Shown here: positions 1 to 64,000 of the stretch, piece by piece
How the letters are laid out: each line of letters opens with the position of its first letter
How positions within the stretch are numbered: position 1 is the first letter of the stretch
Assembly (NCBI RefSeq): GCF_013410665.1
Contig: NZ_JACCFM010000001.1
Coordinates: 3,224,001-3,288,000 of the forward strand
Length of the DNA stretch: 64,000 nucleotides
Reading direction: 5' to 3'
From: Leifsonia psychrotolerans
Lineage (GTDB): Bacteria > Actinomycetota > Actinomycetes > Actinomycetales > Microbacteriaceae
Notes under the pieces: generated by a model
Told to the model about the DNA's origin: nothing
The model's database searches: none
The model's input: only the letters and a program-made list of their open reading frames with translations
Position numbers and translations under genes: made by a program

Positions 1-653
1 TAGTTTCCTTGCTTGAGATCCAGAGGCGCCGAAATCCCGGTCGCCACGAGTGCCGTGCAGGCCAGAAGGAGCACGAACCCGGTGAGACCGGGCTTGAGGA
101 TGCGCGGGCGGAGAGCATGGGCGACGGTGCCGAGCATCATGAAGATGAGGCAGGGGAGCGCCGTGCCGATTGCGAGGGGGGTTTGGGCGAGGGTGCCCCC
201 CACGAGATATCCGCAGAGGGAGCCCCCGATCGCGATGGTCCAGACGAGCACTCGGGGTAGACCCCAGATGATGCGAAGCAGCAGCACCGCGGAGAATAGC
301 GCAGAAACGAACCAGAACGTCGTGTACGGCATCGCCGAGTTCTCGCCGTTGAAAAGGGGGCCGAGCAGCCGGGCGAACGTGGTCGTCTCACGCGTCGCAT
401 CCAGCGGGACGAACACGACGGCGATGAGGAGCCACCACGACACGTACGGCCGCGCGAGGGTTCGCGTTCTGGCTCGCAGCTCGACACCGAGCGGTCTCTG
501 GGTCGACCAGAAGTAGCCCGCCAAAAAGAAGAACAACGGCACATGCCAGCTGTAAACGAGCGGGCGAATGAGAGGGAGGGCCAGGCTGTGTCCCGCGACG
601 ACGGCCGCAACACCGAGCACGCGCACCGCGTCGATCGCTCCAGACCTCGTCAC
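1..653 (-). CDS. Acyltransferase-3 family membrane protein (partial, C-terminus cut by window edge)
   Basis: Reading leftward from a GTG at 653 gives an open frame to the window edge, about 217 residues with no stop. The N-terminus (GAIDAVRVLGVAAVVAGHS) followed by HVPLFFFLAGYFW is the hallmark start of acyltransferase-3/OafA-type enzymes: a first membrane helix ending in the conserved GHS histidine, then an FF-L-GYF segment. Several further hydrophobic helices follow. The family transfers acyl groups to sugars or surface polymers at the membrane; the substrate here cannot be told. The gene is divergent from clpB, with about 130 bp between them. The GTG start is chosen because the conserved N-terminal motif begins right after it. 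Confidence 0.82.
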   Translation of the reverse strand, partial: MTRSGAIDAVRVLGVAAVVAGHSLALPLIRPLVYSWHVPLFFFLAGYFWSTQRPLGVELRARTRTLARPYVSWWLLIAVVFVPLDATRETTTFARLLGPLFNGENSAMPYTTFWFVSALFSAVLLLRIIWGLPRVLVWTIAIGGSLCGYLVGGTLAQTPLAIGTALPCLIFMMLGTVAHALRPRILKPGLTGFVLLLACTALVATGISAPLDLKQGN

Positions 654-746
654 GTTCGGCTCACCCGCTCACTGTGATCACGTGTCGTTGTGGAAAGCCT
701 AGTTCGATGCGCCGGCGGCTGGCGCGCGACCGCAGGTTTCGTTAGA

Positions 747-767
747 CTTGAGCCACCTTGACTCAAC
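747..767. promoter_or_regulatory. HAIR-like operator (probable HspR binding site) upstream of clpB
   Basis: The sequence CTTGAGC, seven bases, then ACTCAAC matches the actinobacterial HAIR consensus CTTGAGT-N7-ACTCAAG at 12 of 14 positions. It sits 17 bp before the clpB ATG. HspR represses dnaK, clpB and lon type heat-shock genes through this site in streptomycetes and mycobacteria. Control of the downstream gene by HspR is inferred; no hspR gene lies in the window. Confidence 0.8.
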
Positions 768-783
768 TTCGGAGGAGATCGTG

Positions 784-2964
784 ATGCAGGCCGGACAGCA
801 ACCACCACAAGAAGATGCTAAGACCGCCCTCGAACTGTACGGCGTGAATCTCACCGACATCGCTCGCAGTGGCAAGCTCGACCCCGTGATCGGGCGTGAT
901 GCCGAGATTCGCCGGGTCAGTCAGGTGCTCACCCGCCGCACCAAAAACAATCCGGTACTGATCGGCGAACCCGGCGTCGGCAAGACAGCCGTCGTCGAAG
1001 GGCTGGCCCAGCGCATCGTCGCCGGCGACGTGGCCGAATCCCTCAAAGACAAGCAGCTCGTCTCGCTCGACCTGGCCGCCCTCGTCGCCGGGGCCAAGTA
1101 CCGCGGCGAGTTCGAGGAACGCCTCAAGGCTGTGCTCAAAGAGATCGACGACGCCGACGGCGAGATCATCACCTTCGTCGACGAGCTGCACACCCTGATG
1201 GGCGCCGGTGGCGGCGAAGGGTCGGTGGCCGCGGCCAACATGCTCAAGCCCATGCTCGCGCGTGGTGAACTGCGCCTGATCGGTGCCACAACCCTCAATG
1301 AGTACCGCGAGTTCATCGAGAAGGATGCTGCGCTTGAGCGCCGCTTCCAGCCCGTATTCGTCGGGGAGCCCACGGTCGAAGACACCGTGGCCATTTTGCG
1401 TGGACTCAAAGAGCGCTACGAGGCACACCACAAGGTTGCGATCGCCGACGCGGCGCTCGTGGCCGCCGCATCCCTGTCGAATCGATACATCACCGCTCGC
1501 CAGCTGCCCGACAAAGCCATCGACCTGATCGACGAGGCGGCGAGCCGGCTGCGCATGGAGATCGACTCGGCCCCGGTCGAGATCGACGAGCTGCGCCGTG
1601 GCGTCGACAGGCTGAAGCTTGAAGAGCTCGCGCTAAAGAAAGAGAAGGACGACGCCTCGAAAGAGCGCCTCGGCAAGTTGCGCGAAGACTTGGCCGAGCG
1701 GCAAGCCAAGCTGGGCGAGTTGCAGGCCCGGTGGGACCTGGAGCGCGCCTCACTCAACCGGGTCGGCGATTTGAAGGGAAAGCTCGACGCTGCCCGCGGC
1801 GCCGCAGATCGCGCGCAGCGCGAGGGCAACCTCGAGAAAGCGTCGAAGCTGCTCTACGGAGAGATTCCGGTGATTGAACGCGAGCTAGCCGAAGCAGAGA
1901 AGGCCGATTCGACCGGGCCGCGCATGGTCAACGACCAGGTCACCAGTGAGGACATCGCCGCCGTGGTCGCGATGTGGACCGGCATCCCGGTGGGCCGCCT
2001 GATGCAGGGTGAAACCGAGAAGCTGTTGCACCTTGAGGGCGAGCTGGGGCATCGCCTGATCGGCCAGAAGAAGGCCGTCACCGCGGTCGCCGATGCCGTG
2101 CGCCGCAGCCGTGCCGGCATCTCGGACCCCGACCGGCCGACGGGTTCGTTCCTATTCCTCGGTCCGACCGGCGTGGGCAAGACCGAGCTGGCGAAAGCAC
2201 TCGCCGAGTTCCTCTTCGACGATGAAAAAGCCATGGTGCGCATCGACATGAGTGAGTATGGCGAGAAGTTCTCGGTCTCGCGCCTGGTCGGCGCCCCTCC
2301 CGGCTATGTCGGTTACGAGCAGGGCGGGCAGCTCACCGAAGCCGTGCGGCGTCGCCCGTACTCGGTGATTCTCTTTGATGAGGTTGAGAAGGCACACCCC
2401 GAGATCTTCGATGTGCTGCTGCAGGTGCTCGACGACGGCCGTCTCACTGACGGGCAGGGCCGCACCGTTGACTTCCGCAACACGATCTTGGTGCTCACCT
2501 CAAACCTGGGTTCCCAGTTCCTCATCGATCCGGCACTGTCTCCTACTGAGAAGGAGGAGGCCGTGATGCAGATGGTGCGCCAGGCGTTCAAGCCCGAGTT
2601 CGTGAACCGGCTCGACGACATTGTCGTGTTCTCGGCGCTCTCGGTCGACGACCTCGGTCAGATCGTCGAGCTCTACATCGACCGACTGCAGCGGCGCCTC
2701 GGCGACCGTCGGCTCGAACTGGCCGTCACTCCGGATGCCCGAGCCTGGCTGGCCGAGCGCGGCTACGACCCCCTGTATGGTGCGCGTCCCTTGCGCCGCC
2801 TGATGCAGCAGCAGATCGACGACAACCTGGCCAAGGCGCTGCTCGGCGGGCGGGTGCGAGACGGAGACCTGGTGCGCGTCGATCTGGCGAGCGACGGTGA
2901 GTCACTCACCGTGGCATCCGCGGCCCGCCCCGACGTTACCGAGGCAGTTCCCGACACTCTCTAG
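784..2964 (+). CDS. clpB: ClpB-type AAA+ disaggregase lacking the N-terminal Clp-N domain
   Basis: A 726-residue ATPase with two AAA+ modules. The first Walker A, GEPGVGKT, is near residue 61, with Walker B FVDELH near 130. A charged coiled-coil M-domain spans about residues 290-415. The second Walker A, GPTGVGKT, is near 460, followed by the DEVEKAH Walker B region and a D2 small domain. The M-domain and the lack of an obvious ClpP-docking loop favour ClpB, the Hsp100 that resolubilises aggregates with DnaK, over ClpC. Usual ClpB is about 860 residues; this one lacks the roughly 140-residue N-domain, like the short ClpB form. The ATG at 784 follows GGAGGAG by 6 nt. An in-frame TTG at 748 lies inside the HAIR operator and is not credible. 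Confidence 0.93.
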
Positions 2965-2965
2965 G

Positions 2966-3550
2966 CCGCCGTTGATCGAGCGTGTCGAGATCTGGTGGCG
3001 GAGTCCCGGGTGCGGCTGGCGGGGTCTCGACAAGCTCGACCAGCGGGGCTTTGATCGGCAGAATTGGCGGGCCAATCCCGTTGATCGAGCGTGTCGAGAT
3101 CTGCTCACGGGGTCTCGACAAGCTCGACCAGCGGGGCTTTGATCGGCAGAATTGGCGGGTCCATCCTGTTGATCGAGCGTGTCGAGATCTGGTGGCGGGC
3201 CAATCCCGTTGATCGAGCTTGTCGAGATCTGCTCACGGGGTCTCGACAGGCTCGACCAGCGGGGCTTTGATCGGCGGAGTTGGCGGGTCCATCCCGTTGA
3301 TCGAGCGTGTCGAGATCTGGTGGCGGGCCAATCCCGTTGATCGAGCGTGTCGAGATCTGCTCACGGGGTCTCGACACGCTCGACCAGCGGGGCTTTGATC
3401 GGCGGAATTGGCGGGGTCTCGACAAGCTCGACCAGCGGGGCTTTGATCGGCGGGACTGGCGGGGTCTCGACAGGCTCGACCAGCGGAAACTCGACCAGCG
3501 GAAACTCGACCAGCGGAAACTCGACCAGCGGAAGCTCGACCAGCGAGCTG
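2966..3550. repeat. GTCGAGA-type palindromic repeat array with a 15-bp tandem tail
   Basis: About 585 bp without a credible gene. Blocks of TCTCGACAAGCTCGACCAGC alternate with the opposite orientation (GTTGATCGAGCGTGTCGAGA), separated by a conserved spacer containing GGGGCTTTGATCGGC. Inverted pairs can fold into long hairpins. From about 3474 the array becomes five copies of a 15-bp unit, CTCGACCAGCGGAAA, with small variations. It lies between the ends of clpB and a convergent tail-collar operon, so it may also act in termination. Long reading frames across it are by-products of the repeat. Confidence 0.9.
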
Positions 3551-3564
3551 CCGCCCGGGCGGAG

Positions 3565-4104
3565 CTACCAGCGCGCTGGGAAGATGCCCTGCAGGGCGAT
3601 GATGTAGTTCATCGTCAGATAAGGCGGAAGGTTGTTGTGCGGCTGGTCGCCGCCGAATGCGCCGAGGGCTTCGCCCGCAAGCGGGACCAGCGTTCCGGCA
3701 GCTGGGCTCTGGGCATACGTCTTCGATGCCGCCCGGCCGACGCGGGGCTGGGCCCACACCGCGCCGGCCGGCGACGTGGAGTTTCCGAGCGCCTTCACGG
3801 CGTGGGCGCTGTGGTTGTGATTGGGCATCTCGCCGGTGATAAGTGTGACTGCTGCTGATCCCCCCGACTCACCCAGATAGTATTGCGACAATCCCCGACC
3901 CTGACCCTGGCCGAGCGGCATCGAGCCCTGCAGGTTGGGCAGGGCGAAGTTCGACGTTCCATTGCCGCCATAGAACGTGCCGATCAGGGAGAACAGCGCC
4001 GTGTTCTGTGCAATCGGGAGAATCTGGCCATTGCAGAATGCCCATCCCTGAGGGGCAAAGTTGAACCCGACCAAGCGGATCTCAGCGACGAAGGGATCAG
4101 TCAT
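3565..4104 (-). CDS. Phage tail-collar domain protein, copy 3 (MdpB-like)
   Basis: A 179-residue protein starting MTDPFVAEIRLVGFNFAPQG, then WAFCNGQILPI, GTFYGGNG, FALPNLQG and a C-terminal NLPPYLTMNYIIALQGIFP. These are the defining motifs of the tail-collar fold family (microcystin-dependent protein MdpB and phage tail fibre collar homologues). It has no signal peptide or membrane segment. It is the last gene of a six-gene minus-strand operon with two close paralogues upstream. The family is widespread in non-phage contexts and its function is poorly known. No phage structural genes lie nearby, so it is probably not a prophage remnant. Confidence 0.88.
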   Translation of the reverse strand: MTDPFVAEIRLVGFNFAPQGWAFCNGQILPIAQNTALFSLIGTFYGGNGTSNFALPNLQGSMPLGQGQGRGLSQYYLGESGGSAAVTLITGEMPNHNHSAHAVKALGNSTSPAGAVWAQPRVGRAASKTYAQSPAAGTLVPLAGEALGAFGGDQPHNNLPPYLTMNYIIALQGIFPARW

Positions 4105-4140
4105 GATTGTTCACTTTCAACCGTTGGAACGAAAGCCGGA

Positions 4141-4641
4141 TCAATTTCGGCTGGGGAAGATGCCCACGATGGCGATGGCAAATGTCAGGGTCAAATAGGG
4201 CGGGCGATTTTCGTGTGCTTGGTTGGCGCCCGTGAGTCCCACGGCCGTGCTGGCCATGGCCGCGTTCGGACTCATATTCTGCGCGAACGCGGGCTTGCCG
4301 GGCGACGCGAGAGAGCCGTTTGTGGGATCGACGCTATCGGCATTCGCCGCAGCGGTGAGGGTGTGCGAGTGCTTCGGAAGCTCGGCCGGCGTGAGGATGT
4401 GCGCGGCTTCTCCGCCGTTCTGTCCTATCGGATGGCCGCCGTCGAAATGCATCGGCAACCGTTCCTGAAGATTGGGTAGGGCAAAGGTTGTCTGACCGTT
4501 TCCACCGTAGGTGGTTCCCAGCAGAGAGAAAAGCGCCTGATTTTGGGAGATCGGCAGCAGCTGTCCGTTGCAGAGCGCCCAATTCTTCGGCGCGAACGTG
4601 AAGGACATCATGCGAATCTCGCCCAAAAATTGCTCAGACAT
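4141..4641 (-). CDS. Phage tail-collar domain protein, copy 2 (MdpB-like)
   Basis: A 166-residue paralogue of its neighbours: GEIRMMSFTFAPKNWALCNG, LPISQNQALFSLLGTTYGG, FALPNLQERLP, and an ending of RPPYLTLTFAIAIVGIFPS. A histidine-containing ELPKHSHTL segment occupies the variable middle, as it does in many tail-collar proteins. About 36 bp separates it from the next copy on either side, indicating one transcript. Three tandem diverged copies suggest that they assemble into a heteromeric complex or bind different partners (inference). Confidence 0.88.
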   Translation of the reverse strand: MSEQFLGEIRMMSFTFAPKNWALCNGQLLPISQNQALFSLLGTTYGGNGQTTFALPNLQERLPMHFDGGHPIGQNGGEAAHILTPAELPKHSHTLTAAANADSVDPTNGSLASPGKPAFAQNMSPNAAMASTAVGLTGANQAHENRPPYLTLTFAIAIVGIFPSRN

Positions 4642-4677
4642 GGGTGTTGCCTTTCAGAAGAAGTGAGAGCACGGCGA

Positions 4678-5184
4678 TCATGACTGCGACGGGTAAATGC
4701 CGAAGAGCGAAATAATGAACTGCACCGCCAGATAGGGCGGCATATTCGGATGCGGCTGGTTACCGCCCGCCGCACCGATGGTGTGCGCTCCGAGCGCGAC
4801 CAATGCGGCCGGGTCGGTCGTCGTGGAATACGGGGTGTCGGGCCAGGCGGCGGGCAGAGAACCACTGGCCTGCGCGGTTGTGGCAACGGCAGCGGTCATG
4901 ACCGGGTGGGTGTGCGCCGGAATTTGATTCTGGTTCAGGATGACTTGCTCAACCCCGCCGGTTTGCCCCAGTGCGGAACCCGCTCCCTGGTGCATCGGGA
5001 TGCGGCCCCGCAGGTCGGGAAGGGCGAAAGTCGACTGCCCGTCGCCGCCATACGTGGGCCCGATCAGGTTGAACAACGTGTCGTACTCTGCGATCGACAG
5101 CAGTTGCCCCTCGCAGGACATCCACCCGACCGGAGCGAAGTTGCCTGCGAAGATACGAATCTCGCCAACGTACGGGGTCGCCAT
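4678..5184 (-). CDS. Phage tail-collar domain protein, copy 1 (MdpB-like)
   Basis: A 168-residue protein beginning MATPYVGEIRIFAGNFAPVG, with WMSCEGQLLSI, GPTYGGDG, FALPDLRGR and an ending of MPPYLAVQFIISLFGIYPS. This is the third member of the tandem set and the first transcribed. The upstream DUF6916-like gene stops 4 bp away, so translation is probably coupled. All three paralogues keep the same core but differ in the central His/Asn/Pro-rich loop, the part expected to be exposed. Confidence 0.88.
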   Translation of the reverse strand: MATPYVGEIRIFAGNFAPVGWMSCEGQLLSIAEYDTLFNLIGPTYGGDGQSTFALPDLRGRIPMHQGAGSALGQTGGVEQVILNQNQIPAHTHPVMTAAVATTAQASGSLPAAWPDTPYSTTTDPAALVALGAHTIGAAGGNQPHPNMPPYLAVQFIISLFGIYPSQS

Positions 5185-5188
5185 GGGT

Positions 5189-5509
5189 TCAGCCTTCCAT
5201 CAGGGTGAAGTGAGCGTCGTAGTCGATACCGGCCGGTGTCGAGCTGATCGGTACGACGAAGAGAGCGGCCGGGTCGAACCCGGCTGCCGTGAATGTGAAC
5301 GTGCCTTGCCCCAGAGGGGTGGCCGCGCTGCCGCGGAAGGTGAGCGAGAACGACAGCCAGCCGCCGGATGCGACCAGCGGGCTGCATCCGACGAGCACGA
5401 GTTCAACGCTGGTGTCAGGCTCGGCGCCTCCCGAATCACCCGCGACGGTGAACGTGTCACCCACCCGTGAGGCGAAGTCCTCGTGGCCGAGGGCGGGGGT
5501 GTCAGTCAT
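5189..5509 (-). CDS. DUF6916-like small protein in the tail-collar operon
   Basis: 106 residues, MTDTPALGHEDFASRVGDTF, with a beta-rich pattern and FTAAGFDPAALFVVPISSTP near the C-terminus. A related C-terminal pattern (GIYRISRAGVPTTELFVSPV) appears in the product of 6015-6491, so the two are probable paralogues. Proteins of this kind are commonly annotated DUF6916 and accompany tail-collar genes; I assign that family from memory of the pattern. It overlaps the upstream GNAT gene by 4 bp (ATGA). No signal peptide is visible. Function unknown. Confidence 0.7.
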   Translation of the reverse strand: MTDTPALGHEDFASRVGDTFTVAGDSGGAEPDTSVELVLVGCSPLVASGGWLSFSLTFRGSAATPLGQGTFTFTAAGFDPAALFVVPISSTPAGIDYDAHFTLMEG

Positions 5510-6018
5510 GCGAAAGCCTCCGTGTCGATGCCGGCGACCCAGCGCATCGACAGATAGTGGCCGGTCGTCTCGCCCGGCTCGAAGCCCAGTCGGACATAGA
5601 GACGGATGGCCCGATCGTTTTGGCCCCAGACCGAAAGCTCCACGGTGCGCCCCGACGAGGCCGCGCGCTGACAGATCTCGGACACGACCTGGCTGCCGAT
5701 GCCCTGACCCTGGTGATCGGCCACAACCGCAATATCGACCAGGTGGATGCGCTCGGCAGTCGTGTCGGTGATGACCCGGCCTCGAGCGCGGCCTTCGATG
5801 AGGATGATCTCATGCACTGCACGCGGGTGGTGGGCGGTGAGCATGGCAGCCTGGGCGTCGAACTGAAGCGACACGATCTGCTGCACTGCGGCATCCGTGC
5901 CCGGCACGTGCGCGAAGTCCGAAGCCCTAGAATCGGCGAAGAGGCCACGCAGGAAGGGTTCATCGGCCGGTCCGGCAGGGCGATATGACACGACGCTGCT
6001 GGGAGCGTGGCGCATCAC
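5506..6018 (-). CDS. GNAT family N-acetyltransferase
   Basis: 170 residues. The acetyl-CoA loop is in HLVDIAVVADHQGQGIGSQV (Q-G-Q-G-I-G in motif A), with AIRLYVRLGFEPGETTGHYL as the motif B tyrosine/GF segment. It overlaps both neighbours (GTGA at 6015-6018 and ATGA at 5506-5509), so it belongs to the tail-collar operon. It could modify a product of that operon, for example an N-terminus or lysine of a collar protein, but the target is unknown. The start is GTG 6018 or ATG 6015. Confidence 0.85.
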   Translation of the reverse strand: MMRHAPSSVVSYRPAGPADEPFLRGLFADSRASDFAHVPGTDAAVQQIVSLQFDAQAAMLTAHHPRAVHEIILIEGRARGRVITDTTAERIHLVDIAVVADHQGQGIGSQVVSEICQRAASSGRTVELSVWGQNDRAIRLYVRLGFEPGETTGHYLSMRWVAGIDTEAFA

Positions 6019-6491
6019 GCCTGCCGATTGACGAGCGCCTGCAGGGTGCGCGTCTTCGATTCGACGCCGACAGGAGAGACGAACAGCTCGGTCGTGGGCA
6101 CACCCGCGCGGCTGATGCGGTAGATGCCGGGCTGGAATCGAGCATCGGTCGAGGCGAACAGCAAGTTGAAGCGGTCCTCGTCGTCGGGGGTCACGAGGGG
6201 GGCGAGATCCTCGATGGCTGCCAGCGTGACAGGAAAGCTGTCCGCCTCTGACGCAGCGGTGAAAATCTTGCCGACGGAGCCGAGAAAGATGGATCGGGCC
6301 GGAATGGCGGGCGGGTTGAGTGCGTCGGCCAGAGCCGACAGCGTCGCGCCGACCGTAGCCGGGTTCGCAGCCAAGCTCAGCGCCGTGAGACCGAGGGTTC
6401 CGAGCCCGAAGGTGACTGCCGTGCGACGTGAAATGTGCGGCAACAGCAACTCCCGGTAAAAATCCACGACGTATGAATAGAACGTCGGCAA
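6015..6491 (-). CDS. DUF6916-like protein with N-terminal Tat-like/hydrophobic segment
   Basis: 158 residues from a TTG start. ISRRTAVTFGLGTLGLTALSLA near residues 20-41 holds a twin arginine followed by a hydrophobic stretch, resembling a Tat signal, though the full S/TRRxFLK motif is weak. The C-terminal half (DEDRFNLLFASTDARFQPGI, then YRISRAGVPTTELFVSPVGV) resembles the shorter DUF6916-like protein of the same operon. It is the first gene of the operon and diverges from the giant surface-protein gene. No strong ribosome-binding site precedes the TTG, so the exact start is uncertain. Confidence 0.65.
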   Translation of the reverse strand: MPTFYSYVVDFYRELLLPHISRRTAVTFGLGTLGLTALSLAANPATVGATLSALADALNPPAIPARSIFLGSVGKIFTAASEADSFPVTLAAIEDLAPLVTPDDEDRFNLLFASTDARFQPGIYRISRAGVPTTELFVSPVGVESKTRTLQALVNRQA

Positions 6492-6571
6492 TGTTATCTA
6501 CTGTGAAGCGGAGGAACCACCCCCACTTTGGGGAGGGACGAAACGCCTGCGTTCTGACACTCTTGCAATCG

Positions 6572-9500
6572 ATGTCTGCACACTTCGCGCGTACGCGCCT
6601 TCAAACCCCGCTCGTTGCTGCCGCGCTGACGCTCGCCTTGGTCGTTGCCGGCAACGTCGGCCCCGTCTCCTCGGCACACGCCGCACTGCCCCCGATCAGT
6701 GTGACGTCGACGGCCGACCGGGCCGCCGGGTGGGTCTGTTCGCCGACCGAGGTGCTCGACTCGCCGGTCACGCTGCGCACCGCGCTCTGTGTGGCGAGCA
6801 ACGCGGGCGGCACGGTCGACATCACGCTGGCTGCCGGCACGTACAGCCTTAATGCCGCGCTCGGCCCGCTCATCGTCGGAACGAAAACCGGCAGCACCCT
6901 CTCGATCTCGGGCAACTCGACAGCGTCGACCGTCATCACCGGCGCGGGCACTCACCAGATCATGACTCTCGACCCCGAGATGGTCGGCGGCGTCGCGGTC
7001 AGCCTCTCGGAACTCACGATCAGCAACGGCGTCGACAACGTTTTCGGCGGCGGCGCCCTCATCGGCGGGTCGGGCAATGCCAGCGTGGCTGACACCCTGT
7101 CGCTGAAAAAAACAGCCCTTACCGCCAACAAGGCCAATACCGTTCTGGCTCCGAACCCCGTCAGTGTGCCCCCGAATCCAGGTGGCGCGGTTCAGTTCCT
7201 CGGCGGATCGCTCAGCATCATCGACTCGGTTTTCTCCAACAACTCCTCGGGGGACAGCGCGGGCGGGGCCGTGGCTTATCAAGCAATGGGGGCTGCCTCG
7301 GCCGCCGAAACCCTCACGATCACGGGTTCGACATTCACCGGAAATACCGCGACCAGCGTCGTGTCCCTAGCGAACGGCGGTGGCGCGCTTTACGTGGCCG
7401 GCCCCGCCGCAATGACCATCACCGACAGCACGTTCACCGGCAACATCGTCACCACCGGCTCAGGGGCGAGCACGCACGCGACCTCCGGTGCGGCAATTCT
7501 TCAAGACGGCGGTGCGCTCTCGCTGACCGCGTCGACCGTGACCGACAACATCATGGATGGCACCTCGAGTGCGATCGGTGGGGCGATCCAGATCAACAAC
7601 GGCACGTTCGCCGGTGAATACAACCGTATTCGCGGCAACGTGAGTGGGGCCAGCCGAATCGGCCTCGGCAGCACCGCCAATCCGGCTGTGCCGATCACCG
7701 CCACCAACAACTGGTGGGGGTGTGTCGGCGGACCCGGTGCGAGCGGATGCGACGCGGTCGCGGTGGCCACCTCGACCAAGCCGACCGTCACCCCGTTTCT
7801 CACGCTGACGGCCACGGCGAATCCGACCCCGATCATCGCAGCCGATCGGTCCGCGGTGATCACTGCATCCCTGCTGAAGAACTCGGCCGGGACCGCGATT
7901 GGTGCGTCGAAGCTCACAGCCTTCGCCGGGCTGCCGATCGCGTGGTCGACTCCGCTGCCCAGCGGGGCAACCCTCGTGCCCGCCACGACCGTGCTGAACG
8001 CCGGTGTCGCCACCGCGAACTATGACGCACGCGCGACCGAAGGCGTCGGAGGCGCTCGGGCCGCACTCGACGGCTCACCGGCGATCGCCGTGCTCGAAGT
8101 GCACACGAAGCCCGCGATCACCAGCGGCGCCTCGGCGGTCTTCCTTGTTGGGGCGGCGGCGGCGACAACGATCACGACGACGGGCTTCCCGGCGCCCTCC
8201 ATCGCGACGAGTGATGCGCTGCCGGAGGGGCTCACGTTCGTCGACTCGGGAGACGGCACGGCCACTATTGCCGGTACGCCGGTGGCCGGTTCAGGTGGGG
8301 ACTATGCGCTTGCGATCAGGGCGTCGAACAGCGCAGGCTCGGCCGCCGGCAAGACCCTCACCGTGCAGGTTCGGGAGGCGCCTGGATTCTCGAGCGCCAC
8401 GGCGGCTCAGTTCGCACGAGGCACCGAGCAGACGTTCACCGTTCGAGCCGGCGGATTCCCCAACTCGACAATTGCTCTCTCGGGCACGCTGCCCGACGGG
8501 ATCAGCTTCACGGCGAAGGCGGACGGAACCGCCACGCTTTCGGGCACGCCGACGGTGAGCGGCACGTTCCCGCTCACGTTCACGGCGACGAACGGCATCA
8601 ACCCGGCGGCAGCGCAGGGCTTTACGTTGACTGTGGTGCAGCCGGCTGCGATCACAACGCAGCCGGAGTCGACGACGGCCATCGCAGGAACCGATGTGGA
8701 ATTCGCGGCCGGGGCCTCCGGGTTCCCCGTTCCCACGGTGCAGTGGCAGGTGTCGACGGATGCCGGCGCGTCCTTCACCAACGTGCCCGGTGCCACCTCG
8801 ACGACGTATCGTTTCAGCGCGACTCAAGCACAGAACGGCAACCGCTATCGTGTGGTGTTCAGCAACGGCACGGTTGCCACGACGATGGCCGCCACGCTGA
8901 CTGTCGGCACTGCCCCGACCCTCACGAGCGCACCCTCCGCCGTGTTTTCCCAGGGCGTGGCCGGGCAATCATTCACCGTGGTCAGCACCGGGTCGCCGGC
9001 CGCCACGCTCAGTCTCGGCGCGGGAGCACCGGGCTGGCTGACCCTGACGGCCAGCGGCCCCGGAACCGCAACGGTAACCGGAACGCCGCCCGCGGGAAGT
9101 GCACGAGTGTGGACCTTCCCGATCGTTGCGGCGAATGGTTTCGGCACCGGAGACGTGCAGACATTCGCTCTGACGGTGACCGCCGCCCCCGTGCTCACGA
9201 GTCCGAACCGCTCAACCTTCCGCGTCGGATCAGTCGGCTCCTTCGCCGTGACCACGACGGCCGGCGAACCCAACGCGACCACCATCACCCTGATGGGGGC
9301 GCTGCCGACCGGCGTGAGCTTCACCGACAATGGTGACGGCACGGCGACGTTGGCGGGAACGCCGGCCGCGGCATCCGGTGGGGTGTATGAACTCACCCTC
9401 ACCGCGAGCAACGGAATTGCGCCGAACCCGGTGCAGACGTTCACTCTGACCGTCAACGAATCGCCCGTCGTCACGACCGATCCGGCCAATTCTCTGAGCC

Positions 9501-11647
9501 TTGTCGGTGCCGAGGTCACGTTCACGGCTGCGGCACGAGGATTCCCGATTCCGACCGTTCAGTGGCAGGTGGCCACGACCGCGAGCGGGCCGTTCACGGA
9601 TCTCGCCGGAGAGACCCAGCCCACGGTGACGTTCGCGGCGGCGCAGTCGCAGAACGGCAACCGGTATCGGGCTGTCTTCAGCAACGGAAGCACCGCGACC
9701 ACGGCCGAGGCCACCCTCGTGGTGGGCCGCGCTCCGGTCATCACGAGTTCCGACACGGTGAATTTCCTGGCCGGCGGTGGCGAACAATCGTTCGCCCTGA
9801 CCGCCGACGGATCCCCGGCGGCGCTGTTCACCGTCGCCGCCACGGAAGCCGTTTGGTCGTGGCTGAGATCGGAAAGTGGGCTCAACGGCCCTCCACGGCT
9901 CTACGGCACCCCGCCGGGAAGCCCGGGCACCGAATACACGGTTCAGGTTCAAGCGTCGAATAGTTTTGGGCGTTCCGCCGTGCAGAACATCACAATCAGG
10001 GTTGTGCAGGCGCCCTCAATCACGTTGAATCCGCTGCCGCAGAGCGTGATTGCGGGCGAGGTCGCGACATTCTCTGCCGGGGCATCGGGTTATCCGCAGC
10101 CCACCGTGCGCTGGCAGGTCTCGACTGACGGTGGCACCGCGTTCACGAACGTCACCGGGCTGACTGCGACCGCCGAGACACTCGAGGTCGCTTCGGCGCA
10201 GAGTCAGAACGGCTGGCTCTACCGGGCCGTCTACACGAACTCGATCGGCTCGACGACAACGGATGCGGCGCTTCTCACTGTTGGCACACCGCCACAGATC
10301 ACCAGCGGCGCCACCGCGACGTTCACGGTCGACAGCGGCGCACAACGCGCTGCGATCACGACGTCGGGAACGCCCCGTGCGACGCTCGCGCTGACGGATG
10401 GCCTCATCGGTGGCGTGACCAGCCCGGTTCCGGCCTGGCTGAGCCTGGCCGATGCCGGCGATGGCACCGGCACGCTGGGGGGCACTCCGCCCGTCGGCAG
10501 TGGCGGGGTGTACGACCTCACGCTCACCGCATCCAACGGCTTTGGTGCCGACGCGGTGCAGACGTTCACCCTCACCGTCAACGAGGCTCCGGTTGTGACG
10601 AGCGCGGCGCAGGCCGCATTCGAGGCCGGCGTTCCGGGAGATTTCACGGTCACAACAGGCGCGGGGTTCCCGGCCAACCCGACTCTCACCCTCGCCGGAG
10701 CACTGCCGACTGGCGTGACGTTCGTCGACAACGGTGACGGAACGGCGACTCTCGCCGGAACGGCCGCTGCGAAAACGGGAGGCAGCTACGCCGTGACCGT
10801 GACCGCACGGAATGCGTCGGGTGCGTCCGTTACGCAGGCGCTCACGGTGGTCGTCGCTGAAGCGCCGCACTTCGCCGGTGACGCATCGGCTCACGTCACG
10901 CATGGCATCGTTGCTGCGGTCACGATCGCAACTGAATTCGGCTTCCCCGACACCGTGGCGATCACGACGGCCTCGCCGCTGCCGGGTGGGCTGACGTTCA
11001 CCGACAACGGCGACGGAACCGCAACTCTCGCCGGCGTTGCGACCGACCCGGTGGGAACATCCGTCGATCTGCTGCTGAGCGCAACGAACGGCGTGGGAAC
11101 GGATGCCACCCGGACCCTGACCCTGTCGGTCGTCGCCGCGGCCGTGGTGCCGCTGCCGATCGTGCTGCCACCGAGCACCGGCGTGCTCGAGGGAGTGCCT
11201 GACACGGCCCGCCCCGGCCAGACGATCACCGTGACGGCGACCGGTTTTGCGGCGGGGGCGCCGATCACGTTCGGGATCTACTCGACCCCGCGCCAGCTGG
11301 CGCAGGCTACGGCGGATGCGTCGGGCTCGGCCACGACGCAGCTCACGCTCCCGAGCGATCTGCTCGGCCTGCACACGCTGGCGGCTTCAGGGCTCACCCA
11401 GCAGGGCGCAGAGCGCTTCGTGACCCATGCGGTGACGCTCGAAAAGGCGTCCGTGCCGCCGGTGAATCCGCCGGATACGGATGGCAATGGCAGCGGGACC
11501 GGCAGTGGGAACGGGGCCGGCAGCGGCTCCGGCGTGATCGCCAGCACGGGAGTCGCGGGTGACGTGACGCTGCTGGCCGGCCTGGCACTGCTGATGCTCG
11601 CCGGCGGACTCCTGATCGCCGTGCGGCGTCGCCGAGCACATCTCTAG
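6572..11647 (+). CDS. Giant surface protein: beta-helix plus multiple Ig-like domains and IASTG sorting-like tail
   Basis: 1,691 residues from ATG 6572. The N-terminus (MSAHFARTRLQTPLVAAALT, then an Ala-rich stretch ending SSAHA) is a Sec signal peptide. Residues about 35-440 have CSLREA/right-handed beta-helix features: LRTALCVASNAGGTVDI, repeated ITDSTFTGN units and a TNNWWG turn. Then come many repeats of about 90 residues, either He_PIG type (GLTFVDSGDGTATIAGTP) or I-set-like type (TVQWQVSTD ... NGNRYRVVFSNG). The C-terminus has a Gly/Ser-rich spacer, IASTG, a hydrophobic helix and RRRRAHL. This looks like a cell-wall sorting signal, close to the class E LAxTG type but with Ile in place of Leu. 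It is probably a cell-surface adhesin or stalk divergent from the tail-collar operon. Confidence 0.87.
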   Translation: MSAHFARTRLQTPLVAAALTLALVVAGNVGPVSSAHAALPPISVTSTADRAAGWVCSPTEVLDSPVTLRTALCVASNAGGTVDITLAAGTYSLNAALGPLIVGTKTGSTLSISGNSTASTVITGAGTHQIMTLDPEMVGGVAVSLSELTISNGVDNVFGGGALIGGSGNASVADTLSLKKTALTANKANTVLAPNPVSVPPNPGGAVQFLGGSLSIIDSVFSNNSSGDSAGGAVAYQAMGAASAAETLTITGSTFTGNTATSVVSLANGGGALYVAGPAAMTITDSTFTGNIVTTGSGASTHATSGAAILQDGGALSLTASTVTDNIMDGTSSAIGGAIQINNGTFAGEYNRIRGNVSGASRIGLGSTANPAVPITATNNWWGCVGGPGASGCDAVAVATSTKPTVTPFLTLTATANPTPIIAADRSAVITASLLKNSAGTAIGASKLTAFAGLPIAWSTPLPSGATLVPATTVLNAGVATANYDARATEGVGGARAALDGSPAIAVLEVHTKPAITSGASAVFLVGAAAATTITTTGFPAPSIATSDALPEGLTFVDSGDGTATIAGTPVAGSGGDYALAIRASNSAGSAAGKTLTVQVREAPGFSSATAAQFARGTEQTFTVRAGGFPNSTIALSGTLPDGISFTAKADGTATLSGTPTVSGTFPLTFTATNGINPAAAQGFTLTVVQPAAITTQPESTTAIAGTDVEFAAGASGFPVPTVQWQVSTDAGASFTNVPGATSTTYRFSATQAQNGNRYRVVFSNGTVATTMAATLTVGTAPTLTSAPSAVFSQGVAGQSFTVVSTGSPAATLSLGAGAPGWLTLTASGPGTATVTGTPPAGSARVWTFPIVAANGFGTGDVQTFALTVTAAPVLTSPNRSTFRVGSVGSFAVTTTAGEPNATTITLMGALPTGVSFTDNGDGTATLAGTPAAASGGVYELTLTASNGIAPNPVQTFTLTVNESPVVTTDPANSLSLVGAEVTFTAAARGFPIPTVQWQVATTASGPFTDLAGETQPTVTFAAAQSQNGNRYRAVFSNGSTATTAEATLVVGRAPVITSSDTVNFLAGGGEQSFALTADGSPAALFTVAATEAVWSWLRSESGLNGPPRLYGTPPGSPGTEYTVQVQASNSFGRSAVQNITIRVVQAPSITLNPLPQSVIAGEVATFSAGASGYPQPTVRWQVSTDGGTAFTNVTGLTATAETLEVASAQSQNGWLYRAVYTNSIGSTTTDAALLTVGTPPQITSGATATFTVDSGAQRAAITTSGTPRATLALTDGLIGGVTSPVPAWLSLADAGDGTGTLGGTPPVGSGGVYDLTLTASNGFGADAVQTFTLTVNEAPVVTSAAQAAFEAGVPGDFTVTTGAGFPANPTLTLAGALPTGVTFVDNGDGTATLAGTAAAKTGGSYAVTVTARNASGASVTQALTVVVAEAPHFAGDASAHVTHGIVAAVTIATEFGFPDTVAITTASPLPGGLTFTDNGDGTATLAGVATDPVGTSVDLLLSATNGVGTDATRTLTLSVVAAAVVPLPIVLPPSTGVLEGVPDTARPGQTITVTATGFAAGAPITFGIYSTPRQLAQATADASGSATTQLTLPSDLLGLHTLAASGLTQQGAERFVTHAVTLEKASVPPVNPPDTDGNGSGTGSGNGAGSGSGVIASTGVAGDVTLLAGLALLMLAGGLLIAVRRRRAHL

Positions 11648-11649
11648 GA

Positions 11650-11720
11650 GCCTGCCGACTGTGGTCGAGCGCGTCGAGATTCGGTGACCGGAACTCGACG
11701 GGCTCGACCGGTCGCATCCC
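11650..11720. repeat. Degenerate single GTCGAG palindromic element
   Basis: Just after the giant-protein stop, GTGGTCGAGCGCGTCGAGA is followed about 20 bp later by the inverted half ACTCGACGGGCTCGACC. It is one degenerate unit of the repeat family seen in arrays elsewhere, here serving as the only structure between two rightward genes. Confidence 0.7.
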
Positions 11721-11743
11721 GTGCATGAGCGCCGGAGCGGGTC

Positions 11744-11749
11744 TAGGCT
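11744..11749 (+). promoter_or_regulatory. Probable -10 box of a leaderless promoter (alcohol dehydrogenase)
   Basis: TAGGCT lies 6 nt before the ATG at 11756 and no Shine-Dalgarno sequence is present. In actinobacteria this spacing marks transcription starting at or near the A of the start codon. Inference from spacing only. Confidence 0.5.
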
Positions 11750-11755
11750 CGGAAC

Positions 11756-12805
11756 ATGCGCGCAACAGTGATTCACGGTGAACGAGACATCCGGCTCGAA
11801 GACGTGGCCGACCCGGTGCTCTCCACCGGCGGCGACGCGATCGTGAAGGTGGTCGCCGCCTGCGTCTGCGGTTCAGACCTCTGGCCCTACCGTGGCGTGA
11901 CACCCACGAACGAACCGCATCGTATCGGTCATGAATTCGTTGGCATCGTGCAGGAGATCGGCCCGGATGTCGCCCGCATCGCGGTGGGGGACTTCGTGAT
12001 TGCCCCGTTCTACGACTGCGACAACACGTGCATCAACTGCCGCAACGGCGTGAGCACCTCGTGTCTCGCCGGCGGTTGGTGGGGCTCACACGACAAAATC
12101 GGTGGATTCGCCGATGGTGCGCAAGGCGAACTCGTGCGGGTTCCGCACGCCGACGGCACCCTCGTGGCCACCGAACAGATGCCAACGGCCGAGCAGATTC
12201 CCGGCCTACTGACCCTCGCCGACGTGATGGGCACCGGGCATCACGCCGCGGTCTCGGCCGGCGTGACGACGGGCAGCAGCGTCGTCGTTGTCGGCGATGG
12301 CGCCGTCGGCCTCTGCGCCGTGATCGCGAGCAAGCGCCTCGGGGCCAGCCGCATCGTCATGATGAGCCGCAATCCAGAACGCCAGGCGCTCGCCCGAGAG
12401 TTCGGAGCGACCGACATCATCGAGCAGCGCGGGGATGACGGCGTGGAGCGCATCCGTGAGCTGTTGGACGGCATCGGTGCCGACTGTGTGCTCGAATGTG
12501 TCGGCACCAAGGAGTCGATGGATCAGGCGATCCGCGGGGCGCGTCCCGGCGGAATGGTCGGCTATGTCGGCGCCCCGAACGGCGGGCCAGAGTTGCCGGT
12601 TCGCTCGCTGTTCAACCGCAACGTCGGCGTGAACGGCGGGGTGGCATCCGTGCGCGGTTACATCGAAGAGTTGCTGCCCGACGTGCTCTCGGGTGCGATC
12701 GAGCCCGGGCGGGTATTCGACCTGGAGCTTCCGCTGACGGATGTCGCCGAGGCCTACGCCGCGATGGATGAACGCCGGGCGATCAAGGTGCTGCTGCGCC
12801 CGTAG
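11756..12805 (+). CDS. Zinc-dependent medium-chain alcohol dehydrogenase
   Basis: 349 residues. Catalytic zinc ligands are in AACVCGSD (Cys38) and IGHEF (His59-Glu60). A Cys-rich lobe, YDCDNTCINCRNGVSTSC around residues 90-106, is the structural zinc site. The Rossmann motif VVVGDGAVGLCAV follows at about 177. The family oxidises alcohols or reduces aldehydes with NAD(P). The overall pattern resembles the IMP-dehydrogenase-like/formaldehyde-type MDR dehydrogenases of actinobacteria, but the substrate is not evident. It stands alone, with a repeat element before it and a convergent TetR gene after it. Confidence 0.88.
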   Translation: MRATVIHGERDIRLEDVADPVLSTGGDAIVKVVAACVCGSDLWPYRGVTPTNEPHRIGHEFVGIVQEIGPDVARIAVGDFVIAPFYDCDNTCINCRNGVSTSCLAGGWWGSHDKIGGFADGAQGELVRVPHADGTLVATEQMPTAEQIPGLLTLADVMGTGHHAAVSAGVTTGSSVVVVGDGAVGLCAVIASKRLGASRIVMMSRNPERQALAREFGATDIIEQRGDDGVERIRELLDGIGADCVLECVGTKESMDQAIRGARPGGMVGYVGAPNGGPELPVRSLFNRNVGVNGGVASVRGYIEELLPDVLSGAIEPGRVFDLELPLTDVAEAYAAMDERRAIKVLLRP

Positions 12806-12860
12806 AGGCGTCGCCCACGGGGCGTTTCCGCATCCGACGGGGCTGAGCGGGCGGGTTCGA

Positions 12861-13442
12861 CTACTCCCAGTCGGCCAGCAGGTCCAGGGCGCTGTGCAGC
12901 ACCGCCACTGCTTCCGCCCGGTTGATTCGGGCGATGAGTAGTGCGCTGACCGTCAGCGACGTGAGAAGCCGCGTGCGCTGGACGATCGTCTCGGACGAGG
13001 CATCCGTGAATCGACTGCGCAGCGCCTGCCCGATCGCATCATGCAGTTCGGCGCGGTAGTTCTCGATCACGCCGCGCAGGGCCTCGTCGTGCGAGGCGAA
13101 GATCGCGCTGTTCACCAGGAGGCAGCCGCGTTGGGGCGAATCCTCGTGCAGCGTCTCGATGGCCTGAATCAGTCCGCCGAAATACTCACCGACGGCATCC
13201 GTTGACAGGGGGGCTTCGGTGAGAACCGCGAGCCGAGGACGGATGATGGTGTCGAGGTAGTCCTGCACCGCAGCGTCGAACAGGCCGCGCTTGCTGCCAA
13301 AGGCGTGGTAAAGGCTGGAGCGGCCCAGGCCGGTTGCCGCTTCGAGATCGGGCAGGGAGGCGGCATCGAAGCCTTTGTCCCAGAACACATCGCGGGCAGC
13401 GCGAACCACCTGGGTGCTGTCAAAAGTTTGGGTTCGTCCCAT
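12861..13442 (-). CDS. TetR/AcrR family transcriptional repressor
   Basis: 193 residues. The helix-turn-helix spans about residues 10-55: QVVRAARDVFWDKGFDAASL, then LEAATGLGRSSLYHAFGSKR, the typical TetR recognition helix ending in the YHAF-SKR signature. The C-terminal ligand domain has a Cys in PQRGCLLVN, as in the TetR group that controls neighbouring oxidoreductases. It is divergent from an MDR reductase across a 70-84 bp intergenic region holding two nested palindromes, so it most likely represses that gene and itself. Confidence 0.9.
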   Translation of the reverse strand: MGRTQTFDSTQVVRAARDVFWDKGFDAASLPDLEAATGLGRSSLYHAFGSKRGLFDAAVQDYLDTIIRPRLAVLTEAPLSTDAVGEYFGGLIQAIETLHEDSPQRGCLLVNSAIFASHDEALRGVIENYRAELHDAIGQALRSRFTDASSETIVQRTRLLTSLTVSALLIARINRAEAVAVLHSALDLLADWE

Positions 13443-13460
13443 GATGATGTTTCTCTCAGG

Positions 13461-13506
13461 TTGTGTACTACTCGATCCAGTATAAACTAGATTGATTGGT
13501 ACACAA
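13461..13506. promoter_or_regulatory. Nested palindromes in the TetR/MDR intergenic region (probable operator)
   Basis: An outer perfect 8-bp inverted repeat, TTGTGTAC (13461-13468) and GTACACAA (13499-13506), encloses an inner one, ATCCAGT-ATAA-ACTAGAT (13475-13492, 6 of 7 paired). The stretch is unusually AT-rich for this genome and lies between the divergent starts. The inner palindrome has the size of a TetR dimer site and overlaps a possible -10 TATAAA. That TetR binds here is inferred. Confidence 0.65.
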
Positions 13507-13526
13507 ACAAGAAAGTGACCCCATTC

Positions 13527-14609
13527 ATGAACTCAACGCCAGCCGCCGCTGCGCCCAATGCCCCAGCCGACACCGCCCTCAGCACCCAGATTCAGCTCGC
13601 GGCGAGGCCGGTCGGCTGGCCGACCCACGACAATTTCCGCACCGTGACCGTCGAGCTGCCGCCACTTTCCGACGGCCAGGTGCGCGTCGTCAACGAGTTC
13701 GTCTCGGTCGATCCGTACATGCGCGGCCGCATGAACGACGTCAAGAGCTACACCCCGCCCTACGCGCTTGACGCGACCATGACCGGCGGCGCGGTCGGCC
13801 GAGTGGTCGCATCGGCCAGCGACACGCTCGCCGTCGGCGATGTGGTGCTGCACAACTTCGGCTGGCGCGACATCGTGCAGGAGGATGCCACCGCCGGTTT
13901 TCGTGTGGTGCCCGAACTACCCGGCGTGCCGCTTTCGGCCTACCTCGGAATTTTAGGTCTGACCGGCCTCACGGCATACATCGGACTGCTCGACATCGCC
14001 GCGCTGAAAGAAGGCGACACTGTCTTCATCTCGGGAGCAGCCGGAGCCGTGGGCACTGCCGCCGGCCAGATCGCCCGGCTCAAGGGCGCGGGCCGGGTGA
14101 TCGGTTCGGCCGGAACCGCCGAGAAGATCGCACTCCTGACCGAAAAGTACGGCTATGACGCCGCGTTCAACTACCGGGAGGGGCCCGTTCGGGCGCAGCT
14201 TGCCGCGGCAGCTCCCGACGGCATCGACGTGTACTTCGACAACGTCGGAGGCGACCACCTCGAAGCCGCCCTCGCCTCGTTCAATGACGGTGGACGCGCG
14301 GCGATGTGCGGCGCGATCGGGTCCTACAACAGCACCGAGCCCACCCCCGGTCCGAACAATATGGGCAACCTCGTCACGCGTGGACTCACGCTGAAGGGGT
14401 TCACCGTGGGCCACTATATGCACCACTTCCCCGAGTTCATGCGCGAGATGACCGAGTGGTTCCAGAACGGTGACATCGTCTTCGATGAGACGGTCGTCGA
14501 TGGCATCGAGCACAGTGTCGACGCCTTCTTCGACCTGATGCGCGGCGGCAACATCGGCAAGATGGTCGTGCGTGTCGGCGCAGGAAGCCGTCTCAGCGAC
14601 GCGGGTTGA
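13527..14609 (+). CDS. NADP-dependent zinc-independent MDR oxidoreductase (CurA/leukotriene-B4-dehydrogenase type)
   Basis: 360 residues from ATG 13527; a GTG at 13515 is an alternative. No zinc ligands are present. N-terminal FVSVDPYMRGRMND and central AGAVGTAAGQIARLKGAGRVIGSAGT are typical of the PTGR/CurA group, which reduces alpha,beta-unsaturated ketones and related carbonyls with NADPH. DVYFDNVGGDHLEAAL and GAIGSYN complete the signature. It is divergent from a TetR gene that likely controls it, which suggests induction by a reactive carbonyl or xenobiotic (inference). Confidence 0.9.
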   Translation: MNSTPAAAAPNAPADTALSTQIQLAARPVGWPTHDNFRTVTVELPPLSDGQVRVVNEFVSVDPYMRGRMNDVKSYTPPYALDATMTGGAVGRVVASASDTLAVGDVVLHNFGWRDIVQEDATAGFRVVPELPGVPLSAYLGILGLTGLTAYIGLLDIAALKEGDTVFISGAAGAVGTAAGQIARLKGAGRVIGSAGTAEKIALLTEKYGYDAAFNYREGPVRAQLAAAAPDGIDVYFDNVGGDHLEAALASFNDGGRAAMCGAIGSYNSTEPTPGPNNMGNLVTRGLTLKGFTVGHYMHHFPEFMREMTEWFQNGDIVFDETVVDGIEHSVDAFFDLMRGGNIGKMVVRVGAGSRLSDAG

Positions 14610-14635
14610 CCACTGCGGCGGGCTGCCCCGATCTC

Positions 14636-15263
14636 GACGAGCTTCCGTTGGTCGAGCGTGTCGAGACCCTGGTTCGCGGTTTCGGGTTTGGCTTGCGGGA
14701 TCTCGACAGGCTCGATCAGCGGTGTGGAACTCGATCGTCGAGTTTCCGTTGGTCGAGCGTGTCGAGACCCTGGTTCGCGGCAACGCGACCGTCGTGCTTC
14801 CGTTGGTCGAGTGTGTCGAGACCCTGGTGTGCGGTTTCGGGTTTGGCTTGCGGGATCTCGACAGGCTCGATCAGCGGTGTTCGGCTCGATCAGCGGTGTG
14901 GAGCGCGAGCGTCGAGTTTCCGTTGGTCGAGCGTGTCGAGACCCTGGTGCGCCGCGCGATCGTCGTGCTTCCGTTGGTCGAGCTTGTCGAGACCCTGGTG
15001 CGCGGTTTCGAGGTCGGCTTGCGGGATCTCGACAGGCTCGATCAACGGTGTTCGGCTCGATCAGCGGTGTGGAGCTCGACCCGTCGTGCTTCCGTTGGTC
15101 GAGCTTGTCGAGACCCTGGTGTGCGGTTTCGGGTTTGGCTTGCGGGATCTCGACAGGCTCGATCAGCGGTGTTCGGCTCGATCAACGGTGTTCGGCTCGA
15201 TCAGCGGTGTGCGGCTCGATCAACGGTGTACCGCTCGACCGACGGTGTGCCGGGCCCGACCAG
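14636..15263. repeat. Large GTCGAGA-type repeat array (about 630 bp)
   Basis: Gene-free stretch. CCGTTGGTCGAGCGTGTCGA recurs about six times, each followed by GACCCTGG and a spacer such as GGTTTCGGGTTTGGCTTGCG, then the inverted half GATCTCGACAGGCTCGATCA. The end is a run of 17-bp units of the type GGCTCGATCAGCGGTGT. All forward frames stay open for hundreds of bases because the unit lacks stops; those frames have no coding character. It lies between the end of the MDR reductase and the end of a convergent nitroreductase. Confidence 0.92.
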
Positions 15264-15283
15264 CGAGCCGGCACTGCGCCTGG

Positions 15284-15877
15284 TTAGTCGTTCGCGAGGA
15301 GCAGCTCGCCCAGCGGCTTGCGGGTGCGCGGCGTGGACTCGCGCTCAAGAACCTCGGGGCTCAGGGTGGCGACATCCGCCAGCATGCCGAGAGCGATGAC
15401 CGAGACGACGACCTGCTTCCCGCCGAGGCCGAAGGCCGTGGCGAGAGCGGCGGCGTCGAATCCACCCATCTGGTGGGTGTGGATGCCCTCGTGCTGGGCC
15501 TGGATGCTGAGGTGCGCGACGGCCTGACCCAAGTCGTAGCTGGCCCAGGGGTTGTCCTGGTCGGGCTTCATCGTGGCGTCTGCGACGTTGGCGATCAGCA
15601 CGCTGGCCGAATCGGCCCAGGCCTTGTTGAATCCGGTCAGGCTGTCGTGGATGGTGGTAAAGCCCGCCGAGCCGCGGCGGGTGACGATGAAGCGGGCCGG
15701 CTGCATATTTGCCGCCGACGGTGCCCAGCGGGCGGCCTCGAGCACGGTGGTGAGGGTGCTGTCGTCGATGACGGCGTTGGCGTCATAGCCCCGGGGGCTC
15801 CAGCGCTCGGCCAGGGTGACGAGCAGGGGAGCTTCGGTGTCGGCGGATCGGTTGACGGTGTCGGTGATCAGTGTCAT
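15284..15877 (-). CDS. Nitroreductase family FMN oxidoreductase
   Basis: 197 residues. RWSPRGYDANAVIDDSTL, LEAARWAPSAANMQPARFIV and the C-terminal GLGGKQVVVSVIALGM are characteristic of the nitroreductase fold (Arg at the FMN phosphate, SAANMQP active-site loop). These enzymes reduce nitro groups, quinones or flavin-like substrates with NAD(P)H. It is the size of the compact single-domain members and has no membrane segment. It stands alone, between the repeat array and an acyl-CoA ligase gene on the same strand about 100 bp upstream. Confidence 0.9.
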   Translation of the reverse strand: MTLITDTVNRSADTEAPLLVTLAERWSPRGYDANAVIDDSTLTTVLEAARWAPSAANMQPARFIVTRRGSAGFTTIHDSLTGFNKAWADSASVLIANVADATMKPDQDNPWASYDLGQAVAHLSIQAQHEGIHTHQMGGFDAAALATAFGLGGKQVVVSVIALGMLADVATLSPEVLERESTPRTRKPLGELLLAND

Positions 15878-15980
15878 GAGTGCAGAACTTTCCTCGCGCG
15901 AATAATGTGGCGGGGCGACTCTGACCCACGTGGGCCAACACGCTAGGGAGGCGGCCTATTCCCGAAGATACATATTGGAG

Positions 15981-17675
15981 CTATGGATTTGTGAGAAGCT
16001 GCGCACGCACCTGGCGGCGCAGCACCTTGCCGATGAGCGAATGCGGCAACTCGTCGACCTGCACGATGCGACGCGGCACCTTGTACGCCGACAATCGATG
16101 GCGGGAGTAAGCGCGGAGGGCTTCCACGTTGAGCTCAGCGCCGGGCACGAGCACGACGGCGGCCGTGACATCCTCTCCGCCGCTCGCGCGCGGAAGGCCG
16201 ACAACGGCCACATCTGCAACATCCGGATGCGACATCAGGGTCTCCTCAACCTCGGAGGGCGCCACATTGAACCCGCCCGTGATGATGAGTTCCTTGATGC
16301 GGTCGACGATGGTTATGAAGCCGTCCGCGGAGACCGTCACGATGTCACCAGTGCGCAACCAGCCATCGGCCAGCAGCACGGCCGCGCTTTCGTCGGGCCG
16401 ATTCCAATAGCCCGAGAACACCTGAGGCCCGCGAATGAGCAACTCGCCCTCCTCATCGAAGCCGCGGTCAACCGTAGAATCCTCGGGGTCGACCACCCGA
16501 ATCTCGGTGTTCGGAAACGGCACGCCGACGGTGCCGGGTCGTCGGGACGGTCCGATCGGGTTGCCGGCGGCCACGGGGGAGGTTTCGGTCATGCCATAGC
16601 CCTCGACGAGAAGCCCGCCCGTGGCCTCCTCCCAGCGCTCAACCGTCGCCACGGGCAGATTCATCGCGCCCGAAATTGCAAAACGGATGCTCGACAGGCT
16701 CACCCTGCGGCTCTCTGCCGCGCGCACCAGTCGGTCGTAGATCGGCGGCACCGCGGGCAGGAAGGTGGGCGGGCTGGTGCGCGCGGCATCCAGAACCAAG
16801 TCGGGGTCGAACTTGGGGAACAGCACCAGCCGGGCGCCCATGCTCATGGCGAAGGTGAGACAGAGGGTGAGTCCGTAGGCGTGGAACATGGGCAGAACGG
16901 CGTAGACGACCTCGACGCCGGGTTTCAGGCCGGGCACCCAGGCGGCGCCCTGCAGGGCATTCACCCGCAGGTTGAAATGGGTGAGGATGGCGCCCTTGGG
17001 TGACCCGGTTGTGCCACTCGTGTACTGCAGCACAGCGGTGTCGCCGGGGGCCGGGCGGGGGAACGAGCGGCGCAGCGGACGGGCACCCAGCAGCGACTGC
17101 CAGCTGGTGGCTCCCGTGCTGAGCCGTGCACTGGTGAGCGCGGCGCGGGCGTCCCGGGCCTTGCGAATCGGCAGGCGCAGGGCGAAGCGTTTGCTCGCCG
17201 GCATCGCGCGGGTGAGGTCGACCGAGACGACGGTGCGTACCGCGATGTCTTTCGGGAACGCCACAACCGTGTCGACAAGTTTGTCCCAGACGATGGCGAC
17301 CCGGGCGCCGTGATCCTCGAACTGGTGCCGCAGTTCGCGCGGCGTGTAGAGCGGGTTGTGTTCGACGACGATGGCGCCGAGCCGCAGCACGGCGTAGAAC
17401 GCCACGATATGCTGCGGGCAGTTCGGCAGCACCAGTGCGACCCGATCGCCGGCTGTGACACCGAGCTTGCGCAGACCGGATGCGACGCGCGAGATCTCGT
17501 CGCCCAGGCGGCTGTAGCTCGTGGTGGCGCCGAAGAAGTCGAGGGCGATCGCCGACCGGTATCTCGTGACGGCGGCATCCATCATGTCGACCAACGAGTC
17601 GGTGGGGAGCTGGACCGACTGCGGAACGCCGGGTGCGTAGGCGCTCAGCCACGGTTTGGTGTCGAAGACGCTCAT
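15981..17675 (-). CDS. Long-chain fatty acid--CoA ligase (AMP-binding enzyme)
   Basis: 564 residues. The P-loop-like motif YTSGTTGSPKGAILTH, the A5 motif EGYGMTETSPV and the A8 motif WLRTGDIVTVSADGFITIVDR lie in the expected order. The C-terminal PRRIVQVDELPHSLIGKVLR carries the catalytic lysine. It activates fatty acids to acyl-CoA through acyl-AMP, and length and motifs fit FadD. ATG 17675 is chosen over an adjacent TTG because GGAGGA precedes it by 6 nt. Threonine aldolase, upstream on the same strand, ends 52 bp away, so co-transcription is possible. Confidence 0.93.
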   Translation of the reverse strand: MSVFDTKPWLSAYAPGVPQSVQLPTDSLVDMMDAAVTRYRSAIALDFFGATTSYSRLGDEISRVASGLRKLGVTAGDRVALVLPNCPQHIVAFYAVLRLGAIVVEHNPLYTPRELRHQFEDHGARVAIVWDKLVDTVVAFPKDIAVRTVVSVDLTRAMPASKRFALRLPIRKARDARAALTSARLSTGATSWQSLLGARPLRRSFPRPAPGDTAVLQYTSGTTGSPKGAILTHFNLRVNALQGAAWVPGLKPGVEVVYAVLPMFHAYGLTLCLTFAMSMGARLVLFPKFDPDLVLDAARTSPPTFLPAVPPIYDRLVRAAESRRVSLSSIRFAISGAMNLPVATVERWEEATGGLLVEGYGMTETSPVAAGNPIGPSRRPGTVGVPFPNTEIRVVDPEDSTVDRGFDEEGELLIRGPQVFSGYWNRPDESAAVLLADGWLRTGDIVTVSADGFITIVDRIKELIITGGFNVAPSEVEETLMSHPDVADVAVVGLPRASGGEDVTAAVVLVPGAELNVEALRAYSRHRLSAYKVPRRIVQVDELPHSLIGKVLRRQVRAQLLTNP

Positions 17676-17726
17676 CAACGATCCTCCTCAATCAGGTGCG
17701 GTGCTGGGGCGGTGCTGGTGTCACTC

Positions 17727-18797
17727 TCAGTGGTGGGCAAGTTCCCGGGTGAGTGCGACGATGAACGCGTCGATGTCGGCTTCCGTGGTGTCGAAGCCGC
17801 ACATCCAGCGCACCTCGCCCGTGGCCGGGTTCCAGTCGTAGAAGCGGAACGACTCGCGTAAGCGATCGGCAACACCGGCGGGCAGAATGGCGAAGATCGC
17901 GTTGGACTCGGTGGCCTGCGTGAACGACACTCCCTCGATCGCACCCTCGGCAATGCCGGTCTCGAGGGCGCCGCGCAGGCGGTGGGCCATGGCGTTGGCG
18001 TGTGAGGCGTTGCGCAGCCAGAGGTCGCCGTCCAGCAGGGCGATGAACTGGGCCGAGACGAAGCGCATCTTCGACGAGAGTTGCATGTTGAGCTTGCGCA
18101 GGTATTTCAGGCCGGTGGATGCCGCGGGGTTCAGCACCACGATGCACTCGCCGAGCATGAGCCCGTTCTTCGTGCCGCCGAAGCTCAACACGTCGACGCC
18201 GGCGTCGCGCGTGAAGGCGCGCAGCGGTACGCCGAGGGAGGCCGCCGCGTTCGAGATACGGGCGCCGTCCATGTGCAGGGTCATGCCGCGCGCATGAGCG
18301 TGGTCGGCGATGGCGCGCACCTCGTCCGGCGTGTACGCGGTGCCGAGCTCGGTGGTCTGCGTGATCGACACGACGAGCGGCTGGGCGCGGTGCTCATCGC
18401 CCCAGCCCCAGGCTTCCTGGTCGATCAGTTCGGGCGTGAGCTTGCCGTCGGGCGTCTCGATCGGCAGCAGTTTGAGGCCGCCGACGCGTTCGGGGGCGCC
18501 GCCCTCATCGGTGTTGATGTGTGCGGTGGCCGAGCAGATCACTGCGCCCCAGCGGGGCAGCATCGACTGCAGGCCCAGCACGTTCGCGCCGGTGCCGTTG
18601 AAGACCGGGAACGCTTCGACGCCCTCGCCGAAGTGGTGGGCGAAAACCTCCTGCAGGCGGGCCGTGTAGGCATCTTCGCCATAGGCGATCTGGTGGGCGC
18701 CATTGGCGGCCACAATCGCGTCGAGAATCTCGGGATGGATGCCCGAGTAGTTGTCAGAGGCGAAACCGCGGGAGGAAAGGTCGTGGAGTTGGGTCAC
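17727..18797 (-). CDS. Low-specificity L-threonine aldolase (PLP enzyme)
   Basis: 356 residues from GTG 18797, which is preceded by GGGAGG at 8 nt. RGFASDNYSGIHPEIL, FNGTGANVLGL, HINTDEGGAPE, LHMDGARISNAAA (the PLP-binding Asp) and FGGTKNGLMLGE (the Schiff-base Lys) define the family. It cleaves L-threonine or allo-threonine to glycine and acetaldehyde. A longer in-frame version would begin upstream inside a (GTGTCG)7 microsatellite and encode PTPTPT; the ribosome-binding site and family alignment argue against it. Confidence 0.93.
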   Translation of the reverse strand: MTQLHDLSSRGFASDNYSGIHPEILDAIVAANGAHQIAYGEDAYTARLQEVFAHHFGEGVEAFPVFNGTGANVLGLQSMLPRWGAVICSATAHINTDEGGAPERVGGLKLLPIETPDGKLTPELIDQEAWGWGDEHRAQPLVVSITQTTELGTAYTPDEVRAIADHAHARGMTLHMDGARISNAAASLGVPLRAFTRDAGVDVLSFGGTKNGLMLGECIVVLNPAASTGLKYLRKLNMQLSSKMRFVSAQFIALLDGDLWLRNASHANAMAHRLRGALETGIAEGAIEGVSFTQATESNAIFAILPAGVADRLRESFRFYDWNPATGEVRWMCGFDTTEADIDAFIVALTRELAHH

Positions 18798-18829
18798 CCT
18801 TCTATCCTCCCACCGTGGGCGGATGCTGT

Positions 18830-18900
<71 letters not shown>

Positions 18901-18916
18901 TCCGGCATCCGTTTCG

Positions 18917-18975
18917 GTGAGGTCGCGCAAATGACCCTTCCCAACGCACGGGAAGGGTCGTTCGCGCGACCTCAC
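18917..18975. repeat. Palindrome family B, copy 1 (25-bp arms)
   Basis: Arms 18917-18941 and 18951-18975 are inverted repeats with 23 of 25 matches around a 9-bp loop. The arms begin GTGAGGTCGCGC and end GACCCTTCC. A second copy lies at 35779-35837. It is downstream of the ABC permease stop and upstream of the threonine aldolase gene, where it could terminate the ABC operon. No T-run follows. Confidence 0.92.
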
Positions 18976-19031
18976 GGAGTTTTTCAGGGAACGGGCCGCG
19001 GATGCCGGCCGGGCGTGGCCGGGCGTGGCGA

Positions 19032-20186
19032 CTACCCGCGCAGCGCTTCGCGCAGACTCACCCGGGCGCCCATGCGCAGCAGCGAGTTCGAGTAGATGCG
19101 TGAGCCGATCACGATCACGATCGCGGTCGTCGTGATCAGGATGGCGAGCGAGAGCAGCGGCTCCCACCATTCGGCGCTGCCGGTGAAGAGGCGCAGCGGC
19201 ATGCCGACCGGAGCCGAGAACGGCACGTACGACATGATGCCAAGCACCAGGGGGTTGTCGTTGAACAGGATGACCAGAATGTAGGGCAGCATCACGAGCA
19301 TCATCACCGGGGAGGTGACCGAGCCGACGTCTTCCTGACGGGAGACCAGCGAGGCGGTCGCCGCGTAGAGTGCCGCGAGAAGAACGAAGCCGAAGGCGAA
19401 GAAAACCGCGAACCAGGCGATGGAGGGTCCGACGTCGGCCAGGAGCACCCGCTGCCCCGTGACGATCATGCCGATCGAGACGAGTACCCCGATCACGACG
19501 ATCTGCCCGAACGCCATGATGCTGTTGCCGAGGATCTTGCCGGCCAGCAGGGCGCGCACTGGAATCGTCGACATCAGAATCTCGACCACTCGGGTCTGCT
19601 TCTCTTCAACAACGCTCTGCGCGATGATCGAGCCGAACGTCATGGCCGAGACGAAGAAGATCAGACCAAATCCGATGGCGACCAGATAGACCAGAAAACC
19701 GTTCTGGTCGGCGGGCTGAAGCAACTCGACTTCGGGGGTCACGCTCAGCGCTTGAAGCACGTCGCCAGGAGGGGAGTCCAAGGCGATCACCGACACATCG
19801 AGGGCCGACGCGGTGTCGGTCGACGGAACGACTGCCGCCGAGACCGTGCCGTCGCGCACCAGCTTCTTCGCAGCGTCGACACTGTCGACGGCGACCGCTT
19901 CGAGGGTGGGCGACCCGGCCACGACCTCGGCTGCCGTGCCGACCACGGCAACCTTGGGCAGCGTCGGGTTCGCACCGACGATGCCGCCGACCACGACCGA
20001 ACCGACCGAGAGCAGCAGCAGGATTCCGGTGGAAATCAGGAACGCCTTGCTGCGCACTCGGGCGAGAATCTCACGTCCTGCGACAAGTGAGACGCTCTGG
20101 CCGAACGAGGGTGCCGGGTGAGTGCGCCGGATGCCGGTGCGAGGCGCGGTCTCACGCGCGGATTGTGACGCGGTGTCGATGCTCAT
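19032..20186 (-). CDS. ABC-2 type transporter permease (NatB/YhaP-like)
   Basis: 384 residues. An N-terminal helix follows REILARVRSKAFLISTGILL. A large extracytoplasmic loop of about 140 residues comes next, then five to six hydrophobic helices, including IGFGLIFFVSAMTFGSIIAQ with SVVEEKQTRVVEILM between helices, the ABC-2 hallmark. It probably exports a lipophilic compound, drug, peptide or sodium. Its ATG overlaps the stop of the ATPase gene (ATGA), so the pair is translationally coupled. Confidence 0.9.
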   Translation of the reverse strand: MSIDTASQSARETAPRTGIRRTHPAPSFGQSVSLVAGREILARVRSKAFLISTGILLLLSVGSVVVGGIVGANPTLPKVAVVGTAAEVVAGSPTLEAVAVDSVDAAKKLVRDGTVSAAVVPSTDTASALDVSVIALDSPPGDVLQALSVTPEVELLQPADQNGFLVYLVAIGFGLIFFVSAMTFGSIIAQSVVEEKQTRVVEILMSTIPVRALLAGKILGNSIMAFGQIVVIGVLVSIGMIVTGQRVLLADVGPSIAWFAVFFAFGFVLLAALYAATASLVSRQEDVGSVTSPVMMLVMLPYILVILFNDNPLVLGIMSYVPFSAPVGMPLRLFTGSAEWWEPLLSLAILITTTAIVIVIGSRIYSNSLLRMGARVSLREALRG

Positions 20187-21079
20187 CGCACGACCTCCTT
20201 GAAAATTGTGGCGAGCGACGGGCGTTGCGGGCTGAACGAGTGGACCGCGCCGCGGGTGAGGGCCTGGTGCAGAACGTGTTGGCTGGCGGCATCCGTGTCG
20301 GCCTCGAAGACGGCGAAACCGCCGTCGAACTCGATCACGCTGATGCCGGGAACCTCGCGGATCCAGCCGGCGTCGGCGTCGGTGTGAATCTCGAACCGGG
20401 GGGTGCTGAAGCGTTCACGCAACTCGTCGCGGGGGCCGCTGGCGCGGATTTCGCCGGCCGCGATGATGACGAGGTCGTCGCAGAGACGCTCGACGATGTC
20501 GAGTTGGTGCGACGAAAAGAGCACGGGCGCGCCGCCGGCGGCGTAGTCGGTGAGCACGCTCTGCACAACGTCGACAGCCATCGGGTCGAGGCCGGAGAAC
20601 GGCTCGTCGAGCACCAAGAATTCCGGGTCGTGCACGAGGGCCGCGGCGATTTGGGCGCGCTGCTGGTTGCCGAGTGAGAGCGCTTCGACGGCGTCGCCGG
20701 CGCGCTCATCGAGGCCGAGCCGCACGAGCAGATCGGCGGTGTTGCGGCGGGCATCGGCCGGGCTGAGCCCGTGCAGGCGGGCCAGGTAGACCAGCTGTTC
20801 GGCGACTTTCATTTTGGGGTAGAGGCCGCGTTCTTCGGGCATGTAGCCGAACCGGCGGCGGTCGCCGGCGGTGAGCGGAACGCCGTCGAGCACAACCTCG
20901 CCCGACGCGGGGCCGGCATCCGGGGAGAGCACGCCGAGAATGATGCGCATGGTCGTGGTCTTGCCGGCTCCATTGCCGCCGACGAAGCCGGTCATCCGAC
21001 CGTCGCCGACGGTGAAGCTCACGTCGTGCAGCACCTGGCGGCTGCCGTAGTGCTTGTTGACGTTTCTGATCTCGAGCAT
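20183..21079 (-). CDS. ABC transporter ATP-binding protein (exporter type)
   Basis: 298 residues. Walker A GGNGAGKTT is near residue 38, the signature LSLGNQQRAQIAAAL near 140, and Walker B FLVLDEPFSGLD near 160. The C-terminal extension (about 215-298) is typical of ABC-2/NatA ATPases. It partners the downstream permease. A GAAGG motif precedes the ATG. Upstream, between 21080 and 21338, lies a palindrome of family C. Confidence 0.93.
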   Translation of the reverse strand: MLEIRNVNKHYGSRQVLHDVSFTVGDGRMTGFVGGNGAGKTTTMRIILGVLSPDAGPASGEVVLDGVPLTAGDRRRFGYMPEERGLYPKMKVAEQLVYLARLHGLSPADARRNTADLLVRLGLDERAGDAVEALSLGNQQRAQIAAALVHDPEFLVLDEPFSGLDPMAVDVVQSVLTDYAAGGAPVLFSSHQLDIVERLCDDLVIIAAGEIRASGPRDELRERFSTPRFEIHTDADAGWIREVPGISVIEFDGGFAVFEADTDAASQHVLHQALTRGAVHSFSPQRPSLATIFKEVVR

Positions 21080-21228
21080 GGGAACCCCTTCTTCCTGATC
21101 TAGCCAGGCTACAAAACGGGCTGCTGTGAGCGCATCCGTCGCGTGGGGGAACGGAGGGGTGGATGCAGGCGGTGCGGCCCCACAATCTCACCCGCGTGGG
21201 GGAGTTGCGCGTGTCTGGGCGGGCGATC

Positions 21229-21319
21229 CTGTCCCCGGATTCGGTAAACGGCGGCGGATGCCGCGAGTCGCGTCGCGCAGACGCGGCGTGTCGCGCGGTT
21301 AACCGAATCCGGGCACAAG
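21229..21319. repeat. Palindrome family C, copy 1 (about 90-bp element)
   Basis: Arms 21229-21249 and 21299-21319 match at 18 of 21 positions as inverted repeats; the core is CCGGATTCGG. The loop of about 49 bp, read on the minus strand, contains GCGCGACACGCCGCGTC, almost identical to the loop of copy 2 at 56264-56355. It lies between divergent genes. Confidence 0.88.
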
Positions 21320-21338
21320 CGTAGGAGGGGGCAGTAAG

Positions 21339-22526
21339 TTGGAGCGCATGCGGGAAGGCGATCACAGGGGGAACGATGAGTCGGATGTCGACCAGCAGTC
21401 AGGTAAGACGCCAATCAGGACGCCGGAGTTGACGCCGGAGCCGGAAGCCGCCGCTGCGCCCGCCCGGGGGGAGGTCGGGGTTCCTCCCGGCGTGACGTCG
21501 CCTCGGCCGGGGTACGGGCCGTCCGGGACTGTGCATCGCGACACGCTCGAGTTGCCCGTCGAATTGCCCGTCGAATTGCCCGTCGAATTGCCCGTCGAGC
21601 CGCCCGTCGAGTCGAGTGGGGTGCAGCACGCCGGCACGGTGAGGTCGGTGGAGCGTCAGGCGAAGCGGCCGGAAGGTGCGCTTCGCACCGCGGGGCTGGT
21701 GCTCGTGATGCTGAGCATCGTGCCGTTCCTGCTGCTCATCCTGGTGGTCATTTCGGTCAGGTCGGACGCGGTGAGGGACCTGTTCTTGGTGCCGCTCGTG
21801 CTTGCCGGGCTCGTCCCGCTCGTGGCGCTCGTGCTGATCCTCGTCGCCTCCGTTCTCAGACATCGGGCGGGCGTGACGATGGACGTTCCCATCGGCGCGG
21901 TGGTGGTTGCCCTGATTTTTCTTCTGGCCTCGGTGGGAGCGGGGGCGTTTCTGGTCGTGTTCTCCTCCGGCGAAGGGGGGCTTCGTGACGAAGCGCCCCT
22001 GACATCCGAATCACAGAACATCGATTCCGGCCGACCGGCCGAGGACCAGGCGCTGGCCCTGGGGACGCCCGGCTCCAGCCCGACCGAAGCCGAGCTGCGC
22101 AGCGGGATGCAGGACCTGGTCAACCTGGCCGTCGAGGCCGCGGGTCCGATGGTGCGCTGGATCGATCTGCCGCCCGGGAAGGCGCCCGCTGTCACACCGA
22201 ACGGAGTCCTGGTTCCCGCACTGGTGGTAGTGCCCTGTCTCGAGACGGGAGTGTCGTATCTGATCCCGCCGACGACATTTTCGACCGGAACCATCACCGA
22301 CATGAGCACCGACGAGAACGACCGTGAGGTGACAGGCAACAATGTGGCCGCGGCCGAGCGCATCGTGGCGGCGTGGGAGCGCCTGGGCTACCAGGACGAC
22401 AGCGGCCTGGGCGGCAACATCGCGCTCGCCGGTCCGACCGGCGCTCCGGCGGTCTCTCTGCACGTGGACTACAGCTTCGGCATCGTCACTCTGACGGGGG
22501 AGAGCCGTTGCGTCGTCGCTGACTGA
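21339..22526 (+). CDS. Hypothetical membrane protein with a Pro-Val-Glu-Leu repeat
   Basis: 395 residues from TTG 21339 (GGAGGGGG upstream) or ATG 21348. The N-terminal 120 residues are low complexity and contain four to five copies of a PVEL tetrad encoded by 12-bp repeats. Three strongly hydrophobic helices follow (about 118-140, 147-172, 180-205). A predicted extracytoplasmic domain of about 180 residues ends with two cysteines (VVVPCLETGVSYL and GESRCVVAD) that could form a disulphide. I recognise no family. It is convergent with the AAA+ gene across a short hairpin. Confidence 0.75.
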   Translation: MERMREGDHRGNDESDVDQQSGKTPIRTPELTPEPEAAAAPARGEVGVPPGVTSPRPGYGPSGTVHRDTLELPVELPVELPVELPVEPPVESSGVQHAGTVRSVERQAKRPEGALRTAGLVLVMLSIVPFLLLILVVISVRSDAVRDLFLVPLVLAGLVPLVALVLILVASVLRHRAGVTMDVPIGAVVVALIFLLASVGAGAFLVVFSSGEGGLRDEAPLTSESQNIDSGRPAEDQALALGTPGSSPTEAELRSGMQDLVNLAVEAAGPMVRWIDLPPGKAPAVTPNGVLVPALVVVPCLETGVSYLIPPTTFSTGTITDMSTDENDREVTGNNVAAAERIVAAWERLGYQDDSGLGGNIALAGPTGAPAVSLHVDYSFGIVTLTGESRCVVAD

Positions 22527-22547
22527 CCGGCGCACATGTCGAGCGGT

Positions 22548-22568
22548 AGGTGGGCGCGAAGCGCCTAC
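22548..22568. terminator. Hairpin between convergent genes
   Basis: GGTGGGCGC, loop GAA, GCGCCTACC: a 9-bp stem with one wobble between the ends of the membrane-protein and AAA+ genes. It overlaps the AAA+ stop and has no T-run. Likely a bidirectional terminator. Confidence 0.45.
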
Positions 22569-24097
22569 CCGTCGAGGCGGCCGGTCGGATCCGGGTCGGA
22601 CTGATCGGCCCGGTCAGCGGGATCGGGCGCCGGATGATGACCGAGGAGTCGGCGGGTGAGATGCTCCCGGCTCGACAGCAACGAGCCGAGCGCCTCGGCG
22701 AGATCGGCATCCGTCGGCTCGCGACCGGCTTCGGCCCCGAGGAGCACCGTGCGCCGCATGAGCTCCTTGGCGAAGGAACCGGTGACCCCCTCGGCCTGGC
22801 GGGCGGCGACGGCGACGGCAGCGGGCGACAGGGGCAGCCCCGCTGCATAGAGGGCGAACAGGCGCTCCCGGGTCGCCGTATCGGGGATGGGAATCTCGAC
22901 GGCGAGGTCGACGCGGCCGGGGCGGTCGGCCAGCGCGCGTTCCAGCACGTCGACTCGGTTCGTGGTGAGCACGAAGGCGACATCCGCATCGCCGTCGAGA
23001 CCGTCGAGCGCGTCGAGCATCGCGAACAGCAGCGGTTGCGGCATGCTGCTCAGGTCACGATCTCCGGCGATCAGGTCGACGTCTTCGAGCACCACGATGG
23101 CCGGCTGCATGGCGCGGGCGAGCTCGGCGGCCTGGGTGATGAATTGGATGCTGTTGCCGGTCAGCACGACGGCCGTTGTGCCAGCGGTAACGCTGAGCAG
23201 ATGCCGAACGGTCAGTGTTTTGCCCGATCCCGGCGGCCCATAGAGCAGAACGCCGCGCTTCAGGTGCTGGCCGGCTTTGCGCAGGGCGTCCCGGTGTTCG
23301 CCGATGCCGACCACATGTCGCACCACGGCGTCGAGGGTTCCGGGGGCCAGGATCACGTCGGCGGCCGAGACCTGCGGGCGCGGGAGAAAATCGGCGCCGG
23401 CGGCCCCGTAGCCGTATTCGTTGCCGCTGAAGGTGAGTACGTGCCCGCGCAGAACGCTGCGCAGAAGCATCAGACGCCGTAACTCGGTGAGGAGGAGCGC
23501 CGAGCCAGCGGGATCCGTGGCGAGGATCTCGAGTCGGGCCGTGTTGCGGCCGAACTCGGGCTTCGGGCCGCGCTGCAGCACGGCGATCGGTTGCCCGCCG
23601 ATGGTGAAAAGGCGCAACCCAAACGACACGACACGACGTTCGGAATCGGGCCCGGTCGCGCTCGTGACATAGTCGACCGGCCCCGGGGCGTACTGAAAGA
23701 ACGGGTTGCTGAGCAGCTCCGGAAACGAGGAGCTTTCACGCTGCTGGCCGCCGGTGACGCCAATCAGGTGGGCGAGGTCCAGGTCCGAACCGGATGTCGC
23801 GGCTAGCTCGTCGAGGGCGATATCGGCGTCGATGAGGCGGTGCGGCGGCACGTCCTCGGTGACGAGCGGCAGGGTGGCCACGTCCGCCGCCAGGTGGGCC
23901 TGAACGACCTCGCCCAGCGGGGTGCGCATGACCGTAACCGGCCGAGGGGCGTTGATCAGCTCATCCATGAACCGGCGAAACGTCTCGATGAATGCGGCGT
24001 TCGCGTCGGGGCTTGCGTCGGGGCTTGCGTCGGGGCTCGCGTCGGGGCTCGCGTCGGTCTCCCGATCGGTGTTCTGGCCGGTGTGCTGATCGTCCAT
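22565..24097 (-). CDS. AAA+ ATPase of the CDC48/FtsH-like classic clade
   Basis: 510 residues from ATG 24097. An N-terminal low-complexity run of four DASP units (12-bp DNA repeats) precedes an unrecognised domain of about 230 residues. The ATPase core has Walker A GPPGSGKT near 300, Walker B IVVLEDVDL near 350, sensor-1 LTTNR, and the RPGRVD arginine-finger box. No protease or membrane segment is visible. The core resembles proteasome-activating or spastin-like ATPases that remodel proteins. Substrate unknown. An aldose epimerase gene lies just upstream on the same strand. Confidence 0.85.
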   Translation of the reverse strand: MDDQHTGQNTDRETDASPDASPDASPDASPDANAAFIETFRRFMDELINAPRPVTVMRTPLGEVVQAHLAADVATLPLVTEDVPPHRLIDADIALDELAATSGSDLDLAHLIGVTGGQQRESSSFPELLSNPFFQYAPGPVDYVTSATGPDSERRVVSFGLRLFTIGGQPIAVLQRGPKPEFGRNTARLEILATDPAGSALLLTELRRLMLLRSVLRGHVLTFSGNEYGYGAAGADFLPRPQVSAADVILAPGTLDAVVRHVVGIGEHRDALRKAGQHLKRGVLLYGPPGSGKTLTVRHLLSVTAGTTAVVLTGNSIQFITQAAELARAMQPAIVVLEDVDLIAGDRDLSSMPQPLLFAMLDALDGLDGDADVAFVLTTNRVDVLERALADRPGRVDLAVEIPIPDTATRERLFALYAAGLPLSPAAVAVAARQAEGVTGSFAKELMRRTVLLGAEAGREPTDADLAEALGSLLSSREHLTRRLLGHHPAPDPADRADQSDPDPTGRLDG

Positions 24098-24126
24098 TGC
24101 AGCCCCCACGTCGTCGTAGGGTCATG

Positions 24127-25050
24127 CTACAGCGCGGCGATGCTCCAGCCCACCGAGGCCAGCTGGCCCGGGTTCAGCATGATCAGGTCGGTGCCCGAGT
24201 TGAACGCGTCGGGCGGGCAGGTCATCGGTTCGACGGCCAGGCCGCGACGGCTGGCCTTGCGTGTCGGCTGATCGGCCGTGTGCACCTGCACCCATGTGCA
24301 GCCGGTGCTCCAGCTCATCGAGACGCCGGTTCCCGACGGAGCCGTCAGGCGCACCTCGGCTGTGCCCTCCCCGTCGCGGGTCAGCTCGGTGAACGCGTGG
24401 TCGATGAACGTCTCGCCGATCACGCGCGGCGTGCGAAAGTCGAGCGCCCCGTCGGCCTCGGTGGCGACATCCGTCAGGCTGATCGGAATCAGTCGATCCT
24501 CGGTCACGAGGAGCACCTGTGCGGCGGGAAGGGTCAACGTCCAGTCGTCGACGCGGCCCTCGCCGGCGATGAGGTACGGATGCGGGCCGGCACCATACGG
24601 TGCAGGCACGTTGCCTGTGTTGCGAGCCATCACGGTCTGGCGCAGGCCCTCGGCGCTGAGTGTGAAGATCACGCGCAACTGCAGGCGGAATGGGTAGCCG
24701 GTCTGCGGCTCGATGGTCGCGGCGAGTGTGACGCTGTCGGCCGACTCTTCGAGGGGGATGAAGTCGAGCCAGCTCGCCAGGCCGTGCAGGGCGTGGCCGC
24801 GCTCGGGTTCGCTGAGGCTGAGCTGGTGGGTGACGCCGTCAACCGTGTAGCGCCCGTCGACGACCCGGTTCGGCCAGGGGGCGAGCGTCGCGCCGCGGAA
24901 TGCCGGGCGCACCTCGTCGGCGTCGAACGGCACGACCAGGTCGCGGCCCTGGTGCGTGAGGCTGCGCAAGGTCGCGCCCACGCTGGCGATGCGGGCGGTG
25001 TAATCGCCGAAAACGAGCTCGAACTGGGTGCCGGAGAGCGGAGTGGTCAT
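24127..25050 (-). CDS. Aldose 1-epimerase family protein
   Basis: 307 residues. NRVVDGRYTVDG, GHALHGLA (catalytic His), PYGAGPHPYL (second His) and the C-terminal GLAVEPMTCPPDAFN (catalytic Glu region) match the actinobacterial GalM-like group. It interconverts alpha and beta anomers of hexoses. Its stop lies about 30 bp before the AAA+ gene on the same strand, so the two may share a transcript, although no functional link is obvious. Confidence 0.92.
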   Translation of the reverse strand: MTTPLSGTQFELVFGDYTARIASVGATLRSLTHQGRDLVVPFDADEVRPAFRGATLAPWPNRVVDGRYTVDGVTHQLSLSEPERGHALHGLASWLDFIPLEESADSVTLAATIEPQTGYPFRLQLRVIFTLSAEGLRQTVMARNTGNVPAPYGAGPHPYLIAGEGRVDDWTLTLPAAQVLLVTEDRLIPISLTDVATEADGALDFRTPRVIGETFIDHAFTELTRDGEGTAEVRLTAPSGTGVSMSWSTGCTWVQVHTADQPTRKASRRGLAVEPMTCPPDAFNSGTDLIMLNPGQLASVGWSIAAL

Positions 25051-25108
25051 CCCTCAATTCTGCCCGTGATTTCGGTGTGCCGAGTTCACGGCCGGCGGGC
25101 GGGTCGCC

Positions 25109-25339
25109 TCACCGCTCCGGAGGGCTGCGCACCAGCAGCTCGCCGACCTCGCACTCGAGCACATCGCAGATCGCGACGAGCGTTGAGAAACGGATGGCGC
25201 GGGCCCGGTCGTTCTTCAAAATGGAGAGGTTCACGATGCTCATGCCCACGCGCTCGCCGAGCTCGGTGAGCGTCATCGATCGCGCGGCGAGCAGTTCGTC
25301 GAGACGACAGTGCACGCCGGTGGGACCGTCGTCGCCCAC
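25109..25339 (-). CDS. Small XRE-family DNA-binding protein (YozG-like)
   Basis: 76 residues, almost all one helix-turn-helix: LDELLAARSMTLTELGERVG, then MSIVNLSILKNDRARAIRFS. This type is regularly encoded beside DUF2975 membrane proteins. Its start overlaps the stop of the upstream DUF2975 gene at 25339, indicating coupling. It probably regulates its own operon through the AT-rich palindromic region at 25974-26004 (inference). Confidence 0.88.
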   Translation of the reverse strand: MGDDGPTGVHCRLDELLAARSMTLTELGERVGMSIVNLSILKNDRARAIRFSTLVAICDVLECEVGELLVRSPPER

Positions 25340-25965
25340 TAGACGAGTCCGTCGGTGTCGCGCTGCAGACGCTGGCCGAATTCGAAGGCCGCGGCGATGA
25401 CGCCCAAGCCGATCCCGGCGACGAGCGGGAACAAGGTGCCCGTGCCGGCGAACGGAAAGACGCTGCCGATTGGGTCGGGGTTGAGTTCACTGGCGATCAT
25501 GAACTGTCCGGCCACGCTCAGCCCCTGCCCGAGAACGCCGCCGGCCAGCAGCGTGATGCTCGCCGTGGCGAGCAGCCAGGTCGCCAGGCGCGAGAACGGT
25601 CGTCCGCGCCACAGACTCACGCAGAGGAACACGACGGCCGCCGCGAGCGTGGCGTACATGAGGCCAGTGGCCAGGATGCCGCTGCCGAGCAGCACTCGGG
25701 CCGCGACAGACACCCCGGTCAACGTGACGTCGGCGGTGGCGAAGGTGCCCGTAACGAGGGCGGCGCTGCCGTTGGCCGCATCCGCCGGAACCGTGGCGAC
25801 CGTGCTGAGTGTGGCCTGAATCTCGGTGTTGAACAGTGCCGCAATCGTCTGGCTGAGCGCTCCGATGAACGCCAGCACGCCGAAAATCGCCGCGACGGCA
25901 GCGCAAAAGGCGAGCGACAGGCGCTCGGACCGGCGCAGGCCGTTCGTACGGGTGGAGATTCGCAT
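25339..25965 (-). CDS. DUF2975-like four-helix membrane protein
   Basis: 208 residues from ATG 25965, preceded by AGGA; an ATG at 25971 is an alternative. Four hydrophobic segments lie at about 18-45, 85-112, 128-150 and 172-195, with SLWRGRPFSRLATW between helices 2 and 3, typical of DUF2975 proteins. It forms a two-gene unit with the XRE regulator. Such pairs resemble those linked to membrane stress or cell-state changes in Gram-positives, but the function is unknown. Confidence 0.78.
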   Translation of the reverse strand: MRISTRTNGLRRSERLSLAFCAAVAAIFGVLAFIGALSQTIAALFNTEIQATLSTVATVPADAANGSAALVTGTFATADVTLTGVSVAARVLLGSGILATGLMYATLAAAVVFLCVSLWRGRPFSRLATWLLATASITLLAGGVLGQGLSVAGQFMIASELNPDPIGSVFPFAGTGTLFPLVAGIGLGVIAAAFEFGQRLQRDTDGLV

Positions 25966-25973
25966 GAGCATCC

Positions 25974-26004
25974 TAACGATTATCGATAATAACGATTGTC
26001 GTTA
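25974..26004. promoter_or_regulatory. AT-rich palindromic control region of the DUF2975-XRE operon
   Basis: TAACGA and TCGTTA at the two ends flank a perfect central TTATCGATAA (25980-25989), with an extra AACGAT copy at 25991. It is immediately upstream of the operon and far more AT-rich than its surroundings. Likely a promoter/operator for the XRE protein. Confidence 0.5.
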
Positions 26005-26049
26005 AACATAGGGTGGGCGGATGCGACTGTCAACCTGGGCGCCGGTGTC

Positions 26050-26232
26050 GGTCGCGTGGTCGAGTCCGTGCGTCGGGTCTCGACAGGCTCGACCAACGAA
26101 CCGTTGGTCGAGCCAGACCACGTGGGCCGCCCTGAGATTCGACCATCGTCTGATGTTGCCGGGCTCGATCGACGCACCGTTGGTCGAGCCCGTCGAGACC
26201 TCGTGGGCCGCCCTGAGATTCGACCATCGAGT
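26050..26232. repeat. GTCGAGA-type repeats with a duplicated 28-bp spacer
   Basis: GGTCTCGACAGGCTCGACCA is followed by inverted CCGTTGGTCGAGC. Then GTGGGCCGCCCTGAGATTCG plus CACCATCG-like bases occurs twice (about 26119 and 26205). It fills most of the gap between the DUF2975 operon and the end of the response-regulator gene. Confidence 0.85.
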
Positions 26233-26248
26233 GATCATCGCTAGAAAT

Positions 26249-27031
26249 CTAGGCAGTGGCCCCCGGAGTCACGACACCGTGCTCATAGGCGAAGACGACG
26301 GCCTGCACGCGATCGCGCAGGCCGAGTTTCAGCAGCACCTTCGACACGTGAGTCTTGACCGTCGCCTCGCCCAGGTAGAGGCGGCCGGCGATCTCGGCGT
26401 TCGCGAGACCGAGCGCGAGCAGGTTGAGCACTTCGGCCTCGCGGTCGGTCAGTTCGGCAAGTGCCTGGGCCGCGGAATCGGCCGGCGCGGAATCGACCGT
26501 CGCGACGGACTCAACCGGTGCCGTGTTTGGTGCAGGTGCAGGTGCAGGTGCAGTTGCCGATGCCGGCGCCGCCGGGGGGTGAGGGCCGGCCCCGTGTACG
26601 CCGGAGAACTTCTCGATCACGCGCCGCGTCACATCCGGGGCCAGCAGCGCATCGCCGCGCGCGAGCACCTGCACGGCCTCGATCAAGGCCTCGGGAGTCG
26701 CGTTCTTCAACAGAAACCCGCTCGCGCCGTGCGCCAGCGCCTCGAAGAGATAGTCCTCGCGGTTGAACGTGGTCAGCACGAGTACCGCCGAACGGATGCC
26801 GGAATCCGCGACGATCTCCCGAGTCGCAGTGAGCCCGTCGACGCCGGGCATCTGCACGTCCATGCAGATCACATCAGGGTTGAGGGCGCGGGCCGCATCG
26901 ATTCCGGCCTGCCCATCGCCGGCCTCACCGACGACCTCGATACCCGGCTCTGACTCGAGGATCGTGCGGAATCCGGCGCGCACGAGTGCCTGGTCGTCCA
27001 CCAGAAGAACGCGAATGGGCAGGTCGATCAT
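26249..27031 (-). CDS. NarL/LuxR-family response regulator
   Basis: 260 residues. The receiver domain (about 5-125) has the acidic pair DD at 12-13, phospho-acceptor Asp in ICMDVQMPG near 58, and the switch Thr and Lys in VLTTF and FLLKNA. The LuxR helix-turn-helix spans about 190-250 (LTDREAEVLNLLALGLANAE, then IAGRLYLGEATVKTHVSKVL). The linker is unusually long, Ala/Pro-rich, and encoded partly by GGTGCA hexamer repeats. Its start overlaps the end of the histidine-kinase gene by 4 bp, so the two form a two-component system. Confidence 0.94.
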   Translation of the reverse strand: MIDLPIRVLLVDDQALVRAGFRTILESEPGIEVVGEAGDGQAGIDAARALNPDVICMDVQMPGVDGLTATREIVADSGIRSAVLVLTTFNREDYLFEALAHGASGFLLKNATPEALIEAVQVLARGDALLAPDVTRRVIEKFSGVHGAGPHPPAAPASATAPAPAPAPNTAPVESVATVDSAPADSAAQALAELTDREAEVLNLLALGLANAEIAGRLYLGEATVKTHVSKVLLKLGLRDRVQAVVFAYEHGVVTPGATA

Positions 27032-28455
27032 GCACGCTCCAGAGGGGAGGTCTCGGGTGAAGTGTCGGGTGAGGTGTCAAACGGTGAGTCGTCCGGCGAG
27101 GGCAGCGCCGGTGTCGGGAAGCGCGCCCGCACAAGGTAGCCGCCGCGCGGGCGGGCGCCGAGCTGGAGCTCCCCGCCGACGGCCGCGACTCGTTCGCGCA
27201 TGCCGCGCTGACCATGACCCGGTGTCGTTGCCGTTCCCGATGCGACTCCCGCCCCCGAGTGCGCCCCCGCACCTGCCCGCGGGCCCACGCCGTCGTCGGC
27301 GACCTCGAGCTCGACGGCATCCGCTTCGTAGCGCAGACGGAGGTCGACCGAGGCCCCGGCCCCGGCGTGCTTGCGCGCGTTTGTGAGAGCCTCCTGGGCG
27401 ATGCGGTACACGCTGAGGTTGATCGTGCCGGGCACAGGGCGGACGGAGCCGATGACACGCACTGACACGGGCAGACCGGCTTGGCGGCTGGCATCGGCAA
27501 GCTGTTCAAGCTGTTCGATGCCGCGCGTGCTCGTGCTCTCACTGGCCACAAAGCGTGTGGTGTCGGCGCTGCCCGTTGCAGCCGTGGTCGCGTCCTCGGA
27601 GCGCAAGGCCACCAGCATGGTGCCCAACTCCTCGACGGCACTGCGGGCGCTCTGCTCGATCTGGGCGAGCGTGTGCTCGGCTGCAATCGAATCACGGTTC
27701 AGGATGCGCCGCGCCGCGCCGGCCTGCACGCCCATGACCGAGACGTGGTGGGCCACCACATCGTGAAGCTCGCGGGCGATCCGCACCCGTTCGAGGGCGA
27801 CGGCCTGCGCCGCGACCCGCTCGCGTTCGGCACCGAGTTCGTGCGTGCGGGCGTCGAGGGCTGCGGAGCGGCGCGCGGCCTGCCACGCCGTCTCGCCGAA
27901 ATAGTACGCGGCGCCGAAGTAGAGAAGGTTGATCAGAACCTGCAAAAGGCCCCACGCGGCATACGGCGAGAAGGCGCCGTCGCGGGAGAGCTCGGGCAGC
28001 GTCGTGGCCTGATTGGCCTGAACGAGCAGTGCCCAGAACAGCCAGACGAACATTCCGGCGACGAGAGCGAGGCGCACCCAGCGGGCGAGGGCGCGATTGC
28101 GGCCCCACGCTCCGATCGTGTAAATCGCCAGGTAGAGGCAGATATTCGAGAACAACAGATCGACGGCGCCCAGCATGCTGCCCACGCTGAACACGACGGC
28201 AACGATGACCGCGACGGCCTCCGGCCAGCGCCGTCGAAAGGCCAGCGGAACGGTGAGGCCCGCGACCCAGAGCGCAACCAGCCAGACGGGCGATTCGTCG
28301 TAGAAACCGGCTCCACGCGACAGGCTCACGCTGAGCGCGGTGCCGGCGGCCAGCACGAATGCGGCCCAGGCGTCGGATCGAAAGGCGGATGCGCCGGGCC
28401 GGGGCCGGCGCCAGCCTTCGGCGAGTGGATCGGCGAGGTCGGCGGCGACGGTCAT
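27028..28455 (-). CDS. NarL-type sensor histidine kinase (HisKA_3/HATPase)
   Basis: 475 residues from ATG 28455 (GGAAG upstream). Five to six membrane helices lie in residues 25-195. A coiled coil then leads to the HisKA_3 box RIARELHDVVAHHVSVMGVQ, where His of LHD is the phosphorylated residue. The N-box is QEALTNARKHA and the G1/G2 boxes are VADDGVGP and HGQRGMRERV. The tail has three TSP repeats. No extracellular sensor domain is obvious, so it probably senses a membrane or envelope signal, like LiaS/DesK-type kinases. Confidence 0.94.
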   Translation of the reverse strand: MTVAADLADPLAEGWRRPRPGASAFRSDAWAAFVLAAGTALSVSLSRGAGFYDESPVWLVALWVAGLTVPLAFRRRWPEAVAVIVAVVFSVGSMLGAVDLLFSNICLYLAIYTIGAWGRNRALARWVRLALVAGMFVWLFWALLVQANQATTLPELSRDGAFSPYAAWGLLQVLINLLYFGAAYYFGETAWQAARRSAALDARTHELGAERERVAAQAVALERVRIARELHDVVAHHVSVMGVQAGAARRILNRDSIAAEHTLAQIEQSARSAVEELGTMLVALRSEDATTAATGSADTTRFVASESTSTRGIEQLEQLADASRQAGLPVSVRVIGSVRPVPGTINLSVYRIAQEALTNARKHAGAGASVDLRLRYEADAVELEVADDGVGPRAGAGAHSGAGVASGTATTPGHGQRGMRERVAAVGGELQLGARPRGGYLVRARFPTPALPSPDDSPFDTSPDTSPETSPLERA

Positions 28456-28515
28456 GCTTCCACGGTAGCGGGCGTCGCGGCGGCGCGGATCCGTCGCGAG
28501 GGGGAGCGCACGCAC

Positions 28516-28547
28516 AAGGGGGCGTGGCCGGTCGGCCACGCCCCCTT
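28516..28547. terminator. Strong GC hairpin between surface-protein and histidine-kinase genes
   Basis: A perfect 14-bp stem (AAGGGGGCGTGGCC and its complement) closes over a 4-bp loop, GGTC, just after the stop of the LAETG surface-protein gene. No long T-run follows on the minus strand. It probably ends that transcript before the kinase operon begins. Confidence 0.7.
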
Positions 28548-28563
28548 CTGGACTGCGGAGTGC

Positions 28564-29655
28564 TTACGCCGTCGTGCTGTGGCGGCGACGCGCCACCAGC
28601 AGGGCGGCACCGAGCAGCAGCACGAGCGCTGCTGTGCCGGCCGGAACGAGTCCGTTGAAGCCGGTTTCGGCGAGCACCGCGGCGATGGTGATGTCGACGC
28701 TTGTCGCCGCATCAAAGAACTGACCGGTCACGACCAGCGTGTGGACTCCGGCGCCGAGCGAGCTGAGAACCTCGGCGCTCAACTCGACCTGAACGACCCC
28801 ATTGATGACGGGGAAGGTGCCGACGATGGTGCCCGACGGGTACAGGTAGACGTCGGCCCAGAGGTCGTCACCGGCGAGTGTCACGTTCGCCGTGTAGTTC
28901 TTCGACGGGTTCAACGCGCCGGCCGGCAGTCCGGTTGATTCCTGCGACTGCGAGACGCCTCCGAACTGGGTGAGGAACTCCGCGAGGTCGGCCGCGTTCC
29001 CGTCGATCGGGGCCGCTGTGGGCAGCTTGGGCGGTGCGGTGATGAAGTAACCGGTGGAGTGCGAGAATCCGTCCAGGCTCGCGTCGACCTGAACCCAGAT
29101 GCGCTTTCCCATCATGGCGTCGGTGACAAGGAGAGTGGGGGCATCCGGCACGTCGAGGTCATTAGAGTGGCGGGCGTGAGGGCCCACCGCTCCCCAGGAG
29201 TAGTGCAGGGTCGCGCCCGCAGGCCAGCCGGTGGCAACGGCGGTCAGCGTCGCGCCAACGGTGGGAGTGCCGGTCAGGGTGACGGTTCCGGCGGCCAGTT
29301 GCGGCAGGAGTACGAGCTGCACGGGATCCATCGACACGTTGGCGTCGAGAACGGTGACGCTCTGCACCTGGGGAGCAAAGTCGGTCGCCGAGAAGGTGAC
29401 GTCGTAGGTGCCGTTGGCCACGTCAGCGATGACGAATTCTCCGTTGACGTCCGTCGTGGCGGTGTGGGTCGCGTCGATGCTGACGGAGATGCCGTAGGGA
29501 CCGTAGCCACTCGTCCGGTAGGCGTTGCCAGAAACCGTGTAAGTGAGAGGCATTGCCTGTGCGGGGGCGGCCACGAGGGTGATCCCCCCGACGAGGGCCA
29601 GGCCGAGAACGAGCGCGGTCGCTCGGCGCACACGGGAGAGAGGGGATTGTGTCAC
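28564..29655 (-). CDS. Surface protein with carboxypeptidase-regulatory-like domain and LAETG sorting signal
   Basis: 363 residues. The signal peptide runs to about residue 34 (TALVLGLALVGGITLVAAPAQA). A CarboxypepD_reg/Cna-B-like domain follows (TTDVNGEFVIADVANGTYDV). Next comes a domain of the type seen in bacterial surface repeats (GTVTLTGTPTVGATLTAVAT, then GWPAGATLHYSWG). A C-terminal Ig-like region precedes LAETG, a hydrophobic helix and RRRHSTTA, a class E sortase-type signal. It is anchored to the cell wall; the ligand is unknown. It is monocistronic, with a hairpin after it and about 200 bp of promoter region before it. Confidence 0.87.
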   Translation of the reverse strand: MTQSPLSRVRRATALVLGLALVGGITLVAAPAQAMPLTYTVSGNAYRTSGYGPYGISVSIDATHTATTDVNGEFVIADVANGTYDVTFSATDFAPQVQSVTVLDANVSMDPVQLVLLPQLAAGTVTLTGTPTVGATLTAVATGWPAGATLHYSWGAVGPHARHSNDLDVPDAPTLLVTDAMMGKRIWVQVDASLDGFSHSTGYFITAPPKLPTAAPIDGNAADLAEFLTQFGGVSQSQESTGLPAGALNPSKNYTANVTLAGDDLWADVYLYPSGTIVGTFPVINGVVQVELSAEVLSSLGAGVHTLVVTGQFFDAATSVDITIAAVLAETGFNGLVPAGTAALVLLLGAALLVARRRHSTTA

Positions 29656-29854
29656 GTGCTGTGTTCCTTACGTCAGAGTGTGAGTGTGATCGCGCGGAGA
29701 ATCGACACGACAGTGCGACCACGTGTCGTAACGTAGGAAAGTTGTCCCCCGTTGGCTCCGTGGCGAGCCTACTGGTCGAACGGCGCGATCGAAGAAGCAC
29801 GCCCCGAAATGGGGGTGACGAAAGCTCACCGAAAGCTCAGTTCCGACGGGCGTG

Positions 29855-30631
29855 CTACGCGCCGAGGCGCACCCGAGTGTTGTTCACGGATGCCGCATCC
29901 GCGTCCCACAGACCCACGACGTTCTCGGCGAGTTCGGTTTCGAGCCCCTCCAACGAGCGCACCACGAAGATCACGGCCGCCGCACTCGATGGCGGGGCAG
30001 TCGAGTCAGTGGCAGCGGTCGCGGCGGCCTTCGCGAAGCCCTGGCCAACGGCGCGGGTCCAGGTCTCGGCGGCGGCCTTCGCCGACGCGTAGTTGGCCCC
30101 GCCCGGCGCCGGCTTGTCGACAGCCGTCGCCGAGACGATGGCGAGTCGCCCGGCCGGAGAGGCCAGCAGATCGGCGTTGAACGCACGCGTCGTGTTGCGC
30201 AGTGTCGTCACCACGTTGCGGTGCAGAAAATCCCAGTCGTCATCGCTTTGCCCGGCCAGGCCCCCGCCACCACGCCAGCCGCCGACCAGATGGATGAGGC
30301 CGTCAATGGGGCCGAAGCCGAGTGCGGCGCCGTCGCGGGAGGTGCCGTGGTGGCCGGTCTCGGCCCGCAACGACGCGGCCAGAGCCGTGACGGCGGGCCA
30401 AGAGGACAAATCGCAGACGCGGGTGATGGCATCCGGAACCTGAGCCGTGAGCGCGTCGAGGCGTGCAGCGTTCGAGCCGACGGCGATGACATGCGCCCCT
30501 GCCGCCGTCAAGGCGGAGGCCACGGCGATGCCAGCCGCGCTGGTCGCCCCGGCGATGAGCACGGTGTGCCCAGCGACGGCGCGACCAACGTCAGCAGGGT
30601 CGGCCTCAGCGGAGGAGGAAATGTCAGTCAC
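29855..30631 (-). CDS. SDR family oxidoreductase
   Basis: 258 residues from GTG 30631. The nucleotide motif is LIAGATSAAGIAVASAL (a TGxxxGxG variant). The catalytic-type serine is in LAIVSATAVDKP, and YASAKAAAETW gives Tyr and Lys. HLVGGWRGGGG replaces the usual NNAG motif, which places it among divergent or atypical SDRs. It overlaps the end of the DUF6421 gene by 8 bp, so both are on one transcript. Substrate unknown. Confidence 0.85.
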   Translation of the reverse strand: MTDISSSAEADPADVGRAVAGHTVLIAGATSAAGIAVASALTAAGAHVIAVGSNAARLDALTAQVPDAITRVCDLSSWPAVTALAASLRAETGHHGTSRDGAALGFGPIDGLIHLVGGWRGGGGLAGQSDDDWDFLHRNVVTTLRNTTRAFNADLLASPAGRLAIVSATAVDKPAPGGANYASAKAAAETWTRAVGQGFAKAAATAATDSTAPPSSAAAVIFVVRSLEGLETELAENVVGLWDADAASVNNTRVRLGA

Positions 30632-32036
30632 GAGCGGTGATTCCGATTGTCGACTCGATGACGGGCTTCATCTTCTTGTCGAGGGCTTCGAAGAACATCG
30701 ACAGCGGGAACTCGTCGTCCAGCACCAGGTCGGTGTAGCCCTTGGGGGGCCCGGCAAGCACGTCGTCGGGAAGCCCGCGCGCCCAGACCGAGGCTGGGTT
30801 CGGCGTCAGCGTCTCGGTGAGCATCTCGTACGCGGCCAGCCAGTGCGCCTTCTTGGGGCGGTCGATCGAACGCCAGTACAGCTCGTCGATCTTCGCGCCC
30901 AGAGCCACGACCACGTCCGGAACGGCATCCCAGTCGAAGGTGAGCTTGGTGTCGGTCCAGTGCAACACGTGGTGTTGGTGCATCCAGGCGAACAGCAGTT
31001 GCCCGCCGAGGCCGTCATAGTTGCGCACCCGGCTGCCGGTGATCGAGAACCTGAAAATGCGGTCAAAGATCACGCCGTACTGCACGAGCTTGGCGTGCTT
31101 ACGCGCTTCGGGGCTCGCCTTCTCGTCGCGCTCAATCTGCACGGATTCGCGGAACGCCGTCAGGTCGCACCGCAGTTCCTCGAGTGAATAGAGGAAGAAC
31201 GGCATGCGCTGCTTGATCATGAACGGGTCGAACGGCAGGTCGCCGCGCATGTGCGTGCGGTCGTGGATGAGGTCCCACATGACGAACATTTCCTCGGTAA
31301 GGCGCTGATCGTCGAGCAGGGCCGCGGCGTCCTCCGGCAGTTCCAACCGGGTGATCTCGGCGGCCGCGCGCACGACCCGACGGTACCGGGCGGCCTCGCG
31401 GTCCTGAAAAATCGCACCCCAGGTGAAGGTGGGAATCTCGCGCATCGCAACCGTTTCAGGGAACAGCACGGCCGAGTTGGTGTCGTAGCCGGCCGTGAAG
31501 TCAACAAAACGAATCGGCACGAACAGTCCGTTCGTGTATTGCTCTTCGAGTTCGGCGATGAATTCCGGCCAGATGACCTCGACGAGCACGGCTTCGACGA
31601 ACCGATTCGTGCTGCCGTTCTGCGTGTACATCGGGAAGACGACGAGGTGACGGATGCCGTCGGCACGGTGCTGCTGCGGCTGGAAGGCCATCAGCGAGTC
31701 GAAGAAGTCCGGCACGCCGAAGCTGCCGTTTTCACCCGTGCCGCTCGCCCAGCGGTCGAAGTCGACCACGAGAGCGGCCAGGTAGCCGGCATCGTGCGGG
31801 AACAGCGGGGCAAGCTCGGTGATGGCACTGGTGAGAGCGGCGACGTGAGCCGTCGCGGCGGCGTGCTCGGAGGCATCCGGAATCGAACCGTCCTGCGCCT
31901 GCACGAGTTGCAGTGCGGTGGCGGCGGCCTTGAGGCGCAGCCAGGCGGGGTGGGTTTCGACGCCGAGGGAGAGGGCGCGGGCATCCTCGACAACCTCGGG
32001 CTCACCGACCAGTGTTTCTGCAACAAAATTCGACAT
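30624..32036 (-). CDS. DUF6421 family protein
   Basis: 470 residues from ATG 32036, with GGGAGG 7 nt upstream. A soluble protein with no membrane helix or recognised catalytic motif. It is rich in conserved aromatic and acidic stretches, for example MWDLIHDRTHMRGDLPFDPF, QRMPFFLYSLEELRCDLTAF and FAWMHQHHVLHWTDTKL. These match my memory of a conserved actinobacterial family annotated DUF6421. The many conserved His, Asp and Glu residues hint at a metal-dependent enzyme, but this is inference. Coupled to an SDR gene. A longer upstream frame is unsupported. Confidence 0.8.
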   Translation of the reverse strand: MSNFVAETLVGEPEVVEDARALSLGVETHPAWLRLKAAATALQLVQAQDGSIPDASEHAAATAHVAALTSAITELAPLFPHDAGYLAALVVDFDRWASGTGENGSFGVPDFFDSLMAFQPQQHRADGIRHLVVFPMYTQNGSTNRFVEAVLVEVIWPEFIAELEEQYTNGLFVPIRFVDFTAGYDTNSAVLFPETVAMREIPTFTWGAIFQDREAARYRRVVRAAAEITRLELPEDAAALLDDQRLTEEMFVMWDLIHDRTHMRGDLPFDPFMIKQRMPFFLYSLEELRCDLTAFRESVQIERDEKASPEARKHAKLVQYGVIFDRIFRFSITGSRVRNYDGLGGQLLFAWMHQHHVLHWTDTKLTFDWDAVPDVVVALGAKIDELYWRSIDRPKKAHWLAAYEMLTETLTPNPASVWARGLPDDVLAGPPKGYTDLVLDDEFPLSMFFEALDKKMKPVIESTIGITARD

Positions 32037-32281
32037 GGGAACCTCCCGTCCTCGTGGATAGGCCGCGACGTAGGCGTGCGACGACAGCGGCGAGTGTGGC
32101 GCGAGTATGCGCCATCTCCCAGCGTATCCGCGTAATGGCTGCATTTTTTTGTGCCCGAGCGCAGTAAAGCTGCGTCCATGGCGGTTTCGCGTCGTTTCGC
32201 TCTGTCGGATCGCCGGCTCCGCGCTGGATCGAACCTCGGGGCTGTGTCGGCCGGCCCGCGCCTCACCCCGCACACGCCCCG

Positions 32282-32287
32282 TATGCT
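32282..32287 (+). promoter_or_regulatory. Probable -10 box of a leaderless promoter (LysE exporter)
   Basis: TATGCT lies 7 nt before the GTG at 32295 with no ribosome-binding site in between. The arrangement matches leaderless actinobacterial promoters and supports GTG 32295 over the ATG embedded in the box. The rest of 32037-32281 holds only the divergent promoter region. Confidence 0.5.
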
Positions 32288-32294
32288 GGCCTCC

Positions 32295-32915
32295 GTGCAA
32301 TTCTCACTCTGGCTGGCCCTGCTGGGCGCGGGCACGCTGATTAGCTTCACGCCCGGTGCCGGAGCCATCAACACCATGAGCAACGCCCTGAACTCGGGCT
32401 TTCGCCGCTCGATCTGGGGAATCCTGGGTCAGCAAGCCGCGCTGATCATCCACATCCTTATTGTCGCGCTCGGTGTCGGTGTGCTGGTGGCCAGCTCGCC
32501 CGTCGCGTTCACCGTGATCCGGTATGCCGGGGCGGCGTATCTGGTCTACCTCGGCATCCGGCAGTTCATGAGCAAGCCGCAGGTCGACGAGGGTGCCGAG
32601 TCGCTCGGCACGGAGTCAGCGTGGTCGATGTTTCGTCGCGGAATGTGGGTGAATCTGCTGAACCCCAAGGCGATTGTGTTCTTTTTGGCTTTCCTGCCTC
32701 AGTTTATTCGACTCGATCAGCCGCTGATCGGGCAATATGTCATCGTGGCCGTCACGGTCATCGTCATTGACATTCTCGTGATGTGGTTCTTCTTCGCCGC
32801 GACCGCGCGCTCGTTCCACCGCTTCACCCGCGACGCCCGGGGGCAGCGGGTGCTGAATCGAGTCTTCGGCGTGTTGTTCGTCGCGGTCGGTGGGCTGCTC
32901 GCGTTCATCCACTAG
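32295..32915 (+). CDS. LysE/RhtB family amino-acid exporter
   Basis: 206 residues from GTG 32295, the usual LysE-family length. Six hydrophobic helices are visible. The helix 1-2 signature is LISFTPGAGAINTMSNALNS followed by GFRRSIWGILGQQAA, and the central loop is GMWVNLLNPKAIVFFLAFLP. The PGAGAIN and NPKA motifs are typical of homoserine/threonine/lysine exporters. It is divergent from DUF6421 and followed by a GC-rich repeat array. Confidence 0.92.
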   Translation: MQFSLWLALLGAGTLISFTPGAGAINTMSNALNSGFRRSIWGILGQQAALIIHILIVALGVGVLVASSPVAFTVIRYAGAAYLVYLGIRQFMSKPQVDEGAESLGTESAWSMFRRGMWVNLLNPKAIVFFLAFLPQFIRLDQPLIGQYVIVAVTVIVIDILVMWFFFAATARSFHRFTRDARGQRVLNRVFGVLFVAVGGLLAFIH

Positions 32916-32955
32916 CGCTGGTGGGGGGCCCGGCGTGGGGGCCTGCGCCCTCGGG

Positions 32956-33390
32956 TGCTGCGCGCACCTTCGTCCGCTGCGCGCACGGTAGACCGTGCGC
33001 CCACCGCCAGACCCTGCGCCGCCGCACCCTGCGCCGCCGCACCCTGCGCCGCCGCACCCTGCGCCGCCGCACCCTGCGCCGCCGCACCCTGCGCCGCCGC
33101 ACCCTGCGCCGCCGCACCCTGCGCCGCCAGACCCTGCGCCGCCGCATGCTGCGCGCACCTTAGTCCGCTGCGCGCACGGTAGACCGTGCGCCCACCGCAA
33201 GACCCTGCGCCGCCGCACCCTGCGCCGCCAGACCCTGCGCCCACCGCCAGACCCTGCGCCGCCGCACCCTGCGCCGCCAGACCCTGCGCCGCCGCATGCT
33301 GCGCGCACCTTAGTCCGCTGCGCGCACGGTAGACCGTGCGCCCACCGCCGCACCCTGCGCCGCCGCACCCTGCGCGGCCAGACCCTCCGC
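32956..33390. repeat. GC-rich composite array: 15-bp units and three 50-bp headers
   Basis: About 435 bp of GCGCCGCCGCACCCT-type 15-bp units with A/G variants. They are interrupted at 32956, 33147 and 33297 by a longer header: TGCTGCGCGCACCTT, then TCCGCTGCGC, then a perfect palindrome GCGCACGGT-AG-ACCGTGCGC (32981-33000, 33172-33191, 33322-33341). No stops occur in most frames, so long Pro/Ala-rich or Gln/Gly-rich reading frames appear on both strands. They lack start signals. It lies between the LysE and AlkD genes. Confidence 0.92.
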
Positions 33391-33474
33391 CGCCACAGTC
33401 GGCATCCGCGCCGAGGGCTGCGAGAATCAGTGCACGCCGGGCGACAGCGGCGCCGCTCTCGAAAAGGAACCGTG

Positions 33475-34803
33475 ATGGTCACAGTGGCTCAGACGCCGGA
33501 GGCCGTGCGGCCACAATCGCCGACCGCAGCACTCGTGCAGGCGGCGCTCGCCGTGCTCGCCGACCCGGCCCGAGCCCGATCGAGCCAGGGGTTCTTCAAG
33601 ACCGGCCCCGGCGATTACGGCGAGGGCGACGTCTTCCTGGGCGTGACGGTTCCGCAGCAACGCCGTGTGGCACGGGCCCATGCCGCACTCCCGCAGAGCG
33701 AACTCGACCTGCTGCTCGACAGCGGCGTGCACGAGCATCGCCTCACGGGTGTGCTCATTGCGACGGAGCAGTTCACGACGGCGAGTTCGACGCGCGGCCT
33801 CGACGAGGCGAGGCGCGGCGAGATCGCCGAGTGGTACCTGGAAACGGTGCGGCGCGGGCGAGTGAACAACTGGGACATTGTCGACAGCTCGGCCCCGGGC
33901 ATCCTGGGCGGCTGGCTTTTCGACAGGCCGCGCGACGTATTGTTCGAATTGGCCGCCAGCGACAACGTGTGGGAACGCCGGGTCGCCATGATCAGCACTC
34001 AGGGTTTCGTCAGGCGCGCAGACGCGTCGACCACGCTCGAGCTGGCGGCGCTGCTGCGTGATGACCCACACGACCTCATCCAGAAAGCCGTGGGCTGGAT
34101 GCTGCGCGAGGTCGGCAAACGGGTCGACCGCGAGTTGCTTCTCGCGTTCCTTGACGAGCATGCAACGCGGATGCCGCGCACCGCGCTGAGCTCAGCCACC
34201 GAGCATCTCGCGCCGGAGCTGCGCGCCGTGTATCGGATGCGTGAGGAAGCGCAGTCAGAACGGGTCGGACGTGGCTCCCGCAATGACTCACCGCGGCGAG
34301 AAACCATGGTTCGGGCAGACGGCCCCGGTCGGTCGATCGGGCTGCAAGTACTGTCTGTCGTTCGGGCTGCGGTGCTTGCCCGGGTGCGATGGCCTGAGCA
34401 GAATGGCACGAGGGGTACCGATCGCGGAGGAACCATGAGTACAGAGCCACATTTCACGGTGCGGGTGGCCCGAGCGTATGACGAGCCGACGCCGAGCGAT
34501 GGCACGAGGGTGCTGGTAGACCGCCTGTGGCCGCGCGGGGTGAAGAAGGAGTCGGCGCATTTCGACGAGTGGTGCAAAGAGGTTGCGCCGTCGAGCGAAT
34601 TGCGCACCTGGTACGGCCACGATCCTGAGTTGTTCGCCGAGTTCCGCCGCCGCTACCGGGCTGAACTTCGGCAGCCCGAGCGGGCGGCGATCGTCGAACA
34701 TCTGCGCGAGTTGGCCCGGCACGGCACCCTCACGTTGATCACGGCTTCGAAGGCTGCAGACATCAGCGATGCCACGGTCATTGCCGAGCTGCTCGCTCAG
34801 TGA
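33475..34803 (+). CDS. AlkD-family DNA alkylation repair protein, open in frame into a DUF488 protein
   Basis: The ATG at 33475 follows AAAGGAA. Residues 1-260 are AlkD-like HEAT-repeat glycosylase: FFKTGPGDYGEGDVFLGVTV, VNNWDIVDSSAPGILGGWLF, QKAVGWMLREVGKRV and a final RMPRTALSSATEHL. AlkD excises N3/N7-alkylated purines. The family normally ends near residue 257-262, but here the frame stays open for about 60 low-complexity residues and enters a DUF488 domain at residue 321 (VLVDRLWPRGVKKESAHFDE, WYGHDPELFAEFRRRY). DUF488 has its own ATG at 34435 with a strong ribosome-binding site, so two proteins are likelier than one fusion. A TGA at 34242-34244 in a neighbouring frame suggests a lost stop or indel. 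The DNA repair role is solid; the fused form is doubtful. Confidence 0.75.
   Translation: MVTVAQTPEAVRPQSPTAALVQAALAVLADPARARSSQGFFKTGPGDYGEGDVFLGVTVPQQRRVARAHAALPQSELDLLLDSGVHEHRLTGVLIATEQFTTASSTRGLDEARRGEIAEWYLETVRRGRVNNWDIVDSSAPGILGGWLFDRPRDVLFELAASDNVWERRVAMISTQGFVRRADASTTLELAALLRDDPHDLIQKAVGWMLREVGKRVDRELLLAFLDEHATRMPRTALSSATEHLAPELRAVYRMREEAQSERVGRGSRNDSPRRETMVRADGPGRSIGLQVLSVVRAAVLARVRWPEQNGTRGTDRGGTMSTEPHFTVRVARAYDEPTPSDGTRVLVDRLWPRGVKKESAHFDEWCKEVAPSSELRTWYGHDPELFAEFRRRYRAELRQPERAAIVEHLRELARHGTLTLITASKAADISDATVIAELLAQ
34424..34437 (+). promoter_or_regulatory. Internal ribosome-binding site and ATG for the DUF488 protein
   Basis: GCGGAGGAACC directly precedes ATG 34435, which starts MSTEPHFTVRVARAYDEPTP, a normal-length (122-residue) DUF488 protein running to 34803. 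DUF488 proteins carry a conserved DxRWPRG-K and WYGHDP signature; their function is poorly known. This is the main evidence that the long frame contains two genes. Confidence 0.75.
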
Positions 34804-34948
34804 CAGCAGTCGCTGATGCAGGCTGTTTGGAACCTGAGCGCCGCGTCGGTGTGCTCCCCGGACTCGGTGCCTGGAGCATCCGCCCGCGTGTGGCACTCAC
34901 CCAGCGGGACGCCGGAAAGACCGAATCCGAGACCAGAGAAGGAGGCGT

Positions 34949-35782
34949 GTGTTGAGGGTAGATGCTCGCGGGGAGGCTGTGCACAGGTCTGCTGCGCGCG
35001 CGGACGCGGTGACGGGGGCCGCTGATCACCGCGCCGCTGTAGCTGCGACCGCTGTACCTGCGACCTCTGTACCTGCGACCGCTATACCTGCGACCGCTGT
35101 GCCGCGTGCGCTGGGGTCAGCGGATGCGATCGCCGCGTTCGTCGCGCGGCTGGCCGCCGTGCCGGTGCGTGCGAACGCGGTCAATCAGTTCGATGAGACG
35201 CGCCCTGAGAACGCCGTGCGGCGGCGCAATCTCGAGCTGTACCTCTTGGAAATGGCCCACCGCGCACCGAGGGTGCTGCTGGTGGGCGAGGCGCCCAGTT
35301 ATCGGGGAATGCGGATCACCGGGGTGCCATTCACGAACCGCGTGCTGCTGCAGAACGGGGTGTCTGCATTCGGGCTGCTCGGGCCGGGCAAAGGGTATGT
35401 CGAACCGCCCGACTTTCCGCGGGTTGCCCTCGAGCCCACCGCGAGCGTGCTCTGGCAGGTGCTCGCCGAGCTGGGCTTTCTTCCGCTGCTCTGGAGTGCA
35501 TTTCCGTTGCATCCGTTTCGCGCCGGCAACCCGCTCACGAACCGCCTGCCGGCGAGTGCCGAGATCGCGGTCGGTCGACCGCTCTGGCAAGAATTGGCGG
35601 AGCTGTTTTCGATCACCCGAGTGGTCGCGGTCGGCAACGTGGGCTACCGCAGCGTCGTCACGGTGTATCCGGAGGTCGTGAAGGTGCGGCATCCGTCTCA
35701 CGGGGGCAAGGTCGCCTTCCGGAACGGCCTGGCCGACCTGTTGGCCGCCGGAATCGACGATGTGGCGGTTGATTCACGGTGA
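34949..35782 (+). CDS. Uracil-DNA glycosylase-like protein with repetitive N-terminus
   Basis: 277 residues from GTG 34949 or TTG 34952, with AAGGAGG just upstream. Residues 30-50 are a low-complexity run (ATAVPATSVPATAIPATAVP) encoded by imperfect 15-bp repeats. The body contains VLLVGEAPSYRGMRITGVPF, a UDG motif-1-like GEAP segment, and VVKVRHPSHGGKVAF, a motif-2-like HPS loop. These match the UDG superfamily, which excises uracil from DNA. The exact UDG class is unclear. It is clustered with AlkD, so this may be a DNA-repair neighbourhood. Its TGA lies at the start of the family B palindrome. Confidence 0.78.
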   Translation: MLRVDARGEAVHRSAARADAVTGAADHRAAVAATAVPATSVPATAIPATAVPRALGSADAIAAFVARLAAVPVRANAVNQFDETRPENAVRRRNLELYLLEMAHRAPRVLLVGEAPSYRGMRITGVPFTNRVLLQNGVSAFGLLGPGKGYVEPPDFPRVALEPTASVLWQVLAELGFLPLLWSAFPLHPFRAGNPLTNRLPASAEIAVGRPLWQELAELFSITRVVAVGNVGYRSVVTVYPEVVKVRHPSHGGKVAFRNGLADLLAAGIDDVAVDSR

Positions 35783-35837
35783 GGTCGCGCAGATGACCCT
35801 TCCTGGGACTCGGGAAGGGTCATCTGCGCGACCTCAC
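35779..35837. repeat. Palindrome family B, copy 2 (perfect 25-bp arms)
   Basis: Arms 35779-35803 and 35813-35837 are perfect inverted repeats around a 9-bp loop. They begin GTGAGGTCGCGCAG and end GACCCTTCC. The left arm overlaps the stop codon of the UDG-like gene, and the right arm ends 20 bp before the stop of the convergent methyltransferase gene, a fitting place for a bidirectional terminator. Confidence 0.95.
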
Positions 35838-35856
35838 ACGGACGTGGGTGAGCGTT

Positions 35857-37056
35857 CTACGCGGTGGCGAGCCGCCAGAGTGAGGTAACCTCGGCGGCCC
35901 GGGCCGCATAGAGCGGGTCGGAGCGGTCGGTGGCCCGCGGATGCGTCGGGCGCGTGTCGAGGCGAGCAACGACGATGAGCCCCGCGGCGTCGATCAGGTC
36001 GAGCAGTTCGCCGCGGGAGCGCAGGCCGAGCCGCTCGGCGATGTCGGAGATGATCAGCCAGCCCTCGCCGCCGGGGTTCAGGTGAGCGGCCAGCCCGGTG
36101 AGGAAGCCGCGCAGCATCCGGCTGTCGGGATCGTAGACGGCGTGGTCGGTCGAGGTGGTGGCCTCGGCCGGAATCCACGGCGGGTTGCAGACGATGAGGT
36201 CTGCGGTGCCCTCGGCAAACAGATCCGCACGCACGATGTCCACGCGATCGCTCAGGCCGAGACGCGTGATGTTGTCGGTGGCGCAGGCCAGTGCTCGGTC
36301 ATCGAGGTCGGTGCCCTGCACCCGGGTGACGCCGCGGGTCGCGAGGATCGCGGACAGAACGCCCGTTCCGACGCCGATGTCGAACGCGATGCCGCCGGCG
36401 TCGGTCGCTGCGCCCGGCAATGGAGCCTGGGCGACGAGGTCGAGGTATTCGCCGCGGATGGGAGAGAAGACCCCGTAGTGCGGGTGAATGCGGGCGCCGA
36501 GCGCCGGGACCGGCACGCCCTGCTCGCGCCACTCGTGCGCGCCGATCACGCCGACGAGTTCGCGCAGCGAGATCAGCGAGTCCACCGTGTCCCGTGAGTC
36601 CACCGTGTCCACCGCGGATTCGGCCGCCGCCGCGCCACGCACTGCACCGAACGCTTCGACGCAGGCAGTGCGCACATCGGGAGCCCGACGCAGCGGCACC
36701 GCGAAGTCGGCGTCAAGCGGCACGAGAAGCAGGCCGAGGAGGCGGGCGCGGGTGGCGGCATCCGTGCGGTGGGTGCGAAATGCCTGGGTCAGGTCGGTGT
36801 GCCGCGGCTTCTGACGCTTATCGATGCGGGCGCCGAGCGCCGACAGCAGCTGGCGGGCGTTGTTGAAATCGCCGCGCCAGAGCAGTGCGGTGCCGGATGC
36901 CGCGTGCCGGTAGGCCGCATCGGCCGTCGTTGTGTCGTCGGCGATCACAATGCGGGTCGGCGCGGGCCAGCCGCCGTCGGAACGCCAGAGCGCGCTCTGC
37001 GCTTCACCGTTTTCGACCCAGCTGACGCGTGCGGCCGGGGGCGAGGTGCGGGGCAT
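35857..37056 (-). CDS. Class I SAM-dependent methyltransferase with NPPW motif
   Basis: 399 residues from ATG 37056. The first 200 residues are an unassigned helical domain. The catalytic half has the SAM motif IAFDIGVGTGVLSAILA near 230, the acidic loop GTDLDDRA, and the target motif LIVCNPPWIPAE near 290. NPPW/NPPY is found in methyltransferases acting on amide or exocyclic amine nitrogens (PrmC/HemK, RsmC, small MTase). Bipartite actinobacterial homologues are often annotated simply as methyltransferase. A 61-residue N-terminal extension is possible but would be Arg-rich and encoded by a tandem repeat, so it was rejected. Confidence 0.83.
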   Translation of the reverse strand: MPRTSPPAARVSWVENGEAQSALWRSDGGWPAPTRIVIADDTTTADAAYRHAASGTALLWRGDFNNARQLLSALGARIDKRQKPRHTDLTQAFRTHRTDAATRARLLGLLLVPLDADFAVPLRRAPDVRTACVEAFGAVRGAAAAESAVDTVDSRDTVDSLISLRELVGVIGAHEWREQGVPVPALGARIHPHYGVFSPIRGEYLDLVAQAPLPGAATDAGGIAFDIGVGTGVLSAILATRGVTRVQGTDLDDRALACATDNITRLGLSDRVDIVRADLFAEGTADLIVCNPPWIPAEATTSTDHAVYDPDSRMLRGFLTGLAAHLNPGGEGWLIISDIAERLGLRSRGELLDLIDAAGLIVVARLDTRPTHPRATDRSDPLYAARAAEVTSLWRLATA

Positions 37057-37169
37057 GCGGCCAGTTTCTGTGACACGACACGGCTGGGCAAAACCGCCCT
37101 CGGCTCGTGCACGGAGGGTGGTGCGGAGCGATCCGCTGACGCGTCCCAGTATCGCAGGCCGCCCTGCTC

Positions 37170-37230
37170 GCTCGCCCGCGCTCGCCCGCGTTCGCCCGCG
37201 TTCGCCCGCGTTCGCCCGCGTTCGCCGCGT
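37170..37230. repeat. 10-bp tandem repeat (TTCGCCCGCG)
   Basis: About six copies of TTCGCCCGCG, the first two with a C at position 1, lie upstream of the methyltransferase gene. The gap 37057-37528 has no supported gene. It holds this array, the family D palindrome and a run of GACCGGCC units near 37446-37495. Confidence 0.88.
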
Positions 37231-37247
37231 TCGCGTCACACAGCCCG

Positions 37248-37304
37248 CGAGAGTGCAGTTGTTGTTGCTTCAGCGCGCTCAGAACCCCAACAACTGCACT
37301 CTCG
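37248..37304. repeat. Palindrome family D, copy 1
   Basis: The left arm 37248-37271 starts CGAGAGTGCAGTTGTTG. The right arm ends CAACAACTGCACTCTCG at 37304. The outer 17 bp pair perfectly and the inner part has diverged. The left arm is identical to copy 2 at 42900-42956. Confidence 0.9.
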
Positions 37305-37528
37305 CGAACGGCGGAGGGGAAACCGGGCGGCCGTTGGAAACACGTCAGGACTGGCCGGGAATCCGCACAGGTTTCGTGAGGATCCGTCCGGCGCCTCGGG
37401 TGAGGGCGTAGAAATCTTGGTATGTCTCCGAAACGTCACCGCACGAATGACCGGCCCAGCGACCGGCCGAATGACCGGCCCCGCGACCGGCCCAACGGAT
37501 GCCCCGCCACGGCCGCACGGTTGTCACG

Positions 37529-38092
37529 ATGACCCTTACCCATATTCTTCCGACGCTGCGGCGCAGCATCCCCGACCCAATCGACCTCGATCTGTGGCCG
37601 GAGTTGACCCGAGCCAGCACCACCGACATCACGGTGTCGGGAATCTCGCTGATGCATGTTGTGGACCTGTGCGGCACTCCGTGCGTGCACACGGCCGCGG
37701 CCGTGATTCCGGGAACGCGGGGGCGTCCGTCGGCGACGGAACGGGCAACGGCTGTCGTCGTGGGGGTGAAGTCCGTCGAGCGGACAACCGACGGGACGCT
37801 GCGGATCCGCATCGACGCGACTCTCGGAGCCGGTGTCGTGCTGTCGGAGGCGCGCCTGATCGGGCGTGCATCGACGGCGCGGGTCGCGCCGGCACGTCTG
37901 ATGGAGGGGGCGGCAGGCGACGTGGCGCTCCCGCACGGCGTGCCGTCCGATCTGGTCGCGGGGGACCTGGTGGCGCTCCCGTTTCGGGGTGCCGTGACGC
38001 TCGGCGCGGTGCGGCCGTTCACCGCGCCCGACCACGTGCCGACGTCAACCGGCTGGCTGCTCGACGAACGCCGCCTAGCGCTGCTCGAGTAG
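37529..38092 (+). CDS. Hypothetical protein
   Basis: 187 residues from ATG 37529, starting MTLTHILPTLRRSIPDPIDL. It looks like a real gene: third codon positions are strongly G/C and the residue mix is normal. A conserved-looking core is TDITVSGISLMHVVDLCGTP, followed by a possibly paired Cys, and a beta-rich region to about 150. No signal peptide, membrane helix or known family was recognised. The antisense frame over the same DNA is Arg/Ser-rich and was rejected. The preceding GACCGGCC repeats may be part of its leader. Confidence 0.6.
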   Translation: MTLTHILPTLRRSIPDPIDLDLWPELTRASTTDITVSGISLMHVVDLCGTPCVHTAAAVIPGTRGRPSATERATAVVVGVKSVERTTDGTLRIRIDATLGAGVVLSEARLIGRASTARVAPARLMEGAAGDVALPHGVPSDLVAGDLVALPFRGAVTLGAVRPFTAPDHVPTSTGWLLDERRLALLE

Positions 38093-38459
38093 TGGGCAGC
38101 CCCTGACCGGCCTGACCGGCCTGACCGGTGAGGTGGCGAGACTCTCCGAGTTTTACGATTGCGGGCGAATTCGAAGGATGCCGGCTCGAGAATCGACGGG
38201 CGCGTGCAGGTGTGGATTCAGGCGGCGTGTACCGTGCCGGCCGGCATTTCACGGGGGGAAGGATCCGCCTGAACGTGACCAGCTCGTCGTGGGCACTGAA
38301 GATGCGCATGAAGACATCGTCGGCCTCCCAGACGTCATCGATCTGTCCGATGAGGCGGGGCATTGTGTCACCCAGGGTGGTGTAGCGCAGCCGCCTCAGA
38401 TCTGGACCCTCGACGATGGTGTGCTGGTCGGTGTCGTTTGCGTAGTCGTCACGTGACAT
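38019..38459 (-). CDS. Hypothetical small protein with aberrant C-terminus
   Basis: The ATG at 38459 follows AAAGGGAACG. The first 70 residues (MSRDDYANDTDQHTIVEGPD ... WEADDVFMRIFSAHDELVTF) have ordinary protein character. After RRILPPV the frame turns Arg/Ser/Pro-rich, runs through a 10-bp repeat (GACCGGCCTG, encoding QAGQAGQ) and overlaps the convergent hypothetical gene by about 75 bp. The natural end was probably near residue 75-80, with a frameshift or stop loss. It may be a decaying gene. No family recognised. Confidence 0.4.
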   Translation of the reverse strand: MSRDDYANDTDQHTIVEGPDLRRLRYTTLGDTMPRLIGQIDDVWEADDVFMRIFSAHDELVTFRRILPPVKCRPARYTPPESTPARARRFSSRHPSNSPAIVKLGESRHLTGQAGQAGQGLPTTRAALGGVRRAASRLTSARGRAR

Positions 38460-38589
38460 CGTTCCCTTTGAGGCTCGGGATTCGACGCGGAAATCTGACG
38501 CTCTGCACCATCGCGCTGAAAACTGCTCCAACATCGAGAACTCGGTGAGAAGCCTGCGGATGCCGCCCCGCGAGCATCCGGTGCCGTGC

Positions 38590-39582
38590 CTACGCGAGTG
38601 CCGGCATGACCTCGCGCTCAAACAGTTCAATGCTCGAGCGGTCGTAGGCAGCCTCGGGGAAGTAGTGGATCGCATAGCCCAGGCCGAGCTTCTGCATGGC
38701 CGTCAAACGCTCGACGACCTGCTCGGGCGTGCCCACGCCGAGAGCATCGCCGCTGCGGTACTCGGCCACGAACGCGGCGGCCCCGTTGACTCCGAGATAC
38801 GGGGATACACGCGCTTCGATCGCATCGATGCGGTCGGATACCTCGGACTCGGTCGCTGCAACGATGGTGTTGAAGTTGCTCGACCGGGTGATCGCCGCAA
38901 AGCTGGTGCCCTCGCGCTCACAGTGTTCGCGCAGCAGCTCGCTCTTGTGGGCGAACTCCTCGGGTGTTCCGCCGAAGTTCGTGTAGTTCGCGTACTTCGC
39001 TGCGATACGCAGCGTGACCTTCTCTCCCCCGCCCGCGATCCACAGCGGGATGCCGCCCTCTTGCAGCGGAAGCGGCCGCACGATGGCGCCATCCACCTTG
39101 TAGTGCTCACCGTTGAGGGTGGCGCTGCCGGTCGTCCAAGCCTGCTTCATGATCTGCACGCCCTCGTTGAGGCGGGCGAGGCGCTCGCCGACGCGCGGGA
39201 AACCGTAGCCGTAGGCCTTCCACTCGTGCTCGTACCAGCCGGCTCCAATGCCCATCTCGATGCGACCGCCTGAAATGAGGTCGGCCGTCGCGGCGACCTT
39301 CGCCAGATAGACCGGATTGCGGTAACTCATGCAGCTGCACATCTGGCCGAGCCGTACGCGCGTTGTCGTGGCGGCGAAGGCGGCCATGAGGGTCCAGGCT
39401 TCGTGGGTCGCTTCTTCGGTGGGAACCGGAACGGTGTGGAAGTGGTCGTAGACCCAGATCGATTCCCAGGCGCCGGCATCCGCATGCGCAGCCAGGCTGC
39501 TCATGGCAGCCCATTGCTCGGCCGGATCGATGCCAACGAGGTCGTGCCGCCAGCCTTGGGGTACAAAGAGTCCGAATCGCAT
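38590..39582 (-). CDS. LLM-class F420-type oxidoreductase linked to an SsuABC-like transporter
   Basis: 330 residues from ATG 39582. MRFGLFVPQGWRHDL, the DHFHTVP strand, ATADLISGGRIEMGIGAGWY and the C-terminal SSIELFEREVMPALA are those of luciferase-like oxidoreductases of the F420-dependent subgroup. A TIM-barrel enzyme using F420 (or FMN) as hydride carrier or co-substrate. It is last in a minus-strand group with an SsuB/A/C-type importer. SsuD, the FMNH2-dependent alkanesulfonate monooxygenase, is also an LLM protein, so a role on the imported compound is plausible but unproven. Confidence 0.87.
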   Translation of the reverse strand: MRFGLFVPQGWRHDLVGIDPAEQWAAMSSLAAHADAGAWESIWVYDHFHTVPVPTEEATHEAWTLMAAFAATTTRVRLGQMCSCMSYRNPVYLAKVAATADLISGGRIEMGIGAGWYEHEWKAYGYGFPRVGERLARLNEGVQIMKQAWTTGSATLNGEHYKVDGAIVRPLPLQEGGIPLWIAGGGEKVTLRIAAKYANYTNFGGTPEEFAHKSELLREHCEREGTSFAAITRSSNFNTIVAATESEVSDRIDAIEARVSPYLGVNGAAAFVAEYRSGDALGVGTPEQVVERLTAMQKLGLGYAIHYFPEAAYDRSSIELFEREVMPALA

Positions 39583-39662
39583 GCACACAGCCTAGGGTCC
39601 CGGCGCCTCAGGGTAGGGACTTCTCAGCACGCCCAGCGGGTCGGGTGAGCGGACGACGGGCG

Positions 39663-40538
39663 TCACGCCCAGCGGCGAGTCGCCCAGCGCTCGAGGATGC
39701 CGACGAGGGCATCCGTCAGCTTGCCGAGCACGGCAAGCAGAATGATGGCCAACAGGATGCGGTCGATGCGCCCGTTCCCGCCCGATTCCGAGAGCAGGAA
39801 GCCGAGCCCCATCGACGCGGCGAGCAGTTCGGCGGCAACGAGGAACAGCCACGATTGCGCGAGAGCCAGTCGTAGCCCCGAGATGACCGTCGGGACAGCG
39901 GCCGGCAGCTGCACGGTGAGGAAGAGTTGCACCCCGCTGAGACCGAACGCGCGGCCGGCCTCGACGAGCTGCGCGTCGACGTGGCGGAGCGCCTGCGCGA
40001 CCGTCGTGTAGACGGGAAAGAACGCGCCGATCGCGATGAGGGTGAGTTTGGAGTCCTCTTGGATTCCGAGCCAGAGCAGCAGCAGGGGCACCCAGGCCAG
40101 CGAGGGCACGGCTCGGATCGCGCCGAGAGTGGGGCCGAGCAGGATGTCGGCGGCCCGCGAGAGGCCGACGAAGGCGCCGACGACGAGTCCGAGGCTGGCG
40201 CCGATGGCAAACCCGATGAGTACGCGTTGCGTCGAGATCGCCACATAGAGGGTGAGCAGCCCGCGGTCGAAGAGGTCGACGCCCGCCTCCCACACCATGA
40301 CCGGTGAGGGCAGCTGGGATGTGTTGATGAGTCCGGTTGTGGTACCGATCTGCCAGACCGCGAAGATCAGTGCGGGCAGCAGCAGGCCGCCGAGTACGAC
40401 GGCCCAGCGGCGGGCGCCGAAGCGCGCGGAGGAGCCGAGCCCGTAGCCCCGGGCGGCCGGGCCCCGGGCAGCCGGGCCTCTGCCGAACGGGTGGCTAGCG
40501 GCCGGGCCACCCGGCCCGCTGGTGGCGGTGTCAATCAT
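39663..40538 (-). CDS. ABC transporter permease (SsuC/TauC-like)
   Basis: 291 residues. A Gly/Pro/Arg-rich N-terminus of about 40 residues is followed by six membrane helices. The EAA-loop region, VDAQLVEAGRAFGLSGVQLF, lies near 185-205. This is the nitrate/sulfonate/taurine permease fold. It pairs with the upstream substrate-binding protein and ATPase and sits 75 bp before the LLM oxidoreductase. Confidence 0.92.
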   Translation of the reverse strand: MIDTATSGPGGPAASHPFGRGPAARGPAARGYGLGSSARFGARRWAVVLGGLLLPALIFAVWQIGTTTGLINTSQLPSPVMVWEAGVDLFDRGLLTLYVAISTQRVLIGFAIGASLGLVVGAFVGLSRAADILLGPTLGAIRAVPSLAWVPLLLLWLGIQEDSKLTLIAIGAFFPVYTTVAQALRHVDAQLVEAGRAFGLSGVQLFLTVQLPAAVPTVISGLRLALAQSWLFLVAAELLAASMGLGFLLSESGGNGRIDRILLAIILLAVLGKLTDALVGILERWATRRWA

Positions 40539-40601
40539 CGGTTGTGGTCCTGTTCAACGAGTGTCGGGTTGCGGGAGGAGAGGTCGCGCCCGACCTGCTC
40601 C

Positions 40602-40692
40602 CACAACTCCTGCATTTCCTTCGCCCCAGTGGCGTGATCCGCCGAAAGACGGGCCGCACCGAAATCGGCACTGAGAAATTGCAGGAGTTGTG
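40602..40692. repeat. Palindrome family E (single copy, 17-18-bp arms)
   Basis: CACAACTCCTGCATTTC at 40602-40618 and GAAATTGCAGGAGTTGTG at 40675-40692 form an inverted repeat around a 56-bp loop. It lies between the genes for the substrate-binding protein and the permease and could attenuate the distal genes. The layout resembles family C (long arms, about 50-bp loop). Confidence 0.85.
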
Positions 40693-40717
40693 AACGGGAT
40701 GCCGGCGCGACGCGAGG

Positions 40718-41761
40718 CTATTTGATCGCCGAGGCGTCGGCCTTCGTCGCAAACGTCGGGTTCAGCAGGGTGGCGAGGGCGTCGTTGATCTTGCCCTGGT
40801 TGGGTACGTCGCCGGTGGCGACGAAGGTCGGGCCGATCTTCGTGAGTACCTTCAGCTGCGCGTCACCGGGAACGTTGTCAATGTCGAGGTTCGTGCGCTC
40901 GGCAATCACCGTGGTGGCCACGGCGAGGTCAAGTCCCGCGACATCGGAGAGGATCTGGGCGGTCTTCTCCGGGTTGGCCAACGCCCAGACCCGAGCGTGC
41001 TCGTAGGCGTTGACGACGGTCTGGGCGACATCCGGCTTCGCGGTCAGGAACGACTCAGTCGCGTTCAGGAAGCCGTAGCTGTTGAAGTCGACGTTGCGGT
41101 AGATGAGCTGGGCACCGGCCTGCTCGGCGCCGGCCATAATCGGGTCGAGCCCGGCCCAGGCGTCGACCGCGCCGCTCTGCAGAGCAGCCCAGCCGTCGGC
41201 GTGCTGCAGATTCTCGACGACGATGTCCTCAGGCGTGAGGCCCTCAGCCTCGAGAGCCTGCAGCAGGAAGAAGTACGGGTCGGTGCCCTTGGTGGCAGCG
41301 ACATGCGTGCCCTTGAGGTCGGCAACCGACGTGATCGGTGAGCCGTCGGCAACCACGATCGCAGACCACTCCGGCTGGGAGTAGATGTCGATCGTCTGGA
41401 TGGGCGAGCCGTTCGAGCGGGCCAGCAGCGCGGCTGAGCCGGCCGTCGAGCCCACGTCGATGGCGCCGGCGCGCAGGGCCTCGTTGGCCTTGTTTGAGCC
41501 GGCCGACTGCACCCAATTGACCGTCACATCTTGGCTCGCGAGGGCATCCTCGAGCCAGCCCTGATCCTTGATGACCAGGCTGAGCGGATTGTAGGTGGCG
41601 AAGTCGATGGTGAGGGTTCCACCCTGGATGACGGCACCCGCGGAGCCCTTCGATTTGGCTTGGGCGGGCTGATTCTCACCGGCAACACAGCCGCTGAGCA
41701 GCAGGCTGGCAGCCGCGGCGGCAGCGATCAAGGCAGAGGTGGTCACGCGTCGTGTGGTCAT
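40718..41761 (-). CDS. ABC transporter substrate-binding lipoprotein (SsuA/NitT/Tau type)
   Basis: 347 residues. The lipoprotein signal peptide ends in the lipobox LLLSGC near residue 25. The mature part has the periplasmic-binding fold of the aliphatic sulfonate/nitrate group: IDFATYNPLSLVIKDQGWLE, AGAIDVGSTAGSAALLARSN and DLKGTHVAATKGTDPYFFLL. It captures the substrate for the permease/ATPase pair. Gene order on this strand is ATPase, binding protein, permease, oxidoreductase. Confidence 0.92.
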   Translation of the reverse strand: MTTRRVTTSALIAAAAAASLLLSGCVAGENQPAQAKSKGSAGAVIQGGTLTIDFATYNPLSLVIKDQGWLEDALASQDVTVNWVQSAGSNKANEALRAGAIDVGSTAGSAALLARSNGSPIQTIDIYSQPEWSAIVVADGSPITSVADLKGTHVAATKGTDPYFFLLQALEAEGLTPEDIVVENLQHADGWAALQSGAVDAWAGLDPIMAGAEQAGAQLIYRNVDFNSYGFLNATESFLTAKPDVAQTVVNAYEHARVWALANPEKTAQILSDVAGLDLAVATTVIAERTNLDIDNVPGDAQLKVLTKIGPTFVATGDVPNQGKINDALATLLNPTFATKADASAIK

Positions 41762-41820
41762 GGAGTTCTCTCGGCTAGGGCGGGTGATGGATACTGTGGT
41801 GCTTAAAAACGGATCCCGCG

Positions 41821-42723
41821 TCAGGGGAATCTCGAGGCGGCACCGCGGTGCCGGTCGACGCCGAGGCCGGCGAGTAGCTCGGCCCGCAGCTCGGCGAGTT
41901 CGGCCGAACCGCGGTCGCGGGGGCGTGCGCCCGGCACGACGATCTCGTGTCGGATGCCGGCGGAGCGCTCACCGTCTGAGCGGCCGAGCAGAATGATGCG
42001 GTCCGCCAGCTGCAGGGCTTCATCGACGTCGTGCGTGACGAGTAGCACCGTTGTCGGCGCGGCCTGGTGAACGTCGAGCAGCAGATCCTGCATCTTGAGG
42101 CGGGTCAGAGCGTCGAGGGCGCCGAACGGCTCGTCGAGGAGCAGCACGCCGGGGTTTCGCGCGAGCGCGCGTGCGAGCGAGGCGCGCTGCGCCATGCCGC
42201 CGGAGACTTCCCGCGGGCGGTGCTGGGCGAAGGCGGTCAAGCCGACGAGCTCGAGAAGTTCACGGACGTGAGCCCGCCCGGACGCGCGCGGGGTGCCTCG
42301 CGGCAGTCCGAGGGCCACGTTGGCGGCGAGGGTGCGCCACGGCAGCAGGCGTGGCTCCTGAAAACCCACGGCGCAGCGCGGGTCGATTCCGCGAACGGAG
42401 GTTCCGTCGATCGTGACAGTGCCGGAGGAGGGTGTGTCGAGGCCTCCAGCGATGCGCAGGAGCGTCGACTTTCCGCATCCGCTCGTGCCAAGAATCGCGA
42501 GAATCTCTCCGGCCGGTACCGTGAGCGACACATCGCCCAGTACGGCACGTGGGCCAGCGGATGCGCCGCGTGCGCCGTCGGTGCCGAAAACCCGGCCGAT
42601 GCCGTCGAAAGTAACACTGAACGACGAGTTTTCTCGCGGTGCGACGGGAGGAACGGAAGGAGAATCCGCCCTCACTTCCGCGCGCTGGTCGACGCGGGGG
42701 AGGGTTGCGGTTACGCTCGGCAT
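41821..42723 (-). CDS. ABC transporter ATP-binding protein (SsuB-like)
   Basis: 300 residues. Walker A is GTSGCGKST near 80, followed by the Q-loop in AVGFQEPRLLPW, the signature REVSGGMAQRASLARAL, Walker B GVLLLDEPFGALD and the H-loop LLVTHDVDEAL. This matches ATPases of the sulfonate/nitrate/taurine importers. The extra Ser/Pro-rich 45-residue N-terminus is unusual. The start ATG follows a GGAG motif at 7 nt, and it is probably the first gene of the operon. Confidence 0.93.
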   Translation of the reverse strand: MPSVTATLPRVDQRAEVRADSPSVPPVAPRENSSFSVTFDGIGRVFGTDGARGASAGPRAVLGDVSLTVPAGEILAILGTSGCGKSTLLRIAGGLDTPSSGTVTIDGTSVRGIDPRCAVGFQEPRLLPWRTLAANVALGLPRGTPRASGRAHVRELLELVGLTAFAQHRPREVSGGMAQRASLARALARNPGVLLLDEPFGALDALTRLKMQDLLLDVHQAAPTTVLLVTHDVDEALQLADRIILLGRSDGERSAGIRHEIVVPGARPRDRGSAELAELRAELLAGLGVDRHRGAASRFP

Positions 42724-42899
42724 CGTTCAACTCCGTCTCTCGTCTCGGTGGAATTTCCTCGACGTTATCGACTTGCCCGTGCGCGCCGCAGGGCCGCTGA
42801 CGCGGGGCGTAACAGTCTCGTCGCGGCCGGGCCCCTCCGGGCCCGCGTGCCGACCGGCCCCTCCGGGTTCTCCTGTCGACGGGTCCCTCCGGGTTCTCG

Positions 42900-42956
42900 C
42901 GAGAGTGCAGTTGTTGTTGCTTCCGGGTGCGTGAAGCAACAACAACTGCACTCTCG
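42900..42956. repeat. Palindrome family D, copy 2 (perfect 24-bp arms)
   Basis: Arms 42900-42923 and 42933-42956 are perfect inverted repeats around a 9-bp loop; the arm begins CGAGAGTGCAGTTGTTGTTG. The surrounding 398-bp gap (42724-43121) holds no supported gene. It contains CCCCTCCGGG-type repeats before the palindrome and a 12-bp GGGGCCGACGAG tandem repeat at about 42974-43012. Confidence 0.95.
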
Positions 42957-43121
42957 TGGCAAGATCTGGCTGACGAGGGGCCGACGAGGGGCTGACGAGG
43001 GGCCGACGAGGCGACAAGGCGGGCGACGAGTGAGCGCGCGACGGGCTCACGACGCGCGACGGGCGGCAGCCAGAACCGCCTCGGGTCACGCGGGAGCGGC
43101 GAACCTTGCAATGATGGAACT

Positions 43122-43955
43122 ATGACTCGAACCGTTGCTGGTGCCCGCGTGCTCATCACCGGCGCGGCCAGCGGGATGGGCCGGCTATATGCCGCGCGTG
43201 CCGTTGCCGAGGGCGCTGCCGCCGTGATCCTCTGGGACCGTGATTCAGCCGGAGTTTCCGTGGCAGCTGCCGAACTCAGCTCCATCGCCGGTGCTCGCAC
43301 CCGCGTCATCCCCTATGTCGTCGACATCGCCGATCTCGGCGCGATCGCCCAGACGGCGCAACGCGTGCGCGTCGAAGTGGGCAATCCCGACATCCTGATC
43401 AACAATGCGGGAATCATTCGCGGCAAGTTCTTTTGGGAGCACGACAACGGCGAAGATACCCGGCCGACCATGCAAATCAACGCGCTGGCGCCCATGTACA
43501 TCACGCGCGAGTTCTTACCCGGCATGATCGACAACGCCTCGCGGGCGGCGCGCATCGTGAATATCGCCTCGGCCGCCGGCACACTTTCGAACCCGCGCAT
43601 GAGCGTCTACGCGGCGTCGAAGGCCGCCCTGATCGGCTGGAGCGACTCGCTGCGCCTCGAACTCGTGCAACAGCACCACGGCAACGTGAAGGTCACCACG
43701 GTCGCCCCGAGCTACATTTCGACCGGGATGTTCGCGGGCGCGCGCGGGCCGTTGCTCACGCCGGTCATGACCCCGGAGTACGTCGTTGACCGGGTCTGGA
43801 CGGCCATGCTCGCCGGTAAACCGATGCTCTCGCTGCCTTGGACCGTCAACCTCGCCAAGGCGCTGCGGGCCACGCTGCCGTTACCGGTCTGGGACTCGAT
43901 CGCCGGCGGAGTCTTCGGCGTCTACCGCTCAATGGAGAAGTTCACCGGTCGCTGA
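43122..43955 (+). CDS. Classical SDR family oxidoreductase
   Basis: 277 residues. The cofactor motif is VLITGAASGMGRLYA near residue 10, then DILINNAGIIRGKFF (NNAG). The catalytic Ser lies in IVNIASAAGTLSNPRM, and Tyr/Lys in VYAASKAALIGW. NAD(P)-dependent dehydrogenase of unknown substrate; the length and lipid-type C-terminus resemble the 3-oxoacyl/steroid dehydrogenase group. Monocistronic, with a hairpin after the stop. Confidence 0.92.
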   Translation: MTRTVAGARVLITGAASGMGRLYAARAVAEGAAAVILWDRDSAGVSVAAAELSSIAGARTRVIPYVVDIADLGAIAQTAQRVRVEVGNPDILINNAGIIRGKFFWEHDNGEDTRPTMQINALAPMYITREFLPGMIDNASRAARIVNIASAAGTLSNPRMSVYAASKAALIGWSDSLRLELVQQHHGNVKVTTVAPSYISTGMFAGARGPLLTPVMTPEYVVDRVWTAMLAGKPMLSLPWTVNLAKALRATLPLPVWDSIAGGVFGVYRSMEKFTGR

Positions 43956-43960
43956 TTCAC

Positions 43961-43979
43961 GGGTCGATCCTGTCGACCC
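43961..43979. terminator. Short hairpin between convergent genes
   Basis: GGGTCGA, loop TCCTG, TCGACCC: a perfect 7-bp stem between the stop codons of the SDR and kinase genes. No T-run. Probable terminator. Confidence 0.45.
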
Positions 43980-43997
43980 GCACGAGTCGCGGATGCC

Positions 43998-44759
43998 TCA
44001 CACCGCCTCGAGCCGAATCTGATGGTCGGCCCGCACCGCGCACGCCTCGATCAGCTCGGCATTGCGCTCGTCGGGCCCTGTCGCCCAGGCTCTCGCGGCC
44101 TCGGGAGTCTTCCCGAACTGTTCATGCCGCGTGACCAGCCTTTCCCAACGGATGTCCCGAGCCAAGTCCACAAACAGGCTGAGGTCGAGAAGTGGCTGCA
44201 CGTGCTCCCACCCTCCACTCGCGTGAAGCAGGTAGTTTCCCTCGACCACGACGATGCGCGGGCCCGGTCCGATCGTGATCGCGTCGGCAACCGGTTGCTC
44301 GATCTGGCGATCGAATCCGGGAATCGATACCGGTGCATCCGCGGTGCGAACGGCGGTGAGGGCGGCCACGAAGGCCCCTACGTCGAAGGTGTCGGGTGCG
44401 CCCATGCGGTCGCGTCGGCCGAGTTCGACCAGCCTGCTCTGCGGGAAATGGAAGCCGTCCAGTGGGAGCAGCACGCTCTGCCGGACGGCCGAGTCGGGCA
44501 GTCCGGACACGTCGGCTGGGCCGACCCGACCGGCCGAGCCGAGCCAGGCGGCCGGCGCGGCCTGCAGCCGCGTGACGAGGCTCGCGGCAATCGTCGACTT
44601 GCCGGCGCCGGGTGAGCCGGCAATCCCGACGATGATGCGCGGAACCCCCGTGGCACCGTGCGCACCGGCGGCATTCGCACCGGCGGTAGACGCACCAGCG
44701 GCATCCGCCGCGGCAGCGACGACACGCACGATCTCATCGAGGCTGCGCAGAATGCTCAC
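43998..44759 (-). CDS. P-loop nucleoside/sugar kinase family protein (uridine kinase/pantothenate kinase-like)
   Basis: 253 residues from GTG 44759. Walker A GIAGSPGAGKSTIAASL is near 45. PLDGFHFPQSRL holds the Asp/His substrate residues. VPGFDR-type SIPGFDRQIEQPVADAI follows, then VVVEGNYLLHASGGW and DIRWERLVTRHEQFGKTPEA (LID arginines). This is the PRK/uridine-kinase-like group, often annotated nucleoside/nucleotide kinase family. Substrate uncertain. An Ala-rich insertion before the P-loop is encoded by GGCATTCGCACC-like repeats. Confidence 0.87.
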   Translation of the reverse strand: MSILRSLDEIVRVVAAAADAAGASTAGANAAGAHGATGVPRIIVGIAGSPGAGKSTIAASLVTRLQAAPAAWLGSAGRVGPADVSGLPDSAVRQSVLLPLDGFHFPQSRLVELGRRDRMGAPDTFDVGAFVAALTAVRTADAPVSIPGFDRQIEQPVADAITIGPGPRIVVVEGNYLLHASGGWEHVQPLLDLSLFVDLARDIRWERLVTRHEQFGKTPEAARAWATGPDERNAELIEACAVRADHQIRLEAV

Positions 44760-44841
44760 CCTGCCGATGCTAGTGCGCGATGCGCATGCCCATGCGTGTG
44801 CCGCGTGCCCGGCGCCGGGCGATCGCGCAGCCGGGAATCCC

Positions 44842-44847
44842 TACACT
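44842..44847 (+). promoter_or_regulatory. Probable -10 box of a leaderless promoter (serine hydrolase)
   Basis: TACACT lies 6 nt before GTG 44854. No ribosome-binding site precedes that start, so transcription probably begins at or beside the start codon. Confidence 0.5.
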
Positions 44848-44853
44848 TGGAGC

Positions 44854-45867
44854 GTGGATATCACTGGATTGAACGAGTTTCTGGCCGACAACGACTTCTC
44901 GGGCGTTGTGCTCGTGAGGAAGGGCGACGAAACCGTGTTCGAAGCTGCGATGGGGCTCGCCAGCCAGACCACCGGCGCCCCCAACACGCCGGACACCCGG
45001 TTCGACATCGCCTCGATCACCAAGCTGTTCACGAGCGTCGCCGTTCTGCAGCAGATCGAAGCGAAACAGCTCGACCTGGAGACCTCGATCCACTACTACG
45101 CCGACCTGGCCGGAACGACCATCGGCACCGACGTCACGCTGCTGCACCTGCTCACGCACACGAGCGGCATTGCCGACCTCGTCGACGAAGAAGCCGGTGA
45201 AAGCTACGCCGAGCTCTGGGCGAAGACACCCCTCTCCTCGATGAGAGAGACCGCAGATTTTCTTCCGCTCTTCGCACACAAAGAGCCGCTTGCCGGTCCG
45301 GGTGTCGAGAGCAACTATTCCGACGCCGGCTACATCCTGGCCGGCCTCGCCCTCGAACGCGCGGCCGGGCAGAGCTACCGTGCCTACATCGACAACGAGA
45401 TTTTTGCGCACGCCGGCCTTGACGACACGGATTTCTTCGACCGAGCGGATGCCACACCTCGCCTGGCCGAGGGTTGGGACCAGGCGGACGACGGCTCGTG
45501 GATCTCGAACGCCGACAGCGCGCTGCCGATCGGCGCACCACACGAGGGTGCGCAGTCGACCGCATCCGATCTAATCAAGTTTCTGGATGCCCTCCGCGCC
45601 GGAGCACTGCTTAGCGCTGAGCTGACTGAGGAGTTCTTCTCCCCGCAGGTGGACTTGGACGACGGCACCCGGTACGGCTTCGGTCTGGAGTTCGATCTCG
45701 ACATTGACGGCTCGGTGCGTTCCTACTACGCCGACGGCGTCGCGCCGGGGGCCAGCGGCATCCTGCGTCACTACTACGGTGCCGGCCTCGACGTGGTGGT
45801 GCTGAGCAATTCCGAAGAAGGTGCCTGGGACGTCATCCGCGAGCTCGACGAGCGCCTCGACGGCTAG
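44854..45867 (+). CDS. Serine hydrolase of the class C beta-lactamase/DD-peptidase fold
   Basis: 337 residues from GTG 44854. The catalytic SxxK is RFDIASITKLFTSVA near residue 57, the YxN-position motif is SNYSDAGYILAGLAL near 155, and the third-motif region is GVAPGASGILRHYY. No signal peptide is visible, so it is probably cytoplasmic and more likely an esterase or peptidase than an antibiotic-resistance enzyme. A longer frame runs upstream over the antisense of the kinase gene and was rejected. Confidence 0.87.
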   Translation: MDITGLNEFLADNDFSGVVLVRKGDETVFEAAMGLASQTTGAPNTPDTRFDIASITKLFTSVAVLQQIEAKQLDLETSIHYYADLAGTTIGTDVTLLHLLTHTSGIADLVDEEAGESYAELWAKTPLSSMRETADFLPLFAHKEPLAGPGVESNYSDAGYILAGLALERAAGQSYRAYIDNEIFAHAGLDDTDFFDRADATPRLAEGWDQADDGSWISNADSALPIGAPHEGAQSTASDLIKFLDALRAGALLSAELTEEFFSPQVDLDDGTRYGFGLEFDLDIDGSVRSYYADGVAPGASGILRHYYGAGLDVVVLSNSEEGAWDVIRELDERLDG

Positions 45868-45879
45868 ACATCCCTGATC

Positions 45880-46986
45880 GTGGATCTGAGGTGGTTGGAG
45901 GCTCCCGAGAGCGAGGTCAGAGCCGCGATGGCGGCGCTGGGTCGCGGCATCCGCTCGACACCGGTGCCACGGAAGCGGTGGATGCTGGCGAACGTGAACG
46001 ACTGTCTGGTGCTCTGGTATGCCGGCATCACTCTGGTGACCATTGGCTTCCGTCCGTACGGCCTCGGCACGGTTCCGTTTGGTGCCGGGGAGCTCCTCGC
46101 TCTGGCCATCCTCGGGGTATGGATCATCGGCGCATGTGGGCTGCGCAGATGGGTCGGGTCAGGGGAACGTCACACGAGGTTGAATGATTCACGGAGCACC
46201 CTGACTGCCCTCGCCAACGGATTCGAACCGAGGTGCATCCGGAAAGTGGCGTTCACCTCGATCATGGCCGCCGCCGGCACCCGCACGTTCTTCCAATATC
46301 CCCGATTCGTCGCACCGGGTATCGAGTTCGGCACCCTTTTCAACAAGTGGCATTATGTTGCCGTCACGTTGCCGGCACCATTGCCGCACCTCATCCTGGA
46401 TGCCACGTCCAACAGACGCATCAGCACGGAATTGCCTGTCGAGTTCAAGCAGGCCGAGCGGTTGTCGTTGGAGGGAGATTTCGACAAGTCGTTCCAGCTG
46501 TATTCGCCTCCCGAATACCGCAGAGACGCACTGTATGTGCTCACTCCCGACCTGATGGCGGCACTTATTGATGATGCCGGGAGCTACAACGTTGAGATCA
46601 TCGACAGCACCCTGGTCTTCTTCACGCCCCGAGCGGCCGACTTCTCCGTATCGGAGACGTGGAGCTCGCTTGACGCTCTCGTGACGAATGTGGTTCCGCG
46701 CATCGTCACAAAAGCCCGGCGGTTCCGCGACGAACGCGTGCCTGGCCAAGAAATTCCCTGGACTCTCAACAGGATCACGGCCGAGCACGAGCGTCCCGAG
46801 GCCACGTGGGTCGCACCAGTACCGATCATCGGGCCGGGAGGCCGCCGACTCAATGTCCGCGATCGGCGAGGGGTCGCGCGGTCAATTCTGCTCGGTATCC
46901 GTGTGTATGTGGTGGGCTTCTTCTTATACGGGCTACCGGGATGCATGCTGATCGTTGGCTTCTCGAACATCACCGAAGGCCTGTAG
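45880..46986 (+). CDS. Hypothetical membrane protein, DUF3137-like
   Basis: 368 residues from GTG 45880. Two hydrophobic helices lie at about 45-65 and 70-90 and one near the C-terminus at 340-362. Between them, a soluble domain contains FDKSFQLYSPPEYRRDALYV, then LTPDLMAALIDDAGSYNVEI. A pattern of the form Y-P-E-Y-D-LYVLTPD-ML is typical of DUF3137 proteins in my recollection; the assignment is tentative. Function unknown. It follows the serine hydrolase by 12 bp, so the two may be co-transcribed. Confidence 0.7.
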   Translation: MDLRWLEAPESEVRAAMAALGRGIRSTPVPRKRWMLANVNDCLVLWYAGITLVTIGFRPYGLGTVPFGAGELLALAILGVWIIGACGLRRWVGSGERHTRLNDSRSTLTALANGFEPRCIRKVAFTSIMAAAGTRTFFQYPRFVAPGIEFGTLFNKWHYVAVTLPAPLPHLILDATSNRRISTELPVEFKQAERLSLEGDFDKSFQLYSPPEYRRDALYVLTPDLMAALIDDAGSYNVEIIDSTLVFFTPRAADFSVSETWSSLDALVTNVVPRIVTKARRFRDERVPGQEIPWTLNRITAEHERPEATWVAPVPIIGPGGRRLNVRDRRGVARSILLGIRVYVVGFFLYGLPGCMLIVGFSNITEGL

Positions 46987-46990
46987 GCCG

Positions 46991-47011
46991 CTGCCTCCCG
47001 GCGAGAGGCAG
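46991..47011. terminator. Hairpin between convergent genes
   Basis: CTGCCTC, loop CCGGCGA, GAGGCAG: a perfect 7-bp stem 5 bp after the membrane-protein stop and 53 bp before the stop of the convergent lipoprotein gene. Likely terminator. Confidence 0.5.
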
Positions 47012-47063
47012 TGCTCCAACAGTCAGGGCTCACGCGTGTCTCGAAATTCGAGCACGATTGTTG

Positions 47064-47618
47064 CTACGGCATCGCCGGGTCGTTCGCTTCGTGCCAGGCG
47101 CGGTTGATCTCCGCTGCGTCGCCCGGCACGCACCGCGTGAGTGCCTGCACGCTGGCACCGGCCGTGGTGGCTTGAAAGCTCAGGTAGAGGCCGTCTACGC
47201 CGTAGCCGGTTTCGGGGTACCGCACCTCGGTCAGGGCCAGGCCGTCGAGGGCCGGGAGCTCGATCACTGTGGGTTCGAACCCGGCCGACGTCCACAGGGT
47301 GGCGACTGCGGTGACCGACGCTGCCACGGATTGCGCGTCGCCGACCGGGTTTCCACCTCCGCGCGTGAGCCCATATTGCACACCGCTTTCACCGCTGGGC
47401 AGTACGCAGGTGTCGGCACCGCCGTCGGCGTTTTCCCACTCGCCGCCGAGCACGTTTTGCGCGGCAACGAGCAGTTCGTCAGCCTCGGTGAGTGCGTGCA
47501 GATGATCCATTTCGGGGTCCTTTCCTGCCGCGGCGCAGCCGCTGACTGATACTGCAATGAGAGCGAACAGCGCCAGTGTCGTCGCCGCAGCCCGAATAGT
47601 CCTTGTGCCGTGTGTCAC
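47064..47618 (-). CDS. Putative lipoprotein
   Basis: 184 residues from GTG 47618, preceded by AGAGGGG. The signal peptide ends VSVSGCAAAG, a lipobox with Cys near residue 27. The mature part has two further cysteines (ADTCVLPSGE and LTRCVPGDA), probably a disulphide. No family was recognised, but the layout resembles the putative lipoprotein at 48735-49277, a possible distant paralogue (both small, with a predicted alpha-beta pattern). Function unknown. Confidence 0.75.
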   Translation of the reverse strand: MTHGTRTIRAAATTLALFALIAVSVSGCAAAGKDPEMDHLHALTEADELLVAAQNVLGGEWENADGGADTCVLPSGESGVQYGLTRGGGNPVGDAQSVAASVTAVATLWTSAGFEPTVIELPALDGLALTEVRYPETGYGVDGLYLSFQATTAGASVQALTRCVPGDAAEINRAWHEANDPAMP

Positions 47619-47814
47619 GCCAGAGCCCCTCTTTAACAACCGTTTGAACAATTCTGTCGTGCCGCATCGGTCTGCCGGCTCTTCCCGCTGTGCACATTCA
47701 AAATGTTGCATTCGCTCATCTTCACAACGGCTGTCGCCGCGTTCCGCCGGATTGTCGCTTCGTAGCGGATGCCTGACGGCTCGCTCGCCCCCCGATCCGT
47801 ACGCGACCAGACCA

Positions 47815-48648
47815 TCAGACGATCCGCGACAAACGGGCATCGGCTTCCAGCAGCCACCCCATGAGTACGCGCAGAAATTCGTCGGGACTCTCGACGCTTG
47901 GAAGGTGTGCGGTACGGGGGAACACGTGTCCGTCGGCGCCCGGAATCGTCGTCACCAGATACTCGTACTCGGCCAGGGCTGGGCTGAGGTCACACTCGCC
48001 GACAGTGACCAGCGCCGGCACAGTGAGTGTGGCGACCCGACCGTACGCCGGGGGCTTGAGCGGAGTCGGCGCCGGCCGTTCGGCCCGGTGCGCGGCGTTC
48101 ATTCGGTGCAACTCGTAGGCGAGCCGCACGAATTCCGGGTCGAGATCGGCTTGTCGGCGACGCGGCCCGAAGTCCCACAGCTCGACCTCGGCGCGGCAGA
48201 GCCGGTGCCAGTCTTGGGCCTCGAAGAGCAGGCCCAGTTCGCGAAAGCCGGTCTCTTCCGCGTCGGTGAGCGCGACGTCGGGAAAACCGCTCGGCCCAGA
48301 TCCGATCGTGACCAGTCCGGCCACGCGCTCGGGGTTCTCCACGGCGATATCAATGGCGATCGAGCCGCCGCGCGAACATCCGATCACCGTCGCCCGCGCC
48401 ACCCCCAGGTGGTCGAGCACGGCCAACGCATCGGCCCGGTTCGAGAACTCGGCATTGCTGGCACTGGTTTGCCCGTAACCGCGGGTGTCATAGCGGATGA
48501 CGAAATGGTTGGCCGCCAGGGCCTCGATCAGCGGATCCCACATGCGCAGGTGTGCCACACCGGCATGGATCAGGAGCAGGGCAGGGGCTGAGATGTGGCC
48601 GTCGGTCTCGTAGTAGAGCGAGGCATCGGGAACGTCGAGGTGGGGCAT
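47815..48648 (-). CDS. Alpha/beta hydrolase
   Basis: 277 residues from ATG 48648. Oxyanion strand ALLLIHAGVAHLRMW, nucleophile elbow ATVIGCSRGGSIAID (Ser in G-C-S-R-G-G), acid in the VTVGECDLSP region, and His in FPRTAHLPSVESPDEF. These match the 3-oxoadipate enol-lactonase-like/esterase group. Substrate unknown. The 196-bp gap to the upstream end of the lipoprotein gene is AT-richer and probably holds that gene's promoter. Confidence 0.9.
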   Translation of the reverse strand: MPHLDVPDASLYYETDGHISAPALLLIHAGVAHLRMWDPLIEALAANHFVIRYDTRGYGQTSASNAEFSNRADALAVLDHLGVARATVIGCSRGGSIAIDIAVENPERVAGLVTIGSGPSGFPDVALTDAEETGFRELGLLFEAQDWHRLCRAEVELWDFGPRRRQADLDPEFVRLAYELHRMNAAHRAERPAPTPLKPPAYGRVATLTVPALVTVGECDLSPALAEYEYLVTTIPGADGHVFPRTAHLPSVESPDEFLRVLMGWLLEADARLSRIV

Positions 48649-48734
48649 GCCCACAGGCTAATACGGACGGCTGAGATGCGAGGATCTTGCCGAGTTCGTC
48701 CGGAAACGCGGAGTTGCTGCGCGCCATGCCATGG

Positions 48735-49277
48735 TTACTCGTCCTTCACAAAGAGGTCGTCCGGCAACGTGGGAACTTCGCCCGGCCACTTGCCGAGGTG
48801 CGAGGCGATCATGGCGCTGGGGAAGGAGACCTGCCCCGTTTCGCCCAGGGACAGGGGGCGGTCAGGATCGACGAGCCCGTGGGCTGTGGCGGCCCCCGCC
48901 CAATCCCAGTCGACGACGTCTCCCGATGGGGTGAAGAACCCAACTCGAACGGAGGTGTTTGGGCTCTCGTCGTTCACCGCCCAGCCGGTTCGGAGCGCCC
49001 AATCCAGGGCCGCGTCGGCATCCCCGACCGTGTAGCCGTCATCGAGAGTGATGGTGACGGATGTCGTGCGGTAGGTCGTGAAGCCCGACAGCGAGCTGCG
49101 CACATCAACTGTGGCATCACTGACGCCATCGATGGCAAGAATCCGTTGTGTCGTCTGGGCGGCGGACTCCCCGGCGGGCGCGGAGGCACTGCATCCGGCA
49201 AGCGTCGTTCCCAGAACGAAAATCAGTCCCAGCACCACCCCACGAATCGATCGGTGCTGTGCCGTAGTTCTTGCCAT
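48735..49277 (-). CDS. Putative lipoprotein
   Basis: 180 residues. Signal peptide with lipobox TTLAGC near residue 28. The mature domain has a VDVRSSLSGFTTYRTTSVTI strand-rich half, followed by DDGYTVGDADAALDWALRTG. No known family. The gene begins 2 bp after a 33-codon reading frame, indicating coupling. Exonuclease III lies upstream on the same strand. Confidence 0.78.
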   Translation of the reverse strand: MARTTAQHRSIRGVVLGLIFVLGTTLAGCSASAPAGESAAQTTQRILAIDGVSDATVDVRSSLSGFTTYRTTSVTITLDDGYTVGDADAALDWALRTGWAVNDESPNTSVRVGFFTPSGDVVDWDWAGAATAHGLVDPDRPLSLGETGQVSFPSAMIASHLGKWPGEVPTLPDDLFVKDE

Positions 49278-49279
49278 GA

Positions 49280-49381
49280 CTACTCCTTCACCGCGTAGTA
49301 GTCAGTCACCGTGCTCTGACCGGTGAGAAACATGTCGACGTTATTCGCCTTCGTTAGCTGGCTCTTATCGTCTGCAGCCAT
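49280..49381 (-). CDS. Possible 33-residue peptide between xth and a lipoprotein gene
   Basis: ATG 49381 to TAG 49280, starting MAADDKSQLTKANNVDMFLT and ending VTDYYAVKE. It begins 13 bp after the exonuclease III stop and ends 2 bp before the lipoprotein start. No good ribosome-binding site precedes it. It could be a leader peptide, or the remnant tail of a larger gene deleted here. Confidence 0.35.
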   Translation of the reverse strand: MAADDKSQLTKANNVDMFLTGQSTVTDYYAVKE

Positions 49382-49393
49382 GTTCGTGGAGGT

Positions 49394-50230
49394 CTAGAAG
49401 ATCATCGGGCGGTCGTCGTCCTCGCCGTCGATCTCGACGTCGACGACAACGGGCACGTGATCGCTCGGGGCGTCGCCCTTGCGCTCGTCACGGTGAATCG
49501 ACGCATCCGTGACCAGGTCGGCGAAGGCCGGTGAGCCGAGGATGAAGTCGATTCGCATGCCCTCGTTGCGGGGGAAGCGCAGCGCCTTGTAGTCCCAGAA
49601 GGTGAAACCGTCAGGCACGATCGGCCGCACGACGTCGGTCAGCCCGGCCGCCTCGAAGGCGTGGAAGGCGGCGCGCTCCTCCGGGGAGATGTGCGTGGAG
49701 GTGCCGTGCACGAAGCTCGGGTCGCCCATGTCGGCGTCTGTGGGTGCGACGTTGAAGTCGCCCATCAGGGCGAGCGCGAGCTGCGGATTGCGCGCGAGTT
49801 CGGCGCGGGTGTGGGCGTCGAGGGCGGCCAGCCAGTCCAATTTGTAGTGCAGGTGCGGGTCGCCGAGCGCCCGACCGTTCGGCACGTACAGGCTCCACAG
49901 GCGCAGGTCGTTCACCGTCACGCCGAGCGCGCGGGCTTCCTGCGGCTGGTCGGGGCCTTCCTGGCCTTTCAAGAAGCCGGGCATGCCGGGGAAGCTGGTG
50001 ACGACATCCGTCATCTCGACACGGCTGGCGAAAGCCACGCCGTTCCACTGGTTGAGGCCGTGAATCTCAAGCCCGTAGCCGGCCTCTTCGAACTGCTCCC
50101 GGGGGAACTGCTCCGGCTTGCACTTGATCTCCTGCATGGCGAGCACGTCGATGTCCTCGCGCACCATCCAGTCGACGGTGCGGTCGACGCGGGCACGAAT
50201 CGAGTTGACGTTCCAGGTGGCGATGCGCAT
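49394..50230 (-). CDS. xth: Exodeoxyribonuclease III (AP endonuclease, EEP fold)
   Basis: 278 residues starting MRIATWNVNSIRARVDRTVD. Metal ligand Glu is in LAMQEIKC, with LWSLYVPNGRALGDPHLHYK, LMGDFNVAPTDAD (D/N pair), FTFWDYKALRFPRNEGMRID and a final DEWKGD-type APSDHVPVVVD. All catalytic blocks of the Xth/ExoA family are present. It cleaves 5' of abasic sites and degrades DNA 3'-5' in base-excision repair. Monocistronic or leading a short operon with the lipoprotein gene; divergent from the F420 locus. Confidence 0.95.
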   Translation of the reverse strand: MRIATWNVNSIRARVDRTVDWMVREDIDVLAMQEIKCKPEQFPREQFEEAGYGLEIHGLNQWNGVAFASRVEMTDVVTSFPGMPGFLKGQEGPDQPQEARALGVTVNDLRLWSLYVPNGRALGDPHLHYKLDWLAALDAHTRAELARNPQLALALMGDFNVAPTDADMGDPSFVHGTSTHISPEERAAFHAFEAAGLTDVVRPIVPDGFTFWDYKALRFPRNEGMRIDFILGSPAFADLVTDASIHRDERKGDAPSDHVPVVVDVEIDGEDDDRPMIF

Positions 50231-50311
50231 GACATCAAGCCTATTTGCTGGGCGTGCGCGTCGGCGCCAACGGGTCGAGCGGATGCCGGGTGCAGAGGGC
50301 AGAATAGGTCA

Positions 50312-51313
50312 ATGACATCAGTGCAGATCGGTTATGCGGCGATGCTGGAGCAGTTTGCTCCGGCGGATGCCGTTGCTCACGCGGCCTATGCCGAGCAGCA
50401 CGGATTCAGCGGAGTGATGGCCTCAGACCACTTTCAGCCCTGGATGCCGGCGCAAGGGCAGTCCTCGTTCGTCTGGAGCGTGCTCGGCGCGCTGGCGGAG
50501 CGAACGACGGGCGACTTCGGGCCCGGCGTGACGGCACCCACCTTTCGATACCACCCGGCCATGGTCGCGCAGGCCTCAGCCACGCTCGCCTCGATGTATC
50601 CGGGTCGGCACTGGCTCGGCCTCGGTGCCGGAGAGGCACTGAACGAGCACATCTCCGGGGCCTATTGGCCTGAACCGCACGAGCGCATCAACCGCATGTT
50701 CGAGGCCATCGACATCATCAGCAAGCTGTTTACTGCGTCGATCGCCGGCCGTGACGTGAAACATTCCGGCCAGTACTTCACGCTCGAGTCGACACGGCTC
50801 TGGACGATGCCGCCCGTCGCCCCCGAAATTTACGTTGCCACGGCCGGACCCGTCACGGCCAAACGGGCCGGGCGTGTGGCCGACGGCCTGATCACTGTCG
50901 GTGCGCCGCTCGAGAAGATTCCCCTGCTCTTGAGCAAATTCGAGGCGGGTGCGCGCGAGGTGGGCAAGGACCCCGCGGTGATGCCCCGGGTGGTGCAGTT
51001 GCATCTGAGCTGGGCCGAGACCGATGAGATCGCGATGGCGAACGCGCTGCGCGAATGGCCGAATGGGGCCATGCGGTTCCCGAAGGGCGATATCCGCTCG
51101 CCATTTGAATTCGAACAGATCGCCAAGCTCGTGCGGCCCGAAGATTTCGACGGGCGCATGGTGATTTCGGCCGACCCCGACGTGCATCGCGCGCAGATTC
51201 AGCGCTATGTCGACCTGGGCTTCGATCGCATCTATCTGCACAATGTGGGCCGCAATCAACGTGAGTGGATCGACGTGTTCGGCCGCGACGTACTTCCGAA
51301 ACTGGTGAGGTGA
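50312..51313 (+). CDS. LLM-class F420-dependent oxidoreductase (Fgd/TIGR03557-like)
   Basis: 333 residues from ATG 50312. [60 protein letters not shown], and [19 protein letters not shown] are very close to the glucose-6-phosphate-dehydrogenase-type F420 enzymes. DHFQPW, GVTAPTxRYHP and GAGEALNEH are hallmark motifs. True Fgd uses glucose 6-phosphate to reduce F420; whether this one does so is not certain. The stop is 2 bp before cofE, so the oxidoreductase and coenzyme synthesis are co-expressed. Confidence 0.92.
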
Positions 51314-51315
51314 CC

Positions 51316-52194
51316 ATGACGAATTCCGATGGACTGCACGTCTTCGTGCTGAGCGGCATTGGTGAGATTGCCGCCGGGGACGACCTCGCATCGATTATCG
51401 CTACGGCGGCCGGTGACCGGCTGTGCGACGGCGATATTTTAGCGGTGACCAGCAAGATCGTGTCGAAAGCCGAGGGGCGACAGGTCGCCGCGATCGACCG
51501 GGAACAGGCGATCACCGACGAAACCGTGCGTGTCGTGGCGAGCCGTACGCATCCGGGTGGGGTGACGCGCATCGTCGAGAATAGGCAAGGCCTCGTCATG
51601 GCCGCCGCGGGCGTTGACGCGAGTAATACGCCCGACGGCGTCGTGCTGCTCCTCCCGATCGACCCGGATGCCTCCGCCCGCGCCCTCTGCGCCGAACTGC
51701 GCCGCCACACGGGCCTAGCGCTCGGGGTGCTGCTCACCGACACGGCCGGACGCCCCTGGCGCGACGGTCAGACTGACATCGCGATCGGTGCGGCCGGGGT
51801 TGCGGTGCTCGACGACTTACGCGGCACGACGGATGCCTCCGGTCGCCGCCTCGACGTCACCGTCGCGGCCGTCGCCGATGAGATCGCCGGGGCCGCCGAC
51901 CTGGTCAAGGGCAAAGCGAGCGGCAACCCGGTCGCCGTGGTGCGCGGGCTCGGGCGATTGGTGCCGGTGGCGCTCGACGGAGGTACGGTCGGCGGGGCAC
52001 GACGTCTGCAGCGGGCGAGCGCGCAGGACATGTTCCGGCTGGGCAGCGCCGAGGCGCATGCCGAGGGCCACGCCGAAGGATACGCGGCGGGATACGCGGC
52101 GGGGCAGGAAACCGGCTACGAAACCGGCTATGCCGAGGGCGTCGACGACGGCTTGGAAGCGGGCCGCAACGAGGCCAGCGACGTCGAAGCGTGA
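51316..52194 (+). CDS. cofE: Coenzyme F420:L-glutamate ligase (CofE domain) with Gly/Glu-rich tail
   Basis: 292 residues from ATG 51316. [74 protein letters not shown] and [20 protein letters not shown] are the CofE signature. The enzyme adds gamma-linked glutamates to F420-0 using GTP. Mycobacterial FbiB has an extra flavin domain; here only CofE is present. After residue 250 there is an unusual repetitive tail, [20 protein letters not shown] followed by GYETGYAEG. The stop overlaps cofC (GTGA). Confidence 0.95.
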
Positions 52195-53102
52195 GCTGGG
52201 TCGCTGTGGTTCCCGTGAAGGGAACGCCCGCCGCCAAGAGTCGCCTGGCCGCGCATCCCGAGCGCATCCGACTGGCCGAGGCGTTCGCGATCGACACGGT
52301 TTCGGCGCTGTTGGCGGCGCCGTCGGTCGCGCGCGTCTGCGTCGTGACGGCCGACGACGAGGTCGCCGAGCGGATGCGCGCCCTCGGTGCCGAGATCGTG
52401 CGCGAGCCGCCGCGCCGGGCGCCCGGGGCGCCCGACGTGCGCGAGTTCCGCAGCGCGCCCGAGCTGCCCGGGTTGCCCGGGTTGCCCGAGTTACGCGAGT
52501 TGCCGCAGGATGCCCCTTCGCCGGCATCGATGGGGCGATCTGGGGTATCTCGCGAGATATGGACAGCGCCCGAGTTACGCGAGTTGCCGCAGGATGCCCC
52601 TTCGCCGGCATCGATGGGGCGATCTGGGGTATCTCGCGAAGCGGATATGGCGGCTTGCACGCCCGGCGCGAGCGGGACACCCGGCGCGTTCGACGCGCTC
52701 AACGCCGCCATCCGTCAGGGAGTCGTGGTCACGTGCGCGACGGACCCAGGGTGCAATGTTGCCGTGGTCACGGGCGACCTTCCTGCGCTGACCGTCGCCG
52801 ACCTCGAGACCGTGCTGGCACTGGCCAGCACCCACGACCGGTCGATGGTCGCCGACGAGGAGGGCACCGGAACGACGATGCTGCTTGCCCGTGCGGGCGT
52901 GCCGTTCGAGCCCCGGTTCGGCGTCGGCTCGCGCGCCGCACATGAGGCGGCGGGGCATATTCCGCTCGATCTCCCGCTTGACTGCACCTGTCGCCGCGAC
53001 GTCGACACGGTAGACAACCTCGCCGAGGCGCTTCGGCTCGGAGTTGGCCGCGCGACGAGTGCCTTGATCGCCGCGACGACAGTAATCAGTCCGACGCTGT
53101 AG
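52191..53102 (+). CDS. cofC: Phosphoenolpyruvate/2-phospho-L-lactate guanylyltransferase (CofC/FbiD) with internal insertion
   Basis: 303 residues from GTG 52191. [80 protein letters not shown] and FGVGSRAAH are the conserved family blocks. It makes the GTP-activated three-carbon precursor of F420. Residues about 72-155 are an insertion not found in typical CofC (about 215 residues). It contains an 84-bp tandem duplication (52485-52568 and from 52569) encoding two near-identical [20 protein letters not shown] units. The flanking core is intact, so the enzyme may still work. Confidence 0.92.
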
Positions 53103-53104
53103 GG

Positions 53105-53335
53105 CGAGCGAAGCGGGCTGCCCCGCTGGTCGAGCTCGTCGAGACCCGCCGGGCTGCCCCGCTGGTCGAGCTCGTCGAGACCCGCCGGGCTGCCCCGTTG
53201 GTCGAGCTCGCCGAGACCCCGTGAGCCAATGTCGAGACGTGGTCGCGTGATCTCGACACGCTCGATCAACGGATGTCGGGGGTCGGGTTGCCCCGTTGGT
53301 CGAGCTCGTCGAGACCCCGTGAGCCAATGTCGAAA
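53105..53335. repeat. GTCGAGA-type array between convergent cofC and cofD
   Basis: Three direct copies of CCCCGCTGGTCGAGCTCGTC (the third begins CCCCGTTGG and has CGCC) are followed by GAGACCCGCCGGGCTG, then inverted halves (GATCTCGACACGCTCGATCA) and a further forward copy. They end 14 bp before the cofD stop. No gene is supported here. Confidence 0.9.
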
Positions 53336-53348
53336 CTCTGCGCGCCGC

Positions 53349-54347
53349 CTACGAGCCGGCACCGAGCGCGAGCACAGCGGCGGCGATCGCCGCGGTCGAG
53401 GCAACGTCGCGCATCCAGAGCGGCACCGCAGCCGAGCGGATACCGGCGGCCAGCAGCGCGGGCAGGGCTGCGGCATCCGTTTCGTCGACCAGCCAGGCGT
53501 CGAGCAGTCCACCCGCATTGCGTGCGCCGTAGTGCAGCCCGACGGCGGCGGCCGAGGTCTCGACGCCGATGACGCTGAGGCAGGTATCGGCCATGCCGCG
53601 CACGGCGCTGCCTCCGACGATCGGCGAGACGCCAACGACCGCGGCCGATGTCGTGCGCAGTGCGTCGGCGATGCCGGGAACGGCGAGGATCGTCCCCACC
53701 GACACCACCGGGTTCGACGGCGGCAGAATGACCAGATCAGCGTCGAGAATAGCCTCAAGAACGCCCGGTGCAGCCTCGGCCTGATCGAGCCCAACCTGAA
53801 TGAATTCGGTCACCTCGGCCTGTGCCCGATAGCGCACCCACCACTCCTCGAAATGCAGCAGGTCGCCCGCGCGGTGTTCGTCCACGTCGGCGGCAAGGCG
53901 CACATGCGTCTCGACCGGCTGGTCGCTCATCGGCAGGATGCGCGCGGCCGGCTGCCAGCGCCGACACAGGAACGCGGTCGCCTCGCTCAGCGTCGATCCG
54001 GTGCGCAACAGGTCGGTGCGCACGATGTGGGTCGCCAGGTCGAGGTCGCCGAGGGTGAACCAGGACCAGCCGCGCCCGTAAGCCGAGATCTCGGCCGCCG
54101 CGCGCCGTGTCTCGTCGGGACGCCCCCAGCCCTGCTCCTCGTTGATGCCGCCGCCGAGTGTGTACATCACAGTGTCGAGGTCGGGGCAGATCCGCAATCC
54201 GTCGAGCCACATGTCGTCGCCGGTATTCACGACGACGGTGACCTCGGTGGGCGCATCCGTGGGCACAGCGCGGCGCTCCAGCTCGTGCAGCAGCCCCCGA
54301 GTAAAACGGGCGCCGCCGACGCCGCCGGCCAGAACAACGATCTTCAT
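53349..54347 (-). CDS. cofD: 2-phospho-L-lactate transferase (CofD/FbiA)
   Basis: 332 residues starting MKIVVLAGGVGGARFTRGLL, the GGVGGAR motif that binds the guanylated substrate. It continues with VVNTGDDMWLDGLRICPDLD, TLGGGINEEQGWGRPDET, WFTLGDLDLATHIVRT, ILPMSDQPVETHV and VILPPSNPVVSVGTILAVPG. It joins the activated phosphoenolpyruvate/lactate to the deazaflavin Fo to give (dehydro-)F420-0. The start overlaps the stop of an ABC ATPase gene (ATGA), so the transferase and transporter are translationally coupled. Confidence 0.96.
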   Translation of the reverse strand: MKIVVLAGGVGGARFTRGLLHELERRAVPTDAPTEVTVVVNTGDDMWLDGLRICPDLDTVMYTLGGGINEEQGWGRPDETRRAAAEISAYGRGWSWFTLGDLDLATHIVRTDLLRTGSTLSEATAFLCRRWQPAARILPMSDQPVETHVRLAADVDEHRAGDLLHFEEWWVRYRAQAEVTEFIQVGLDQAEAAPGVLEAILDADLVILPPSNPVVSVGTILAVPGIADALRTTSAAVVGVSPIVGGSAVRGMADTCLSVIGVETSAAAVGLHYGARNAGGLLDAWLVDETDAAALPALLAAGIRSAAVPLWMRDVASTAAIAAAVLALGAGS

Positions 54348-55270
54348 CTCTGACGTTCCATTCCGTTTCGTTGCTCACGAGTGCTCACCATGTCGTTCGG
54401 TGAGAAGCGAGCGCCAGCGCGCGTCTGGAACACTCGCGACCCCGCCCTTGGGGCTGGGGGCGTCGAAGTCGACCTCCCCACTGGTGCAAACACAATGAGC
54501 GGATGCCCACCCCGCGGATGCGGAATGACGTCACAGTCGACACCGTAGGCCGCCGCGATCGTCGCCGGTGTCAGCACCTCGGCTGGGGGGCCCGCCGCGA
54601 CCAGCCGGCCCTCCTGCAGCAGCAGCAGGTGATCGCAGTAGGTGGCCGCCAGATTGAGGTCGTGCAGGGCCGCGACGGTCGTGAAGCCGAGCTCGCGCAC
54701 CTGGCTGAGCAGCGAGAGCTGGGCGTTGACATCGAGGTGGTTGGTCGGCTCGTCGAGCAAGAGAAGCTGGGGCTGCTGCGCGAGTGCGCGCGCGATCTGC
54801 ACACGCTGTTGTTGGCCTCCGCTCAGACTGTGCCAGGAACGGTCGGTCAGATCGGCGATACCGACTCGAGTCAGGGACTCCGTGACGATCAAACGGTCCT
54901 CGTCCCCGCTGAACCCGCCGAAAAGTCCGGTGCGGTGGGGGATGCGGCCCAGCAGCACAACGTCGAGAACACGCAGGTCGACGCCCGGCGACGCGCTCTG
55001 TTCGAGCAACGCGATGCGTTGGGAACTTTCGCGTCGTCGAAGCTCTGACACCCGGGAACCATCTAGGTCAACGCTGCCGGTGTTCGGCTTCTCGATGCCG
55101 GCGATCAGCCGCAGCAGTGTGGACTTGCCGGCGCCATTCGGGCCGAGCAGCCCCGTCACCTGGCCGGGTGGAAGCTCTGCCGACACCGCGTCCAGAATGC
55201 GCCGCTCGCCGATCGAAAACGACAGGTTTCGGATGGCGAGGGTTGCGTTCGCGCCCCGAGTCACGCCCAC
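54344..55270 (-). CDS. ABC ATP-binding protein of the putative F420-0 transporter
   Basis: 308 residues from GTG 55270 (GAGAGG 6 nt upstream), with GTG 55264 as the alternative. Walker A GLLGPNGAGKSTLLRLI is near 42, signature WHSLSGGQQQRVQIARAL near 145, Walker B LLLLDEPTNHLD and H-loop VAALHDLNLAA. It belongs to the FecE/BtuD importer type. Its place between a FecCD permease and cofD matches the family named putative F420-0 ABC transporter ATPase. The C-terminal 50 residues are low complexity and run into cofD. Confidence 0.9.
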   Translation of the reverse strand: MGVTRGANATLAIRNLSFSIGERRILDAVSAELPPGQVTGLLGPNGAGKSTLLRLIAGIEKPNTGSVDLDGSRVSELRRRESSQRIALLEQSASPGVDLRVLDVVLLGRIPHRTGLFGGFSGDEDRLIVTESLTRVGIADLTDRSWHSLSGGQQQRVQIARALAQQPQLLLLDEPTNHLDVNAQLSLLSQVRELGFTTVAALHDLNLAATYCDHLLLLQEGRLVAAGPPAEVLTPATIAAAYGVDCDVIPHPRGGHPLIVFAPVGRSTSTPPAPRAGSRVFQTRAGARFSPNDMVSTREQRNGMERQR

Positions 55271-56367
55271 GTCGCACCTCTCTTTCGGGTGATCAGCAGG
55301 ATGAACACGGGAACGCCGATGAATGCCGTGATGATGCCGACGGGCAGCTCGCGCGGGTCGAACACGGTGCGGGCGAGGGTATCGGCGACCACCAGGAAGA
55401 GCGCGCCGGCGACGGTGGCGAGCGGCAGCATCCGTCGGTGGCCGGGGCCGCTCAACCCGCGCACGAGGTGCGGAAGAATCAGGCCGACGAAACCGATCGC
55501 GCCGCTGACCGAGACCATGGCACCGGTGAGCAGCGCAACACCGCCGAGAAGCAGCCAGCGGGTTGCGTTCACGTTGATGCCCAGTGAGGCGGCCGCCGTG
55601 TCGCCGAAGGCGAAGGCGTCGAGACGGGTGGCCGAGAGCAGGATGGCGGTGCCCACCACGAGAAGAGCGCCGAGCGAGATGCCCACGCTGTCCCACGAGG
55701 CGCCGGCGACCGAGCCGAGCAGCCAGTTGAGAATTTCGCGGTACGAGTCGCCCTTGGCCGACCAGAAGATGATGAACGAGGTGCCGGCGGCGCCGAGTTG
55801 CGCGATGGCCAGGCCCGCCAGCACGGCGCGGCTCGGCAGGATGGTGCCGCCCGTGCGCGCGATGCTGAGGGTCGCGACGAGCGCGGCCAACGCGCCGACG
55901 AATGCGGCGAGCGGCAGGGCGAAGCCGAGGCCGAGAATCACGACGCAGACTGCCCCGAGCGAGGCCCCCGAAGAGAGGCCGAGCAAGTAGGGGTCGGCGA
56001 GCGGGTTGCGGGTCACGCTCTGCATCACGGCGCCCGAGAGCGCGAGTCCGGCGCCGACCGCGGCGGCCGTGAGCACGCGCGGCAGTCGCAGCTGCCAGAC
56101 GATCGCGTCGGTGAGCGGGTCGACGCCTGAAGCTCCCCAGCCGAGGTGGGCGGCGATGCTTCGCGCGACATCCGTCAGTGACAACCCGGCCGGCCCGATG
56201 GTGACGGCGACGGCGCACACCACGACCAGTGCGACGACGGATACCGCCAGCCACGCGCGCGCCCCTGTGCCCGGATTCGGAGAATTGCGCGACACACCGC
56301 GTCGCAACGAGTCGACACGCTGCAGACGGCTGCGTTCTCCGAATCCGGGCACAGGGGGAGAGGTCAT
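55261..56367 (-). CDS. FecCD-family permease of the putative F420-0 transporter, with a palindrome-encoded N-terminus
   Basis: 368 residues from ATG 56367. After an odd hydrophilic N-terminus of about 35 residues come nine to ten membrane helices with QSVTRNPLADPYLLGLSSGA, LPRVLTAAAVGAGLALSGAV and VSGAIGFVGLILPHLVRGLS, the FecCD/BtuC signatures. The N-terminus (MTSPPVPGFGERSRLQRVDS, then LRRGVSRNSPNPGTG) is encoded entirely by the family C palindromic element at 56264-56355. Thus a mobile-like repeat has become coding sequence, or supplied the start. GTG codons just after the element could be the ancestral start. Confidence 0.9.
   Translation of the reverse strand: MTSPPVPGFGERSRLQRVDSLRRGVSRNSPNPGTGARAWLAVSVVALVVVCAVAVTIGPAGLSLTDVARSIAAHLGWGASGVDPLTDAIVWQLRLPRVLTAAAVGAGLALSGAVMQSVTRNPLADPYLLGLSSGASLGAVCVVILGLGFALPLAAFVGALAALVATLSIARTGGTILPSRAVLAGLAIAQLGAAGTSFIIFWSAKGDSYREILNWLLGSVAGASWDSVGISLGALLVVGTAILLSATRLDAFAFGDTAAASLGINVNATRWLLLGGVALLTGAMVSVSGAIGFVGLILPHLVRGLSGPGHRRMLPLATVAGALFLVVADTLARTVFDPRELPVGIITAFIGVPVFILLITRKRGATWA
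56264..56355. repeat. Palindrome family C, copy 2 (perfect 21-bp arms, inside a coding region)
   Basis: Arms 56264-56284 and 56335-56355 are perfect inverted repeats around a 50-bp loop; the arm core is GTGCCCGGATTCGG. The loop contains GCGCGACACACCGCGTC, matching the loop of copy 1 (21229-21319, opposite orientation). It occupies codons 5-35 of the FecCD permease frame. Confidence 0.95.
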
Positions 56368-56377
56368 GGTCGGTGCG

Positions 56378-57421
56378 CTACTGACCGTCGAGCGCCGCGA
56401 ACTGGCTGATCGTCGACGCGACGGCCTCCACATTGCGAGTGCCCGCCTCGGTCGCCGCGAACGGCAGCACGATGTAGCGCTTGTTCTGCACCGCGGTAAG
56501 CCCCTGCGTGGCCGGGTTCGACTCGAGGGTGGCGATCTTCGAGGCGGCGGTGTTCCAACTCGCGTCGACGAGCACGATCACGCTCGGGTCGGCGGCCACA
56601 ATCGACTCCCAGCCCACCGAGGTCCAGCTGTCGTGCACGTCGCCGAAGATATTGTGCAGCCCGGCCGCGGCCAGAATCATCTGGGGTGAGCCGATCCCCG
56701 CGCCCACATAGGGGCTGTCGGTGCCGCTCGAATACCACAGTGCGGTCGGCGCGCCGGTCGCCGGGGCGAGGGCGGCGAGCTCGGCTTTCTGCGTTGAAAC
56801 GAGGGCGGATGCCGCATCCTGCGCCCCAAAAATATCGCCGGCCTGGCTGATCTCCCCGAATACCGTGTCGAACGTCAACGGATCCGGCCGGTAGTCGTCG
56901 CCCTTGCACGCGGCCGGTGAAACGTAGCTGCCGATGCCGAAGCCGGCCAACTGCGAGCGCTCGCCCACGCCGTCGGCGGCAAAGTTCGACTCCCAGCCGC
57001 CGTAGATGAAGTCCGGCTTCAGCGCGAGCACGGCCTCCTGGCCGGGAAGAAAGTCACTGATCGAGGGAAGCGCAGCACCGGCCGCGGCCAGGTTTTCAGG
57101 TAGCGGGCCGTCGAGGAATGCCGTGCCGACGATACGGTCCTCGAGCCCGAGGGCGAGCAGCAACTCGGTCGTCGACGACTTGATGCTGACGATGCGCTGT
57201 GGCGCGGTCGTCACGGTTACCGCGGTGCCGCAATTGTCGACGGTCACGGGAAAGCCGTCTGATGCGGGAGCAGACGCCGCCGCCGAGCCGGTGCTGCCAC
57301 CGGCGGCACCGGCGGGCGCTGTCGCGCAGCCGGCCAGCAGCAACGCCGAGGCGGCGACCGCGACGGTCGACAACGCGATGCGGGGCACTGCCGCGCGGGA
57401 GGGCGAGTAACGAGAGGTCAC
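56378..57421 (-). CDS. Substrate-binding lipoprotein of the putative F420-0 ABC transporter
   Basis: 347 residues from GTG 57421. Lipoprotein signal with lipobox LLLAGC near residue 31. The BtuF/FecB-type domain has APQRIVSIKSSTTELLLALG, the EAVLALKPDFIYGGWESNFA region and WTSVGWESIVAADPSVIVLV. Two cysteines (DNCGTAV and PAACKGDD) may pair. Its operon with FecCD permease, ATPase and cofD matches the family annotated putative F420-0 ABC transporter binding protein. The actual ligand (F420-0, Fo, a corrinoid or a siderophore) is unproven. Confidence 0.9.
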   Translation of the reverse strand: MTSRYSPSRAAVPRIALSTVAVAASALLLAGCATAPAGAAGGSTGSAAASAPASDGFPVTVDNCGTAVTVTTAPQRIVSIKSSTTELLLALGLEDRIVGTAFLDGPLPENLAAAGAALPSISDFLPGQEAVLALKPDFIYGGWESNFAADGVGERSQLAGFGIGSYVSPAACKGDDYRPDPLTFDTVFGEISQAGDIFGAQDAASALVSTQKAELAALAPATGAPTALWYSSGTDSPYVGAGIGSPQMILAAAGLHNIFGDVHDSWTSVGWESIVAADPSVIVLVDASWNTAASKIATLESNPATQGLTAVQNKRYIVLPFAATEAGTRNVEAVASTISQFAALDGQ

Positions 57422-57671
57422 CAGGGCTCATTTCACTGACGGATGCCGCAGCGAGTGTGCCGGGAAAAACACCGGACGCAGGCTCGCATGGGCGAAGACG
57501 GGCAGGGAACCGCGCAAGGGGCGGTGAACGCAGTGACCTACTGACCAAATCCGGACAGCGCATCCGGTCAAGCCAACCGGAGGTCTGACGAGAGCCTAGG
57601 GCATGAATCGCGTCGGGTGGGAGTGGCACCCCGTCTCGGGACGGCGCGAGCCGATCTCGGGACGGTTTCCC

Positions 57672-59039
57672 CTACGCCCAGCGCTCTATCAGCGAATACT
57701 CCCCGGGCGTGCGCTGCAGCGTCGTCGCGGCCAGCGCTTCGGCGATCGGTTCAATCTCTGCGGGCAACGCACCGGCGGTCACCCGCACGAACGAGCCCGC
57801 CCCCTCGATTGCGAAGAACGGCGACCCGCCCGCGACACGGATGCCGGATGCCGCGAGCTGCACGATCGCATCCCGCTCGTCCTCCACGGCCAGCCAGGCG
57901 TTGATCCCGTCGGCCTGCGGCAGATCGACCCCGCACCGGCGCAGCGACTCGGTCAGTGCCTTTTGCCGGGCGAAGTAGATGCGCCGTGCCTCGCTGATCT
58001 GGCTGATGCTGTCGGAATTGGTGAGCAGATCGTAGAGAATCTTCTGCAGCATGCGGCTGGTCCAGCCGGGCCCCAGCATCCGCCGGGCCACGATCGGGTC
58101 AACGAGTGCGGGAGGCCCGCCGAGCGCGGCGATACGCAGGTCCGGACCGTGCGATTTCGAGTAGCTGCGCACATGCAGCACCCGCTCGGGCAGCCAGGTG
58201 CCGAGGCTGACGTCGGGCGAAATGCTGATCTCGCCCGAGTGGTCGTCCTCGATCACCACCACATCCGCATTGCGTTTGTGCATCTGCAGCAGTCGTGCCA
58301 GCGTTTCGGCCCGCTTCGCCGTCATCGACGCACCGGTGGGGTTCTGTGCGCGAGGCTGCAGGATGATGGCGGTCGGGCCGAGCGTCAGGGCCGCCTCGAA
58401 CGAGGCGGGGACGATTCCGTGCTGATCGATCTCGACCGGCACGCGCTCCAGGCCGAGCTGGTCGAGCAGGTCGAAGAACGGCGGAAAACCGGGACTCTCG
58501 ACGATCACCCGGTCACCGAACCGGGTCACGGCATCGAGGCTGCGGGAGATGGCATCGAGGGCTCCATCGACCACCGTGATCGACGGGGCAGGGTAGGGCC
58601 AGGAGTCGCTCAGCACCGCGAGCAGTTCGGGAATGACGGGTAGATCCTGGTAACTCGGCGTCACCGCGCGCTCCGAGACCCGCGACAGCGCCGGGCCGAG
58701 CGCGGGCAGCAGAACCGGGTCGGGCATGCCGCGTGAGAGGTCGATTCTGGCGTTCTGGTGTCGGCCGACCATGGAATGGCTGCGGGCCGGCAACCACTTC
58801 GGTGCGGCGTCGAGCACAAACGTTCCGCTGCGTCCGCGGGAAGCGATCAGGCCGACAGCACCGAGAGCCTGCCAGGCATGGCTAACGGTGGCCGGGCTGG
58901 TGCCCAAAGCGGCGGCGAACTCACGCACCGTGGGCAATCGGTCGCCGGGCGCGAGTGTTCCGGCCGCGATCAGTCGACCGATCGCGGCAGCGATTCCGGC
59001 GGGTGTGCGGTGCTCAATTGCGTCGAGAAAGATTTGCAT
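57672..59039 (-). CDS. MocR-type regulator: GntR helix-turn-helix fused to class I aminotransferase domain
   Basis: 455 residues from ATG 59039. The winged helix-turn-helix spans about 5-75 (LIAAGTLAPGDRLPTVREFA, then AALGTSPATVSHAWQALGAV). The fold-type-I PLP domain follows, with ILQPRAQNPTGASMTAKRAE, VIEDDHSGEI and RVLHVRSYSKSHGPDLRIAA, where the PLP lysine is in SYSKSHGPDLR. MocR proteins sense PLP or amino compounds. Being divergent from the ureidopropionase gene, it likely controls that operon, as PydR-type regulators do (inference). Confidence 0.93.
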   Translation of the reverse strand: MQIFLDAIEHRTPAGIAAAIGRLIAAGTLAPGDRLPTVREFAAALGTSPATVSHAWQALGAVGLIASRGRSGTFVLDAAPKWLPARSHSMVGRHQNARIDLSRGMPDPVLLPALGPALSRVSERAVTPSYQDLPVIPELLAVLSDSWPYPAPSITVVDGALDAISRSLDAVTRFGDRVIVESPGFPPFFDLLDQLGLERVPVEIDQHGIVPASFEAALTLGPTAIILQPRAQNPTGASMTAKRAETLARLLQMHKRNADVVVIEDDHSGEISISPDVSLGTWLPERVLHVRSYSKSHGPDLRIAALGGPPALVDPIVARRMLGPGWTSRMLQKILYDLLTNSDSISQISEARRIYFARQKALTESLRRCGVDLPQADGINAWLAVEDERDAIVQLAASGIRVAGGSPFFAIEGAGSFVRVTAGALPAEIEPIAEALAATTLQRTPGEYSLIERWA

Positions 59040-59072
59040 AAGCTCTTGCCCCAGACTGATTTCGACGACAGG

Positions 59073-59120
59073 ATGTTTAACGCGTGCGTCACACTCAGAA
59101 ACACAACAGAAATGTTTACG
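59073..59120. promoter_or_regulatory. Direct repeat in the MocR/ureidopropionase intergenic region
   Basis: ATGTTTAACG (59073) and ATGTTTACG (59112) are direct repeats 39 bp apart in an AT-rich stretch. MocR regulators often bind spaced direct repeats. The gap 59040-59219 otherwise holds the two divergent promoters and a GGAGG site for the rightward gene. Confidence 0.35.
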
Positions 59121-59219
59121 TCGAATAATAACAAAAGGACAACGCAGTCCGAGGTTCGACTCAAACTCATTTTCGGCGGTGTGCACGAGCTCATCGCCGA
59201 GCACCATGTGGAGGCAACA

Positions 59220-60083
59220 ATGACCGTTGACAGCTCAAAAATTGTGCGTGCAGCCCTGACCCAGACCACCTGGACGGGTGACGAGGAATCGATGATCGCC
59301 AAGCACGAGGAATTCGTGCGGCAAGCCGCTGCGCAGGGCGCGCAGATCATCTGCTTCCAGGAACTCTTTCACGGTCCGTACTTCGGTATCGTGCAGGACT
59401 CGAAATACTACGAATTTGCGCAGAAGGTTCCGGGCCCGCTCACCGAGCGGTTTTCGAAGCTCGCCGCCGAATACAAGATGGTGATCGTGCTTCCCGTCTA
59501 CGAGGAAGACCAGCCGGGTGTGCTCTACAACACGGCAGCCGTGATTGACGCGGACGGCACCTACCTCGGCAAGTACCGCAAGCATCACATCCCTCACCTG
59601 CCGCAGTTCTGGGAGAAGTTCTACTTCCGTCCCGGCAATCTCGAATACCCCGTCTTCGACACGGCCGTGGGCAAGGTCGGCGTCTACATTTGCTACGATC
59701 GCCACTTCCCTGAAGGATGGCGCGTGCTGGGTCTGAACGGCGCCGAAATCGTCTTCAACCCCTCGGCCACGAAACCGGGTCTCTCGAACCGGCTTTGGGA
59801 GCTCGAGCAGCCGGCCGCTGCGGCCGCCAACCAGTACTACGTGGGGGCCAACAACCGCATCGGCACCGAGACCGAAGAGTTCGGCGAGGATGCCGTGACT
59901 TTCTACGGCAGCTCCTACTTCGCCGACCCGCGCGGCAACTACGTCGGCGAGGTTGCCTCGACCGATACCGAAGAGATCGTCATTCGTGACCTCGACATGA
60001 GTCTCATTCGTGAGGTTCGCAATTCGTGGCAGTTCTACCGCGACCGTCGTCCGGACTCCTACGGCCCGATCGTCGCTCCCTAA
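59220..60083 (+). CDS. pydC: Nitrilase-superfamily carbamoyl hydrolase (beta-ureidopropionase-like)
   Basis: 287 residues from ATG 59220, with GGAGG 5 nt before it. The catalytic Glu is in ICFQELFHGPYFGI, Lys in GKYRKHHIPHLPQFWEKFYF and Cys in GVYICYDRHFPEGWR. The Glu-Lys-Cys triad and the EKFYF motif are those of beta-ureidopropionase/N-carbamoyl amidohydrolases. It releases ammonia and CO2 from N-carbamoyl-beta-alanine (or carbamoyl amino acids). With the downstream dihydropyrimidinase it gives the last two steps of reductive pyrimidine breakdown. Confidence 0.92.
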   Translation: MTVDSSKIVRAALTQTTWTGDEESMIAKHEEFVRQAAAQGAQIICFQELFHGPYFGIVQDSKYYEFAQKVPGPLTERFSKLAAEYKMVIVLPVYEEDQPGVLYNTAAVIDADGTYLGKYRKHHIPHLPQFWEKFYFRPGNLEYPVFDTAVGKVGVYICYDRHFPEGWRVLGLNGAEIVFNPSATKPGLSNRLWELEQPAAAAANQYYVGANNRIGTETEEFGEDAVTFYGSSYFADPRGNYVGEVASTDTEEIVIRDLDMSLIREVRNSWQFYRDRRPDSYGPIVAP

Positions 60084-60162
60084 CGACCGATCGCCCGACT
60101 GCGTGCCGAGACCGCTCTCGGCACGCACGATCGGCGAACCCGCCGAACCATGGCTTGTCAAT

Positions 60163-60405
60163 CGTGTCGAGACACAGCCTCACCGTGTATCGAAACACAG
60201 CCTCACGGTGTATCGAAACACAGCCTCACGGTGTATCGAAACACAGCCTCACCGCTTGTCGAGACATTGCCCCACCGCTTGTCGAGACATTGCCCCACCG
60301 CTTGTCGAGACATTGCCCCACCGCTTGTCGAAACACAGCCTCACCGCTTGTCGAGCTTGTCGAGACAATGTCAGCGGATCTCGACAAGCTCGATCAGCGG
60401 TCCGC
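60163..60405. repeat. Eight-copy 23-bp tandem array plus GTCGAGA palindrome
   Basis: From about 60163 to 60346, eight 23-bp units read as variants of CTTGTCGAGACATTGCCCCA followed by CCG. The first four carry GTATCGAAACACAGCCTCAC and the next three carry the CATTGCCCC type. The array ends in CTTGTCGAGCTTGTCGAGA and inverted GATCTCGACAAGCTCGATCA (to 60405). It separates the pydC-like and pydB-like genes (gap 60084-60450). Confidence 0.92.
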
Positions 60406-60450
60406 CTCGCTCACCGCACCACAGGAATCCCGCACAACCCAGGAGACCCC

Positions 60451-61911
60451 ATGAAGACGCTTATCAAGAACGGAACTGTCGTCAACGCGACCGGCACTGC
60501 GCGTGCCGATGTGTTGATCGACGGTGAGACCATCGCCGCGGTGCTCGCACCCGGCAGCTCGCTGCTCGGCTTCGACATCGAACGGAACGTCGATACCGTG
60601 ATCGACGCGGGCGGCAAGTATGTGATCCCCGGCGGCATCGACGCCCACACTCACATGCAGATGCCGTTCGGTGGCACCGAGGCCTCCGACACCTTTGAAA
60701 CGGGAACGCGCGCCGCGGCCCATGGCGGAACGACGAGCATCGTCGACTTCGTTGTGCAGTATGCCGGCGAGAACGTGATCGATCAGTACAAGCTCTGGCA
60801 CGAGAAGGCGCTCGGCAATTGCGCCATCGACTACGGCTTTCACCAGATCCTCTCGGATGTGCAGGATTCGAGCCTGACAGCGATGGACGAACTCGTTGCC
60901 GAGGGCGTCTCGAGCTTCAAGCTCTTCATGGCCTACAAGGGCGTCTTCCTCTCGGACGACGGCCAGATCGTCAAGGCCATGCAGCGGGCCAGCGACAACG
61001 GCAGCATGATCATGATGCACGCCGAGAACGGCAGCGTCATCGATCTGCTGGTGCAGCAGTCGCTCGCCGCCGGCAAGACCGCTCCCTTCTATCACGGCAT
61101 CACGCGGCCGTGGCAGGCCGAGGAGGAAGCCACCCATCGAGCGATCATGCTCGCGAACCTCACCGGCGCTCCTCTGTATATCGTTCACGTTTCGGCCAAG
61201 CAGGCGGTCGAGCAGATCGCTCTGGCCCGTGACAACGGTCAAAATGTGTTCGGTGAGACCTGCCCGCAGTACCTCTACCTCTCTCTGGAAGACCAGCTCG
61301 GCGCGTCGAGCGAAGAGTGGGGCGACTTCGAGGGGGCCAAGTGGGTCTGCTCGACGCCGCTGCGTTCGAAGGCCGAGGGCCACCAGCATCACATGTGGCA
61401 AAGCCTGCGCACCAACGACATCCAAATGGTCTCGACCGACCACTGCCCGTTCTGCATGAAGGGGCAGAAAGACATGGGCCTGACCGACTTCTCGAAGATC
61501 CCGAACGGTATCGGCTCGGTCGAGCACCGCATGGACCTGCTCTATCAGGGAGTGGTCGACAAGAAGATCACGCTCGAGCGTTGGGTAGAAGTCTGCTCAA
61601 CGACCCCCGCACGCATGTTCGGAATGTACGGCAAGAAGGGCGTCATCCAGCCCGGTGCCGACGCCGACGTCGTCATCTACGACCCCAATGGTCATACCTC
61701 AATCGGCATGCCGACGGATGCGCATGGCGCTCCGACGGGGCGCACTCACCACATGAATATGGACTATTCCGCCTGGGAGGGTTACGAGATCGACGGTCAC
61801 GTCGACACCGTTCTCTCACGCGGAAAGGTCATTGTCGACAACAACCAGTACCTCGGGCGCAAGGGAGACGGCCAGTTCGTCAAGCGCGGCCTGAGCCAGT
61901 ACCTGATCTAA
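60451..61911 (+). CDS. pydB: Dihydropyrimidinase/hydantoinase
   Basis: 486 residues from ATG 60451, preceded by AGGAGA. Metal ligands: IDAHTHMQMPFGG (HxH), SFKLFMAYKG (carboxylated Lys), MMHAENGS, and YIVHVSAKQA. TDHCPF supplies the catalytic Asp, as VSTDHCPFCMKGQK. PGADADVVIYDP closes the amidohydrolase domain. It hydrolyses dihydrouracil/dihydrothymine or hydantoins to N-carbamoyl amino acids, the substrate of the upstream enzyme. The 23-bp repeat array before it may affect its relative expression. Confidence 0.95.
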   Translation: MKTLIKNGTVVNATGTARADVLIDGETIAAVLAPGSSLLGFDIERNVDTVIDAGGKYVIPGGIDAHTHMQMPFGGTEASDTFETGTRAAAHGGTTSIVDFVVQYAGENVIDQYKLWHEKALGNCAIDYGFHQILSDVQDSSLTAMDELVAEGVSSFKLFMAYKGVFLSDDGQIVKAMQRASDNGSMIMMHAENGSVIDLLVQQSLAAGKTAPFYHGITRPWQAEEEATHRAIMLANLTGAPLYIVHVSAKQAVEQIALARDNGQNVFGETCPQYLYLSLEDQLGASSEEWGDFEGAKWVCSTPLRSKAEGHQHHMWQSLRTNDIQMVSTDHCPFCMKGQKDMGLTDFSKIPNGIGSVEHRMDLLYQGVVDKKITLERWVEVCSTTPARMFGMYGKKGVIQPGADADVVIYDPNGHTSIGMPTDAHGAPTGRTHHMNMDYSAWEGYEIDGHVDTVLSRGKVIVDNNQYLGRKGDGQFVKRGLSQYLI

Positions 61912-61922
61912 GGGCGAACCAG

Positions 61923-62939
61923 ATGGATTTCGGAGCAGTACTGCAGACCAACCCACCGTCGGCACGCACGGTGCAGCTGGCCAAGCTGGCAGAGGAGCAT
62001 GGGTTCAGCCACGTCTGGACCTTCGACTCTCACCTGCTGTGGCAGGAGCCCTATGTGATTTACAGCAAGATCCTCGCGGAAACCCGCAAGGTGATCGTGG
62101 GACCGATGGTCACCAACCCGGCGACCCGGGATTGGACCGTGACGGCCTCTACCTACGCCACGCTCAATGAGATGTACGGCAACCGCACGATCTGTGGCAT
62201 CGGCCGTGGCGACTCGGCGGTGCGGGTGACCAACGGAGCCCCGACCACGTTGAAGAGCCTGCGGGAGTCGATTCATGTCATCCGTGAGCTGGCGAACTCA
62301 CGCTCGGTTGAATACAACGGTGCGACGCTGCAGTTCCCGTGGAGCACCGGCTCGAAACTCGATGTCTGGGTTGCCGCGTATGGGCCGCTCGCGCTCAAGC
62401 TCACGGGTGAGGTCGGCGACGGCTTCATCCTGCAGATGGCCGACCTCGATGTGGCCGAGTGGATGATCAAGACCGTTCGCAACGCTGCCGAAGCCGCCGG
62501 GCGCGACCCGATGGCTGTGAAGTTCTGTGTGGCAGCGCCCATGTATATCGGCGACGACATCGAGCACATGCGTGACCAATGCCGCTGGTTTGGCGGCATG
62601 GTCGGCAATCACGTGGCCGACATCGTCTCGAAGTACGGCACCGATTCGGCAGTGCCGAAGGCGCTCACCGACTACATCAAGGGTCGTGAGGGCTACGACT
62701 ACAACGAGCACGGCCGAGCCGGCAACACCCACGCCGACTTCGTGCCCGACGAGATCGTCGACCGGTTCTGCGTGATGGGCACGGCCGACCAACACATCGA
62801 GAAGCTCAAGGCCCTGAAAGAACTCGGCGTCGACCAGTTCGCCGGCTACCTGCAGCACGACAACAAAGAGGAGACCCTCCGGGTGTACGGAGAGACGGTC
62901 ATCCCGGCACTTTCCGAGCACATCGTGGCCAAGGCATGA
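61923..62939 (+). CDS. LLM-class F420-type oxidoreductase in the pyrimidine/hydantoin operon (TIGR03842-like)
   Basis: 338 residues from ATG 61923. MDFGAVLQTNPPSARTVQLA, FSHVWTFDSHLLWQEPYVIY, GPMVTNPATRDWTVTASTYA, TLNEMYGNRTICGIGRGDSA and VWVAAYGPLALKLTGEVGDG are luciferase-like TIM-barrel features with F420-type spacing. It lies 11 bp after the dihydropyrimidinase and overlaps the permease by 4 bp (ATGA), so it is a true operon member. It may oxidise or reduce the pyrimidine ring, replacing or adding to the usual NADPH-dependent dihydropyrimidine dehydrogenase. That role is inferred. Confidence 0.9.
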   Translation: MDFGAVLQTNPPSARTVQLAKLAEEHGFSHVWTFDSHLLWQEPYVIYSKILAETRKVIVGPMVTNPATRDWTVTASTYATLNEMYGNRTICGIGRGDSAVRVTNGAPTTLKSLRESIHVIRELANSRSVEYNGATLQFPWSTGSKLDVWVAAYGPLALKLTGEVGDGFILQMADLDVAEWMIKTVRNAAEAAGRDPMAVKFCVAAPMYIGDDIEHMRDQCRWFGGMVGNHVADIVSKYGTDSAVPKALTDYIKGREGYDYNEHGRAGNTHADFVPDEIVDRFCVMGTADQHIEKLKALKELGVDQFAGYLQHDNKEETLRVYGETVIPALSEHIVAKA

Positions 62940-63895
62940 CTCGCACCCTCGAGACGACGCAGTCGATCGGCACCGCGCAACTGAACGCGGGCCGGTCGGG
63001 CTCGTCTCGAACGCGGCGGAGTCGCACGGGCATGTGGCGCACGGCGAGCATTGGCGCGCTGGGCATCGTTCTGCTCGGCCTGATCTGGGAACTGTACAAG
63101 TTTCTCGGACCCGCCGAGGGCGTCGTCATCGGTGGCGTCACCGTGCTGCCACGCACCAGCGACTTGGCCATGCCGCATCTCTGGACGATGTTCAGCCGGG
63201 CGCTGGAGCCGGTCACCGGTGGCGCGAATGCCCTGCCGGTGTGGCAGGCCGTTCTGCAAGGCTCGCTCTTCACGCTCAGCATCGCCGCGGTCGGTTGGCT
63301 CGTCGGAGTGTCGGTCGGGATGGCGCTGGCGTTGCTTATGCAGCGCTTTCGTCTGGCCGAGCAGGCCGTCTTGCCGTGGATCATCCTGAGCCAGACGGTT
63401 CCTCTGATCGCCATTGCCCCGCTCGTCCGGCGCTGGGGCGCGCAGATCCATTTCGGCGAATTCACCTGGGAGAACTGGATGTCGGTCGCCCTGATCGCCT
63501 CCTACCTCGCGTTCTTCCCGGTCTCGGTCGGCGCGCTGCGCGGCCTCGGTTCGCCGGATGCCGCCCACGTCGACCTCATGCACTGCTATTCGGTCGGGTG
63601 GTGGAAGACGCTCTGGCGCTTGCGCCTGCCGGCCAGTGTCGGCTATCTGCTGCCCGCCCTGCGGTTGGCTGCGGCCAGCGCGGTGATCGGTGCCGTGGTC
63701 GCCGAGGTGTCGATCGGTCTGCGCGGCGGCATCGGTCGGCTGATCGTCGAGTATGCCGGCGCCGCCAGCAGCGACCCGGGAAAGCCCTGGGCGCCCATCT
63801 TCGGTTCCGTTCTCGTCGGCCTGGTGGCCGCCGGGTTCGTGGGCCTCATCGGTTTGTTCCTTCGTCGTTTTCGCAGGGGAGAGGTTGCATCATGA
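62936..63895 (+). CDS. ABC transporter permease of the pyrimidine/hydantoin operon
   Basis: 319 residues. An N-terminal Arg/Ser-rich tail is followed by about seven membrane helices and the loop DLMHCYSVGWWKTLWRLRLP, the inner-membrane coupling helix (EAA-like) of SsuC/ThiX-type permeases. RASYLAFFPVSVGALRGLGS-like segments support the family. It is ATGA-coupled to both the LLM gene before it and the ATPase after it. It probably imports the pyrimidine or hydantoin substrate; the binding protein should lie beyond the window. Confidence 0.9.
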   Translation: MTRTLETTQSIGTAQLNAGRSGSSRTRRSRTGMWRTASIGALGIVLLGLIWELYKFLGPAEGVVIGGVTVLPRTSDLAMPHLWTMFSRALEPVTGGANALPVWQAVLQGSLFTLSIAAVGWLVGVSVGMALALLMQRFRLAEQAVLPWIILSQTVPLIAIAPLVRRWGAQIHFGEFTWENWMSVALIASYLAFFPVSVGALRGLGSPDAAHVDLMHCYSVGWWKTLWRLRLPASVGYLLPALRLAAASAVIGAVVAEVSIGLRGGIGRLIVEYAGAASSDPGKPWAPIFGSVLVGLVAAGFVGLIGLFLRRFRRGEVAS

Positions 63896-64000
63896 GTGCG
63901 AAAGCATCGGGAGTGGCTGCGGGTTCGCTCGCCGTCGACGTGACTGAGGTCAGCAGGATCTTCACGGGCAAGAAGGGTGCATCCGTCGCTGCGCTCGACA
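63892..64000 (+). CDS. ABC transporter ATP-binding protein (partial, N-terminus only)
   Basis: Starts at ATG 63892, overlapping the permease stop (ATGA) and preceded by GGGGAGAGG. The 36 visible residues, starting MSAKASGVAAGSLAVDVTEV and continuing SRIFTGKKG, match the first strand of a nitrate/sulfonate-type ABC ATPase (V-x-V-x-x-V-S-R-x-F). The Walker A motif would come just after the window edge, so identity rests on context. Confidence 0.75.
   Translation, partial: MSAKASGVAAGSLAVDVTEVSRIFTGKKGASVAALD

Follow-up and report, generated by a model that had tools for sequence, protein, structure and literature searches.

A TIGR03842-family LLM-class oxidoreductase in a pyrimidine operon of Leifsonia psychrotolerans, a predicted F420H2-dependent dihydropyrimidine reductase

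The window, a stretch of 64,000 nucleotides of the Leifsonia psychrotolerans genome, ends within an operon that encodes a dihydropyrimidinase, a predicted beta-ureidopropionase and an LLM-class oxidoreductase, and is preceded by a group of F420 genes. The sequence was followed beyond position 64,000, and the genes lying there are given in the numbering of the window. The following features were assigned:

51265..52194, + strand: cofE, F420-0:gamma-glutamyl ligase, ligase domain only (TIGR01916 227 bits, cut-off 181; PRK13294 matched over 8-257 of 449)
52191..53102, + strand: cofC/fbiD guanylyltransferase (TIGR03552 133 bits, cut-off 105)
53349..54347, - strand: cofD/fbiA transferase (TIGR01819 350 bits, cut-off 257)
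54344..55327, - strand: putative F420-0 ABC transporter ATPase, start approximate (TIGR03873 342 bits, under the cut-off of 372)
55261..56433, - strand: putative F420-0 ABC transporter permease (TIGR03869 468 bits, cut-off 437)
56378..57421, - strand: putative F420-0 ABC transporter substrate-binding protein (TIGR03868 434 bits, cut-off 392)
57672..59207, - strand, divergent: MocR-type regulator (Pfam GntR and Aminotran_1_2)
59220..60083, + strand: pydC, carbon-nitrogen hydrolase, predicted beta-ureidopropionase (Pfam CN_hydrolase)
60165..60354: tandem repeat between pydC and pydB, 23-bp unit, 8.3 copies
60451..61911, + strand: pydB, dihydropyrimidinase (TIGR02033 537 bits, cut-off 393)
61923..62939, + strand: LLM-class oxidoreductase of the TIGR03842 family, predicted F420H2-dependent dihydropyrimidine (uracil/thymine) reductase
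62936..63895, + strand: ABC transporter permease 1 (Pfam BPD_transp_1)
63892 to 64728, + strand, crossing the window end at 64000: ABC ATPase
64725-65504, past the edge: second ABC permease
65605-66765, past the edge: NMT1/THI5-like binding protein
66873-68192, past the edge: class III aminotransferase
about 68626-70125, past the edge: MMSDH-type dehydrogenase (TIGR01722 MMSDH 673 bits, cut-off 448.5)

Profile matches from 57672 to the window end recovered, in place, all genes named in the initial annotation. Its description of these genes as tightly spaced holds from pydB onward, where 11 bases separate the end of pydB from the start of the LLM gene and the permease, ATPase and second permease genes each overlap the preceding gene by 4 bases, but not between the hydrolase gene and pydB, where a gap of 367 bases holds the tandem repeat. 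The MocR-type regulator probably starts near 59039 instead, from where the GntR match begins. The gene following the MMSDH-type dehydrogenase was read by eye as a putative orotate phosphoribosyltransferase.

With regard to the components of a reductive Pyd cluster, PydB is present according to TIGR02033, and a class III aminotransferase and an MMSDH-type semialdehyde dehydrogenase are present downstream, as judged by family. The best solved chain for PydB was a dihydropyrimidinase (3sfw, 467 bits). The pydC product scored alike against chains of beta-ureidopropionase (8pt4, 178 bits) and N-carbamoylputrescine amidohydrolase (5h8i, 190 bits), and its highest score was obtained with CG3027-PA (2vhh, 192 bits). 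The aminotransferase is nearest to a taurine aminotransferase.

That no PydA is visible at the locus had been remarked before, and this was borne out by the extended sequence: no pydA gene was seen past the window edge through the ABC transporter, aminotransferase and MMSDH-type dehydrogenase genes, and no PreA/PydA (NF006183) was found above cut-off in the complete genome, the best match (32.9 bits against 335) being a PyrD gene. An overlooked pydA gene, in the operon or at another genomic site, was rejected on these results. Six other LLM proteins listed for the genome, one of them within the window (50186-51310), were scanned, and none matched RutA at cut-off; the only match listed reached 77 bits against 498.3, so that RutA was rejected for these six.

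The LLM protein, a single chain of 338 amino acids, belongs to NCBIfam TIGR03842 (F420_CPS_4043; 600.3 bits against 295.45, profile positions 1-329 of 329), which is listed there as a 'hypothetical equivalog'. Its predicted model adopts a luciferase-like barrel, and the structural comparison proposed in the initial annotation placed F420-dependent enzymes nearest among the Foldseek matches listed, with Mer (F420-dependent methylene-H4MPT reductase; 8qpl, 1z69) in first place; a common fold is, however, no proof of the cofactor. The protein was nevertheless ruled out as a Mer, as the score against TIGR03555 was 137 bits with a cut-off of 348.7 and the catalytic Glu6 is absent, being replaced in all 44 TIGR03842 sequences by V (6), C (14) or T (24). 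An E6Q variant of Mer retained 0.4% of kcat, according to an excerpt of the respective study (PMC11094777). A further difference from Mer is that pyd and F420 genes, not C1 genes, lie near the TIGR03842 LLM. No phage relatives of the LLM were identified at an E-value of 1e-20 among 50,697 records. A protein encoded on a Rhodococcus plasmid is 33% identical to it. Residues D97, Q171, H37, H230 and Y260 of the LLM are conserved.

The F420 synthesis locus that had been placed 5 kb away was confirmed as a group of nearby F420 genes (cofE, cofC and cofD), with cofD some 5 kb ahead of the hydrolase gene, but not as a locus for full synthesis. It comprises late steps together with a putative F420-0 importer, and the complete genome gave no CofH match above cut-off; F420 in this bacterium is, therefore, probably salvaged and not made from scratch. 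The cofC/fbiD reading frame carries an internal tandem repeat of 84 bp. The presence of CofE in LLM hosts and of F420 genes next to the LLM is indirect evidence that the enzyme may bind and use F420.

To survey actinobacteria for Pyd clusters with this LLM and without PydA, as had been suggested earlier, 296 Actinomycetota genomes were sampled, 62 of which encode a TIGR03842 LLM; within a single genus, the LLM was present in 145 of 150 genomes. Almost all LLM-bearing Actinomycetota encode a dihydropyrimidinase (61 of 62) and none encodes PreA. Among the 234 LLM-negative Actinomycetota, 28 encode a dihydropyrimidinase, 27 of these without PreA; a dihydropyrimidinase alone is, therefore, no sign of ring reduction. 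The LLM gene adjoins pydB or pydC in 53 of 60 actinobacterial loci, whereas in 32 of 80 non-actinobacterial loci neither gene occurred within the compared stretch, in some cases because the contig ends; outside close relatives, the Pyd hydrolase and aminotransferase labels rest on BLAST identities of at least 25% and may include hydantoinases and other class III aminotransferases. In the non-actinobacterial loci, npdG adjoins the LLM gene in 47 of 80. Relatives of the MocR regulator occurred in 7 of the 60 actinobacterial loci and in none of the 80 others. PreA or PreT was found beside the LLM in none of 140 neighbourhoods; six of 50 tested non-actinobacterial hosts carry a PreA above cut-off elsewhere in the genome.

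CofE is encoded by all 50 tested non-actinobacterial LLM hosts compared to 13 of 276 genomes drawn from the class of a Marinomonas. The LLM is missing from 11 of these 13 CofE-positive genomes, which rules out that F420 exists for the LLM alone and therefore points to other uses of F420 there. In Paracoccus denitrificans, the LLM gene is part of the run cofG-cofH-cofD-cofC-cofE-npdG-LLM, and a pydB relative is located nearby on the opposite strand. According to passages of a 2021 F420 review, this species contains only traces of F420 (PMC8498797).

The absence of PydA above cut-off, the 140 neighbourhoods free of PreA and PreT, the conserved linkage to pydB and pydC, the co-occurrence with dihydropyrimidinase and CofE, and the predicted fold support the suggestion of the initial annotation that the LLM reduces the pyrimidine ring with F420H2. 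Based on this comparative evidence, we consider it probable that the TIGR03842 LLM carries out the missing first step of uracil breakdown, an F420H2-dependent ring reduction that replaces PydA. Uracil as the substrate is inferred, and it is unlikely, though conceivable, that the main substrate is another uracil-like ring, such as a modified, thiamine-type or purine-derived one, which would be reduced with F420H2 and then opened by the dihydropyrimidinase. Dihydropyrimidinases accept hydantoins as well, and the NMT1/THI5-like binding protein of the operon would fit such a substrate; however, the aminotransferase and MMSDH-type genes also contained in the operon are those that uracil or thymine breakdown would call for, and in other loci the LLM repeatedly has RutR-like regulators and NCS1-type nucleobase transporters as neighbours. 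That the LLM acts elsewhere in the pathway, e.g., on a semialdehyde or hydroxyacid formed after beta-alanine, as an F420-dependent dehydrogenase or reductase, with the ring reduced by another enzyme, appears very unlikely. Two loci with the LLM next to MMSDH and without pyd genes in the compared stretch would agree with it, but the LLM is the sole oxidoreductase of the operon apart from the MMSDH-type dehydrogenase, and no PreA match was obtained for any of the 62 actinobacterial LLM genomes or for 43 of the 50 others tested. Oxidative ring opening by an FMNH2-dependent monooxygenase like RutA, which shares the LLM fold and a place in uracil catabolism, is highly improbable. RutA (TIGR03612, cut-off 498.3) is not among the best 25 of 26 families matched by the LLM, the 25th at 19.7 bits. 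Oxidation of a side substrate, also considered in the initial annotation, has no evidence of its own.

For the predicted ring reductase, a pathway can be proposed in which F420H2, regenerated by the F420-dependent glucose-6-phosphate dehydrogenase of the genome, would transfer its hydride straight to C6 of uracil or thymine, with protonation of C5, yielding 5,6-dihydrouracil in the case of uracil. PydB, given its strong family match, would open the ring, and the carbon-nitrogen hydrolase, judged by its family, would release beta-alanine, CO2 and ammonia. The class III aminotransferase and the MMSDH-type dehydrogenase may then take beta-alanine via malonate semialdehyde to acetyl-CoA, or process the methyl analogue formed when thymine is degraded. 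Import of the pyrimidine is probably the task of the ABC transporter, and the MocR protein is probably a sensor of a pathway amine.

The predicted reaction, uracil to dihydrouracil, and the partners PydB, PydC, aminotransferase and semialdehyde dehydrogenase are those of the PydA/PreAT dihydropyrimidine dehydrogenases; the LLM, however, is a single chain of another family and fold, with F420H2 as predicted donor in contrast to an FMN/Fe-S electron path. Known donors are NADPH and NADH; PydAc of Clostridium depends on ferredoxin, as stated in part of an earlier study (PMC7332683). Uric acid clusters of Chloroflexota, as described in excerpts of PMC12507026, contain a putative F420-dependent luciferase-family reductase, proposed for yanthine in SsnA clusters; judged by this description, there too an LLM enzyme would stand in place of a PydA homologue and act on a uracil-type ring. 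SSGG-03002/NpsU of the mureidomycin and napsamycin clusters, a putative F420/FMN-dependent oxidoreductase, is needed in vivo for uracil C5-C6 reduction, while no in vitro activity was obtained (PMC10714638, in excerpt). By description, this matches the role predicted for the LLM, but in antibiotic biosynthesis and not in a catabolic operon. Among the matches listed from CC-licensed PMC papers (partly 2018 onwards), no report of F420-dependent uracil reduction by the TIGR03842 family was found, which is weak evidence of absence; the passages of PMC7955054 and PMC10172124 had no bearing on it.

A function is thus predicted for an enzyme family without an assigned role. On balance, we lean towards TIGR03842 being an F420H2-dependent dihydropyrimidine dehydrogenase of wide distribution, which would serve Actinomycetota as the main reductive entry of uracil and give scattered marine Proteobacteria and Chloroflexota a reason to keep or import F420; L. 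psychrotolerans would then scavenge FO or F420-0, make F420 from it and use this to consume pyrimidines. If true, an F420-dependent route joins the NADPH-, NADH- and ferredoxin-dependent reductions of the pyrimidine ring. This bears on why Proteobacteria and Chloroflexi make F420, a question left open in the available passages of the 2021 review (PMC8498797), and would also suggest one reason for some bacteria to keep F420.

The gene order proposed in the initial annotation, in which a divergent MocR regulator and the carbon-nitrogen hydrolase pydC (predicted beta-ureidopropionase) are followed by the dihydropyrimidinase pydB, an LLM-class oxidoreductase (LLM; TIGR03842), an ABC permease and an ATPase, was recovered in the window (bases 3224001-3288000 of the 3.82-Mb single-contig source genome), and the operon itself is real. 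Extending the sequence by 14 kb past the window revealed another permease and an NMT1/THI5-like binding protein downstream of the ATPase. These precede a class III aminotransferase, which scores 745 bits to the PRK06062 family, and an MMSDH-type dehydrogenase, which scores 673 bits to TIGR01722. The proposed search for pydA past position 64,000 identified none in this extension, and no PreA/PydA scored above cut-off in the source genome. Two weak matches reached 33 and 23 bits, the former being a quinone-dependent dihydroorotate dehydrogenase. The lack of pydA and the gene content indicate that the operon encodes the Pyd steps following ring reduction plus an unassigned oxidoreductase, LLM. 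The features of the region are:

50186-51310, second LLM-class protein adjoining the F420 genes; F420-glucose-6-phosphate-dehydrogenase-like group (TIGR03557, 289 bits, cut-off 210), also 316 bits to FMN-type TIGR03885, under that family's cut-off
51265-57421, late F420 genes cofE, cofC and cofD with a putative F420-0 importer, near the operon
52484-52639, perfect tandem repeat (84 bp x 1.9) within the cofC reading frame (303 aa)
53114-53219, tandem array (36-bp unit, 2.9 copies) between cofC and cofD
60165-60354, tandem array (23-bp unit, 8.3 copies) between pydC and pydB
61923-62939, LLM

The nearby genes had been described as an F420 synthesis locus. This label needs correction, as the locus holds late cof genes and a putative importer, and no CofH scored above cut-off in the complete genome (top score 20 bits, cut-off 374). 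Of the importer components, the binding protein and permease score above the family cut-offs for putative F420-0 transporters, and the ATPase falls under its own (342 vs 372). Fgd is encoded in the genome (693 bits). The likeliest reading of these genes is that the organism takes up FO or F420-0, and that Fgd then reduces the cofactor. CofE consists of the ligase domain only, which bears on dehydro-F420 reduction if FO is used.

To compare gene neighbourhoods, 60 actinobacterial loci were used, one from each of 60 of the 62 LLM-positive Actinomycetota genomes, the two omitted being the window's own genome and a genome whose LLM gene lies at a contig edge. Neighbours were labelled by BLAST with reference proteins (minimum 60 bits, 40% of the query covered and 25% identity), permissive thresholds that make labels loose outside close relatives. 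PydB lay beside LLM in 46 of the 60 loci, pydB and pydC occurred together in 46, and either in 53; the seven loci without pyd genes include short contigs (3.4 and 3.9 kb). An NCS1 transporter was found in 26 and, loosely labelled with mostly ~30% identity, a class III aminotransferase in 41, and none of the 60 contained cof genes or npdG. In a FastTree phylogeny of 145 sequences, the window LLM grouped with 55 others, 48 of them with pyd genes.

Outside Actinomycetota, 80 loci from GTDB species genomes were analyzed. They are the best 80 among 581 confirmed relatives when these are ordered by similarity to a Paracoccus protein, which biases the set towards Proteobacteria. Among these best 80, BLAST assigned pydB to 32, pydC to 14, a Zn-dependent hydantoinase/carbamoylase-type amidase to 32, pydB plus a pydC to 27 and any pyd gene to 48; any cof gene occurred in 54, npdG in 47 (median gap 25 bases), and pyd or F420 genes in 74. 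Four plasmid loci (L012-L015) were excluded from these counts, two of which (Paracoccus, Leisingera) are annotated cofG-cofH-cofD-cofC-cofE-npdG-LLM. Unbiased ORF clustering yielded one cluster in 33 of 84 loci, its scanned representative RutR-like (178 bits, cut-off 368), and another in 18 of 84, its representative resembling NCS1-type nucleobase transporters (332 bits, cut-off 353). In nine Devosia-type loci (L063, L064, L067-L070, L072, L073, L092) LLM adjoins cofE and genes for a putative F420-0 importer; eight of the nine also have Fgd, and none has pyd genes within the stretch fetched. This arrangement suggests cofactor salvage outside Actinomycetota. One locus retained among the 80, L018, is filed as Nocardioides marinus. 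The LLM in its F420 operon shares 82% identity with Paracoccus, and its RutR-like gene shares 92% with Leisingera; it is probably a contaminating Rhodobacterales contig.

Among 296 Actinomycetota genomes, 62 encoded LLM and 89 encoded dihydropyrimidinase (TIGR02033) (both 61, LLM only 1, dihydropyrimidinase only 28, neither 206; Fisher p 4e-40, relatedness ignored). CofE exceeded its cut-off in all 50 non-actinobacterial LLM genomes probed from the best 80 of 581. The baseline was a draw of 276 genomes from the class to which a Marinomonas genome belongs, that genome being included and picked for having LLM. It contained CofE in 13 and LLM in two, the Marinomonas and one other, and covers this class only; the 50 also include other phyla. 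Both LLM genomes were CofE-positive, with the two genes at most 1 kb apart. Thus, LLM accompanies F420, and F420 also occurs without LLM. In one genus, 145 of 150 genomes had LLM.

Searched in six frames for E. coli PreA and PreT, the 140 LLM loci (80 being the best of 581) gave no match; the same PreA query recovered 6/6 known PreA loci at 40-44% identity. Only two of the 296 Actinomycetota genomes had PreA above cut-off, both LLM-negative. In the 50 non-actinobacterial genomes from the best 80 of 581, some being metagenome assemblies that may be incomplete, PreA was above cut-off in six and below in one, and 43 had no match at E 1e-60. Two LLM-bearing Leisingera genomes (L189, L191) carry a separate PreT-PreA locus that includes a RutR-like gene and the Zn-dependent amidase, perhaps providing two parallel uracil routes.

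The literature describes Pyd clusters carrying an NADPH- or ferredoxin-dependent PydA, as well as the NADH-dependent PreAT (PMC7332683). No report of F420-dependent uracil reduction by the TIGR03842 family was found among the openly licensed papers listed. The portions consulted of a 2021 F420 review do not name pyrimidine breakdown as an F420 role, and pose the question of why F420 is produced by Proteobacteria and Chloroflexi (PMC8498797). The initial proposal that LLM reduces the pyrimidine ring with F420H2 finds good support in comparative genomics. LLM is a predicted F420H2-dependent ring reductase, its reaction and substrate both being predictions, and it would represent a non-homologous, F420-linked replacement of PydA.
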